Below, in pieces: positions 1 through 34,355 of a DNA stretch of 34,355 nt. The stretch lies in assembly GCA_002710775.1 (NCBI GenBank), contig PALX01000005.1, positions 43,249 to 77,603 on the forward strand, written 5' to 3'. The position numbers and the translations under genes were made by a program. The DNA comes from Micavibrio sp. (GTDB lineage: Bacteria; Pseudomonadota; Alphaproteobacteria; Micavibrionales; UBA9664). The notes beneath the pieces are model-generated. The model saw nothing but the letters and a program-made list of their open reading frames with translations. It was not told where the DNA came from and made no database searches. Numbering within the stretch: the stretch's first letter is position 1; every line of letters begins with the position of its first letter.

Positions 1-1
1 T

Positions 2-277
2 TTTTTTGCGCATGAAGTGATGCATAAAGATGGCTCGCTTAAATCCGATGAAGACCTATCCGAGAAAATAGCAACCCGCCGCGGCGAAATGCGTGAGCGC
101 ATTGCCTTTGGTGAAGATTTCCAAAAGCCTGTCGCGGGGATTGGTATCAATGATAATTTTGAGCTCGGTGCTGGCCGCGATTTATTCGTTTTGCTAGCGA
201 TGGAAGGGTGGCGTGAAATCCCTGTTCATATCCGAAAGAAGCAACGTAAAGACCTTCACAAATTCATCATTGAATAA
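2..277 (+). CDS. Unknown protein, C-terminal part only (5' end outside window)
   Basis: The frame is open from the left edge and ends with TAA at 275-277, so only the last ~91 residues are visible. A GTG at 17 could serve as a start, but codons upstream of it stay open (FFAHE), which favours a gene truncated by the window edge. The visible part is hydrophilic and charged, with a GIGINDNFELGAGRDLF stretch and a basic HIRKKQRKD segment near the end. No signal peptide, membrane segment or family motif is recognised. The uvrD gene starts 27 bases downstream on the same strand, so co-transcription is possible. Confidence 0.6.
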   Translation, partial: FFAHEVMHKDGSLKSDEDLSEKIATRRGEMRERIAFGEDFQKPVAGIGINDNFELGAGRDLFVLLAMEGWREIPVHIRKKQRKDLHKFIIE

Positions 278-304
278 GCCTGCTAACGCCTTATAGTTAA
301 GCCT

Positions 305-2566
305 ATGAATCTCACAGATATACATGATGAACCACCGCAAGGCGGGAGTGGCCAAGGTAACGGCAATGGCACGCCTCCTTACATGGAAGGGTTGAATGCG
401 CCGCAACGTGAGGCTGTGGAAGCCACAGAAGGTCCATTGCTTGTATTGGCAGGCGCTGGGACAGGGAAGACGCGCGTATTGACGACGCGGCTAGCACATA
501 TCCTGCACACGCGAAAAGCTTTCCCCGGCCAGATACTGGCTGTGACCTTTACGAATAAAGCAGCGCTTGAGATGAAAGAGCGCGTGTCGGCAAGTCTCGG
601 CGGCGCTCCTGTCGAAGGATGGTGGCTTGGTACGTTCCATAGCCTATGTGCGAAAATGCTTCGCCGTCATGCTGATTTGGTTGGCTTGGAAAGCAACTTC
701 ACGATCATTGATACTGACGATCAAGTGCGCTTGATCAAACAGCTCATGGAGGCTGAGAATATCGATACCAAGAAATGGGCGCCTAAGATGGTGGCGGCGG
801 TGATTGGCGGCTTGAAAGATAAAGGCAAGAAACCGTCGGATGTGGGTATGTCAGATGTTGGTGATCTGGCCGGCGGTAAATTACTCAAAATATACCAGCA
901 ATATCAGGAGCGTTTGCGCATTATTAATGCTTGTGACTTTGGTGACCTGCTCCTACACATGATCACGATTTTTAAAAATCCAGATAATAAGGACATCCTT
1001 GAAAAATATCACCAGCAGTTTCGCTACATCATGGTGGATGAGTATCAAGATACCAATGTGGCGCAATATTTATGGCTTAGATTGTTGGCGCAAGGCTCAA
1101 AGAATATTTGCTGTGTTGGTGATGATGACCAGTCTATCTATGGATGGCGCGGCGCGGAAGTTGGCAATATCTTGCGCTTTGAAAAAGATTTTCCGGGGGC
1201 AAAGATCATCCGCCTTGAGCAAAATTACCGCTCTACGAGTAATATCCTAAATGCTGCCAGTGCTGTGATCGCCAAGAATGAAAACCGTATGGGGAAGACT
1301 CTATGGTCTGAAGCTGATGAGGGTGAGAAGATTGCCGTGCGCGGTTTATGGGATGGACAGGCCGAGGCACGGTTTGTCGCAGAAGAAATTGAACGCTTAC
1401 ATAGTAAAAAAGAATCACTGAATAATATAGCTGTACTTGTCCGCGCTGGATTCCAAACCCGTGCTTTTGAAGATCGCTTCAACACATTGGCGATACCGCA
1501 CCGCGTGATTGGCGGCGCGCGATTTTATGAGCGGATGGAAATTCGTGATGCGCTGGCCTATTTCCGTGTCGTGATGCAACCAAATGATGATTTAGCACTG
1601 GAGCGTATCATCAATACGCCGAAGCGCGGTTTGGGCGCGGCAACGATTCAGACATTACAAACACATGCGCGGGCGGCAAATACGCATTTATCAGAAGCGA
1701 TAGATATGCTCGTTGATACGGATGAGTTGTCACCAAAAGCAAAGAATACTTTAAGTTTGCTGACGGCGGATTTTGTGCGCTGGCGCGAGAATATAGACAC
1801 GATGCACCATTGCGATCTGGCGAAAATGATCTTGGATGAGAGCGGCTATACCGAGATGTGGAAGAACGATAAATCACCGGAAGCGCCAGGCCGCCTTGAG
1901 AACTTAAAAGAACTCGTCTCGGCGATGGAAGAATATGAGAGTTTCGCTGAATTCATGGAATATGTATCACTGGTGATGGAAAACCAAGAAAACCAGCATA
2001 CGGAAATGGTTACGATCATGACGCTTCACGGGGCAAAGGGCCTAGAGTTTGATTACGTATTTCTTGCAGGCTGGGAAGAAGGTTTGTTCCCCTCACAGCG
2101 CTCTATGGATGAGCAAGGGGCGAAAGGTCTCGAGGAAGAACGACGCCTTGCTTATGTTGGGATCACCCGTGCAAAGAAAAAAGCCTATATCACCCATGCG
2201 GCAAATCGTATGACCTATGGGAAGTGGATGAATTGTCTGCCGTCTCGCTTTGTGGATGAATTACCCGCTGACGCGATTGAGGTCGCGGCGGAAAGCGGTA
2301 TTTATGGATCGGGTGCTGGCCGTTCTCAGCACTGGGATAGTTCCGGCAGACGTGAACAGCAATTCAACCGTGATGACATTCCTAATTTTTCAAAAAACAG
2401 AGTGACTCAAACCGAAGATGGTGAAGAGTTAAAATCAGGCACGCGTATTTTTCACGACAAATTTGGCTATGGCAAAATCATTCATATTGATGGGAACAAG
2501 CTGGATATTGCTTTTGAAAAAGCGGGACGTAAGCGCGTTTTGAAGAATTTCATCAAAAAAGCGTAG
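305..2566 (+). CDS. uvrD: ATP-dependent 3'-5' DNA helicase UvrD/PcrA (SF1A)
   Basis: Superfamily 1A helicase that unwinds DNA in nucleotide-excision and mismatch repair. At 753 residues it has the usual size. All helicase motifs are visible in order: Walker A AGAGTGKT (~49-56), GTFHSLC (Ia), VDEYQDTN (Walker B, ~243), GDDDQSIYGWRGA (III), LEQNYRS (IV), MTLHGAKGLEFD (V) and EEERRLAYVGITRAKK (VI). The last ~40 residues (GTRIFHDKFGYGK...) match the C-terminal Tudor-like domain of PcrA/UvrD that contacts RNA polymerase. The ATG at 305 has no clear Shine-Dalgarno; a second in-frame ATG about 27 codons on (MEGLNAPQ) is an alternative start, because related proteins begin close to the LNxxQ motif. 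The family call is secure; UvrD versus PcrA is a naming matter. Confidence 0.96.
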   Translation: MNLTDIHDEPPQGGSGQGNGNGTPPYMEGLNAPQREAVEATEGPLLVLAGAGTGKTRVLTTRLAHILHTRKAFPGQILAVTFTNKAALEMKERVSASLGGAPVEGWWLGTFHSLCAKMLRRHADLVGLESNFTIIDTDDQVRLIKQLMEAENIDTKKWAPKMVAAVIGGLKDKGKKPSDVGMSDVGDLAGGKLLKIYQQYQERLRIINACDFGDLLLHMITIFKNPDNKDILEKYHQQFRYIMVDEYQDTNVAQYLWLRLLAQGSKNICCVGDDDQSIYGWRGAEVGNILRFEKDFPGAKIIRLEQNYRSTSNILNAASAVIAKNENRMGKTLWSEADEGEKIAVRGLWDGQAEARFVAEEIERLHSKKESLNNIAVLVRAGFQTRAFEDRFNTLAIPHRVIGGARFYERMEIRDALAYFRVVMQPNDDLALERIINTPKRGLGAATIQTLQTHARAANTHLSEAIDMLVDTDELSPKAKNTLSLLTADFVRWRENIDTMHHCDLAKMILDESGYTEMWKNDKSPEAPGRLENLKELVSAMEEYESFAEFMEYVSLVMENQENQHTEMVTIMTLHGAKGLEFDYVFLAGWEEGLFPSQRSMDEQGAKGLEEERRLAYVGITRAKKKAYITHAANRMTYGKWMNCLPSRFVDELPADAIEVAAESGIYGSGAGRSQHWDSSGRREQQFNRDDIPNFSKNRVTQTEDGEELKSGTRIFHDKFGYGKIIHIDGNKLDIAFEKAGRKRVLKNFIKKA

Positions 2567-2583
2567 TGCTGACTTTTTATTTC

Positions 2584-2612
2584 TTGACATAAACATCGTT
2601 GCTTATTAATAG
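2584..2612 (+). promoter_or_regulatory. Possible sigma-70 promoter for the gene at 2646
   Basis: A perfect TTGACA at 2584-2589 is followed after 17 bases by TAATAG, a weak -10. The -10 overlaps a small inverted repeat, TTGCT-N7-AGCAA. It sits between the uvrD stop and the next start, so the small membrane protein is probably transcribed on its own. Confidence 0.35.
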
Positions 2613-2645
2613 CAATAAGGTAGTTAAGAATTATATGGAGAAAAA

Positions 2646-3065
2646 ATGCCAAACTCAGACCTAATCGAAGATGTTGTTGTTACAGATGGTGATAGAGAAA
2701 AACCAGAACAAAAAAAGATATCAGCGTGGCATAAACTGTCTGACTCGATTCAGGGTACATTCTTCGGCGCGGCAACGGGTGCAGGTTTTGGATTAGCTTT
2801 TGGTATGCAAAAACTTCTTGAAGAGTTTGATTTTACATGGAATGAAATTCACTTCGATACATTGGCGCAGGTGACGGGCGCAATCATTGGTTTGGCGGCG
2901 ACATTAAAGCTTCGTGAAAAATACTTTGATCCAGAAGACAGTGATACAGCAACGCTTCTTCCTGCGGGTATTGCTGCGGGTATTGCTATTGTTTTGATAC
3001 GCAACCCTGACCTTATTGTTAAAGCGGCCAATACAGCAACAAATATTGCTCTAAATATAGCCTAA
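2646..3065 (+). CDS. Small glycine/alanine-rich membrane protein of unknown function
   Basis: 139 residues; not a family I recognise. The first ~30 residues are acidic and polar. Three small-residue hydrophobic segments follow: ~39-55 (FFGAATGAGFGLAFGMQ), ~72-88 and ~104-118 (LLPAGIAAGIAIVLI), which suggests a small inner-membrane protein with glycine-zipper helices. The start is well supported: GGAG at 2637-2640 lies at a good distance from the ATG. The last 15 bases overlap the end of the convergent LysE-type gene. No partner or role can be deduced from the neighbours. Confidence 0.7.
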   Translation: MPNSDLIEDVVVTDGDREKPEQKKISAWHKLSDSIQGTFFGAATGAGFGLAFGMQKLLEEFDFTWNEIHFDTLAQVTGAIIGLAATLKLREKYFDPEDSDTATLLPAGIAAGIAIVLIRNPDLIVKAANTATNIALNIA

Positions 3066-3752
3066 ATTCTGCTCAATCAATCCAAGTAGTCCAGCATCAT
3101 AAAGCTCACCTTTAGCGGTGACGTGATAAATCATATTGGCGAATAAGAACAAGCCGATGCCAATCATGATGGTAGAGGCAAAGATGTTAATTTTTTTGAG
3201 CATGCCATCACTAAAATAGCGGCGTAAGAATAAAAGCGGTACGCACAAACCGACCCACACCAAAACATCGGCGCTCATGACTGCGACTCGGATAACAAGA
3301 ATATCAATCAGCGTAAAAGATGTTTGCCCTGTAATCGCCGGTATCCCTGCAAATATGAAACCGATCACATAAGGGTTGCTACATGTCAGGATAAAGCTAG
3401 AGCTCATTGTCTGAAAAAAATGAGCCTTTGTGATGCGCTGCTGTGTCCTCAGCGATGCTTTTTGTGTCTCGCTCAACGATCTATTCAGACTACTTAGGCC
3501 CATAGAGACGAACATCACAGCGGCGATGGCTTTAAGGAATAAAAAGACAAAACCAAAATTCTCAGGGATCAAATTAAAGCTCGTCAGGACAATGACGTAA
3601 ATTACTGTGCCTGCTGTGGCCGCCCCCAGCCAAAAAATAATCAGCGACTTCCATTGTCCGTCCAAAGCCAGAGATGTCATCGCAATAAGATACGGTCCGG
3701 GCTGGAGACAGATAACAACAAAAGCAAGAAAGACTGGGAGAAAGAGTTCCAT
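3051..3752 (-). CDS. LysE/RhtB-family amino-acid exporter (third of a tandem trio)
   Basis: 233 residues, mostly hydrophobic with about six membrane segments. It carries the family's early PGP motif (QPGPYLIAMTSLALDGQWKS, from residue 17) and the mid-protein SNPY motif (CSNPYVIGFIFAGIPAITGQ). LysE-family proteins export amino acids or related small molecules; the substrate cannot be read from sequence. It is the last gene of three on the minus strand, only 4 bases after the preceding paralogue, so almost certainly translated from the same mRNA. It differs most from the other two in its C-terminal tail, which lacks the TQWDLK motif they share. Its 3' end overlaps the convergent gene by 15 bases. 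Confidence 0.88.
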   Translation of the reverse strand: MELFLPVFLAFVVICLQPGPYLIAMTSLALDGQWKSLIIFWLGAATAGTVIYVIVLTSFNLIPENFGFVFLFLKAIAAVMFVSMGLSSLNRSLSETQKASLRTQQRITKAHFFQTMSSSFILTCSNPYVIGFIFAGIPAITGQTSFTLIDILVIRVAVMSADVLVWVGLCVPLLFLRRYFSDGMLKKINIFASTIMIGIGLFLFANMIYHVTAKGELYDAGLLGLIEQNLGYI

Positions 3753-3756
3753 GATG

Positions 3757-4464
3757 TTAACTCGGTATAGATTGAGCGAGCTGGGTGCTCATCGTGCTTA
3801 AAAGTCCCGCGCTTTTAAGGTCCCATTGTGTAACCATTGAGATAAAGAAATAGACCCCAATACCGAGCATGAGAAAAGCTGTACCGTAGCGTAATTTTAC
3901 AAGAACCTCGTGTTTCAACAGAGTTTTGAACAGTAAAACAGGAATAAAATAGGCAATAAGGACCACAATATCGGCGGCCATCACCGCGGCTAGGATGACA
4001 ATAATTTCATCGCCAGAGAAGACGGTTTGTTCGACGAGAGCGGGAATACCAGCAAGAACGAAAAGAATATCATAAGGGTTGCTTAAGGAAACAACAAAGC
4101 CAGCCATAAGCGCTGCAAAGAAAGTTTGTGTAGTAATCGTTTCTTTCATCTCTTTCACCGCTTCTTTGGGTTCAGCATTGGCGGCATCGGCAAGGCCTTT
4201 TAAACCCATCGTGACGAAGAGAACGGCGGCTATCGATTTAAAGAAAATGAAGATCATTCCAAAACCCTCAGGCAGGAATGAGATGCCTTTGAGCATCAGG
4301 GCATAAAAGGGAAGCCATGAAATATTACTGCCCATCCAGAAAATGAAAATGGACTTCCAACGACCTTCTGCAGCCAATGATAAGAAGGCGAGTAAATATG
4401 GCCCGGGCTTAATACACAAAATAAGCGAGGCAATAAAAACAGGTAAAAATAATTCAAGGTTCAT
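3757..4464 (-). CDS. LysE/RhtB-family amino-acid exporter (second of a tandem trio)
   Basis: 235 residues, polytopic. It contains KPGPYLLAFLSLAAEGRWKS near the N-terminus and LSNPYDILFVLAGIPAL in the middle, matching the family pattern and its neighbours. The C-terminal segment MVTQWDLKSAGLL is nearly shared with the first member of the trio, which points to recent duplication of these two. Start: ATG at 4464, giving MNLELFLPVF; the first member starts the same way (MDLFIPMF). A hydrophilic loop rich in Glu and Lys (EPKEAVKEMKETITTQ) separates the two halves, as in all three copies. Substrate unknown. Confidence 0.88.
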   Translation of the reverse strand: MNLELFLPVFIASLILCIKPGPYLLAFLSLAAEGRWKSIFIFWMGSNISWLPFYALMLKGISFLPEGFGMIFIFFKSIAAVLFVTMGLKGLADAANAEPKEAVKEMKETITTQTFFAALMAGFVVSLSNPYDILFVLAGIPALVEQTVFSGDEIIVILAAVMAADIVVLIAYFIPVLLFKTLLKHEVLVKLRYGTAFLMLGIGVYFFISMVTQWDLKSAGLLSTMSTQLAQSIPS

Positions 4465-4496
4465 GGTGTACGCATAGCTCCTGTGTCATTCGTTTC

Positions 4497-5162
4497 TTAG
4501 CTGTTTAGTAATCCGCTGAGTTTTAAATCCCATTGTGTGATCATCGATACAAAAAGGTAAAGCCCTATCATGATCATTAGGAAAGCAGATACATATTTAA
4601 GTTTAATAACAAAATCATCTTTAAGTTTGGCGTGCAAGACTAATAAAGGCAAGCATAAGGCCAGCATAATAACAACATCAGAGGCAATGATTGCACCGCG
4701 AACGATGATAATTTCAAGCAATGTGAAGTGCGTTTGGCCTGTGATGGCAGGAATGGCGGTCAGGATAAAAAGAAGAGCATAGGGATTGCTGAACGCTGTG
4801 CTGATAGCGGTAAAGAAGGTGTTGAAGAAGCTGGACTTCGTGATTGTCTCTTTGCGCTCTTTAATCGCTTTTTTGTCGATTTGCGATGCTTTGTATAATT
4901 CTGAAAAACCAATGCTGACAAAAAATATAGCACCCGCAGATTTGATAAAGATATACAGCATGCCAAAGCCGTCGGGTAACATCGATAATCCGGTGAGCAG
5001 TACAAGATAATTGACTGAGCTGGCGGTAACGGCTGTCACCCAAAAAATAAGCATAGACTTCCAGCGGCCATCCATGGCGAGTGATAAATTGGCCATAAGG
5101 TGTGGCCCAGGTTTTAAGGCCAACGCCAGCCCAGCAATAAACATCGGGATGAATAGATCCAT
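4497..5162 (-). CDS. LysE/RhtB-family amino-acid exporter (first of a tandem trio)
   Basis: 221 residues, about six membrane segments. KPGPHLMANLSLAMDGRWKS and FSNPYALLFILTAIPAITGQ mark the family. It lies 41 bases downstream of hslU on the same strand, so read-through from the hslVU promoter is possible. I see no clear terminator in that gap. It is followed after 32 bases by the second copy. Together the three genes form a tandem amplification of one exporter type. Confidence 0.88.
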   Translation of the reverse strand: MDLFIPMFIAGLALALKPGPHLMANLSLAMDGRWKSMLIFWVTAVTASSVNYLVLLTGLSMLPDGFGMLYIFIKSAGAIFFVSIGFSELYKASQIDKKAIKERKETITKSSFFNTFFTAISTAFSNPYALLFILTAIPAITGQTHFTLLEIIIVRGAIIASDVVIMLALCLPLLVLHAKLKDDFVIKLKYVSAFLMIMIGLYLFVSMITQWDLKLSGLLNS

Positions 5163-5203
5163 CCGCTTAGCCTACTGATTCAAGGGCTCTTAAGCCAGTG
5201 CTT

Positions 5204-6568
5204 TTAAAGGATAAATTTGCTTAAATCTGTATCCTGAGATAGATCTTTCAAGGTTTTGAGAACCATATCAGCATTGACCTTAACTGTTTTGCCTTTATGG
5301 TCGGCGGCGTTAAAGCTGATATCCTCAAGCAAGAATTCGAGTACGGTATGCAGGCGGCGCGCGCCGATATTTTCAACCGTACGGTTTACTTCTGTTGAGA
5401 TGCGTGCAATTTCTGAGATCGCGCCATCATCAAATTCGAGTGTTACATTTTCTGTGGCCAGCAAGGCTTTGTATTGTTTAATAAGGCTCGCCTCAGGTTC
5501 CGTCAGGATACGCTTGAAGTCTTCTTCTGTAAGTGCGCGAAGCTCGACACGGATCGGCAAGCGACCTTGAAGTTCGGCGAGCATGTCTGATGGTTTTGAA
5601 TAGTGGAAGGCACCAGAGGCAACGAATAAAATATAATCCGTTTTTATCGGGCCGTATTTGGTCGAAACTGTTGTGCCTTCGATAAGAGGGAGAAGGTCGC
5701 GCTGGACACCTTCACGTGAGACATCGCCGCGTCCTGAATCTTGACGCGCTGTGATTTTGTCAATTTCATCAATAAAGACAATACCGTTTTGCTGGACATT
5801 ATCCATCGCTTCTTGGATGACTTTATCCTCGTCCAAAAGCTTGTCTGATTCTTCGGTGATCAGGATGTCATAGCTTTGTTCGACAGTGACTTTTTTCTTC
5901 TTTGTTTTTTGGCCCAAAGCCTTGCCAAACATATCGCCGATGGAAATCATCGACATAGACGCGCCCGGCATACCAGGGATGTCAAAATTTGGCATGCCTG
6001 TGTTCGTATCGGCAACTTCAATTTCGATTTCACGGTCATTAAGCTCGCCTGCGCGGAGTTTCTTGCGGAAAGATTCGCGCGTTGTATCTGTCGCTGTTGC
6101 CCCAACAAGAGCATCTAGAACACGTTCTTCCGCATCTGCCTTGGCTTGAGTTTCCACCTCTTTACGCATTTCATCGCGGGTCATGTGAATGGAAATTTCA
6201 ACAAGATCGCGGATGATAGATTCAACATCACGGCCAACATAGCCAACCTCAGTAAATTTCGTTGCCTCAACCTTGATAAAAGGTGCTTGGGCAAGCTTGG
6301 CCAGACGGCGAGAAATTTCTGTTTTACCAACCCCTGTCGGACCGATCATTAGAATATTCTTCGGCAAGACTTCATCGCGCAAAGGCTGTTCAATTTGCAT
6401 GCGGCGCCAGCGGTTACGCAAGGCAAGAGAAATAGCACGCTTGGCATCTTTTTGACCGATAATATAGCGGTCTAGCTCAGCGACGATTTCTTTCGGGCTG
6501 TAGGCAGATATATCTGGTGATGCGGCCATTTTTGGTGCTTTTGCTGTATCTTTATCGGTAGTACTCAT
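5204..6568 (-). CDS. hslU: HslU (ClpY), AAA+ unfoldase of the HslUV protease
   Basis: Hexameric unfoldase that feeds substrates to HslV. Visible features: N-terminal [16 protein letters not shown], Walker A GPTGVGKT (76-83), the pore loop GYVGRD (109-114) that grips substrate, an intermediate domain at ~130-260, Walker B IVFIDEID (263-270), and the C-terminal tail ending DLSKFIL, which docks into HslV (E. coli ends similarly). The length, 454 residues, is normal. The I-domain contains a [11 protein letters not shown] stretch and a lysine run KTKKKK. It follows hslV with a 26-base gap, the standard order. Confidence 0.97.
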
Positions 6569-6594
6569 ATGTTTATTTCTCTGTGATTATATAA

Positions 6595-7128
6595 TTATTT
6601 GTCGGATTTGAGTGTCTCAATGACGATGTTATCATTCGTGTAAACGCAGATATCGCTGGCGATTTTCATTGATTTCTCGGCAATTTCTTTCGCGCTTAGG
6701 CCCTTTTGGTCAATAAGGGCGCGGGCGGCGGCGAGGGCATAATTTCCCCCCGAACCAATGCCGATAATACCATCTTCTGGTTCAACGACATCGCCTGTAC
6801 CCGACAGAATAAGCGAGACGTCTTTGTCACACACAGCCATCAAGGCCTCTAATTTACGCAAATATTTATCGGTGCGCCAGTCTTTGGCAAGTTCAACACA
6901 AGCACGTGTAAGTTGCCCCGGATGGCTGTCCAGCTTGGCTTCGAGTCTCTCGAACAACGTAAATGCATCCGCTGTAGCACCCGCAAAACCTGCAATAATA
7001 TCTTGATCTTTACCAAGGCGGCGGACTTTCACTGCGTTGCCTTTCATGACCGTCTGGCCTAAGGAGACCTGACCGTCGCCTGCAACGACAAGTTCGCCGT
7101 CTTTTCTTAAAGAGAGTATGGTTGTCAT
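6595..7128 (-). CDS. hslV: HslV (ClpQ), threonine peptidase of the HslUV protease
   Basis: Proteasome-beta-like peptidase forming a dodecamer with HslU in the cytoplasm. The protein starts [20 protein letters not shown]; after removal of Met1, Thr2 is the catalytic nucleophile. The family blocks [34 protein letters not shown] and [16 protein letters not shown] are all present. At 177 residues it is the usual size. It is the first gene of the hslVU-lysE-type run on the minus strand. A candidate heat-shock promoter lies about 95 bases upstream. Confidence 0.97.
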
Positions 7129-7225
7129 GATATGTATCTCGTCTTTTCTGCTAAATTTTTAACACTTTATCTTTGTCAAAAAAGAATATGGAGCGTTGAG
7201 CCATATTCGTCAATATCTGTCCGCA

Positions 7226-7252
7226 TAAATGGTGCATTGCCGCAGTTTAAAG
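7226..7252 (-). promoter_or_regulatory. Candidate heat-shock (sigma-32) promoter for hslVU
   Basis: On the minus strand CTTTAAA (7252-7246) is followed after 11 bases by CACCATTTA (7234-7226). The sigma-32 consensus is CTTGAAA and CCCCATnTA, so the -10 matches well and the -35 has one mismatch. The spacing is at the short end. hslVU is a classical heat-shock operon, which supports the reading, but this rests on eye matching only. Confidence 0.3.
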
Positions 7253-7324
7253 ACTTCTTAGGACTTATTGAAGTATACTATAATGGTACTATCTTCTTAA
7301 TAAGCATAAAAAGCGGGGTAGGAT

Positions 7325-7882
7325 ATGAATGTAAACACAGCGCCAAAAGAAAAAACACCAGACTCCAAAGTGGAACTGGTGACGAAGCTTTCTTCTGTAG
7401 ATATGCATGATTTATGTGATGCGACGACGCTCGCTATCGAGAATGGCGGCGGATTTGGCTGGGTTGACGTGCCGGAACGCGATATCATGCAACGCTTCTG
7501 GGAAGGCGTTATGGCGATGCCTCTGCGCCATCTCTTTGTCGCGCGCCTAGACGGCACAATATGCGGCACAGCGCAACTCGTCATGCATTCGGATAATAAT
7601 GCGGCGCAATCCCACGCCGCGCAGATCATGTCTGTTTTTGTCGCGCCGTGGGCGCGTGGTCACCATCTTGGTAAAAGGCTCTTACACTCAATTGAACACC
7701 ATGCCCGCAAAGAAGGACTAAAAGTCCTGAATCTGGATGTTCGTGCGACACAAAAGGGCGCGATTGGGCTGTTTGAGAATGAAGGATATGTCCGTTATGC
7801 CGAACATCCTTACTATGCCCATATCCATGGTGACCCTGTAAAAGGGTATTTCTATTTCAAGGAAATTGAACCGAAGAAGTAA
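7325..7882 (+). CDS. GNAT-family N-acetyltransferase
   Basis: 185 residues. The central beta-strand segment FVARLDGTICGTAQLV and the acetyl-CoA loop VAPWARGHHLGKRLL (the RxxGxG/A-type motif A) followed by LNLDVRATQKGAIGLFENEGYV are typical of GNAT acetyltransferases. The substrate is unknown. The first ~40 residues are a polar extension. The start ATG is preceded by a G-rich GGGGTAGGA. A TATAAT at 7279-7284 lies 40 bases upstream and could be a -10, though I see no good -35. The gene is divergent from hslV and convergent with dnaX, so it is probably a single-gene unit. Confidence 0.88.
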   Translation: MNVNTAPKEKTPDSKVELVTKLSSVDMHDLCDATTLAIENGGGFGWVDVPERDIMQRFWEGVMAMPLRHLFVARLDGTICGTAQLVMHSDNNAAQSHAAQIMSVFVAPWARGHHLGKRLLHSIEHHARKEGLKVLNLDVRATQKGAIGLFENEGYVRYAEHPYYAHIHGDPVKGYFYFKEIEPKK

Positions 7883-7897
7883 AGTTTATCGCTGCTT

Positions 7898-9580
7898 TTA
7901 TGCTTCATCTTCAGGATAGATGACTTTGGCTACTTTTGTGCCGGGGAATAGCTCAACTATTTTTGTCACGTTTTCATGCGCTTTGACCATTTCGAGATCA
8001 GCCGCCTGCGCCGCACGTTTTTGATCGGCAAGGCTTGGGAGACCTTCATCCGTAGACGGGCTGACCATAAAGACATTGCCCGTATGGTCTTTTAGCGCTT
8101 TGGATAGGCGTTTTGTGATATCACCGCGCGCGCCATCCTTTAGGCGGATCTCGATAAAGCCTTTTGAGAATTTTACCGGATGTGCGTATTCATATAGCTC
8201 ATTGGCCAGCAAGATTTCACGGGGTGTAAGGTAGTCATATAAGCTTTCCATGGAGTCAAAACGATCTATGCCATCATTTGTTCCATTCGGCGACGTGCTT
8301 TCCTGTGGTGCCGGTTTTTGCGCCACCGCCGCGCCGCTACCTGCAACACTCATTAAAGTACGGCCTTCGCCTTCATCTTTGTTTACACTTTGTTGGCCGG
8401 CAATGTTCACATCGCTGATCTCACCGCTTTGTATCTTTTTAATCAGATCAAGCGGGTCAGGCATTTCATTGGCATAGATAAGACGAATGAGCACCATCTC
8501 AGCGGCTTTAATAGCGTTTGGTGCGCTTTGCACTTCATGTAAGCCTTTCATCAGGATTTGCCATGCACGGTTCAGCCCTGGCATAGAAAGCTGATAGGCG
8601 AGTGACTCGGCGCGCTCTTGCTGGCCATGCGGAATGTTGGTTCCTTCGGCATTGCCTTTTAAGATGCGGATTTTTGTAAAGCTATGGGTGAGTTCCAGAA
8701 GGTCTTCGATCACTTGTGCGGGGTCTGCGCCTTCCGCATATAGCGTTTCCAAAATGGATAGTGCCTGTTTAGTCTTGCCTGTCATGGCGGATTCGAACAA
8801 ATCGACAAGTCTTGTGCCATCGGTCAGGCCGAGCATGTTCTTAACGGTTTCAGCCTCGACCTTACCGTCCCCAAGGGCGATTGCTTGGTCGAGAAGACTT
8901 AAGCCGTCACGAACAGAACCATCAGCGGCTTGTGAAATCATTGTAATAGCGGCTTCGTCATATTCTGACCCCTCTTTCGAACAAATCTTTTTGAAGTGCT
9001 TCTCGAGTTCGGATAGTTCAATGCGGCGTAGATCAAATCGTTGACAGCGGGAGAGAACGGTAACAGGTACTTTACGAATTTCAGTTGTCGCGAAAATGAA
9101 TTTTACATGAGAGGGTGGCTCTTCCAATGTCTTCAAAAGCGCATTGAATGCGTTTTTAGAGAGCATGTGCACCTCGTCAATAATGTATATTTTATAACGC
9201 GCTGATGACGGGGCATAGCGTACGCCATCGATCAGTTCGCGGACATCATCTACCCCTGTATGAGAGGCGGCATCCATTTCGATGACATCTGGGTGACGGC
9301 CTTCGGAAATTGCCTGACATGTTTCGCAATCATCCGTATTCCCCGTTGTTGGGCCGGCTTTGCCATCCGCGCCTGTATAATTTAGAGCCTTAGCAATAAT
9401 ACGCGCTGTTGTTGTCTTACCGACACCGCGAATACCAGTGAGCATGAAAGCATGCGCAATACGCCCTGTTTCAATCGCATTTTTGAGTGTTTGAACGAGG
9501 GGGGCCTGGCCGATAAGGTCGTCAAAATTCTGCGGACGATATTTTCGGGCTAAAACCTGATATTCTTTTTCTGTGCTCAT
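7898..9580 (-). CDS. dnaX: DNA polymerase III subunit gamma/tau
   Basis: Clamp-loader ATPase of the replicative polymerase. Features: ARKYRPQNFDDLIGQ at the N-terminus, Walker A GIRGVGKT (49-56), Walker B IIDEVHML (133-140), FIFATTEIRKVPVTVLSRCQRF with the SRC sensor motif (~175), and a proline/serine-rich linker before the C-terminal domain. Only CETC (85-88) of the usual four-cysteine zinc site is obvious; ALNY replaces the upstream ALNC, which I recall from other alphaproteobacterial DnaX proteins. Length 560 is within the family range. No A-rich slippery site for making the short gamma form was noticed. The gene stands alone between two plus-strand genes. Confidence 0.96.
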   Translation of the reverse strand: MSTEKEYQVLARKYRPQNFDDLIGQAPLVQTLKNAIETGRIAHAFMLTGIRGVGKTTTARIIAKALNYTGADGKAGPTTGNTDDCETCQAISEGRHPDVIEMDAASHTGVDDVRELIDGVRYAPSSARYKIYIIDEVHMLSKNAFNALLKTLEEPPSHVKFIFATTEIRKVPVTVLSRCQRFDLRRIELSELEKHFKKICSKEGSEYDEAAITMISQAADGSVRDGLSLLDQAIALGDGKVEAETVKNMLGLTDGTRLVDLFESAMTGKTKQALSILETLYAEGADPAQVIEDLLELTHSFTKIRILKGNAEGTNIPHGQQERAESLAYQLSMPGLNRAWQILMKGLHEVQSAPNAIKAAEMVLIRLIYANEMPDPLDLIKKIQSGEISDVNIAGQQSVNKDEGEGRTLMSVAGSGAAVAQKPAPQESTSPNGTNDGIDRFDSMESLYDYLTPREILLANELYEYAHPVKFSKGFIEIRLKDGARGDITKRLSKALKDHTGNVFMVSPSTDEGLPSLADQKRAAQAADLEMVKAHENVTKIVELFPGTKVAKVIYPEDEA

Positions 9581-9686
9581 ATATAATTTGTAGCGCGGAG
9601 GCCTGATATTTGCAAAGCTTAACTTTACGCTGTCACCTGTTTTGTTTATAAATGCACCACACTTAAAATTTTAAGGAAAATAAAGC

Positions 9687-10652
9687 ATGTATGATGTTAC
9701 AGCCGTTTGCCGCGCCTATGTTGATTTGATTGTGCCTGTGAGCTTTGAGGAGCTGAAAGAGCTCGGACTTATTCCCGGACAGGACCAGTTAGTCTCGAAA
9801 GAGGAAATTTCCCGCCTGACAACGAAGTTTTTGGACCGCGCTGAAATCTGGCCGGGTGGGCCGGGCGCTAATACGGTCAGCGGTGTGCGTGCTTTATCGG
9901 GCAAAGGGGCTTTTATTGGTAAAATATCTGATGACCAAATGGGGAAAATATTCAAAAAAGACATGGATGAACGCGATATAGATTTTGATACCGAAGTTCT
10001 GCCCAATGATGTGACGGCAAGCTGTGTCATCTTTGTTGCGCCCAGCGGGGATCGTACTATTTTGTACAATCCTGCTATTGCCGATAAGGTCACGATGGCG
10101 GATTTAGAGACAAATAAGGCTGTATTGGAAACAAGTAAAATTTTGTTTCTAGGCTGGCTGAACCGCGAGACGAAATGCGCAGATGTCATTAAGCGCATCT
10201 ATGAATTAACGCCCAATGCTAAATATGTTGCTTCTTTGCAAAGTTATGGAGCACGAGAGAATGATGAGTTTGATGCTATTTCAAAAGCGGATATTTTGCT
10301 GGGTAATGAAAATGAGTATGGCTTGTATATTATGGATTTAAAGCTCGATGATATTGCTGAACTCTCACTGGCAATGCCTGAAAAAACGTTTGTTTGTACG
10401 AAAGGCAAGCACGGCGCATCTGTGTATCAAAAGGGCATATGTATTGATATTGCGGCGGCGTCTTGTGATAAAGTCATTGATGCGACAGGTGGCGGTGATG
10501 CATGGGCGGCAGGATTTTTATATGGGATGGCTAAAGACATGCCGATTGAAAAATGCGGGGCGCTGGGCGCGCTCTGCGCGGCGGAGATTATTCAGCACAA
10601 TGGTGCAAGGCCGCAAGGCTCATGGACACATTTGCTAGAGCAGGTGAAATAG
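9687..10652 (+). CDS. PfkB-family carbohydrate/nucleoside kinase (adenosine-kinase-like)
   Basis: 321 residues. The N-terminal PfkB signature is seen as WPGGPGANTVSGVRALSGKGAFIGKISDDQMG and the C-terminal one as IDATGGGDAWAAGFLYG, in which the Asp of GGGD is the catalytic base; GAGD is the more usual form. The spacing and the phrase CVIFVAPSGDRTILYNPA resemble adenosine kinase and related sugar kinases in alphaproteobacteria. Substrate assignment is uncertain. Start ATG at 9687 has AAGGA upstream (within ttaaggaaaataaagc). The N-terminus is slightly unusual, with YDVTAVCRAYVDL where many relatives have YDVxGIGNAxVD. Confidence 0.85.
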   Translation: MYDVTAVCRAYVDLIVPVSFEELKELGLIPGQDQLVSKEEISRLTTKFLDRAEIWPGGPGANTVSGVRALSGKGAFIGKISDDQMGKIFKKDMDERDIDFDTEVLPNDVTASCVIFVAPSGDRTILYNPAIADKVTMADLETNKAVLETSKILFLGWLNRETKCADVIKRIYELTPNAKYVASLQSYGARENDEFDAISKADILLGNENEYGLYIMDLKLDDIAELSLAMPEKTFVCTKGKHGASVYQKGICIDIAAASCDKVIDATGGGDAWAAGFLYGMAKDMPIEKCGALGALCAAEIIQHNGARPQGSWTHLLEQVK

Positions 10653-10700
10653 AGTAAATTATTGGGATAGACGAGACGCATTAAATTGCGTATAAAATGT

Positions 10701-10729
10701 TTGACAGGATGTGGCTTTTACCGTAATGT
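10701..10729 (+). promoter_or_regulatory. Likely promoter of rpmH
   Basis: TTGACA at 10701-10706, a 17-base spacer, then TAATGT (10724-10729), a weak -10. It lies ~70 bases upstream of rpmH in a 142-base gap and is the best promoter-like match there. A perfect 6-bp inverted repeat, TTTGAG-cacgc-CTCAAA (10744-10760), falls in the predicted leader. Confidence 0.4.
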
Positions 10730-10794
10730 GCGCTTCTTGAAGATTTGAGCACGCCTCAAACATATAGAATTTATAGTATTTTGGAGTTTTAGAT

Positions 10795-10932
10795 ATGGCA
10801 AAACGTACTTTTCAACCATCAAACCTTGTTCGCAAGCGTCGTCACGGTTTCCGTTCTCGTATGGCTACAGTTGGTGGCCGTAAAGTTATTGCTGCTCGCC
10901 GTGCCAAAGGCCGTAAGCGTTTGAGCGCATAA
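10795..10932 (+). CDS. rpmH: Ribosomal protein bL34
   Basis: 45 residues, beginning [20 protein letters not shown] and ending [10 protein letters not shown], a full match to the highly conserved basic protein bL34 of the large ribosomal subunit. Start chosen from GGAG at 10783-10786, eight bases before the ATG. The gene heads the usual rpmH-rnpA-yidD-yidC block. It is separated from rnpA by an intrinsic terminator, so rpmH can be made in excess over rnpA. Confidence 0.98.
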
Positions 10933-10966
10933 TCGAGACATCTTAATTTTTAAAAAAGTTAATCAA

Positions 10967-11002
10967 GACTGCGCTCCTTCCATAGAAGCGCGGTCTTTTT
11001 TT
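10967..11002 (+). terminator. Intrinsic terminator/attenuator between rpmH and rnpA
   Basis: Stem GACTGCGCT (10967-10975) pairs with AGCGCGGTC (10987-10995), nine pairs with one G-U, followed by seven T (10996-11002). No separate promoter is obvious before rnpA, so partial read-through probably feeds rnpA-yidD-yidC. Confidence 0.85.
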
Positions 11003-11031
11003 GTGTTTAAAGGAAAAGCAAAGAACTATTC

Positions 11032-11409
11032 ATGAAGGCGACAAAAGACATTTTGAAAACGTTGGAGACGATCAAAAAACGTGCTCATTTCGTTGCCATG
11101 AACACAGGCGGTAAGAAATGGGTGGCGGAGAGCCTTATACTGCAAGCTATGCCATCTGATACGCTTACTCCTGAAAGCGGCAAGATAGAAATTGGTTTCA
11201 CGGTTACAAAGAAAGTTGGCAATGCCGTTATTCGTAACCGTATCAAGAGACGTCTGCGCGCTGTGGCGGCTGAAATCATAGCGCCTAAAGCTAAGAAGGG
11301 GTATCGCTATAATGTCATAGGTCGCTTGCCTGCCTTAACAGCGGATGCCGAAAAATTACGCAGTGATTTGAGATGGTGTCTGAAACGATTGGATCAATTA
11401 GACACGTAG
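11032..11409 (+). CDS. rnpA: Ribonuclease P protein component
   Basis: 125 residues. It binds RNase P RNA and aids 5' maturation of tRNAs. The signature VGNAVIRNRIKRRLRAV (~61-77, the RNR basic motif) is clear, preceded by GKIEIGFTVTKKVG. The N-terminus is basic and lacks the canonical RL.....F start found in many relatives but contains KKRAHFVAMNTGGKKW, consistent with alphaproteobacterial RnpA. It lies downstream of the rpmH terminator and 52 bases before yidD. Confidence 0.95.
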   Translation: MKATKDILKTLETIKKRAHFVAMNTGGKKWVAESLILQAMPSDTLTPESGKIEIGFTVTKKVGNAVIRNRIKRRLRAVAAEIIAPKAKKGYRYNVIGRLPALTADAEKLRSDLRWCLKRLDQLDT

Positions 11410-11461
11410 GGAAAGATATTTCCTGCTTGATTAGTGTGGCTTTTCATTTAAAGTCAGACCC

Positions 11462-11743
11462 ATGCGAAAAATAGCGCAAATACCTATTATCCTCTATCGC
11501 CGTTTGTTTTTTCTGCGGTACTTCTTCTCAGTCCAGCATGGTGGTCCTTGTTGTCGGTACTATCCGACATGCTCGTCTTACATGAGCCAGGCTATCGATC
11601 AACATGGTGTCTTGAAGGGCGGATATTTAGGTGTTAAAAGACTAGCGCGGTGTCACCCGTGGTCCAAGCATATTGGCCATGACCCTGTGCCAGAAAAATT
11701 TGAATGGTTAACCAAGAAAAACAAAGAACAAACACATGCTTAA
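11462..11743 (+). CDS. yidD: YidD membrane protein insertion efficiency factor
   Basis: 93 residues. The conserved core [20 protein letters not shown] and [14 protein letters not shown] with several cysteines define the YidD family; the first ~25 residues ([16 protein letters not shown]) form the amphipathic membrane-associated helix. YidD assists insertion of membrane proteins by YidC. The last eight bases (ATGCTTAA) overlap the start of yidC, so translation is likely coupled. Confidence 0.96.
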
Positions 11744-13643
11744 TAATAATTTCGGTAATCTCGACCCCAATCAGCAGAACAACGATAAGAAAAACCTCGT
11801 GATCTTCATGATCATTGTTTTTGCGCTTTTCGCTGTTTACGACCTTTTCGTGAAGCAGCCCTATGTTGATGCGATGAAAGCCAAACAGGCACAGGAAGCG
11901 GAGGCTAACCCGCAACCGACTATCACAAAAGAAACTGCGCAGGATAAGGTATTAACCCGTGAACAGGCGCTGGGTTTAAGTCCGCGTGTTAAGATCGAAA
12001 GTGATAAGGTCGCAGGCTCGATTTCTTTGCGCGGTGGCCGTATTGATGATCTGAAACTTCATGGCTATTACGAAACGATTGAAAAAGAAGAAGATGTTCA
12101 TCTTTTGATGCCTAAAGAAACAAGCGAAGCGCAATATGGTGAGTTTGGCTGGGTCAGTGTCGATCCGACTGTTAAGTTGCCGAATACGCAGACATTATGG
12201 CAGGTGCAGGGTAACCGCACGCTGACACCGCAGACACCTGTGACATTGATGTGGAATAACGGGCAGGGACTGACATTCAAGCGCGTTATTTCTTTGGATG
12301 AGCATTACATGTTTGCTGTTAAGCAAAGTGTAATCAATAATAGCGGTAAAGATGTCACGCTATACCCATTCAGCGTTGTTGCGCAAAAAGGCGAGCGTAT
12401 TGATGGCCGTAAGCTCTTTATTCTGCATAACGGCCCGATTGGCTTCATGGACGGAGAGTTGGAAGAAGTTGATTACAAAGAAGCCCGCAAAAAACGTATG
12501 ATTGAGAAGACCAGTGAAGAGGGTGGCTGGATTGGTATTACACAAAAATACTGGTTTACAGGTCTTGTCCCTGCACAAGAGGGTAATTCTAAATTCCGCT
12601 TTATTGCACAACCATCACCGAATGGGGTAGTGAATTATCAAACGGATGTGATGGGGCCTCAGGTTACAATCATGCCAAAGGGAACATCGGAATATACATC
12701 GCATTTATTTGCTGGCCCGAAACTTGTACGTTTGCTTGATCAGTATGAAGAAACACTGAATGTGCCGCATTTTGATCTCGTGGTGGATTTCGGCATGTTT
12801 TACTTCCTGACGAAGCCGTTCTTCTATGCGCTGACATGGATATCGCATACGATTGGCTCATTCGCGATTGGCTTGCTGATTTTTACTGTTTTACTTCGTT
12901 TGCTTGTTTTCCCTCTCGCACAAAAGTCTTACCGTTCATTCGCTAAAATGCGTGTGATCGCACCGAAGATGAAAGAGCTTCAGGATAAGTACAAAGATGA
13001 CCGTGAGGGTATGCAAAAAGCACTATTCGAGCTGTACAAGAAAGAGGATGTTAATCCGGCGGCAGGGTGTTTGCCGATGCTGATCCAGATTCCTATTTTC
13101 TTCGCGCTGTATAAAGTGCTGTATTTGACGATTGAAATGCGTCATACGCCCTTCTTTGGCTGGGTACAAGATATGGCGGCGCCAGATCATACAACGATCT
13201 TTAATTTATTTGGTTTGATCCCATGGGATCCGCCAAGCTTCCTGATGATTGGCGCATGGCCTTGCTTGATGTTGGTGACATTGTTGATCCAGCAACGCTT
13301 ATCGCCGCCGCCAACAGACGCGATTCAAAAACAGGTGATGCTAACCATGCCATTTGTGATGACGTTTATTCTGTCTAAATTTCCTGTCGGTCTGGTGATT
13401 TACTGGACGTGGTCGAACTGTTTGTCGGTTATTCAGCAATCTGTGCTGATGAAGTCGATGGGCGTGGAGATACATCTGTTCTCTTTCATGAAATCTAAAA
13501 AAGAAAAAGAAACAGATGAGATTTTGGAGCATGCGCCGCAAACATTTGAAACGCTCGAACATGAAGTCGAAGAGCAATTCGATGATGAGGATGAAGCGCC
13601 CAAAGACATTACACCGCCTAAGCGCAAACGTAAGAAAAAGTAA
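11736..13643 (+). CDS. yidC: YidC membrane protein insertase
   Basis: 635 residues. One N-terminal membrane helix (~22-40, [18 protein letters not shown]), a large periplasmic domain (~60-345), then the conserved five-helix insertase core: [22 protein letters not shown], the cytoplasmic coiled region ([17 protein letters not shown]), and [23 protein letters not shown] (~440). The protein ends with an acidic stretch and a strongly basic tail (KRKRKKK), as in alphaproteobacterial YidC, a likely ribosome contact. It inserts proteins into the inner membrane with or without SecYEG. It overlaps yidD by eight bases. Confidence 0.97.
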
Positions 13644-13652
13644 GGTTCTTGA

Positions 13653-13688
13653 GAAGCCCTTGGAGACAACTCTGAGGGCTTCTTTTTT
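13653..13688 (+). terminator. Intrinsic terminator after yidC
   Basis: GAAGCCCT (13653-13660) pairs perfectly with AGGGCTTC (13675-13682), followed by a run of T. It closes the rpmH-rnpA-yidD-yidC unit. Confidence 0.88.
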
Positions 13689-13742
13689 ACTTCATCTGCT
13701 CTATATCTTTTTCATCCTCACTTGAAAATAAGGAATGAAACG

Positions 13743-14435
13743 ATGATGAAGCTCGTCAAATATGATGATTTAGGGCGTAACCAGTTCTCGTGGCTCGATG
13801 CACGTCACCATTTTAGCTTTGGCCAGTATCATGACTCTAAGCGCATGGGTTTTGCCAATTTGCGCGTGGTGAATGATGACATTGTGAAAGCTCATTCGGG
13901 ATTTGATACGCATCCGCACCGTGATATGGAGATCATCACCTATGTACGTCAGGGCGCCATTACGCACCGTGACAGTATGGGCAATGAAGGACGAACAGAA
14001 GCCGGTGACGTGCAAGTGATGTCGGCAGGATCGGGTGTTTATCACTCTGAGCATAATGAAGAAGATATCGACACTAATTTGTATCAAATATGGATATTGC
14101 CGAATGAAGCCCGTGTAAAACCGCGCTGGGATGCCAAAAAGTTTCCTAAAGAGGAAGGCCAGACAGAATTATCCTTGCTGGTTTCTGGTGACGAAGCGGA
14201 TGATGCGTTGTTTATTCATGCAGATGCGAAAATCTATGGTGGTCAGTTCGCCAAAGGCTTAACTGTTAGTCATATAGGCGTTGGTACATCCTATGTCCTT
14301 GTGTCCCAAGGACAGATTAAAAGCGGCGATATTATCGCTCATAAGGGCGACGCGATAGAAGTCACTGATCAAAAAGAACTAAGCTTTGAAATGGTTGAGG
14401 ATAGCGAGATTCTCGTTATTGATTTAGAAGAGTAG
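13743..14435 (+). CDS. Pirin/YhhW-family cupin (quercetinase-like)
   Basis: 230 residues, two cupin halves. The metal ligands of the family are visible: His57 and His59 (DTHPHRDMEIITYV), His101 and Glu103 (VYHSEHNE). Bacterial members such as YhhW bind a divalent metal and some oxidise quercetin; the real substrate here is unknown. I use the ATG at 13743, because AAGGA (13730-13734) is correctly spaced, rather than an in-frame TTG at 13722. The gene follows the yidC terminator and is convergent with coaE, only three bases apart. Confidence 0.9.
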   Translation: MMKLVKYDDLGRNQFSWLDARHHFSFGQYHDSKRMGFANLRVVNDDIVKAHSGFDTHPHRDMEIITYVRQGAITHRDSMGNEGRTEAGDVQVMSAGSGVYHSEHNEEDIDTNLYQIWILPNEARVKPRWDAKKFPKEEGQTELSLLVSGDEADDALFIHADAKIYGGQFAKGLTVSHIGVGTSYVLVSQGQIKSGDIIAHKGDAIEVTDQKELSFEMVEDSEILVIDLEE

Positions 14436-14438
14436 ACC

Positions 14439-15047
14439 TTACAAAAGCTCGTTTAAGATAGCGCGCACTTGTTTGCGGGCCGAAGAAACACCAAGGGCTG
14501 TGTTGATAATATAATCAGCCTTTTTTCTTTTTTCGTAATCGCTCATTTGATTCTTCAATATTGTTTTGAAGCGCTCTTCCGTCATATTCGGGCGCTTGAG
14601 TACGCGTTTCTTTTGAATAGAGGCAGGCGCAGTGACGACAATTACAACATCGCACCTTGCTTCTGCGCCTGTTTCAAACAGCAAAGGGATATCAAGTAAT
14701 GCCGCAGGATATTTACGTTGCTGTGCTTCGGCTAGGAACAAATCCTGTCCGGCGCGAACAAGGGTATGAACAATTTGTTCAATTTTTTGTTTAAGCTGAG
14801 CATCCGTATAAATGAGGTCGCGTAATGTGGCACGGTCAATATAAGGGTTGCCAGTGGTTTTATCCTTTAGAACAGCTTTTTTTAAAATTCGGTCTTGCCT
14901 AAATATATCGACAGCGGCACCGCCTTCGTCATAGAGCATGTGCACATAGGCATCTGAATCGAAAATCGGAATACCTTGTTCTTCGAATAAATCCGCTGTT
15001 GTGGATTTTCCCATACCGATAGAGCCTGTTAAGCCAATCACCAGCAT
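14439..15047 (-). CDS. coaE: Dephospho-CoA kinase
   Basis: 202 residues. Catalyses the last step of coenzyme A synthesis. Walker A GLTGSIGMGKST (5-16), followed by FDSDAYVH, the LID-region DIPLLFETGAE and VVIVVTAPASIQKKRVLKRP, fit the family throughout. Its start overlaps the stop of ppsR by one base (TAATG), so translation is coupled. ppsR and coaE are neighbours in many alphaproteobacteria, often with maf and aroE between them; these two are absent here. Confidence 0.96.
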   Translation of the reverse strand: MLVIGLTGSIGMGKSTTADLFEEQGIPIFDSDAYVHMLYDEGGAAVDIFRQDRILKKAVLKDKTTGNPYIDRATLRDLIYTDAQLKQKIEQIVHTLVRAGQDLFLAEAQQRKYPAALLDIPLLFETGAEARCDVVIVVTAPASIQKKRVLKRPNMTEERFKTILKNQMSDYEKRKKADYIINTALGVSSARKQVRAILNELL

Positions 15048-15886
15048 TAATGAATCTCCAGTTCTGGTTTGTAGCGGCTCAGGAGCGTAATGATCTCTGC
15101 CGATGTCTCCTCCACTGAGCGGCGTGTCACATCAATCACGGGCCACCCATTGCGGGAGAAAAGCTTGCGTGCATTTCGTACTTCATCACTAATGGCGTCT
15201 TCATCGAGATATTTGTTATCTTTACTGAGCATATCCAGTTGCCCTTCAGGATTGCTAAGACGGCTTTTACGGATTTGCTGAAGTCGTTTAGGGCTTTCTG
15301 TCAGCCCGACATAAACAGGTCCTTCAATCGTGAAGACATCTTCAGGATACTGAACCTTTGGCACGAGTGGGATATTGGCAGCGCGAATGCCGCGATTGGC
15401 CAGATACATACAGGTGGGCGTTTTAGAGGTACGGGAAACGCCGACAAGAATCACATCGGCTTCTTCGAGGCCGTCCAGTACTTTTGCATCATCGTGGTCG
15501 AGTGCATATTCAACAGCATCAATGCGGTCAAAATATTGATCGTCTAATTTGTGCTGTAAGCCAGGCATACCCTTTGGTTCTTGTTCCAGATAATGCGATA
15601 GAGCTTTGATCATAGGGTCTAGTACCGCTGTGCAGGGGATTTTCATCTCACGGCATCGGTTTTTAAGCTTTTTTCGGAGTTTATTATCAACGAGGGTGAA
15701 AACAACAGGGCCGGGTTGTGCTTCGATTCCCTTGAGCACGAGGTCTAGCTGTTTTTCTGTCCGTATCATATTCCAGAATTTTTCTGTCGGATGCAAATCG
15801 TCAAACTGGACGAGACAAGCGCGGGTCAGACCATGCAATGTTGTACCTGTAGAGTCTGAAACAAGATGGATATAGAATTTTTGCAT
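15047..15886 (-). CDS. ppsR: Pyruvate, phosphate dikinase / PEP synthase regulatory protein (DUF299)
   Basis: 279 residues. Bifunctional kinase/phosphorylase that switches PPDK or PEP synthase off and on by threonine phosphorylation and pyrophosphorylation. It starts FYIHLVSDSTGTTLHGLTRA, the DSTGxT motif of the family, and has the P-loop GVSRTSKTPTCMYLANRG at ~148-165. Length is normal. It is the first gene of the ppsR-coaE pair. The target enzyme gene is not in the window. Confidence 0.94.
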   Translation of the reverse strand: MQKFYIHLVSDSTGTTLHGLTRACLVQFDDLHPTEKFWNMIRTEKQLDLVLKGIEAQPGPVVFTLVDNKLRKKLKNRCREMKIPCTAVLDPMIKALSHYLEQEPKGMPGLQHKLDDQYFDRIDAVEYALDHDDAKVLDGLEEADVILVGVSRTSKTPTCMYLANRGIRAANIPLVPKVQYPEDVFTIEGPVYVGLTESPKRLQQIRKSRLSNPEGQLDMLSKDNKYLDEDAISDEVRNARKLFSRNGWPVIDVTRRSVEETSAEIITLLSRYKPELEIH

Positions 15887-15947
15887 GAAAGTCTTGTTAT
15901 CCCCTTTTGCTCAAAGTGCTGTGTATGGCCATGAGCATGGATGCGTA

Positions 15948-16535
15948 TTAGCTTGGCACAATCATTAAGCCATAAGTTTCCGCGATTTTTCCCAATCCGC
16001 CCTTGATAGGCTCGCCAATCGCTTTGAATGACCAGCTATTCCCCATGCGCTCTAATGCACCAATTTTCACGGCTTGTTCACCAGCGAAATCTTCCGCCAG
16101 ATCAAAGCGCATAATCTCTTCTTTATTGTCTTCATCATAGATGCGGATATAGGCGTCTTTTACCTGAGAAAAATCCTGACCACGTTGTGCGCCTTCATAA
16201 ATGGAGGCGACAAATACAATGGAGGAAATCTCGTAATCCACTTTTGAAAGATCAATGAAGATAATTTCGTCATCACCTTCGCCGACACCCGTACGGTTGT
16301 CGCCTTTATGATGTACGCCATTAGCCTCGGAATCCGTATTGTTATAGAATACAAAGTCTTCATCTTCGCGCGTCAAGTCCATTGGGTTGAGTAGAAAGCA
16401 ACTAAGGTCGACGTCAATTTCTTGACCACCTTCATACATTTCAGGGCGCCAGCCAGCACCGACAATCACATTTTTAAGCTGAGGGCGGTCCGTTGTTAAA
16501 TCATAAATCTCATTTTTGGCGACATCATTTACCAT
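15948..16535 (-). CDS. TerD-family calcium-binding stress protein
   Basis: 195 residues. The TerD fold is recognised from VGAGWRPE, EIDVDLSCFLLN, EIIFIDLSKVDYEISSIVFVASIYEG, QVKDAYIRIYDEDNKEEI and the ending GNSWSFKAIG-GGLGKIAETYG. Family members bind Ca2+ through acidic loops and are linked to tellurite and general stress resistance; the acidic residues are kept here. It starts three bases after the antiporter stop, with AGGAG inside the end of that gene, so the two are a tight operon. No other ter genes (terB, terC, terZ) are in the window, so tellurite resistance should not be assumed. Confidence 0.9.
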   Translation of the reverse strand: MVNDVAKNEIYDLTTDRPQLKNVIVGAGWRPEMYEGGQEIDVDLSCFLLNPMDLTREDEDFVFYNNTDSEANGVHHKGDNRTGVGEGDDEIIFIDLSKVDYEISSIVFVASIYEGAQRGQDFSQVKDAYIRIYDEDNKEEIMRFDLAEDFAGEQAVKIGALERMGNSWSFKAIGEPIKGGLGKIAETYGLMIVPS

Positions 16536-16538
16536 GGT

Positions 16539-17528
16539 TTAAGCTCCTGCGTAGACGAAATAAGTTCCTACAATATAAATAATATATAGGGCCAGCATCA
16601 AGAAACCAGTGATACGGCCAATTTTTCCGCGGATAAGGAGCATGAGGCCCATGAGTAAGGCGACGGCCAGCATGACCCAGACATCAACAGAGGCCATTTC
16701 TGGCGTGATTTGATCGGCAGGAATAGGCTTTAAAGCGGCTGTTACGCCGATAATAAGCAAAATATTGAATACATTTGACCCAAGAATGTTACCAAGGGCG
16801 ATACCGCTTTGTTTCTTAAGCGCCGCCACAACAGAAGTTGAAAGTTCAGGTAAAGATGTCCCTATCGCAATAACGGTCAGACCGATAACAGCGTCCGGTA
16901 CATGCAAAATTTTTGCGGCAGTAATGGCGTCTCGCACGAGTATATCAGCACCAAGGGCAACACCTGCCAGCCCAATTATAAGAATGAGGCCGGACTGCCA
17001 TAAGGGCTTATGTTCGATATGTGGGTCTAAATTTGGCACCGCCTTTTTGCGTGCATCTATATACTGAAACACAACATAGGCGAATAGTGCGCCGACCATG
17101 AGCAAACCAATAGAGCTGGATATGCCTTGTTGGGCAACAAGGAGGGCTGTCATAACACCGCTTACCACCAGCATCGCGATGGTATCGTTTCGTATCTCTT
17201 TGCGGTCAGCGATAACAGGGTAGACGAAGGCTGCTGCACCGATGACCAGTAAGATATTGGCGATGTTTGAGCCAATAACATTCCCAAGAGCAATACCGGC
17301 AGACCCTTTGAAATTGGCATTTACAGAGACGAGAAGCTCAGGCAGGGAAGTGCCGAAAGCTACAATAGTAAAACCGATGAGCAGGCTAGGGATGTTAAAT
17401 TTTTCTGCGATGGCTGAGGCGGCATCGACTGTCGCATCGCCGCCTTTGATCAGGAGCCACATGCCAAAGCCAATAGCGCTGAGGGCCAGAAGCAAAACGT
17501 CAAATTCTGTAAAAGCGGCTGATTCCAT
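16539..17528 (-). CDS. Calcium/cation antiporter, CaCA superfamily (YrbG type)
   Basis: 329 residues, about ten membrane helices. The two inverted alpha-repeats are plain: GTSLPELLVSVNANFKGS (from 59) with GNVIGSN (82-88), and GTSLPELSTSVVAALKKQS (~224) with GNILGSNVFN. The Glu in each GTSLPEL and the Asn/Ser in GN-GSN form the ion site in known structures. It should exchange Na+ or H+ for Ca2+ across the inner membrane. It is the upstream gene of a two-gene unit with the TerD-family protein, which gives a shared calcium theme. Confidence 0.92.
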   Translation of the reverse strand: MESAAFTEFDVLLLALSAIGFGMWLLIKGGDATVDAASAIAEKFNIPSLLIGFTIVAFGTSLPELLVSVNANFKGSAGIALGNVIGSNIANILLVIGAAAFVYPVIADRKEIRNDTIAMLVVSGVMTALLVAQQGISSSIGLLMVGALFAYVVFQYIDARKKAVPNLDPHIEHKPLWQSGLILIIGLAGVALGADILVRDAITAAKILHVPDAVIGLTVIAIGTSLPELSTSVVAALKKQSGIALGNILGSNVFNILLIIGVTAALKPIPADQITPEMASVDVWVMLAVALLMGLMLLIRGKIGRITGFLMLALYIIYIVGTYFVYAGA

Positions 17529-17596
17529 GTCTGTTTAAAGGTAAAAGACCCGCCGTCTTTGCACAAGTGGGATTATGCAACAATTAGACAATCTTG

Positions 17597-18574
17597 TTAT
17601 GAGTTATGCTGTAATCTACGATTTCTATTAGACAGTTGAACAACAGTATTGCCGTTCGGGTCGGGATTGTTTTGTATGATATAAGAGCCACAAAAAGCGG
17701 CCATTGACTCTATAGCCAAAATGGTGCCATGCCTTTTATACTCAATCTGGTTAAGCTTTATGGCTGTTTGTTCGAAGAATTTTTGGATGTCACTGAGCTC
17801 AGTAAGTGCTTTTTCCTGATCGGCATATGTTTCATTATCGAAACTATGGGAATCTGGCCTAGCTTCTCTAAACTTTTTGACCGATTTCACGATGGTCTCC
17901 AATTCCTTTTGGCTTTTACTATCGTCAAGCTTGGTTTGCGCCAATACAGTTTCTATAATGGGGAGAAAATAATGCCCAAGCTTGAGTGTGTTCAGCGGTA
18001 TAAATCGCATAGAAGCATCTTTCGCGTCGCCAAATAGACAGGCATCTCTTTGCATTTGGTAGTCAGTGTCGTCCATATCTTTACCGCATATTTCTTGCAT
18101 ATCCTGAATATAGCCGGTGGTCTGACGGGCATGGTGCGCGACATAGGAAAGGAAATCTTTAAATTGTTGGAATGTATTTAATTCTTGTTGTGAATAGATA
18201 TTTTGGCTTGAATTATCAGCTTCTTCGTTGGCTTGAATTGTTTCCTCTAATAAACTAATTAGGTTTTCACAGGATTGGTTGGCTTCTGCCAGCACCATAA
18301 AGCTACGTTTCCATGGAAGTGTGTATAGGGCGCTACCATTCGTATTGAGGTAGGCGGCAAGCACCTGATGTTTGCCCATATGCTTGCCGCCGTAATTATC
18401 AGCAATAAGACTAGTGATGATTTTATTTCTTAATATAGCGATAAAGGTAAAGCTGGTAATTGCCGCGATATAGCCAGGACGAAATTCTTTGGCGGCATTT
18501 CTGACGGCAGCATTGAAGGGCGGTGTAATGGGCGTTATCATACTATCCATAATTAAGGCCATAATTAAGGCCAT
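17597..18574 (-). CDS. Unknown 325-residue protein with repetitive N-terminus
   Basis: Not recognised. It reads MALIMALIMDSMITPITPP, in which MALI is repeated because of a 12-bp DNA repeat; four ATG codons are available (18574, 18562, 18550, 18541) and none has a good Shine-Dalgarno, so the true start is uncertain. A short hydrophobic stretch (YIAAITSFTFIAIL, ~53-66) may be a membrane segment. The remainder is polar, predicted helical, with many Glu, Gln and Lys, e.g. EETIQANEEADNSSQN. It stands alone between the antiporter and the divergent HIT gene. A few cysteines (CENL, ICGKD, DACLF, AAFCG) show no obvious metal pattern. Confidence 0.6.
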   Translation of the reverse strand: MALIMALIMDSMITPITPPFNAAVRNAAKEFRPGYIAAITSFTFIAILRNKIITSLIADNYGGKHMGKHQVLAAYLNTNGSALYTLPWKRSFMVLAEANQSCENLISLLEETIQANEEADNSSQNIYSQQELNTFQQFKDFLSYVAHHARQTTGYIQDMQEICGKDMDDTDYQMQRDACLFGDAKDASMRFIPLNTLKLGHYFLPIIETVLAQTKLDDSKSQKELETIVKSVKKFREARPDSHSFDNETYADQEKALTELSDIQKFFEQTAIKLNQIEYKRHGTILAIESMAAFCGSYIIQNNPDPNGNTVVQLSNRNRRLQHNS

Positions 18575-18586
18575 AGTTAGGGCCAG
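18551..18586. repeat. 12-bp tandem repeat at the 5' end of the gene at 17597-18574
   Basis: Two perfect copies of aattaaggccat are followed by a degenerate third (agttagggccag). On the minus strand each unit encodes MALI and contains an ATG, so copy-number change would add or remove start codons in frame. Confidence 0.8.
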
Positions 18587-18700
18587 AGCCTTGGTTTAAA
18601 TTTTTAAAATAGTTTACCCACGCTTGCTATCAACTTCTTATTTTGGCTAATTTGTCTTTGTGGTTCTCAATTCTTCCCAACTGTGATAAACCTTTTTTTT

Positions 18701-19075
18701 ATGTACCATAGCGATAATATATTTGCAAAAATATTACGAAAAGAAATTCCTTGTGACCCAATCTTCGAAAACGATGATGTGCTTGCGTTTAAGGACATTT
18801 CTCCTGTTGCGCCAGTACATGTTCTGGTTATTCCCAAAAGTGCCTATGTATCCATGGATGATTTCTCGGCCAAAGCCAGTGATCAGGAGATTGTGACCTT
18901 AATGCGCGCTGTAGGTGAGGTGGCGCGTCAACTTGGCCTTGAAAAAGACGGGTATCGCGTGATTTCTAATGTCGGTGAATTTGGCGGGCAACAAGTGCCT
19001 CACTTACATTTTCATATCCTTGGCGGCGAGAAAATCGGTTCATTAAGACCCGGCGCTGAAGATACGCATGCCTGA
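18701..19075 (+). CDS. HIT-family nucleotide hydrolase (HinT-like)
   Basis: 124 residues. The C-terminal histidine triad is present as PHLHFHILGG; the N-terminal half (IFAKILRKEIPCDPIFENDDVLAFKDI and PVHVLVIPK) matches HinT proteins, which hydrolyse adenosine phosphoramidates. I prefer the ATG at 18701 (MYHSDN) to the GTG at 18683, since related proteins begin a few residues before NIFAKI. A run of eight T just upstream leaves no Shine-Dalgarno for either. It is divergent from the preceding gene and convergent with the next. Confidence 0.93.
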   Translation: MYHSDNIFAKILRKEIPCDPIFENDDVLAFKDISPVAPVHVLVIPKSAYVSMDDFSAKASDQEIVTLMRAVGEVARQLGLEKDGYRVISNVGEFGGQQVPHLHFHILGGEKIGSLRPGAEDTHA

Positions 19076-19102
19076 TATCTTTTACATCAATAATATGAAG
19101 TC

Positions 19103-19702
19103 TTAGTAACGATCTTGCGGTTGCAAATTATGCGGCGCAGGGATCGGATCGCCGGCAAAATCTTTGCGGATATGGCCTTGGTTTTTGAGCATCTCAACAT
19201 AGCTTTCCGCGATATTAGCCTGCGCATAAGCTTGATATTCCAAAACTTGGCCAAGCGCGCTGGCCAGTGCTAAAGGTCCATCACAACTTTCATGAATTTC
19301 CTGAACGATAGAGCCGAACGCATTCAAATTTTCTGCATTTTCTAGTAATAATTCTTCTTCAATATCACGGTCATGTTTGTCATGTTCGCGTGCGTTAATC
19401 CATGCGCGGCCATAGCGCTCTACGACATCAATGGAAAAATACTTCAATTCTGTGGCCAAAACGTTCAAATCTTTATCATCCAGACCTTTGGCAAGCAGGT
19501 GATTTGCCAGAATAATACCGCATAGGCCAAGAGAGATAAGCGCCGTATCTGGTTTTTGATCAGCGATAATACGGTGTAATTCAAGCGCATCTTCGTCGTG
19601 CAACTGCCCGTGGTTTAGGCATTGCTGGAAGCCAAGAGGCGCTGACATTTCAACGTATAAGATGCCGAGTTCCGGCTGAGTGAGCGTTTGTTCCATTAAC
19701 AT
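19103..19702 (-). CDS. Unknown cytoplasmic protein, 199 residues
   Basis: I do not recognise the family. The protein is acidic and predicted mostly helical, with segments LISLGLCGIILANHLLAKG and ALASALGQVLEYQAYAQANIAESYVEML, and no signal peptide or clear membrane span. A His/Asp/Glu-rich section (NAREHDKHDRDIEEELLLENAEN, split at its middle by charged residues) lies near the centre. There is no obvious catalytic motif. Start: ATG at 19702, with another ATG two codons later (19696). It is convergent with the HIT gene and divergent from comM. Confidence 0.65.
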   Translation of the reverse strand: MLMEQTLTQPELGILYVEMSAPLGFQQCLNHGQLHDEDALELHRIIADQKPDTALISLGLCGIILANHLLAKGLDDKDLNVLATELKYFSIDVVERYGRAWINAREHDKHDRDIEEELLLENAENLNAFGSIVQEIHESCDGPLALASALGQVLEYQAYAQANIAESYVEMLKNQGHIRKDFAGDPIPAPHNLQPQDRY

Positions 19703-19841
19703 GATGATACCCGATTCTTTGTTCTATTAAATAGGGTATGAGTCGAATCTTAAGCAAAGGTTAACGAAGCACCACAATCTGGGGCATGGACATTTTATCT
19801 CGCGCGGCTATAGTCAAATAAGCATATGAGCGGGAGAGTAC

Positions 19842-21416
19842 GTGGCCACCATCATTCATACAGTAGCGTTTCGTGGCATTGATGTCATCAATATCGAAGC
19901 ACAGGTGCAGATCAGCAACGGTCTACCCGCCTTTAACATTGTTGGCTTGCCTGACAAAGCTGTGGCGGAAAGTAAAGAACGTGTCCGCGCTGCGCTTCAC
20001 GCTATGGGGCTTTCGCTACCTGCAAAACGTCTGACAATCAACCTCGCCCCTGCCGATGTTACCAAAGAAGGCGCGCATTATGATTTGCCGATAGCCCTCG
20101 GCCTTTTAGTCGCGATGGAGGTGTTGCCCTCTGATTGTTTAGACTCATCTGTCGTTATTGGCGAATTGGCGCTGGATGGGCGCATCAGCAAAGTAAACGG
20201 CGCGCTTCCTGCGGCTATTCATGCGCAGGGTCAGCATATGAGCCTGATCTGTCCCAAGGCCTGCGGTCACGAAGCCATATGGGCAGGGGATATAGATGTG
20301 TACGCGCCCGATACGTTGCTAAGGTTGATTAATCACTTAAAAGGCGTACAGCTTTTAAATCCATTGACGTTGAATATAGCAGATCCTGTGCTTGATGAGA
20401 CGGGCCCAATGCCTGATATGGCTGATATTAAGGGACAAGAAACGGCACGCTATGCGCTGGAAATCGCGGCGGCTGGCGGTCATAATCTTTTGATGCTTGG
20501 CCCGCCGGGAGCTGGTAAATCAATGTTGGCTCAGCGCTTACCCTCTATTTTACCGCCGCTTTCTCCGCGTGAGGCGCTGGATATCAGCATGATACATTCA
20601 CTATCAGGGAGTTTGCCTGAAGATGGCCTTATGCGTGCCCGCCCTTACCGTGATCCGCATCATTCGGCCTCACTGCCTGCGTTGGTGGGCGGCGGGCAAA
20701 AAGCTAATCCAGGGGAAATATCTCTTGCACATAGAGGCGTGCTTTTTCTTGATGAATTTCCTGAATTTTCGCGTTCTGTGCTTGAAGCCATGCGCCAGCC
20801 TATTGAAACAGGAAAGGCTGTGATTGCGCGAGCGAACCATCATGTCACCTATCCGGCGAATTTTCAGCTCGTCGCGGCGATGAATCCATGTCGATGCGGT
20901 AATCTCGGCGATGCTGAGCTGGAATGTCACCGTGCACCTAAATGCGGTATGGAATACCAATCAAAGCTATCAGGGCCGATCTTGGACCGCATTGATATGC
21001 ATGTCGATGTCCCTGCCGTGAGCGTTATGGACATTGCGGAAGGAAAAGCGGGCGAAACATCCGAAAAAGTGCGGGAACGCGTCATAGCGGCGCGAGAAGC
21101 CCAAAAAATGCGGTTTGAAGCCGCAGGCTATGGCCCTGAGAGCAATATTTTCACCAATGCGGACATTCCGGCGGCGGAAATTGAAAATATCATTAAACTT
21201 GATGAGGCGGCGCGCGCGCTGATTAAAAAATCAGCCGAACGCTTCAAACTCTCTGCCCGTGCGTATCACAGGACATTGCGCGTCGCGCAAACTATTGCCG
21301 ATTTAGCCTTGGTGCAGAAAAATATTGCGAAAATCACTCTAAATGAGGTAAAAAAGCCCCTTGAAGAGGCGTTTATAGCTCAGGCACTTTCTTATCGGCG
21401 GCAGGTCCTAAACTAG
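19842..21416 (+). CDS. comM: ComM/YifB, Mg-chelatase-like AAA+ ATPase
   Basis: 524 residues. Domain order: N-terminal Lon-protease-like ChlI domain (VQISNGLPAFNIVGLPDKAVAESKERVRAAL, then LTINLAPADVTKEGAHYDLPIALG), AAA+ core with Walker A GPPGAGKS (~222) and Walker B VLFLDEFPEF (~300), the cysteine-containing insert AMNPCRCGNLGD...CHRAPKC, and a C-terminal lid domain ending SARAYHRTLRVAQTIADL. ComM acts as a branch-migration helicase in natural transformation, so the gene hints at DNA uptake ability. The start is GTG at 19842, backed by GGGAGAG just upstream. Confidence 0.95.
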   Translation: MATIIHTVAFRGIDVINIEAQVQISNGLPAFNIVGLPDKAVAESKERVRAALHAMGLSLPAKRLTINLAPADVTKEGAHYDLPIALGLLVAMEVLPSDCLDSSVVIGELALDGRISKVNGALPAAIHAQGQHMSLICPKACGHEAIWAGDIDVYAPDTLLRLINHLKGVQLLNPLTLNIADPVLDETGPMPDMADIKGQETARYALEIAAAGGHNLLMLGPPGAGKSMLAQRLPSILPPLSPREALDISMIHSLSGSLPEDGLMRARPYRDPHHSASLPALVGGGQKANPGEISLAHRGVLFLDEFPEFSRSVLEAMRQPIETGKAVIARANHHVTYPANFQLVAAMNPCRCGNLGDAELECHRAPKCGMEYQSKLSGPILDRIDMHVDVPAVSVMDIAEGKAGETSEKVRERVIAAREAQKMRFEAAGYGPESNIFTNADIPAAEIENIIKLDEAARALIKKSAERFKLSARAYHRTLRVAQTIADLALVQKNIAKITLNEVKKPLEEAFIAQALSYRRQVLN

Positions 21417-21489
21417 CCAAAACATAAGAATAGATTGCATTTGATCTATATTTTACGTCTTTTAAAACCTTAAAAGGTATAATGTAGGC

Positions 21490-21936
21490 ATGGTAGGGTT
21501 TTTAGGATCTGATTATTTAAAACAAATGAATGGGTCGTTATCTTTTCACAAAGATAACGTGCAGGGCGGCCTTGGCGTTGATAAACGTACCGTTCAAGCT
21601 GAGCGCAATGGTCAGAATAATTCAGGTTCGCTTTTTAAAATTCCTTCGGTTCAAGAAGTTTTCACAAATGGCGATCTGAAAACGGATGGACCAATTAGTT
21701 TTGCGCAAAGAAACGAACCTGCTCCCGAAAGCGGATTTTTCTTTGACGCCCTAGCTGGCGGCTTTAGCGCAGGTCTGTCTGCTGTAAATTTTGCTGGTGG
21801 TCTTAATGAAGAAAGAGCCAAGGCAAAAGAAAAACTAGAGCCACAACAACAAAAACCTTCTGTTGCGCCATCAACAATGAGAAATATGGCTCCGGGCCAT
21901 ACACCGACTTATTTCGGTACGCGCCCTTCAATGTAA
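21490..21936 (+). CDS. Unknown low-complexity protein, 148 residues
   Basis: No family recognised. It is polar and Gly/Asn/Gln/Pro-rich, probably largely disordered; one weakly hydrophobic stretch (FFFDALAGGFSAGLSAVNFAGG, near 100, shown by its first and last residues as FFFD and FAGG) is too rich in Gly/Ser to be a sure membrane helix. The end reads APGHTPTYFGTRPSM. A TATAAT at 21478-21483 lies only six bases before the ATG, and a 7-bp hairpin (CTTTTAA-aacc-TTAAAAG, 21459-21476) overlaps that region. The gene is followed by a strong terminator, which supports it being expressed. Confidence 0.6.
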   Translation: MVGFLGSDYLKQMNGSLSFHKDNVQGGLGVDKRTVQAERNGQNNSGSLFKIPSVQEVFTNGDLKTDGPISFAQRNEPAPESGFFFDALAGGFSAGLSAVNFAGGLNEERAKAKEKLEPQQQKPSVAPSTMRNMAPGHTPTYFGTRPSM

Positions 21937-21970
21937 TCATATTGCTATCTTTATAAATTGATTTCGCATG

Positions 21971-22004
21971 GCTTCTCTGATACTTCAAATGAGAAGCTTT
22001 TTTT
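21971..22004 (+). terminator. Intrinsic terminator ending two bases before tRNA-Arg
   Basis: GCTTCTC (21971-21977) pairs with GAGAAGC (21991-21997), followed by seven T (21998-22004). It presumably ends the transcript from 21490. Its T-run abuts the tRNA, leaving no room for a separate tRNA promoter after it. Confidence 0.8.
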
Positions 22005-22006
22005 GT

Positions 22007-22083
22007 GCGCCCGTAGCTCAGTTGGATAGAGCACTGGTTTCCGGTACCAGGGGTCAGGGGTTCGAATCCCTTCGGGCGCGCCA
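22007..22083 (+). tRNA. tRNA-Arg, anticodon CCG
   Basis: A full cloverleaf of 77 bases: acceptor GCGCCCG pairs with CGGGCGC; D-arm GCTC/GAGC; anticodon arm CTGGT-TTCCGGT-ACCAG with anticodon CCG at 22041-22043 (reads CGG); T-arm AGGGG-TTCGAAT-CCCTT; discriminator G and encoded CCA at 22081-22083. The acceptor and D-arm sequences are close to E. coli tRNA-Arg(CCG). Just downstream base composition drops, so this may be an integration boundary. Confidence 0.97.
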
Positions 22084-22210
22084 TTAATTCGTTTATTCAA
22101 TAGAACACTGTTTTCTTGAATTTTTGATTACAGAGACCATATCTGTATAGCTCATGTGAAACTAGAGCGAGCGCAATATGGAAATTAAGATTTTGTTTAC
22201 ATGTATTTAA

Positions 22211-22216
22211 TATAAT
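22211..22216 (+). promoter_or_regulatory. Possible -10 element for the gene at 22243
   Basis: A perfect TATAAT 26 bases before the start codon; no convincing -35 is found at the right distance. The gap 22084-22242 otherwise holds nothing I recognise and is A+T-rich. Confidence 0.3.
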
Positions 22217-22242
22217 GATTCAATAGGATAGAAGGATCAGAA

Positions 22243-22431
22243 ATGGGCAAATTCAAGAGTCATAAAATACACGATATCTTGCTAGAAATGGCAGGCGGTG
22301 ATATGGCATTTCTTGAAGCTGCTATCGCCGAGGTTATGAAGGACAGTGATTCTACAAAGATAGATTTAGAAGCCCTCATAAAGAAGCTAAAAAAAATGGA
22401 CGATAATGTGTCCCTAAAGAAAGCTTCATAA
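22243..22431 (+). CDS. Small unknown helical protein, 62 residues
   Basis: Not recognised. The sequence is charged and predicted helical (KIHDILLEMAGGDMAFLEAA, then KIDLEALIKKLKKM), with no cysteine and no membrane segment. AAGGA is placed well before the ATG, so it is probably translated. It lies in the A+T-rich patch after tRNA-Arg and is followed after 45 bases by an unknown membrane protein on the same strand; the two may form one unit. Confidence 0.55.
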   Translation: MGKFKSHKIHDILLEMAGGDMAFLEAAIAEVMKDSDSTKIDLEALIKKLKKMDDNVSLKKAS

Positions 22432-22476
22432 AAAAACTATTTTGTAAAAATTCAATAAGATAATACGATAAGCTTT

Positions 22477-23304
22477 ATGCTTATTGAATTTGCGCCAATT
22501 TTTCTTTTAGTATTTATTATTCCGGGGTATCTAATACTTATAGGAATGAAAGCTGGGTGTAGGTTTGATTTAAAGGCCAGTAATCAAGGGCAAGTTCAAC
22601 AATCTATGCAATTATTGGTTCTCTCAATGATAAGTTTAATTATCATTACACCAATTTTATTTTTGGTTGGGCAATTATTGTTCTATTTTCTCCCAGTAGA
22701 TACAAATTTTACAAGTGCAATTAGTTCTGATTATTATGGCTTAGTTGAAGTTGATGACGGTCAATACACAATTCATTTTATGAATTGGTACACTTATACG
22801 ATCTTGTATTTTATTGCTGCTACTTTATTTTTCGGTTTTGGATACGTCTTCGTGAAGCTTATTGAAAGCGGCATAATTAAGATAAGCATCTTTCACGGGT
22901 CTCTATACCAATTAATAGTCGGTAGTGATATGCCTGTAATATATTGCTCCATTTTAACGCGGCTAAAACATGGAGATTCTTTTATAGTATATAGAGGAGA
23001 GCTTCACGATATTTCATATTCGACCAATAGCAAAATAGACTACTTAGCGCTTAGGGCAGTTGAAAGAATATTTCTGAAGATTAAAGATAGAAACGGCAAA
23101 GTTGTTGCTAAGAATTCTGCAAAAACTGTCGGCCACTCTAAAGTAACTTACTTTAAAGAAATATCACCATTAAAAGGAAAATATCAAAGTGAAATGTTTC
23201 TTATTGATGGTGAGGAAATTGCTAATGTTTTATTCAGTAGGCTGAATTATCCTGATATCAATGTCAAAGAACTGATTGAAGAATTGGAGAACCTTTCTAA
23301 TTAA
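22477..23304 (+). CDS. Unknown membrane protein with C-terminal soluble domain
   Basis: 275 residues. Three hydrophobic segments: ~3-24 (IEFAPIFLLVFIIPGYLILI), ~44-72 (LLVLSMISLIIITPILFLVG) and ~105-128 (YTILYFIAATLFFGFGYVFV). The last ~145 residues are soluble and contain GDSFIVYRGELHDISYS, then a run of basic residues (KIKDRNGKVVAKNSAK). The layout, membrane anchor plus small beta-rich domain, recalls poorly studied proteins found in genomic islands, but I cannot name the family. Codon use is clearly more A+T-rich than in the flanking genes, which with the tRNA nearby suggests acquisition by transfer. Confidence 0.65.
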   Translation: MLIEFAPIFLLVFIIPGYLILIGMKAGCRFDLKASNQGQVQQSMQLLVLSMISLIIITPILFLVGQLLFYFLPVDTNFTSAISSDYYGLVEVDDGQYTIHFMNWYTYTILYFIAATLFFGFGYVFVKLIESGIIKISIFHGSLYQLIVGSDMPVIYCSILTRLKHGDSFIVYRGELHDISYSTNSKIDYLALRAVERIFLKIKDRNGKVVAKNSAKTVGHSKVTYFKEISPLKGKYQSEMFLIDGEEIANVLFSRLNYPDINVKELIEELENLSN

Positions 23305-23352
23305 GGTTAATATTTTTCATTATGATATATCTTTAAAAACAGCAGGTCTTAG

Positions 23353-24561
23353 ATGATTACACAGCATAAGAAGCCCATCGGGCCAAAAGAATTTACGGTG
23401 ATGATGGCGCTATTAATGTCGCTGGTCGCCATGACGATTGATGCGATATTGCCTGCATTGGTGACAATTGGTAATGCTTTTGAGGTGGTCGACCCGAACC
23501 GTGTTCAGTTCATTATTGCCTGTGTGTTCGTTGGTATGGCGACGGGACAGATGATATCGGGTCCTCTTTCTGATGCGCTTGGCCGCAAAAGACTGCTCTA
23601 TTTTTCTTTCTCAGTGTATATCATCGGAAGCACCGTCGCTCTTTTCGCCCATAGTTTTGAGATGGTGCTGGTCGGGCGCTTTATTCAAGGGATCGGCGTT
23701 GCGGGACCGTATGTGTCTGCTGTATCCATTGTACGGGATAAATTTGCGGGCCGTGCGATGGCTAAAACTATGTCGCTGGTCATGACCATCTTTATTCTGG
23801 TGCCAGCCATTGCCCCGACTTTGGGGCAGGCCGTTATTTATCTGGGCTCATGGCATAGTGTTTTTGTGCTCTACATTGTCTATGCCATTGCTGTTGCCAG
23901 TTGGATTACCTTGAGACTGGAAGAGACCTTGCCGCCCGAACGCCGTATTCCATTCAATATTAAAAACATTGTTCACGGGATTAAGGAAGTCCTGAGCAAC
24001 CGTGCAACGGTTTGCTATATGTTTTGCTCCGCTTGCGTGTTTGGCAGCTTCATGGGCTATCTGGTGACCTGCCCGCAAGTCTTTATGGATAAATTTGGTG
24101 TTGGTGATAGCTTTGTTTTGTATTTCGGCGCGCTGGCGCTGACACTTGGCGGCTCATCCCTTGTGAATTCGCGTATCGTTGAGAAATTCGGTATGCGCTA
24201 TATTTGTTTGCGAGCGCTATGCGTGGTTATTCTTGCCTCCGCTGTTTTCTTAGTCATTAATCACTTCGTTGATGTCACGCTTTGGATATGGATGGGCTAT
24301 GCCGCTGTTTTATTTTCCTGTTTTGGGATGGTGTTTGGTAATATGAACGCACTGGCGATGGAGCCAATGGGCCATATTGCGGGTATTGCCTCCGCCGTGA
24401 TTGGGGCGATAGCAACGACAACAGCCATTACGCTAGGCACATCTATTGGCCAGCACTATGATGGTTCGCTTACCCCGATAGCGACGGGATTCGTTATCTT
24501 GGCAAGCTGTGCAATTGGATTAATTTTTTTCGCCCAGTCGCGTGATGTGCCAGTGTCTTAG
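23353..24561 (+). CDS. MFS multidrug exporter, Bcr/CflA type
   Basis: 402 residues, about twelve membrane helices. MFS motif A is seen as GPLSDALGRKRLLY between helices 2 and 3; the motif B/C region as GRFIQGIGVAGPYVSAVSIVRDKFAG, typical of the 12-helix drug:H+ antiporter group to which Bcr/CflA belongs. N-terminal acidic residue in MTIDAILPAL (helix 1) is also characteristic. The substrate is unknown; relatives export bicyclomycin, sulfonamides or chloramphenicol. Base composition returns to the genome norm here. It is convergent with the PH-domain gene. Confidence 0.92.
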   Translation: MITQHKKPIGPKEFTVMMALLMSLVAMTIDAILPALVTIGNAFEVVDPNRVQFIIACVFVGMATGQMISGPLSDALGRKRLLYFSFSVYIIGSTVALFAHSFEMVLVGRFIQGIGVAGPYVSAVSIVRDKFAGRAMAKTMSLVMTIFILVPAIAPTLGQAVIYLGSWHSVFVLYIVYAIAVASWITLRLEETLPPERRIPFNIKNIVHGIKEVLSNRATVCYMFCSACVFGSFMGYLVTCPQVFMDKFGVGDSFVLYFGALALTLGGSSLVNSRIVEKFGMRYICLRALCVVILASAVFLVINHFVDVTLWIWMGYAAVLFSCFGMVFGNMNALAMEPMGHIAGIASAVIGAIATTTAITLGTSIGQHYDGSLTPIATGFVILASCAIGLIFFAQSRDVPVS

Positions 24562-24583
24562 ACCTAAATTGTTACAGGCTGAT

Positions 24584-25147
24584 TTATAGCGCTTCAAGTT
24601 CTTCCATTATCTCGTCTTCAGGGTCTTTTTCTCTGAGCATCTGCATGGCTTTGACGAGTTTCAGGGGCTTCACAATGGCTGGTAGCTCTATATCATCAAC
24701 AAAGCGGCAATCTAGGCGAATATGAGCGTAGCCGAGAATAAAACCAAGGATGCCATGATCGATATGTTCTGCTCTGATTTCTTTTAGGTCCGCTTCTTCA
24801 ATGTCTACACTTATAAGGCCATGCTTATAGATAATGCGTTTATTGGTTAGTGTGATCTCGGATGTGAGGTACTTTATCAGCAAGGATAAGAAAAAATAAG
24901 CGCCAGCGATGAAGAACAACAAGGCAATGGGCGTGAAATATTGAAAGAACGGTAGAAGAGAAGAAGGGTATAACTCATAGATTTCTGTACGTCCGCCGCC
25001 ATACATATAGATGAGCTTATCCATAAAGATACCGCCAAAGACAAAGCCGATGAGCCAGACACAACCTTCCAGCACGTAAATCCAGTGCGGTTTTGACTGC
25101 ATGACCCGTTTTTCATGTTTGGTGAGGATTGTGTTGATATAACTCAT
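24584..25147 (-). CDS. Membrane protein with bacterial PH domain (YdbS-like)
   Basis: 187 residues. Two membrane segments (~22-42, YVLEGCVWLIGFVFGGIFM; ~65-93, FFQYFTPIALLFFIAGAYFF) precede a bacterial PH (bPH2) domain beginning LTSEITLTNKRIIYKHGLIS and continuing to about residue 170. Such proteins are membrane-anchored and of unclear function. It starts 17 bases after the stop of the ABC ATPase on the same strand, so the two are probably one operon. A link between the PH protein and the ABC exporter is inference only. Confidence 0.85.
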   Translation of the reverse strand: MSYINTILTKHEKRVMQSKPHWIYVLEGCVWLIGFVFGGIFMDKLIYMYGGGRTEIYELYPSSLLPFFQYFTPIALLFFIAGAYFFLSLLIKYLTSEITLTNKRIIYKHGLISVDIEEADLKEIRAEHIDHGILGFILGYAHIRLDCRFVDDIELPAIVKPLKLVKAMQMLREKDPEDEIMEELEAL

Positions 25148-25164
25148 ACCAATATCTTCCTCTC

Positions 25165-26097
25165 TTAGGCGCTCTTTTTTGTGATTTGGAGGAAAACATC
25201 TTCCAGATCACTTTCTTTGGTGGTGATATCCGTAATGCCGATTCCCGTCTTTTTCATCGCTTCAATAAATTGAGTCGGGTTTGTTTCCTTCGGGCTATAG
25301 AAAAAGCCTATACGGGCTGGATTTACCAGATTGGCATTAAAGTCTTTCAACGAGACGGGGAGTTCTGAAAGCTCGCGATCCAGTTTAAAATGAATTTCTT
25401 TGGCGTCTATTTGTGATAGCAGAGCGTCTTTCTTATCATGAGCGACGATCTTACCGTCATTAATAATGGCGATTTCATCGCAAAGCTTCTCGGCTTCTTC
25501 AAGATAGTGGGTGGTTAGCAATATCGTTGCGCCTTGTTTATTGAGCATCTGGACATTTTCCCATAGCTGGGTGCGCAATTCGATATCAACACCCGCAGTT
25601 GGCTCGTCCAGCACAATAATCTCAGGATTATGAACCATAGCTTTGGCGACCATCAGACGGCGTTTCATGCCGCCGGAAAGCTGGCGCGACCACGCATGGG
25701 CTTTATCTGCAAGGCCAACGAGCTCTAATAGCTCCATGGTGCGGCGTTCTTTCTTTGGTACGCCATATAACCCTGCTTGGATATCAAGTACCTGAAAGGG
25801 CGTGAAAAAGGGGTTAAACGTGACTTCCTGCTCTACAACACCTATGTGGTATCGTGCGTCAATAGGTTTGCTGTCTAAGTCACAGTCCCAGACGCGCACT
25901 TTACCGGCGGTTTTGTTCACGAGGCCCGCCATAATATTAATAAGGGTAGATTTACCAGCACCATTAGGTCCCAAAAGAGCGAACATAGAGCCTTTAGGTA
26001 TCTTAAGGTCGACCCCTGATAAAGCAATTTTTTCGCCTGCCTTTCCTTTGGCGGCGTAAGTTTTGCTTAATCCTTCAATTTCAATTGCATATTCCAT
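25165..26097 (-). CDS. ABC-2 type exporter ATP-binding protein
   Basis: 310 residues from the ATG at 26097 (MEYAIEIEGLSKTY); an in-frame ATG at 26121 would add eight residues, and neither has a good Shine-Dalgarno. Walker A GPNGAGKST, Q-loop VVEQEVTFNPFFT, signature LSGGMKRRLM, Walker B IIVLDEPTAG and H-loop LLTTHYLEEAE are complete, so the ATPase should be active. The ~80-residue C-terminal extension is typical of drug or polysaccharide ABC-2 exporters. The matching permease is not next to it; the downstream gene encodes a PH-domain membrane protein instead. Confidence 0.94.
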   Translation of the reverse strand: MEYAIEIEGLSKTYAAKGKAGEKIALSGVDLKIPKGSMFALLGPNGAGKSTLINIMAGLVNKTAGKVRVWDCDLDSKPIDARYHIGVVEQEVTFNPFFTPFQVLDIQAGLYGVPKKERRTMELLELVGLADKAHAWSRQLSGGMKRRLMVAKAMVHNPEIIVLDEPTAGVDIELRTQLWENVQMLNKQGATILLTTHYLEEAEKLCDEIAIINDGKIVAHDKKDALLSQIDAKEIHFKLDRELSELPVSLKDFNANLVNPARIGFFYSPKETNPTQFIEAMKKTGIGITDITTKESDLEDVFLQITKKSA

Positions 26098-26142
26098 GCT
26101 TACAACATAAATCACAGCCATATAAAGTCGAGCATAAAATAT

Positions 26143-26171
26143 TTGACATAATGTGATTATTTGGGTCTAAA
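26143..26171 (+). promoter_or_regulatory. Likely promoter for the gene starting at 26209
   Basis: TTGACA (26143-26148), a 17-base spacer, and TCTAAA (26166-26171; four of six matches). It is ~38 bases upstream of the ATG at 26209 and in the divergent gap with the ABC ATPase. Confidence 0.5.
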
Positions 26172-26208
26172 GAGGGTATATTTTTAAACATAGATGACGG
26201 GGGAAGCT

Positions 26209-27010
26209 ATGCCAAAGAATAAACAATCATCGGGTTTTGGGTTTGGATCAATTGCAGATCGTAAATATCGCGATCCGGATGCAAAACCAGTTTTGCGTAA
26301 AGGGCTTCCAGATAATATGCAGGCGGCACAAGTTATGGATGTCGCACAGGCTGTAAAAGAGCTAACAGGTGCTGAGGGACTTTGCTTTTGGCTTGCGCTC
26401 CACCTTTCTTGCTGAGGCAGAAGAAAAAGCTGGAGGCGATGCTGCATCTATTGAAGTGAAAGACCATGATTATGTTTGTGGCGCTCATGATGGCATTAAT
26501 AGCCGCGGCGATATTATTGATCGTTTATCCGCAGCGGCGAAAAAAGGTGACATTACTAATCTAAAAATTGCCAGCGATAAGGAAAACCCCAAAAAAGATG
26601 GTGAGATCATTGCTGCTATTATGTTCGAACATGATGGACGTCCGATTGATCTGAAAATTGTGTTAGGTCCCGTCACAGCGCAACAAATGGCTGTTTATGG
26701 CGATGCGCCGATTAACTGTATTGCCTTTGATGTAGATAAACCGGAAGATGTGTATATGCACCCCAGAACAGAAGAGGATCTAAAAAATAAGGTCTGGACT
26801 GTACGTGTGAAAGAGGCCCATGAGATTGATGCGTCCGTTTCCCGTCACGCTGAGGTATCAAGACGCCCAGGAAATGAAGGATTATTACTTATGAAGTACG
26901 GTAATTTGGCTGCACCAAGTAATGAAGCTCCGAGGCAAAGCGAGTCTAAGCGTAGGACTTTGACTGTGACGCCTCGCAAAAAACCAGATGGTTCACAAGG
27001 CCCAAAGTAA
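26209..27010 (+). pseudogene. Unknown gene interrupted by an apparent one-base frameshift
   Basis: Two overlapping frames read as one protein. Frame one starts at 26209 (MPKNKQSSGFGFGS), with GGGGGAA well placed upstream, and stops at 26415. Frame two is open from 26366 and runs to 27010. Removing one G from GGG at 26376-26378 joins them smoothly as KELTGAEDFAFGLRSTFLAE, giving ~266 residues. The protein is soluble, with KIVLGPVTAQQMAVYGDAPI in the middle and a basic, proline-containing end. No family is recognised. It could be a real mutation, a sequencing or assembly error in the G run, or less likely a programmed shift. The exported protein downstream starts nine bases later. Confidence 0.7.
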
Positions 27011-27019
27011 GTTTTTATA

Positions 27020-27580
27020 ATGTATAAAAGCCTTGTTATTTCAACAGCATTGCTTGCAAGTTTCCAAGCGCAAGCAGAAGACTTGGTCGATACTGGCGCG
27101 CAATTTCGAGGCTCTTTTACGGATCAAATTGAAGAATGTGTCACTTTGTCAGATGGCACAGATATGCAAATTCGTTATAGCTTTAATAGCAAAATACCTA
27201 TGGATGAGGATGTACCGTGGTATTACAAGCTGGATTCTGGTTATTATAAAGGCCTAATGCACAAAGAGCTTTCCAAGATTTCTGATAACGAAGAGATCAA
27301 TCTTGCAACAATGTATACGGCGCTTAGTTTTGGCCGTGAAACTGTCTTTAACTATAATTCTAATGGCCAAGAAATGCTGTCTTTGTTTCGTGCTATGGCG
27401 GGTAAAGCCGCTATAGAGTACCAAGAACAATATGTTGAGACAGGGCGTGCACAGCCTATATCATCTGTTTTTATTCACGAAATGCATTTATATTACCCTG
27501 AAAAAGACGTCAGCATAAGTGTTGGCCATACGATGGGCGGTGAAGCTTTTAAAGGTTGTCCAGTGTTAAAAATGTTCTAG
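27020..27580 (+). CDS. Unknown exported (periplasmic) protein
   Basis: 186 residues. A classical signal peptide is visible: MYKSLVISTALLASFQAQA, with cleavage expected after residue 19 (AQA|ED). The mature part is polar and has two cysteines, Cys38 (EECVTL) and Cys180 (KGCPVL), that could form a disulfide tying the two ends. FIHEMHLYYPEKDVSISVG near the end looks like beta strands. No family recognised. It starts nine bases after the frameshifted gene, so the two probably share a promoter at 26143. The end overlaps the convergent hydrolase by 15 bases. Confidence 0.75.
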   Translation: MYKSLVISTALLASFQAQAEDLVDTGAQFRGSFTDQIEECVTLSDGTDMQIRYSFNSKIPMDEDVPWYYKLDSGYYKGLMHKELSKISDNEEINLATMYTALSFGRETVFNYNSNGQEMLSLFRAMAGKAAIEYQEQYVETGRAQPISSVFIHEMHLYYPEKDVSISVGHTMGGEAFKGCPVLKMF

Positions 27581-28480
27581 GCTGGCTTCGCCTTCAGACC
27601 AATCTTCTAAGTCGTTATTGAGCCACTCATGCGCTTTTTTGTCGCCTTTTAAGTGCCAATCCCACCATGCTAAAGAAGCAATCTTAATAATGCGTTCATG
27701 TTCAGGGATTTTATCATAGCCTTCAAGTTGGCCGCGAGAGCCTGCAAAAACCATATGATCGCCATCTTTTAAAATAAGCGCATAGCGCGTTGTGCTTTCG
27801 GGCATGTCCTTAAAAACTTCCTGTCTTGCCGTATAATCATAGCCGTCGACAGGACTGTCATCTTCTGTACCTGTCATCATAAAGAGCGGTGCGCTCATAT
27901 CGTCATATGGGTTTTCCGACCCATCACGGCATGGCATCTGTGAGTAGGGTAAGAAAGCTTTAAAAGCGCCAGATTTATAGGATTTTCCTCGGAACTTCTG
28001 TCCTGCCATCACCTGAGTTGTGATTGCGCCCATGGAGTGCCCTGAGAATCCGATATTGTTCAAATCAAGGCTTATATTTGCTTCTTCAGCCAACGCATCT
28101 AAACGCGTGAGAACATGTTCTACATCGTAAAAACGAGCGATCTTAACATCATCCGTTAGTTTGACAGCGCGGATAGCATCCCAAGGGTGTCCTGGCTTGC
28201 CAACCCATAAAGAGAGATCTGTCCCGGGATGTTGAATATTAAGGACGGCGTAGCCATGGCCAGCAATAAAGCGGCTTAGGAAGCCTGCCCCATCTCGGCT
28301 ACCACCTAAACCATGTGACCAAATCACGAGAGGGAGTGGCTCATTTGTTTCTTTTGGCACATAGAGCTTGTAGGGAATTTTTCGGTCATCTCGGCTTTCA
28401 TCGATCCATTCGCCGCGCGTGATAGCGATGCGCTGGCCATCGTCATCGGGGTTGAGGTTATCGCGCCAAAATGTGCCCAT
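27566..28480 (-). CDS. Alpha/beta hydrolase (PAF-acetylhydrolase/dienelactone-hydrolase-like)
   Basis: 304 residues. The oxyanion segment WSHGLGGSRDG (54-64), nucleophile elbow GFSGHSMGA with Ser149, likely acid Asp207 or Asp208 (TGTEDDSPVDG), and His242 (KDGDHMVFAG) form a complete triad. There is no signal peptide, so it should act in the cytoplasm; the substrate is unknown. It starts 11 bases after sspB on the same strand and is likely co-transcribed with it. No functional link to SspB is apparent. Confidence 0.88.
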   Translation of the reverse strand: MGTFWRDNLNPDDDGQRIAITRGEWIDESRDDRKIPYKLYVPKETNEPLPLVIWSHGLGGSRDGAGFLSRFIAGHGYAVLNIQHPGTDLSLWVGKPGHPWDAIRAVKLTDDVKIARFYDVEHVLTRLDALAEEANISLDLNNIGFSGHSMGAITTQVMAGQKFRGKSYKSGAFKAFLPYSQMPCRDGSENPYDDMSAPLFMMTGTEDDSPVDGYDYTARQEVFKDMPESTTRYALILKDGDHMVFAGSRGQLEGYDKIPEHERIIKIASLAWWDWHLKGDKKAHEWLNNDLEDWSEGEASLEHF

Positions 28481-28491
28481 CGTACAAAGCT

Positions 28492-29007
28492 CTAGTCTTT
28501 TTTACGGAATTGATCGAGGGAAATAACCTGTCCTGTTTCTTCGCCATCATCGCCGGAGTCTTTGGATGGTTTGTCGTCGTCATCGCCGCCACCTTTTGGT
28601 CCATCACCATCTCCATCAGGCCCGCTCTGGTCATTAGAAAGAGGCTGGAATTGGAGCGCGAAATTGACTGAAGGGTCAGCAAAAATTGTGATTGCCGGCA
28701 TCGGAATAACGAGGCGCTCAGGAATATTATTAAAAGACAGTGTGACTGACAAAAACTCATCATCAACGGTAAGGTCGTAAAACTGGTATTGCAAAACAAT
28801 TGTCATTTCTTGCGGATAGCGTTCTTTCAAGTAGTCAGGAATATCAACGCCTTTATGCTCAGTTAGAAAAGTGATGTAGAAATGATGATCATCAGGTAGA
28901 CCATTATCACGAACTTCTTCAACAGCTTTACGAACAACGCCGCGTAGGGCGCTTTCAACCATTTTGTCGTATCTTAAGATTTCGTCTGTGTCTTTTTTCT
29001 TACTCAT
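28492..29007 (-). CDS. sspB: SspB, alpha-type ClpXP adaptor for tmRNA-tagged proteins
   Basis: 171 residues. It binds the ssrA tag and delivers tagged proteins to ClpXP. The folded domain (~5-120) contains DEILRYDKMVESALRGVVRK, HFYITFLTEHKGVDIPDYLKE and QFYDLTVDDEFLSVTLSFN, matching alphaproteobacterial SspB. An acidic Gly/Asp/Ser-rich flexible linker follows, and the end GQVISLDQFRKKD is the ClpX-docking tail. I chose ATG 29007 (MSKKKDTDE) over 29049, because the longer form adds a spurious hydrophobic leader. No Shine-Dalgarno is seen; a promoter at 29015-29043 would start the mRNA at the ATG, implying a leaderless message. ssrA lies directly upstream on the same strand. Confidence 0.93.
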   Translation of the reverse strand: MSKKKDTDEILRYDKMVESALRGVVRKAVEEVRDNGLPDDHHFYITFLTEHKGVDIPDYLKERYPQEMTIVLQYQFYDLTVDDEFLSVTLSFNNIPERLVIPMPAITIFADPSVNFALQFQPLSNDQSGPDGDGDGPKGGGDDDDKPSKDSGDDGEETGQVISLDQFRKKD

Positions 29008-29014
29008 AGTCAAC

Positions 29015-29043
29015 AATCTAAAGAGTATCAAAAGCCATGACAA
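29015..29043 (-). promoter_or_regulatory. Candidate sspB promoter giving a leaderless mRNA
   Basis: TTGTCA (29043-29038; five of six), 17-base spacer, TAGATT (29020-29015; four of six). The -10 ends seven bases before the sspB ATG, so the transcript would begin at or next to the start codon. Confidence 0.4.
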
Positions 29044-29092
29044 CACCAAAAAGTGTAATTTTGTAAAAAGAGAACAAGATTAAGGTGGAAAA

Positions 29093-29127
29093 TAAAAAAG
29101 GGCCGCTTCTGTTGCGAGGTGCGGCCC
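29093..29127 (-). terminator. Intrinsic terminator of ssrA
   Basis: On the minus strand GGGCCGC (29127-29121) pairs with GCGGCCC (29106-29100), followed by a run of T (29099-29094). It ends the tmRNA precursor and separates it from sspB. Confidence 0.88.
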
Positions 29128-29454
29128 GACCCCACCTAACCTGTATTAAGGGCTAGGAATTCAGTTGTATTGTGCTTAAGCAGCAACGGCGAATGCGCCA
29201 TTGTCGTTAGCAGCAACACGAGATACAAAGTTATCGTTTGCATTTATAATAATTGTCCATTACGGCGGAACAATTCCGAGCGCCGCAAAATCACCTTTAT
29301 CACGTGTGTCGAAGCTATTTCGGCCCCATAAAGCAGCCTGCATATATTATATGCCTTGGGCTGTTTTGGTGGAGCCGCCGGGTACCGCCCCCGGGTCCAC
29401 AACGCTTATTCCGCAACCGCGTTTAGCGCCATAATCAGGCAAAATTGCCTGATA
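29128..29454 (-). ncRNA. ssrA: Circularly permuted two-piece tmRNA
   Basis: Rescues stalled ribosomes by adding a degradation tag. Read on the minus strand, the acceptor piece comes first: T-arm CCGGG-GGCGGTA-CCCGG (29394-29378), acceptor strand CGGCTCC (29377-29371), A, then CCA (29369-29367). An excised loop (29366-29328) with CAGCC/GGCTG and CATATA/TATATG pairs follows. The coding piece begins GGGGCCG (29327-29321), which pairs fully with CGGCTCC (one G-U), and continues AAATAGCTTCGACA. The tag frame at 29214-29176 reads AANDNGAFAVAA then TAA; whether one or both GCT codons are decoded is unresolved. The exact 5' end of the acceptor piece and 3' end of the coding piece are estimates. This permuted form is characteristic of alphaproteobacteria. 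The 464-base gap 29050-29513 is otherwise filled by its promoter and terminator. Confidence 0.95.
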
Positions 29455-29460
29455 CCACTC

Positions 29461-29489
29461 ATTATAGGGCATATAGGTTTATTTTTCAA
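29461..29489 (-). promoter_or_regulatory. Strong sigma-70 promoter of ssrA
   Basis: TTGAAA (29489-29484), a 17-base spacer, and a perfect TATAAT (29466-29461), just upstream of the tmRNA acceptor piece. Transcription should start near 29454. A hairpin ATCAGGC-aatttt-GCCTGAT (29453-29434) begins the precursor. Confidence 0.8.
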
Positions 29490-29513
29490 GATATGATGTA
29501 TTTGTACGTGCGG

Positions 29514-30221
29514 TTATCTGGCGATAAGTACATGAAAAAACTGATAATTTTCACCCGTGCGGCGACAGGCTGTATGTCTGCCATCTAAGGATGCAGCTTC
29601 ATCACCAATGATGTTTTCCAGTGGCTCTCCAAAAATGCCATGGAATTTAACGGCTTCTAAGCTTGGGCGAGAACTTGTATCTGAAGGAATATCTTCATCT
29701 TCTGGTGTAATGCCTAGAAGCTCATTAATGGCTAAACAGACTTCTTTTTTGAGATAGTTTACAGACATGAGGAGCTCAGGTTGTTCCGTGCCGATATTAT
29801 GAACGGGCATAGCGGCGTTAAACCACCACCTTTTATAAGAACGTCCTGTATGATGCACGGGATCATGAGCATCTGGATGGCCTGGGAATTGATAAGCGAT
29901 TTGCCCACCATCAAACCAGAAAACCTGATTTTTAGGGTCCATACAGGCATCATGTTCAAAGTAGTCCGTATTTTTGCCTATACCGTCATAATCGAAGCAA
30001 AGTTGTGTTTCATCAATGCCGTTCTCAAGCATTTTATTGACGGCGCGCTCAACCATCATGGAATAGCCGATCATCTGTTTAGCATAGGCAATAGCTTTGT
30101 CATGTGGCACTTCTTTATATGTAACTTTGTAGTATAGGTCGAATTTGAGGGTAACGAAAACGATAAGGGCAAAGACGACAAAAACACCAAGCCCTATAAA
30201 TTTGAATTTCTTATGCGCCAT
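29514..30221 (-). CDS. Single-pass membrane protein, paralogue of the pilin-like protein at 30304 (B)
   Basis: 235 residues. One N-terminal membrane helix (FIGLGVFVVFALIVFVTL, ~8-25) anchors an extracytoplasmic domain. It is related to the protein upstream: QLCFDYD then YFEHDACMDPKNQVFWFDGGQIAYQF, a later CLAINELLGI, and the ending YQFFHVLIAR match the other's LCFDIDD, YEHASCANTRNRVFHPDGG, CNAINAELGI and YVFYHALIAR. The conserved cysteines suggest disulfides. Unlike its partner it lacks a Gly before the hydrophobic stretch, so it is probably not processed as a prepilin. It is the last gene of the dot/icm-type run, with a possible own promoter at 30263-30291. Function unknown. Confidence 0.75.
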   Translation of the reverse strand: MAHKKFKFIGLGVFVVFALIVFVTLKFDLYYKVTYKEVPHDKAIAYAKQMIGYSMMVERAVNKMLENGIDETQLCFDYDGIGKNTDYFEHDACMDPKNQVFWFDGGQIAYQFPGHPDAHDPVHHTGRSYKRWWFNAAMPVHNIGTEQPELLMSVNYLKKEVCLAINELLGITPEDEDIPSDTSSRPSLEAVKFHGIFGEPLENIIGDEAASLDGRHTACRRTGENYQFFHVLIAR

Positions 30222-30262
30222 ACACTCTGTTTACACTGCCTTTCGTGACATGTTGAAATATC

Positions 30263-30291
30263 ATCCTATAAAGCGAATATTGGTTTTTCAA
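30263..30291 (-). promoter_or_regulatory. Possible promoter for the gene at 29514-30221
   Basis: TTGAAA (30291-30286), 17-base spacer, TAGGAT (30268-30263; four of six), within the 82-base gap between the two pilin-like genes. Confidence 0.35.
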
Positions 30292-30303
30292 GAACTAAAA
30301 AAA

Positions 30304-31041
30304 TTATCGCGCGATGAGGGCGTGGTAGAAGACATAGTCATCGCCGCCACCTGTTGTTTCTTGGATACAACCTGTCTTCTTTCCCAGTAATTCTGGTGCT
30401 TGCCCACTATCGGCAATCGTCGTTCCTGCTGCCGTTGCATTGAACGTGCCTGTAAAGGCATGTGCCGTGTTAATTGCGGTATCAATAGGCGGTGCACTTG
30501 CTACTATACCCAGTTCAGCATTGATAGCATTGCAAATTTCTAGGCTGCCCTCGGCTGTATCGTTCATTCGAACGACATATAAAAGTTCCGTACAAGCTGC
30601 TGGGCCGCATGTTGTGCCAACATTTTCTACTTTGTTGCCTCCATTAATTCTTTCTGATGCAATGGAAAAACCATCTTGGCCAGTGAAAGCTTTATAAAAA
30701 ATGCCGCCGCCATCTGGGTGAAAGACACGATTACGTGTGTTGGCACAAGAAGCATGTTCGTACATCGTATCGCCGCCAGGGTAATCATCAATATCAAAGC
30801 ACAGGTCGTTTTCAGAAACACCGCGTGCTTGTAGGCGTTGAACAGCCGATTCCAGTGATTTTGCAAATGTAATGAGTTCAGAAGCGTAAAGCTGAGATTG
30901 CTCTTTTGAGACGGAAGCGCTACTGCCGCGCATACCTTGTGTGATGGCAAAACCAAGCGCGGCAAAAAGAGCGACGGCGACGAGAATAATAAAGAAAATG
31001 TTTCCGTTTTCTCTATGGGTTGGGCTGAGTGTTGAGGACAT
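30304..31041 (-). CDS. Pilin-like protein with class-III-type prepilin leader (A)
   Basis: 245 residues from the ATG at 31041, chosen because AAAGGGAGG lies just upstream, inside the end of dotL; a longer frame to 31158 overlaps dotL and is unlikely. The N-terminus SPTHRENGNIFFIILVAVAL-FAALGFAI looks like a short prepilin leader: polar residues, a Gly that could be the cleavage site, then a ~20-residue hydrophobic helix. The usual Glu at +5 is missing, as in tip pseudopilins of the GspK/PilX kind. Six or more cysteines and LCFDIDDYPGGDTMYEH, CNAINAELGI and the end YVFYHALIAR are shared in pattern with the paralogue B. It starts one base after the dotL stop, so translation is coupled. This is not a standard Dot/Icm component. 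Confidence 0.8.
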   Translation of the reverse strand: MSSTLSPTHRENGNIFFIILVAVALFAALGFAITQGMRGSSASVSKEQSQLYASELITFAKSLESAVQRLQARGVSENDLCFDIDDYPGGDTMYEHASCANTRNRVFHPDGGGIFYKAFTGQDGFSIASERINGGNKVENVGTTCGPAACTELLYVVRMNDTAEGSLEICNAINAELGIVASAPPIDTAINTAHAFTGTFNATAAGTTIADSGQAPELLGKKTGCIQETTGGGDDYVFYHALIAR

Positions 31042-31042
31042 A

Positions 31043-33505
31043 TTAGCCTCCCTTTTTCGGTATGATTGTTTTGGGTTTTTGCTGGCCAGCCTGTGCGTCT
31101 TGACCTTGTTGCAACTGAGGCTGATTAAATAGGCCAGATTTAATATTATCCGCGGCACCCATCAGGATATTTTTTACGTCATCACTGAGGCCGTCTGGCA
31201 TTAGGTATTCGCCTTCATTTGCCAATGCTTCAACAGCATCTTCAGCGTTATAAACATCGTTGCCGACGATTTTTGGTTGCTTGCCACCACCTGAGCCGCC
31301 TTGCGCTTCGCCTTCTTCTTCACCATCACTTTGATCTGACGCGGAAAGATCATCCCATGTTTTATCATCTGTCGTTTTTTGTGTGCCGTCAGAATTCGTT
31401 TGTGGCACACCGCCAGCAGTAACTTTTTCTGTCTCTTTCTCCGTCTGTTTCTGGGGCGCTGACGGCGCTTTAGCTGCCGCACCGGATGAACCATCGTCAC
31501 CGGAAATTTCGGCTGGGTCTAAGCCATTAAGCGCCGCATAAGCTTCAACGATAGCCATGCTTCCTGCCTCGATTGCATCACAGCCCGCCTGTTCGGCAAT
31601 ATCAAAGCCATGGGCAAGGGCGGCTATTTCATCAGGTGTCTCAACAGGAGATTCGGCCTTGGCGGCGGTCCATGTCTTGGAAACCATGCGGTCACGAAGC
31701 TTGGCCAAATTGCCGACATTTTTAAGTTCGGAGTCTGTCGGTGGCGGTAGCGGCAAGAAGCGTTGAACACGCATTGCCTTGGCTTTACCCGTATCTGCAT
31801 AGAAAACATTTACGTCATTAACATTGTCTGAGAATGCGAAGACGGCTTTACCGGGCGGGTAAGAGCCGAGCGCGTTATAATCCGCATTGCTTCGAATTTG
31901 CAGGCTGGCTTGTGTGCCCCCTGTATAGCTACTCGAGAAGTCACCAGCTTTTGTGTCAAAGCCTGTCACCTCAGTCACCAGCGAGTCGCCGACTACTTTT
32001 TCAAAAAATTCTTTTGTTTGTGTCGGGTCTTCAAGTTTACCGAAGATTTTAATGTTACAGTTACCGGCAATAGAGCGCGCTTCTTCCTTCACGCGCTTTT
32101 CCATAGCAGGCAAGTCCTGCGCTGCGTAAACTAGACAGAAACCCAGAGAACGGGCTTGCGCGGCCATCACAGCCATGCCAGATGTCGTATAATATCCAAC
32201 CTCGTCAAAGATAGTCATGAAGGGCGTCGCTGAGTGGGTTGGTTTATTCTCAATCGTAGAAGCAGAACTACCCTCAACGCTCGCGCCGAGTGTCGAACCC
32301 ATCATTCCTTTGATGGTGGCCGCAACAATTTTACCGAGGTTGGCAATTTCGTCTGAGGATTTTTCTAGAGCTGGGATCAGCGTCACCATGATACGTCTGT
32401 TCAGAACGATATCGATCATATTGATGTCAGCAGCTTGTGAATCGAAGATATAGCCGTAATCATCGCCAAGGGATTGTAGGGCACGGGTGAACTGCATGGA
32501 CAGATAACCGTGTTGCTGGCGGACAACTTGTGTATCAACCATCGGTGTGTCAGGGCCAGCAGGCTTTTCATTCCCGTCATCGTCAAAAGCGGCGTCTACA
32601 TAGCCGGGTAATGTGTTCAAATACCCAACAAGCGATTCTCTGAGTTTTTCAGGTACGGCCTCATCGCGGCTAAGACGAATAATCGGACCGAGTTCGAGAT
32701 ATTTTCGGATGGATGAGATTGAAAGCGGAATATCTTGGTTGTCACGTTTCCATGTCAGCGCTGGCATCACCGAACCTATCAACGAAACTGCCCGTTCTTT
32801 CCACATGGCATTGTCACCTTCTGCCTCAGGCATAAGTGATACAAGCATTTGTGTCAGATAAGAGGCTGAACCGCTGGAGAATGGGTTCATAGTGTTAGAT
32901 GCGGCGCGCTCATCTGAGTTCCCTGTCATATAGTTCAGGACAAAAAGGTCATCATCGCGCCCAAAACGGCGGACAAGCGAAGATAGCGAGGACCAAAGAT
33001 CCGTGTCAGCTTTACCGTCAATATAAACAAAACCTGAAGCCCAGCACAGTGCATTAGTTGCGAGTGCTTTTAACCCTTCGGTTTTACCAGACCCTGTCGT
33101 ACCGAGGAAAAGAATATGCGTACGAGCGTCACTGTTTGAAAACCAGACTTCTTCACCGCTCTCATCTTTGTTACCAATGTAGAGGATACCTTCGGCTTTA
33201 CCAGAACGCCCGGCGCCTTGATTTTTGGGGTCTTCAAACTTTTTATTCGCCGTCATCGGCATTTTGTAAGGCACATATTTTTCTTGCTTTATAAGCCACC
33301 AAAAATAAAGCACACCGAGAAGGAGGATAAGGTCGAGCAGATATACGGCATGAGGCAGAAATAAAATGAGCGCGATAAAAAAGACATAAACGCTGACAGC
33401 ATTATTGCTGTTCGACATCCATTCGGCAATACGCACCCTTAAGGGACGTGTATCCCTTAAAAAGTGATCGAGGCCGTGGCCGTATTTTTTGGTATCTAAT
33501 GCCAT
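31043..33505 (-). CDS. dotL: DotL/IcmO-like type IV coupling protein (type IVB secretion ATPase)
   Basis: 820 residues. VirD4-type coupling ATPase that recruits effectors to the Dot/Icm system. Two N-terminal membrane helices (~38-55, ~58-72), Walker A LGTTGSGKT (134-142), a DGKADTDLW segment (~163), and Walker B FMTIFDEVGYY (~430) followed by AAQARSLGFCLVYAAQDLPAME, as in DotL. The last ~200 residues form an acidic, Gln/Gly-rich low-complexity tail where Legionella DotL binds IcmS-IcmW and LvgA; the sequence here is not obviously similar, so the adaptors may differ. It lies between an unknown single-pass protein and the pilin-like gene. DotM nearby strengthens the assignment as DotL rather than VirD4/TraG. 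Confidence 0.88.
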   Translation of the reverse strand: MALDTKKYGHGLDHFLRDTRPLRVRIAEWMSNSNNAVSVYVFFIALILFLPHAVYLLDLILLLGVLYFWWLIKQEKYVPYKMPMTANKKFEDPKNQGAGRSGKAEGILYIGNKDESGEEVWFSNSDARTHILFLGTTGSGKTEGLKALATNALCWASGFVYIDGKADTDLWSSLSSLVRRFGRDDDLFVLNYMTGNSDERAASNTMNPFSSGSASYLTQMLVSLMPEAEGDNAMWKERAVSLIGSVMPALTWKRDNQDIPLSISSIRKYLELGPIIRLSRDEAVPEKLRESLVGYLNTLPGYVDAAFDDDGNEKPAGPDTPMVDTQVVRQQHGYLSMQFTRALQSLGDDYGYIFDSQAADINMIDIVLNRRIMVTLIPALEKSSDEIANLGKIVAATIKGMMGSTLGASVEGSSASTIENKPTHSATPFMTIFDEVGYYTTSGMAVMAAQARSLGFCLVYAAQDLPAMEKRVKEEARSIAGNCNIKIFGKLEDPTQTKEFFEKVVGDSLVTEVTGFDTKAGDFSSSYTGGTQASLQIRSNADYNALGSYPPGKAVFAFSDNVNDVNVFYADTGKAKAMRVQRFLPLPPPTDSELKNVGNLAKLRDRMVSKTWTAAKAESPVETPDEIAALAHGFDIAEQAGCDAIEAGSMAIVEAYAALNGLDPAEISGDDGSSGAAAKAPSAPQKQTEKETEKVTAGGVPQTNSDGTQKTTDDKTWDDLSASDQSDGEEEGEAQGGSGGGKQPKIVGNDVYNAEDAVEALANEGEYLMPDGLSDDVKNILMGAADNIKSGLFNQPQLQQGQDAQAGQQKPKTIIPKKGG

Positions 33506-33533
33506 TTATCTTTTTTGTTATTACCTGTTTTTC

Positions 33534-34061
33534 TTATTCGCCTAAAAAATCATCAGCAGAGACCGGGACGCCCGATGGCGCGTTCTCGCTATTAATAGGT
33601 GTTTGTTGTGTTTGTGGGGTGTTTGTTCCACTTGTCTGTTGTACTTGGCTTGGTATATAGCCCTGACGACCAACCGAATTCAGGAAGCTAAAAATTATAA
33701 AAATAACAACGGCGAGGAGTAAAATTTTACCCCAAGGAAAGCCTTTGCCTGTCTTTACCTCACCTGTGACATGACATTTTTTAGAAGCTTTATGCAGAGC
33801 TTGAGTTGCCTTAATTAGTGCATTCATCGCGCGGGCGCGGCTATTGAATGTTGTGATGACTTCTTTAGTCTTCCCTTTTTTTTGTACAAGATGAAACAAT
33901 TGCGCCACGTCGTCAGACTCAATCTCGAAAAAACAGCCCTGCGCCTCTGTCAGACTTGCGCGCCATACAGAGGGTATGTTTGCATCAGGAAAAGACAGAA
34001 CAAGCACATCGCCTACAACCATAGCCTTAGTTTTGTGTCCGCCTGTAATATTCTCAATCAT
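33534..34061 (-). CDS. Unknown single-pass membrane protein between dotM and dotL
   Basis: 175 residues. A cytoplasmic N-terminal domain (~1-105) starts MIENITGGHKTKAMVVGDVLVLSF and appears beta-rich then helical (NSRARAMNALIKATQALHKASKK). One membrane helix (~112-128, ILLLAVVIFIIFSFLN) follows, then a Gln/Thr/Pro-rich tail ending PVSADDFLGE. Not a recognised Dot/Icm component; in Legionella icmP (dotM) and icmO (dotL) are adjacent. AAAGG precedes the ATG at a fair distance. Gaps are 36 bases to dotM and 28 to dotL, so it is in the same operon. By position it could be a partner of the coupling complex; this is inference. Confidence 0.75.
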   Translation of the reverse strand: MIENITGGHKTKAMVVGDVLVLSFPDANIPSVWRASLTEAQGCFFEIESDDVAQLFHLVQKKGKTKEVITTFNSRARAMNALIKATQALHKASKKCHVTGEVKTGKGFPWGKILLLAVVIFIIFSFLNSVGRQGYIPSQVQQTSGTNTPQTQQTPINSENAPSGVPVSADDFLGE

Positions 34062-34097
34062 AAGTCTTGCCTTTCTTTAACGCTTTTACCATCGTCC

Positions 34098-34355
34098 TTA
34101 ATTACTGCCGAGCGGTTTCATAATGCCCGCTATTTTTTTGCCTTCTTTTTTCTTGGAGTATAAGAGCTCAGGGATCGGGCGCGCTCTGTCGCTTTCCAAG
34201 TGTTCGATGAGGACATTAACAGCTTCATCAATTTTTGGCACGGGGATCGGGCGCATTGTACGTTTCTCGCTTTTATAATGGGCCATCGCGGCAAGGGCTT
34301 CGGTGTGGTATGAATTTTTACCGAGGTTATTCAAGGCATACCAAAGATTACGGTC
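34098..34355 (-). CDS. dotM: DotM/IcmP-like type IVB secretion protein, C-terminal end only
   Basis: The frame is open to the right edge; the visible 85 residues read DRNLWYALNNLGKNSYHTEA, then LAAMAHYKSEK and PIPVPKIDEAVNVLIEHLES. This matches the conserved C-terminal region of DotM (LWYALNNLGR, EALGAMAH, PIPRVDTA). DotM is an inner-membrane protein of the Dot/Icm coupling complex whose cytoplasmic domain binds effectors with acidic Glu-rich signals. A TTG at 34334 is an internal codon, not the start. Downstream genes on the same strand are the unknown single-pass protein and dotL. Confidence 0.85.
   Translation of the reverse strand, partial: DRNLWYALNNLGKNSYHTEALAAMAHYKSEKRTMRPIPVPKIDEAVNVLIEHLESDRARPIPELLYSKKKEGKKIAGIMKPLGSN

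Follow-up and report, generated by a model that had tools for sequence, protein, structure and literature searches.

Does a gene that reads like a pilin belong to the secretion system whose coupling ATPase it follows, or does it serve another machine? The question is raised by one end of a 34,355-nucleotide stretch of Micavibrio sp. DNA (here called the window), where five genes stand on the minus strand in the order dotM (3' end), X, dotL, A and B, with gaps of exactly 36, 28, 1 and 82 bases. This order and spacing had been described in an initial annotation, together with the identities of dotL and dotM; the open reading frames were confirmed at these places, and the profile matches agree with both names.

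The dotM-dotL locus

The features of the locus, by window position unless another contig is named, are as follows.

34098-34355, minus strand: 3' part of dotM/icmP, 85 codons inside the window and open at its edge (Pfam DotM_C, 9.8e-16; NF033890, 6.2e-12)
L007:18760-19851, contig C47, at the contig end: remainder of dotM (NF033890, 1.8e-46)
33534-34061, minus strand: X, 175 aa, adjoining dotL; predicted N-terminal beta domain and membrane helix
31043-33505, minus strand: dotL/icmO, type IVB coupling ATPase, 820 aa (TraG-D_C, 1.4e-9; NCBIfam TrbC_conju, 3.4e-116)
31047-31052, minus strand: GGGAGG, ribosome-binding site of A, overlapping the end of dotL, 5 bases ahead of the ATG
30304-31041, minus strand: A, pilin-like, 245 aa counted from the ATG at 31041
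29514-30221, minus strand: B, paralogue of A, 235 aa (blastp against A, E 6e-24)

At its right edge the window reaches the end of contig C5, which belongs to a Micavibrionales metagenome-assembled genome (MAG) of 1.66 Mb in 53 contigs, about 90% complete. The end of C5 (window 34272-34355) and the 3' end of C47 (L007) overlap within dotM over ~84 bases, several of them mismatched, and the MAG therefore appears to mix strains. The stop codon of dotL is followed by one base and then by the ATG of A. Directly downstream of B lies a permuted (two-piece) tmRNA gene (29085-29461, minus strand; tag peptide ANDNFVSRVAANDNGAFAVAA), and next after it sspB (28492-29049).

A Dot/Icm-type system is near-universal among sampled Micavibrionales

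Micavibrionales is the bacterial order that includes the predator Micavibrio. In the present analysis a Dot/Icm-type system proved near-universal among the sampled genomes of this order, with DotL in 92 and DotO in 91 of 94. As the initial annotation had anticipated, other Dot/Icm genes are present in the source genome: dotO lies at C26:1539-4517, and contig C31 carries a pil cluster plus a dotB fragment at the contig end. DotC, DotD, DotF, DotG, DotH and DotI were matched in the same genus or order, and DotN matches NF038221 above the cut-off in the order. DotH was detected in 17 of the 18 genomes examined, and gave no match in the source MAG, which is incomplete (about 90%). A single contig of another genome of the genus (G001) encodes dotI, dotH, dotG, dotF, TraQ-like proteins, dotN, dotO, dotB and dotC, and holds an R64-like pil cluster in its middle. 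A relaxase tied to the system would point to conjugation rather than protein secretion; a search with the relaxase family PF03432, the sole one used, gave no match in the source genome or in G001 and matched somewhere in 16 of 38 relatives. We do not present the type IVB secretion system (T4BSS) of Micavibrionales as new, because pT4SSi have already been listed for seven members of the order (PMC9418006).

X is a constant protein between dotM and dotL

X adjoins dotL in all chromosomal loci with enough upstream sequence (91/91), the two exceptions to this adjacency being plasmids. Other alphaproteobacterial families also have X, in the gene order dotO-dotM-X-dotL, and X is therefore part of an ancestral chromosomal locus. 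The initial annotation had counted X, A and B as three non-canonical genes. None of the three has a Pfam or NCBIfam name; X, being constant in chromosomal alphaproteobacterial T4BSS loci, is no oddity of the source genome.

X also lacks a PDB-sequence match, and no match to X or A was found among 72,556 plasmids, so that a plasmid origin of either was rejected; weak Pfam listings for the two were set aside as noise. The AF2 model of X (76 sequences, pLDDT 83) has six strands and a C-terminal helix, followed by a membrane helix (residues 110-132) and a disordered tail; the C-terminus is conserved as GVPxSADxFL (alignment A2). The best PDB matches to the model include PH domains and are weak (first hit E 0.025, TM 0.32; no E <0.001). 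The prediction for X is thus a PH-like domain joined to a single membrane helix, and lysines ahead of this helix suggest that the N-terminal domain is cytosolic.

A and B belong to one multicopy family

Of 95 loci, 56 have a homologue of A directly behind dotL; the median gap is -11 bases, and in 53 of the 56 it lies between -30 and +60 bases. Together with the constancy of X, this bears out the expectation that the additional genes would be kept beside dotL in relatives, and the arrangement is not a product of chance. Most loci have a single dotL-linked copy. Two occur in the source genome and in G012, and both linked copies of G012 cluster together on the tree, as expected of an independent duplication. 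A and B of the source genome are homologous along their whole length (29% identity), a relationship that the initial annotation had missed. B is a diverged tandem duplicate of A that arose locally; it keeps the membrane helix, and its G↓N cleavage motif (arrow, predicted cut) is gone (no G[NSG]). Of the pilin-like pair proposed initially, the pilin-like part stands for A, whose family fills a pilin slot (see below), while the pair resolves into one locally duplicated family with a second member devoid of the motif.

The N-termini of family members conform to [EQ][SRK]G↓N(A/V)(L/F)F and lead into a membrane helix; in A the motif is ENG↓N. A has the class III leader layout (polar residues, Gly at -1, hydrophobic helix), and B does not. 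The 24-residue N-terminal segment is 52-91% identical within classes and the remainder 25-35%, in proteins of uniform length (about 210-290 aa) with no recognisable enzymatic domain. Type IV filament subunits canonically have Glu at +5, although minor pseudopilins, GspK among them, do without it. Neither Glu nor any acidic residue occurs at +5 in the A family (0/111 for each). In the AF2 model of A (51 sequences, pLDDT 87.5), a membrane helix (15-37) and a second helix (41-72) lead into a beta domain, and the family alignment (A1) has two invariant cysteines, C170 and C225. A has no PDB-sequence match; its model found no solved pilin and nothing similar in the PDB by Foldseek (best E 0.8), so that naming A by structure was abandoned, and the family profile did not match canonical pilins of the same genus. 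With no Glu at +5 and no match for the fold, we do not claim A as a strict type IV pilin.

The family counts 8 copies in the source genome, 28 in G012 and 48 in G005. Dispersed copies are mainly lone genes neighbouring housekeeping genes. The dotL-linked copies form largely a lineage of their own (5 label changes on the tree vs 40 in shuffles), and the association with dotL is therefore old. In G012, three near-identical tandem paralogues (L166:3670-6783 and 8061-10121) adjoin genes that, by sequence only, read like Cas9 and Cas1. In G005, two paralogues adjoin dotD-dotC-dotB (L171:9240-13639); with 48 copies in 2.3 Mb this may be chance, and we do not count it as evidence.

The A family fills the pilin slot of an MSHA-like filament operon

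On contig C6 of the source genome we found the gene series secretin-s561-T2SSE-T2SSF-N325-O183-A'-A'', in which N325 and O183 are membrane proteins of 325 and 183 aa and the last places, those of the pilins, are taken by two A-family genes, A' and A''. It is mainly this position that leads us to call A pilin-like; the structural comparison lends the name no further support. The operon, previously unnamed, is MSHA-like: its secretin is nearest MshL (1.7e-27), its ATPase nearest GspE/PilB and its platform protein nearest GspF. The same series is present in families f1, f2, f3, f5 and f7 and partially in f4 (truncated contig), and a diverged form occurs outside the order. A prepilin peptidase gene was found in 18 of 18 genomes examined, with coordinates adjoining the filament operon in G003, G005, G006, G008, G009, G013 and G017. 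The s561 protein, between secretin and ATPase (L161:505-2190), has ASH/HYDIN-like Ig domains (choice-of-anchor D). In several genomes (L161, L178, L181, L182) a response regulator gene lies upstream of the operon and histidine-kinase-like genes lie downstream.

The dotL-linked A depends on the filament operon

If A serves the filament, a dotL-linked A should require the filament operon. Using the 325 aa protein as marker, we found the operon in 67 of 94 genomes. Both the operon and the sequence behind dotL could be scored in 79 genomes: 44 have linked A and operon, 13 the operon only, 22 neither, while linked A without the operon occurs in none (Fisher p 7.5e-11, in a test that ignores kinship). 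Linked A is thus found in 0 of the 22 genomes without the operon, dotL notwithstanding. A DotL tree of 59 genomes yields seven independent operon contrasts, of which A is concordant in 4, opposite in 0 and equal in 3; with four pairs, an independent-pairs sign test cannot reach 0.05. Within the linked-A clade, every operon loss on the tree (at least four: G025; G051; G079; G041+G059+G065) matches a loss of A with dotL kept. G075 and G089, which are outside the tree, likewise have neither operon nor linked A. Among 381 genomes outside the order, 6 have X, 10 have A and 4 have both (p 3.6e-6, kinship again ignored).

These data show that the dotL-linked A depends on the filament operon. The dependence has a direction: because 13 genomes have the operon and dotL without linked A, neither machine strictly requires A, and since dotL and X persist in many relatives that have no such gene (35 of the 79 scored T4BSS genomes have no linked A), the T4BSS itself does not need it. 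The link runs from the filament to the T4BSS. That A might depend instead on the R64-like pilus was also considered and rejected: strong PilN matches (E <1e-25) occur in only 13 genomes, mainly of f1, f4, f6 and f7, and PilN is missing from most of f3 and from G005 with its 48 A copies.

A model for the dotL-linked subunit, and alternatives

We propose that A is a subunit dedicated to a separate MSHA-like filament and co-produced with the coupling complex of the chromosomal T4BSS, and we give this reading a probability of roughly 60%. DotM and DotL would form the gate of the chromosomal type IVB secretion system, and X would be a constant part of the coupling complex, anchored in the membrane and with a PH-like domain that is probably cytosolic. 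As the start codon of A overlaps the stop of dotL or lies right against it, A would be synthesized by coupled translation with the DotL coupling ATPase. It would then insert in the inner membrane, where the prepilin peptidase probably cuts after the glycine (G13↓N14), and the cleaved protein would be assembled by a machine made of the MSHA-like secretin, the PilB/GspE-like ATPase and the GspF-like platform; B is a duplicate without the cleavage motif. The arrangement suggests that injection and surface filament are made together, and the most likely use would be a filament or filament tip making contact with prey or partner cells while the injection system is loaded. We infer from this a cooperation of filament and T4BSS and a role in predation. 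A bolder version, which we find doubtful, would make T4BSS and MSHA-like filament one coordinated contact-and-injection apparatus, in which the dotL-linked subunit takes the cell to its target or signals contact and the dispersed A paralogues, alike in the segment used for assembly and variable in their outer parts, set which cells are recognised.

Alternatively, A would be an ordinary filament subunit whose gene landed behind a steadily translated one, in an arrangement that serves expression only and leaves A functionally unconnected with the T4BSS. The 13 genomes with both machines and no linked A fit this explanation, as do the other A copies standing alone beside housekeeping genes and the absence of A next to dotL outside the order. 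It accounts less well for the tight dotL-A coupling preserved in many genera, for the linked copies being largely one lineage distinct from the dispersed ones, and for the co-occurrence of T4BSS and filament beyond Micavibrionales; we regard it as rather improbable. The A-family proteins may instead be membrane-anchored T4BSS substrates (effectors), one copy of which is kept by the coupling ATPase that recognises it. Their high copy number in the source genome, G005 and G012, their dispersal, their divergent C-terminal parts and the copies adjoining dotL and, twice in G005, dotD-dotC-dotB would suit effectors; the loss of linked A with the filament operon while dotL persists, the occupation of the pilin slot, the uniform size and the lack of a recognisable enzymatic domain speak against them and make this explanation unlikely. 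Operon position, a single membrane helix and an outward domain with conserved cysteines might indicate that A and B act in the periplasm as inner-membrane components of the T4BSS itself, in its channel or its coupling complex. This is very improbable: A follows the presence of the filament operon and has no counterpart in the plasmid collection, and 35 of 79 scored T4BSS genomes lack it, whereas X is always present.

Taken as a dedicated filament subunit made together with the coupling complex, A offers a testable link between a surface filament and injection in a group of bacterial predators. X adds a constant, unrecognised protein to the coupling operon of the Micavibrionales T4BSS, and the pilin-like A family, of which a genome may carry dozens of copies, has one lineage tied to dotL; both protein families are absent from Pfam and NCBIfam.

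Comparison with known systems

The Micavibrionales share DotL, DotM, DotN, DotO, DotB, DotC, DotD, DotF, DotG, DotH and DotI with the Legionella-type Dot/Icm system, and dotN adjoins dotO in Micavibrionales as it does in Legionella. In contrast to Dot/Icm, X splits dotM from dotL, A sits behind dotL, and the dotM-dotL locus is separate from the dotO cluster.

A positional parallel is found in the Pseudomonas MPF_I plasmid pND6-2, which likewise encodes a protein between dotM and dotL. Its layout as read from the sequence (a beta-rich N-terminal part, one membrane helix and a long tail) resembles that of X, but homology is undetectable (hhalign probability 0.2, no profile support), and we rejected the two as homologues.

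The likeness to the R64/IncI-type thin pilus lies in a pil cluster with PilN secretin, PilO, T2SSE, T2SSF, PilS and shufflon-like proteins. Such a cluster is present in the source genome, and in the same genus it stands within the dot cluster; with PilS and shufflon-like proteins it lies inside the chromosomal dot cluster in f1, f4, f6 and f7 (L157:4052-16060, L186:3086-11623).

Finally, MSHA-type and type II-like machines of the type IV filament superfamily resemble the filament operon in their MshL-near secretin, GspE/PilB-like ATPase, GspF-like platform and prepilin peptidase. The A-family subunits are unlike those of such machines in having N at +1, no Glu at +5 and no family model match, and the Micavibrionales operon stands apart from them by its extra ASH/choice-of-anchor-D protein and its many dispersed subunit paralogues.

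Follow-up and report, generated by a model that had tools for sequence, protein, structure and literature searches.

A pilin-like gene directly downstream of dotL and its leaderless paralogue in a Micavibrio genome

By analogy, the closest functional parallels to the locus described here are the Kil system, the IncI pilus and its associated transfer system, and the truncated pilin Flp2. The Kil system of Myxococcus xanthus combines a Tad pilus, whose minor-pilin tips are interchangeable, with a needleless type III secretion system (T3SS) and a short prepilin peptidase, KilA (PMC12075869). In TP114, the IncI pilus gives partner choice alongside the transfer system (PMC9045228). Flp2 of Bdellovibrio bacteriovorus is a pilin paralogue without the cleavage-site Gly that is still required for predation (PMC5430801). 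The genome paper on Micavibrio aeruginosavorus, in turn, found no evidence for type IV secretion (PMC3189940).

Here, we consider a window of 34,355 nucleotides from a Micavibrio sp. assembly (contig PALX01000005.1, positions 43,249 to 77,603), which is the whole stretch of DNA that was analysed. Its minus strand carries, in this order, the end of a dotM-like gene, a gene for a 175-aa membrane protein, dotL, two genes that we name P and Q (A and B of the original prediction), a tmRNA gene and sspB (Table 1). P, the copy with the prepilin-like start, begins 1 nt past the dotL stop and is co-encoded with dotL and dotM, while Q has a plain anchor. The dotL product matched NF041447 with an E value of 3e-116 over residues 99-601, under the equivalog cut-off of that model, and TraG-D_C was matched as well. 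The DotM-like gene is complete in the loci of relatives.

Table 1. Features surrounding P and Q, with positions counted from the first letter of the window
Feature	Position	Strand	Basis
DotM-like gene, C-terminal end; runs off the window	34098..34355	-	PF23127 DotM_C, E 1e-8
Membrane protein, 175 aa, between dotM and dotL; position kept in several relatives	33534..34061	-	ORF, loci of relatives
DotL/TrbC-type coupling ATPase gene; stop abuts P start	31043..33505	-	NF041447, TraG-D_C
P, pilin-like protein, 245 aa; leader MSSTLSPTHRENG, then NIFFIILVAVALFAALGFAITQ; predicted disulphide C170-C225	30304..31041	-	ORF, model, family of 7 in genome
Q, leaderless P paralogue, 235 aa; short N-terminal anchor with K26 and D28	29514..30221	-	ORF, alignment, model
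Permuted alphaproteobacterial tmRNA gene, between Q and sspB; tag ANDNFVSRVAANDNGAFAVAA	29085..29493	-	RF01849, 221 bits; ARAGORN (tag)

The original prediction held that P and Q are diverged paralogues, and this was borne out: BLASTP aligned Q with P at 83 bits (E 7e-24, 29% identity, 242 columns), Q recovered P at E 9e-16 in a whole-genome search, and the similarity is, judged by these scores, not due to chance. Both open reading frames lie on the minus strand where they had been placed, and every shared motif that had been named was found in both proteins, namely LCFD, the pairs YEHASC/FEHDAC, RVFHPDGG/QVFWFDGG and CNAINAELGI/CLAINELLGI (P first), and the C-terminal ends YVFYHALIAR/YQFFHVLIAR. 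The N-termini also agree with their earlier description, in that P has a prepilin-like leader without Glu at position +5 of the predicted mature protein (Gly13, then a hydrophobic stretch with Ile at +5), and Q begins with an ordinary membrane anchor, MAHKKFKFIGLGVFVVFALIVFVTLKFDLYYKV. What proved too narrow was the scale of a simple pair, since P belongs to a large family that is tied to a type IV filament (T4F) machine, and is located in the Dot/Icm coupling operon. The proposed search for further paralogues, carried out with P against the whole genome, gave five more and therefore 7 copies in total in this 1.66-Mb, 90%-complete assembly.

Matches to the P family were present in 39 of the 55 genomes of the order, mostly with 2 to 9 copies and with extremes of 26 and 40, and a class-wide sample yielded matches in 13 of 385 genomes, including this one and three others of the order. 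The 40 copies belong to G005 and the 26 to G012, and those inspected are mostly scattered single genes amid housekeeping genes. In the public collection, the named records that contain members are Micavibrio MAGs and Alphaproteobacteria. The family gave only chance-level matches in Pfam and NCBIfam, where no model, pilin models included, was reached, and again only chance-level matches in a sequence search of the PDB; it is previously undescribed. P and its relatives show the general pilin pattern of a short hydrophilic leader, a Gly and about 20 hydrophobic residues, which is missing from Q. The leader has a median length of 12 aa and is mostly net positive, Gly13 is present in every aligned member other than Q, and the consensus that follows the Gly reads N-[VAI]-L-F-x-I-L-I-A-V-A-L-F-A-A-L-S-Y. 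At position +5, P and almost all other members have Leu, Ile or a similar residue in place of Glu. The heads that follow are variable, with a predicted disulphide. In a 60-row alignment, the mean identity was 75% over the 24-residue N-terminal stretch versus 29% over the head, the former value being too high, as an N-terminal pattern had served to scan the collection. We therefore turned to 18 dotL-linked members picked by position instead of motif; there, the contrast was smaller but still clear (54% versus 30%), so that N-terminal conservation as a mere artefact of the scan was rejected.

The T4F machine is encoded in a locus whose order is secretin, ASH-domain protein, GspE-like ATPase, GspF-like platform, two unknown proteins, a member of the P family, and a second pilin-like protein that also lacks Glu5. 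This locus was seen in the present genome (L044/L045) and in many relatives, and the family members it contains form a single clade (89/95). Of the 55 genomes of the order, 34 have the platform gene. Family members numbered two or more in 33 of these 34 versus none of the 21 others (Fisher 2.6e-14, with genomes that are not independent of each other). Among genomes at least 90% complete, the corresponding counts were 27/27 and 0/14. The joint absence of platform gene and family recurs in five families of the order, of which f2, f3, f5 and f7 also hold genomes positive for both. One member of the family is encoded together with an ATPase, a platform and a secretin, as seen from the locus itself, and the family as a whole is present jointly with the platform gene. 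Regarding the processing enzyme, an A24 peptidase was detected in 53 of the 55 genomes, and a short A24 peptidase gene lies on the same contig about 6-8 kb from the platform gene in 16 of the 34 genomes with a platform gene (a coordinate count), with complete T4F loci that include it in L216 and L217. The search for a prepilin peptidase suggested by the original prediction succeeded in part: one A24 peptidase was found in this genome, but it is located in a Tad-type locus, and none was detected beside the T4F locus of this 90%-complete assembly. In a genome with a single family member (G024), a short A24 peptidase gene lies between asd and plsY (L218:7069-7605), the rest of the T4F locus is gone, and the lone family member sits beside this remaining gene, which looks like a deletion remnant of the locus. 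Related T4F loci were also observed in other alphaproteobacterial orders (L197, L198, L199, L200, L204), where the pilin-like proteins mostly begin GIAIGPILF, again without Glu5; their occurrence there indicates that the T4F system is wider than Micavibrionales.

We then focused on the link between the family and dotL. A family member directly follows dotL on the same strand in 17 of the 30 dotL loci inspected, and in most of these linked loci its start lies between -23 and +4 nt relative to the dotL stop. One genome (G012) carries two tandem family copies after dotL, both with intact leaders. G050 has an A24 peptidase gene away from its T4F locus, at a distance of about 3 kb from dotL (L194:1369-1884; C1:1854446). 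Since the link was absent from several other families of the order among the 30 loci, it is old but not universal. DotL orthologues themselves occur in 52 of the 55 genomes, with or without the T4F machine, and DotH was present in 17 of 18 tested genomes; it was not found in this incomplete assembly. Because the linkage is limited to some families and DotL is kept whatever the pilin content, the arrangement could be a frozen gene position, inherited without functional coupling. We regard this alternative as a serious contender that falls just short of being probable: the stop/start overlap has been kept in most linked loci even though the heads are only about 30% identical, and in family f3, the link is present in all 14 inspectable machine-bearing genomes versus none of three machine-less ones, so that the linked gene has gone where the machine was lost.

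A second question is what kind of filament the family would build. Its members might be pseudopilins of a type II-like secretion machine, forming a short periplasmic piston in which the numerous copies would act as substrate-specific loading subunits and not as surface adhesins. The GspE/GspF-like motor and platform are in line with this view, and so is the best N-terminal match, which was to GspK-type minor pseudopilins, although this match was not significant. GspK likewise has a prepilin-type N-terminus without Glu5, but the heads show no similarity. Moreover, GspC, GspG, GspH and GspK are missing from M. aeruginosavorus, and pilus proteins have been suggested as their substitutes (PMC3189940). 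However, the secretin of the T4F locus scored best as MshL/PilN of pili, above GspD, and the copy numbers of up to 40 greatly exceed those known for pseudopilin sets. Taken together, we consider the pseudopilin alternative unlikely.

Next, we asked where Q belongs within the family. The claim of a duplication was supported by the tree, in which Q clusters with the copies that follow dotL in f1 and f7 (93/78), although the split between Q and P relative to that between f1 and f7 has an inner support of only 80/32. The best match of Q elsewhere, at 109.6 bits, was the one copy that G001, a genome of the same genus, has after dotL; P itself scored 57.8 bits in the same search. Given the grouping of Q in the tree, an origin from one of the scattered paralogues was rejected. 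As anticipated by the original prediction, one copy has the prepilin-like pattern and the other does not: Q has lost it and kept the head. Under closer inspection, Q retains all 15 head positions that are at least 80% conserved in the family, including C162, C219, N166, G105 and R235, versus six of the 18 equally conserved N-terminal positions, the Gly and the Asn being gone and K26 and D28 falling inside the would-be assembly helix. When only the dotL-linked set is used for comparison, Q retains 16 of 19 head positions and 2 of 6 N-terminal ones. Frame or contig artefacts aside, Q is the only one of about 120 collected members that has no prepilin-like start. This loss of the cleavage-site Gly is shared with Flp2, which differs in being a short Flp pilin that keeps its Glu-Tyr, and the two are unrelated in sequence as far as the motif shows. 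No orthologue of Q was found outside this genome, the same-genus G001 included, and so Q could be a decaying copy. While its restriction to one genome, its long branch and its absence from the same-genus relative would all suit a functionless duplicate on the way to being lost, the 235-aa frame is intact, and decay after an early N-terminal loss should have cost some of the 15 conserved head residues; we find this rather improbable, and a role of Q as a fixed membrane partner plausible.

The structural comparison that had been proposed gave a divided answer. AlphaFold models of Q and P (pLDDT 88.4 and 87.3, built from nearly the same alignment and hence not independent) show the same order of elements, namely helix, long helix, two strands, helix and two strands, in a pilin-like layout. 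The two N-terminal helices nearly touch in P (15-38, 41-72) and are apart in Q (11-30, 40-66). The models have the long helix, the sheet strands and, in P, C170/C225, but Foldseek returned no relative from the PDB for either model at E < 1, pilins included, in a search that had no positive control for distant pilins. This comparison neither confirms nor refutes a pilin, and the identification as one consequently rests on the sequence pattern together with the genomic context. That the family consists of uncut single-pass inner-membrane proteins of unassigned role, whose Gly and hydrophobic stretch are merely a conserved anchor, would agree with the lack of Glu5, of a pilin fold match and of a peptidase adjoining the T4F locus in this genome, but is very unlikely in view of the invariant Gly after a short leader, an N-terminal stretch far more conserved than the head, the constant position in a locus of secretin, ATPase and platform, close to which many genomes have an A24 peptidase, and the presence or absence of family and platform gene together.

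Most likely, then, P serves a Glu5-less type IV filament as a minor pilin-like subunit and is encoded with Dot/Icm coupling proteins, and Q is most likely a membrane-fixed copy of its head. The joint explanation, in which P is a T4F subunit coupled to Dot/Icm and Q is its duplicate held in the inner membrane, we consider moderately probable. P would be expressed as the last gene of an operon comprising dotM, the gene for the transmembrane protein and dotL, inserted with its N-terminus inside and presumably cut after Gly13 by a prepilin peptidase. The hydrophobic helix would then build it into the filament or its tip, where it would display its variable, disulphide-locked head; since it seems to be translated together with the Dot/Icm coupling proteins, P may connect the secretion system with contacts made by the filament, probably contacts with prey. 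Q would have arisen by duplication at this locus, with its head retained but both the cleavage Gly and the helix for assembly lost. Because of these losses it should remain anchored in the inner membrane, its head facing the periplasm, where it might serve P as a partner that does not assemble, as a decoy or as a regulator. Counting against this explanation are the missing Foldseek match, the failure to reach any Pfam or NCBIfam pilin model, the lack of Glu5, and the location of the sole A24 peptidase detected in this 90%-complete assembly in the Tad-type locus, with none adjoining the T4F locus.

How does this arrangement compare with the systems introduced above? The R64/IncI thin pilus (PilN-PilV, type IVb) and IncI Dot/Icm-like transfer resemble it in that a type IV pilus and a Dot/Icm-type system occur in one cell, but the P family belongs to a different locus and lacks Glu5. 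A further, R64-like pil locus lies on contig C31 of this same genome (L186:1-12466); its pilins have Glu5 (SLLELLLV, TLIELLLV) and it adjoins an icmT-like gene, a plasmid-like pairing as read from the sequence. When the P family was compared by profile with this genome's R64-like pilin, only the N-termini aligned, and not significantly. With Kil, the likeness would lie in a predator that has alternative pilin-like subunits and a filament acting with a secretion system, and the short peptidase KilA parallels the short A24 peptidase of the T4F loci; the machines differ, Kil pairing a Tad machine with a T3SS and Micavibrionales, judged by their genes, a GspE/GspF-type machine with Dot/Icm. It is tempting to speculate that Micavibrionales couple a Glu5-less filament to Dot/Icm such that the pilin co-translated with DotL, here joined by Q, signals prey contact to the coupling ATPase, and that the orphan copies are interchangeable prey-binding subunits; this extension is tentative and, as a whole, somewhat unlikely.

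The occurrence of DotL in 52 of 55 genomes contrasts with the published reading of the cultured predator M. aeruginosavorus as having no type IV secretion (PMC3189940). A pilin-like subunit in the dotL operon and a family of up to 40 copies offer handles on how external predators might touch their prey and deliver proteins, and Q provides a natural test of a pilin head acting without filament assembly.
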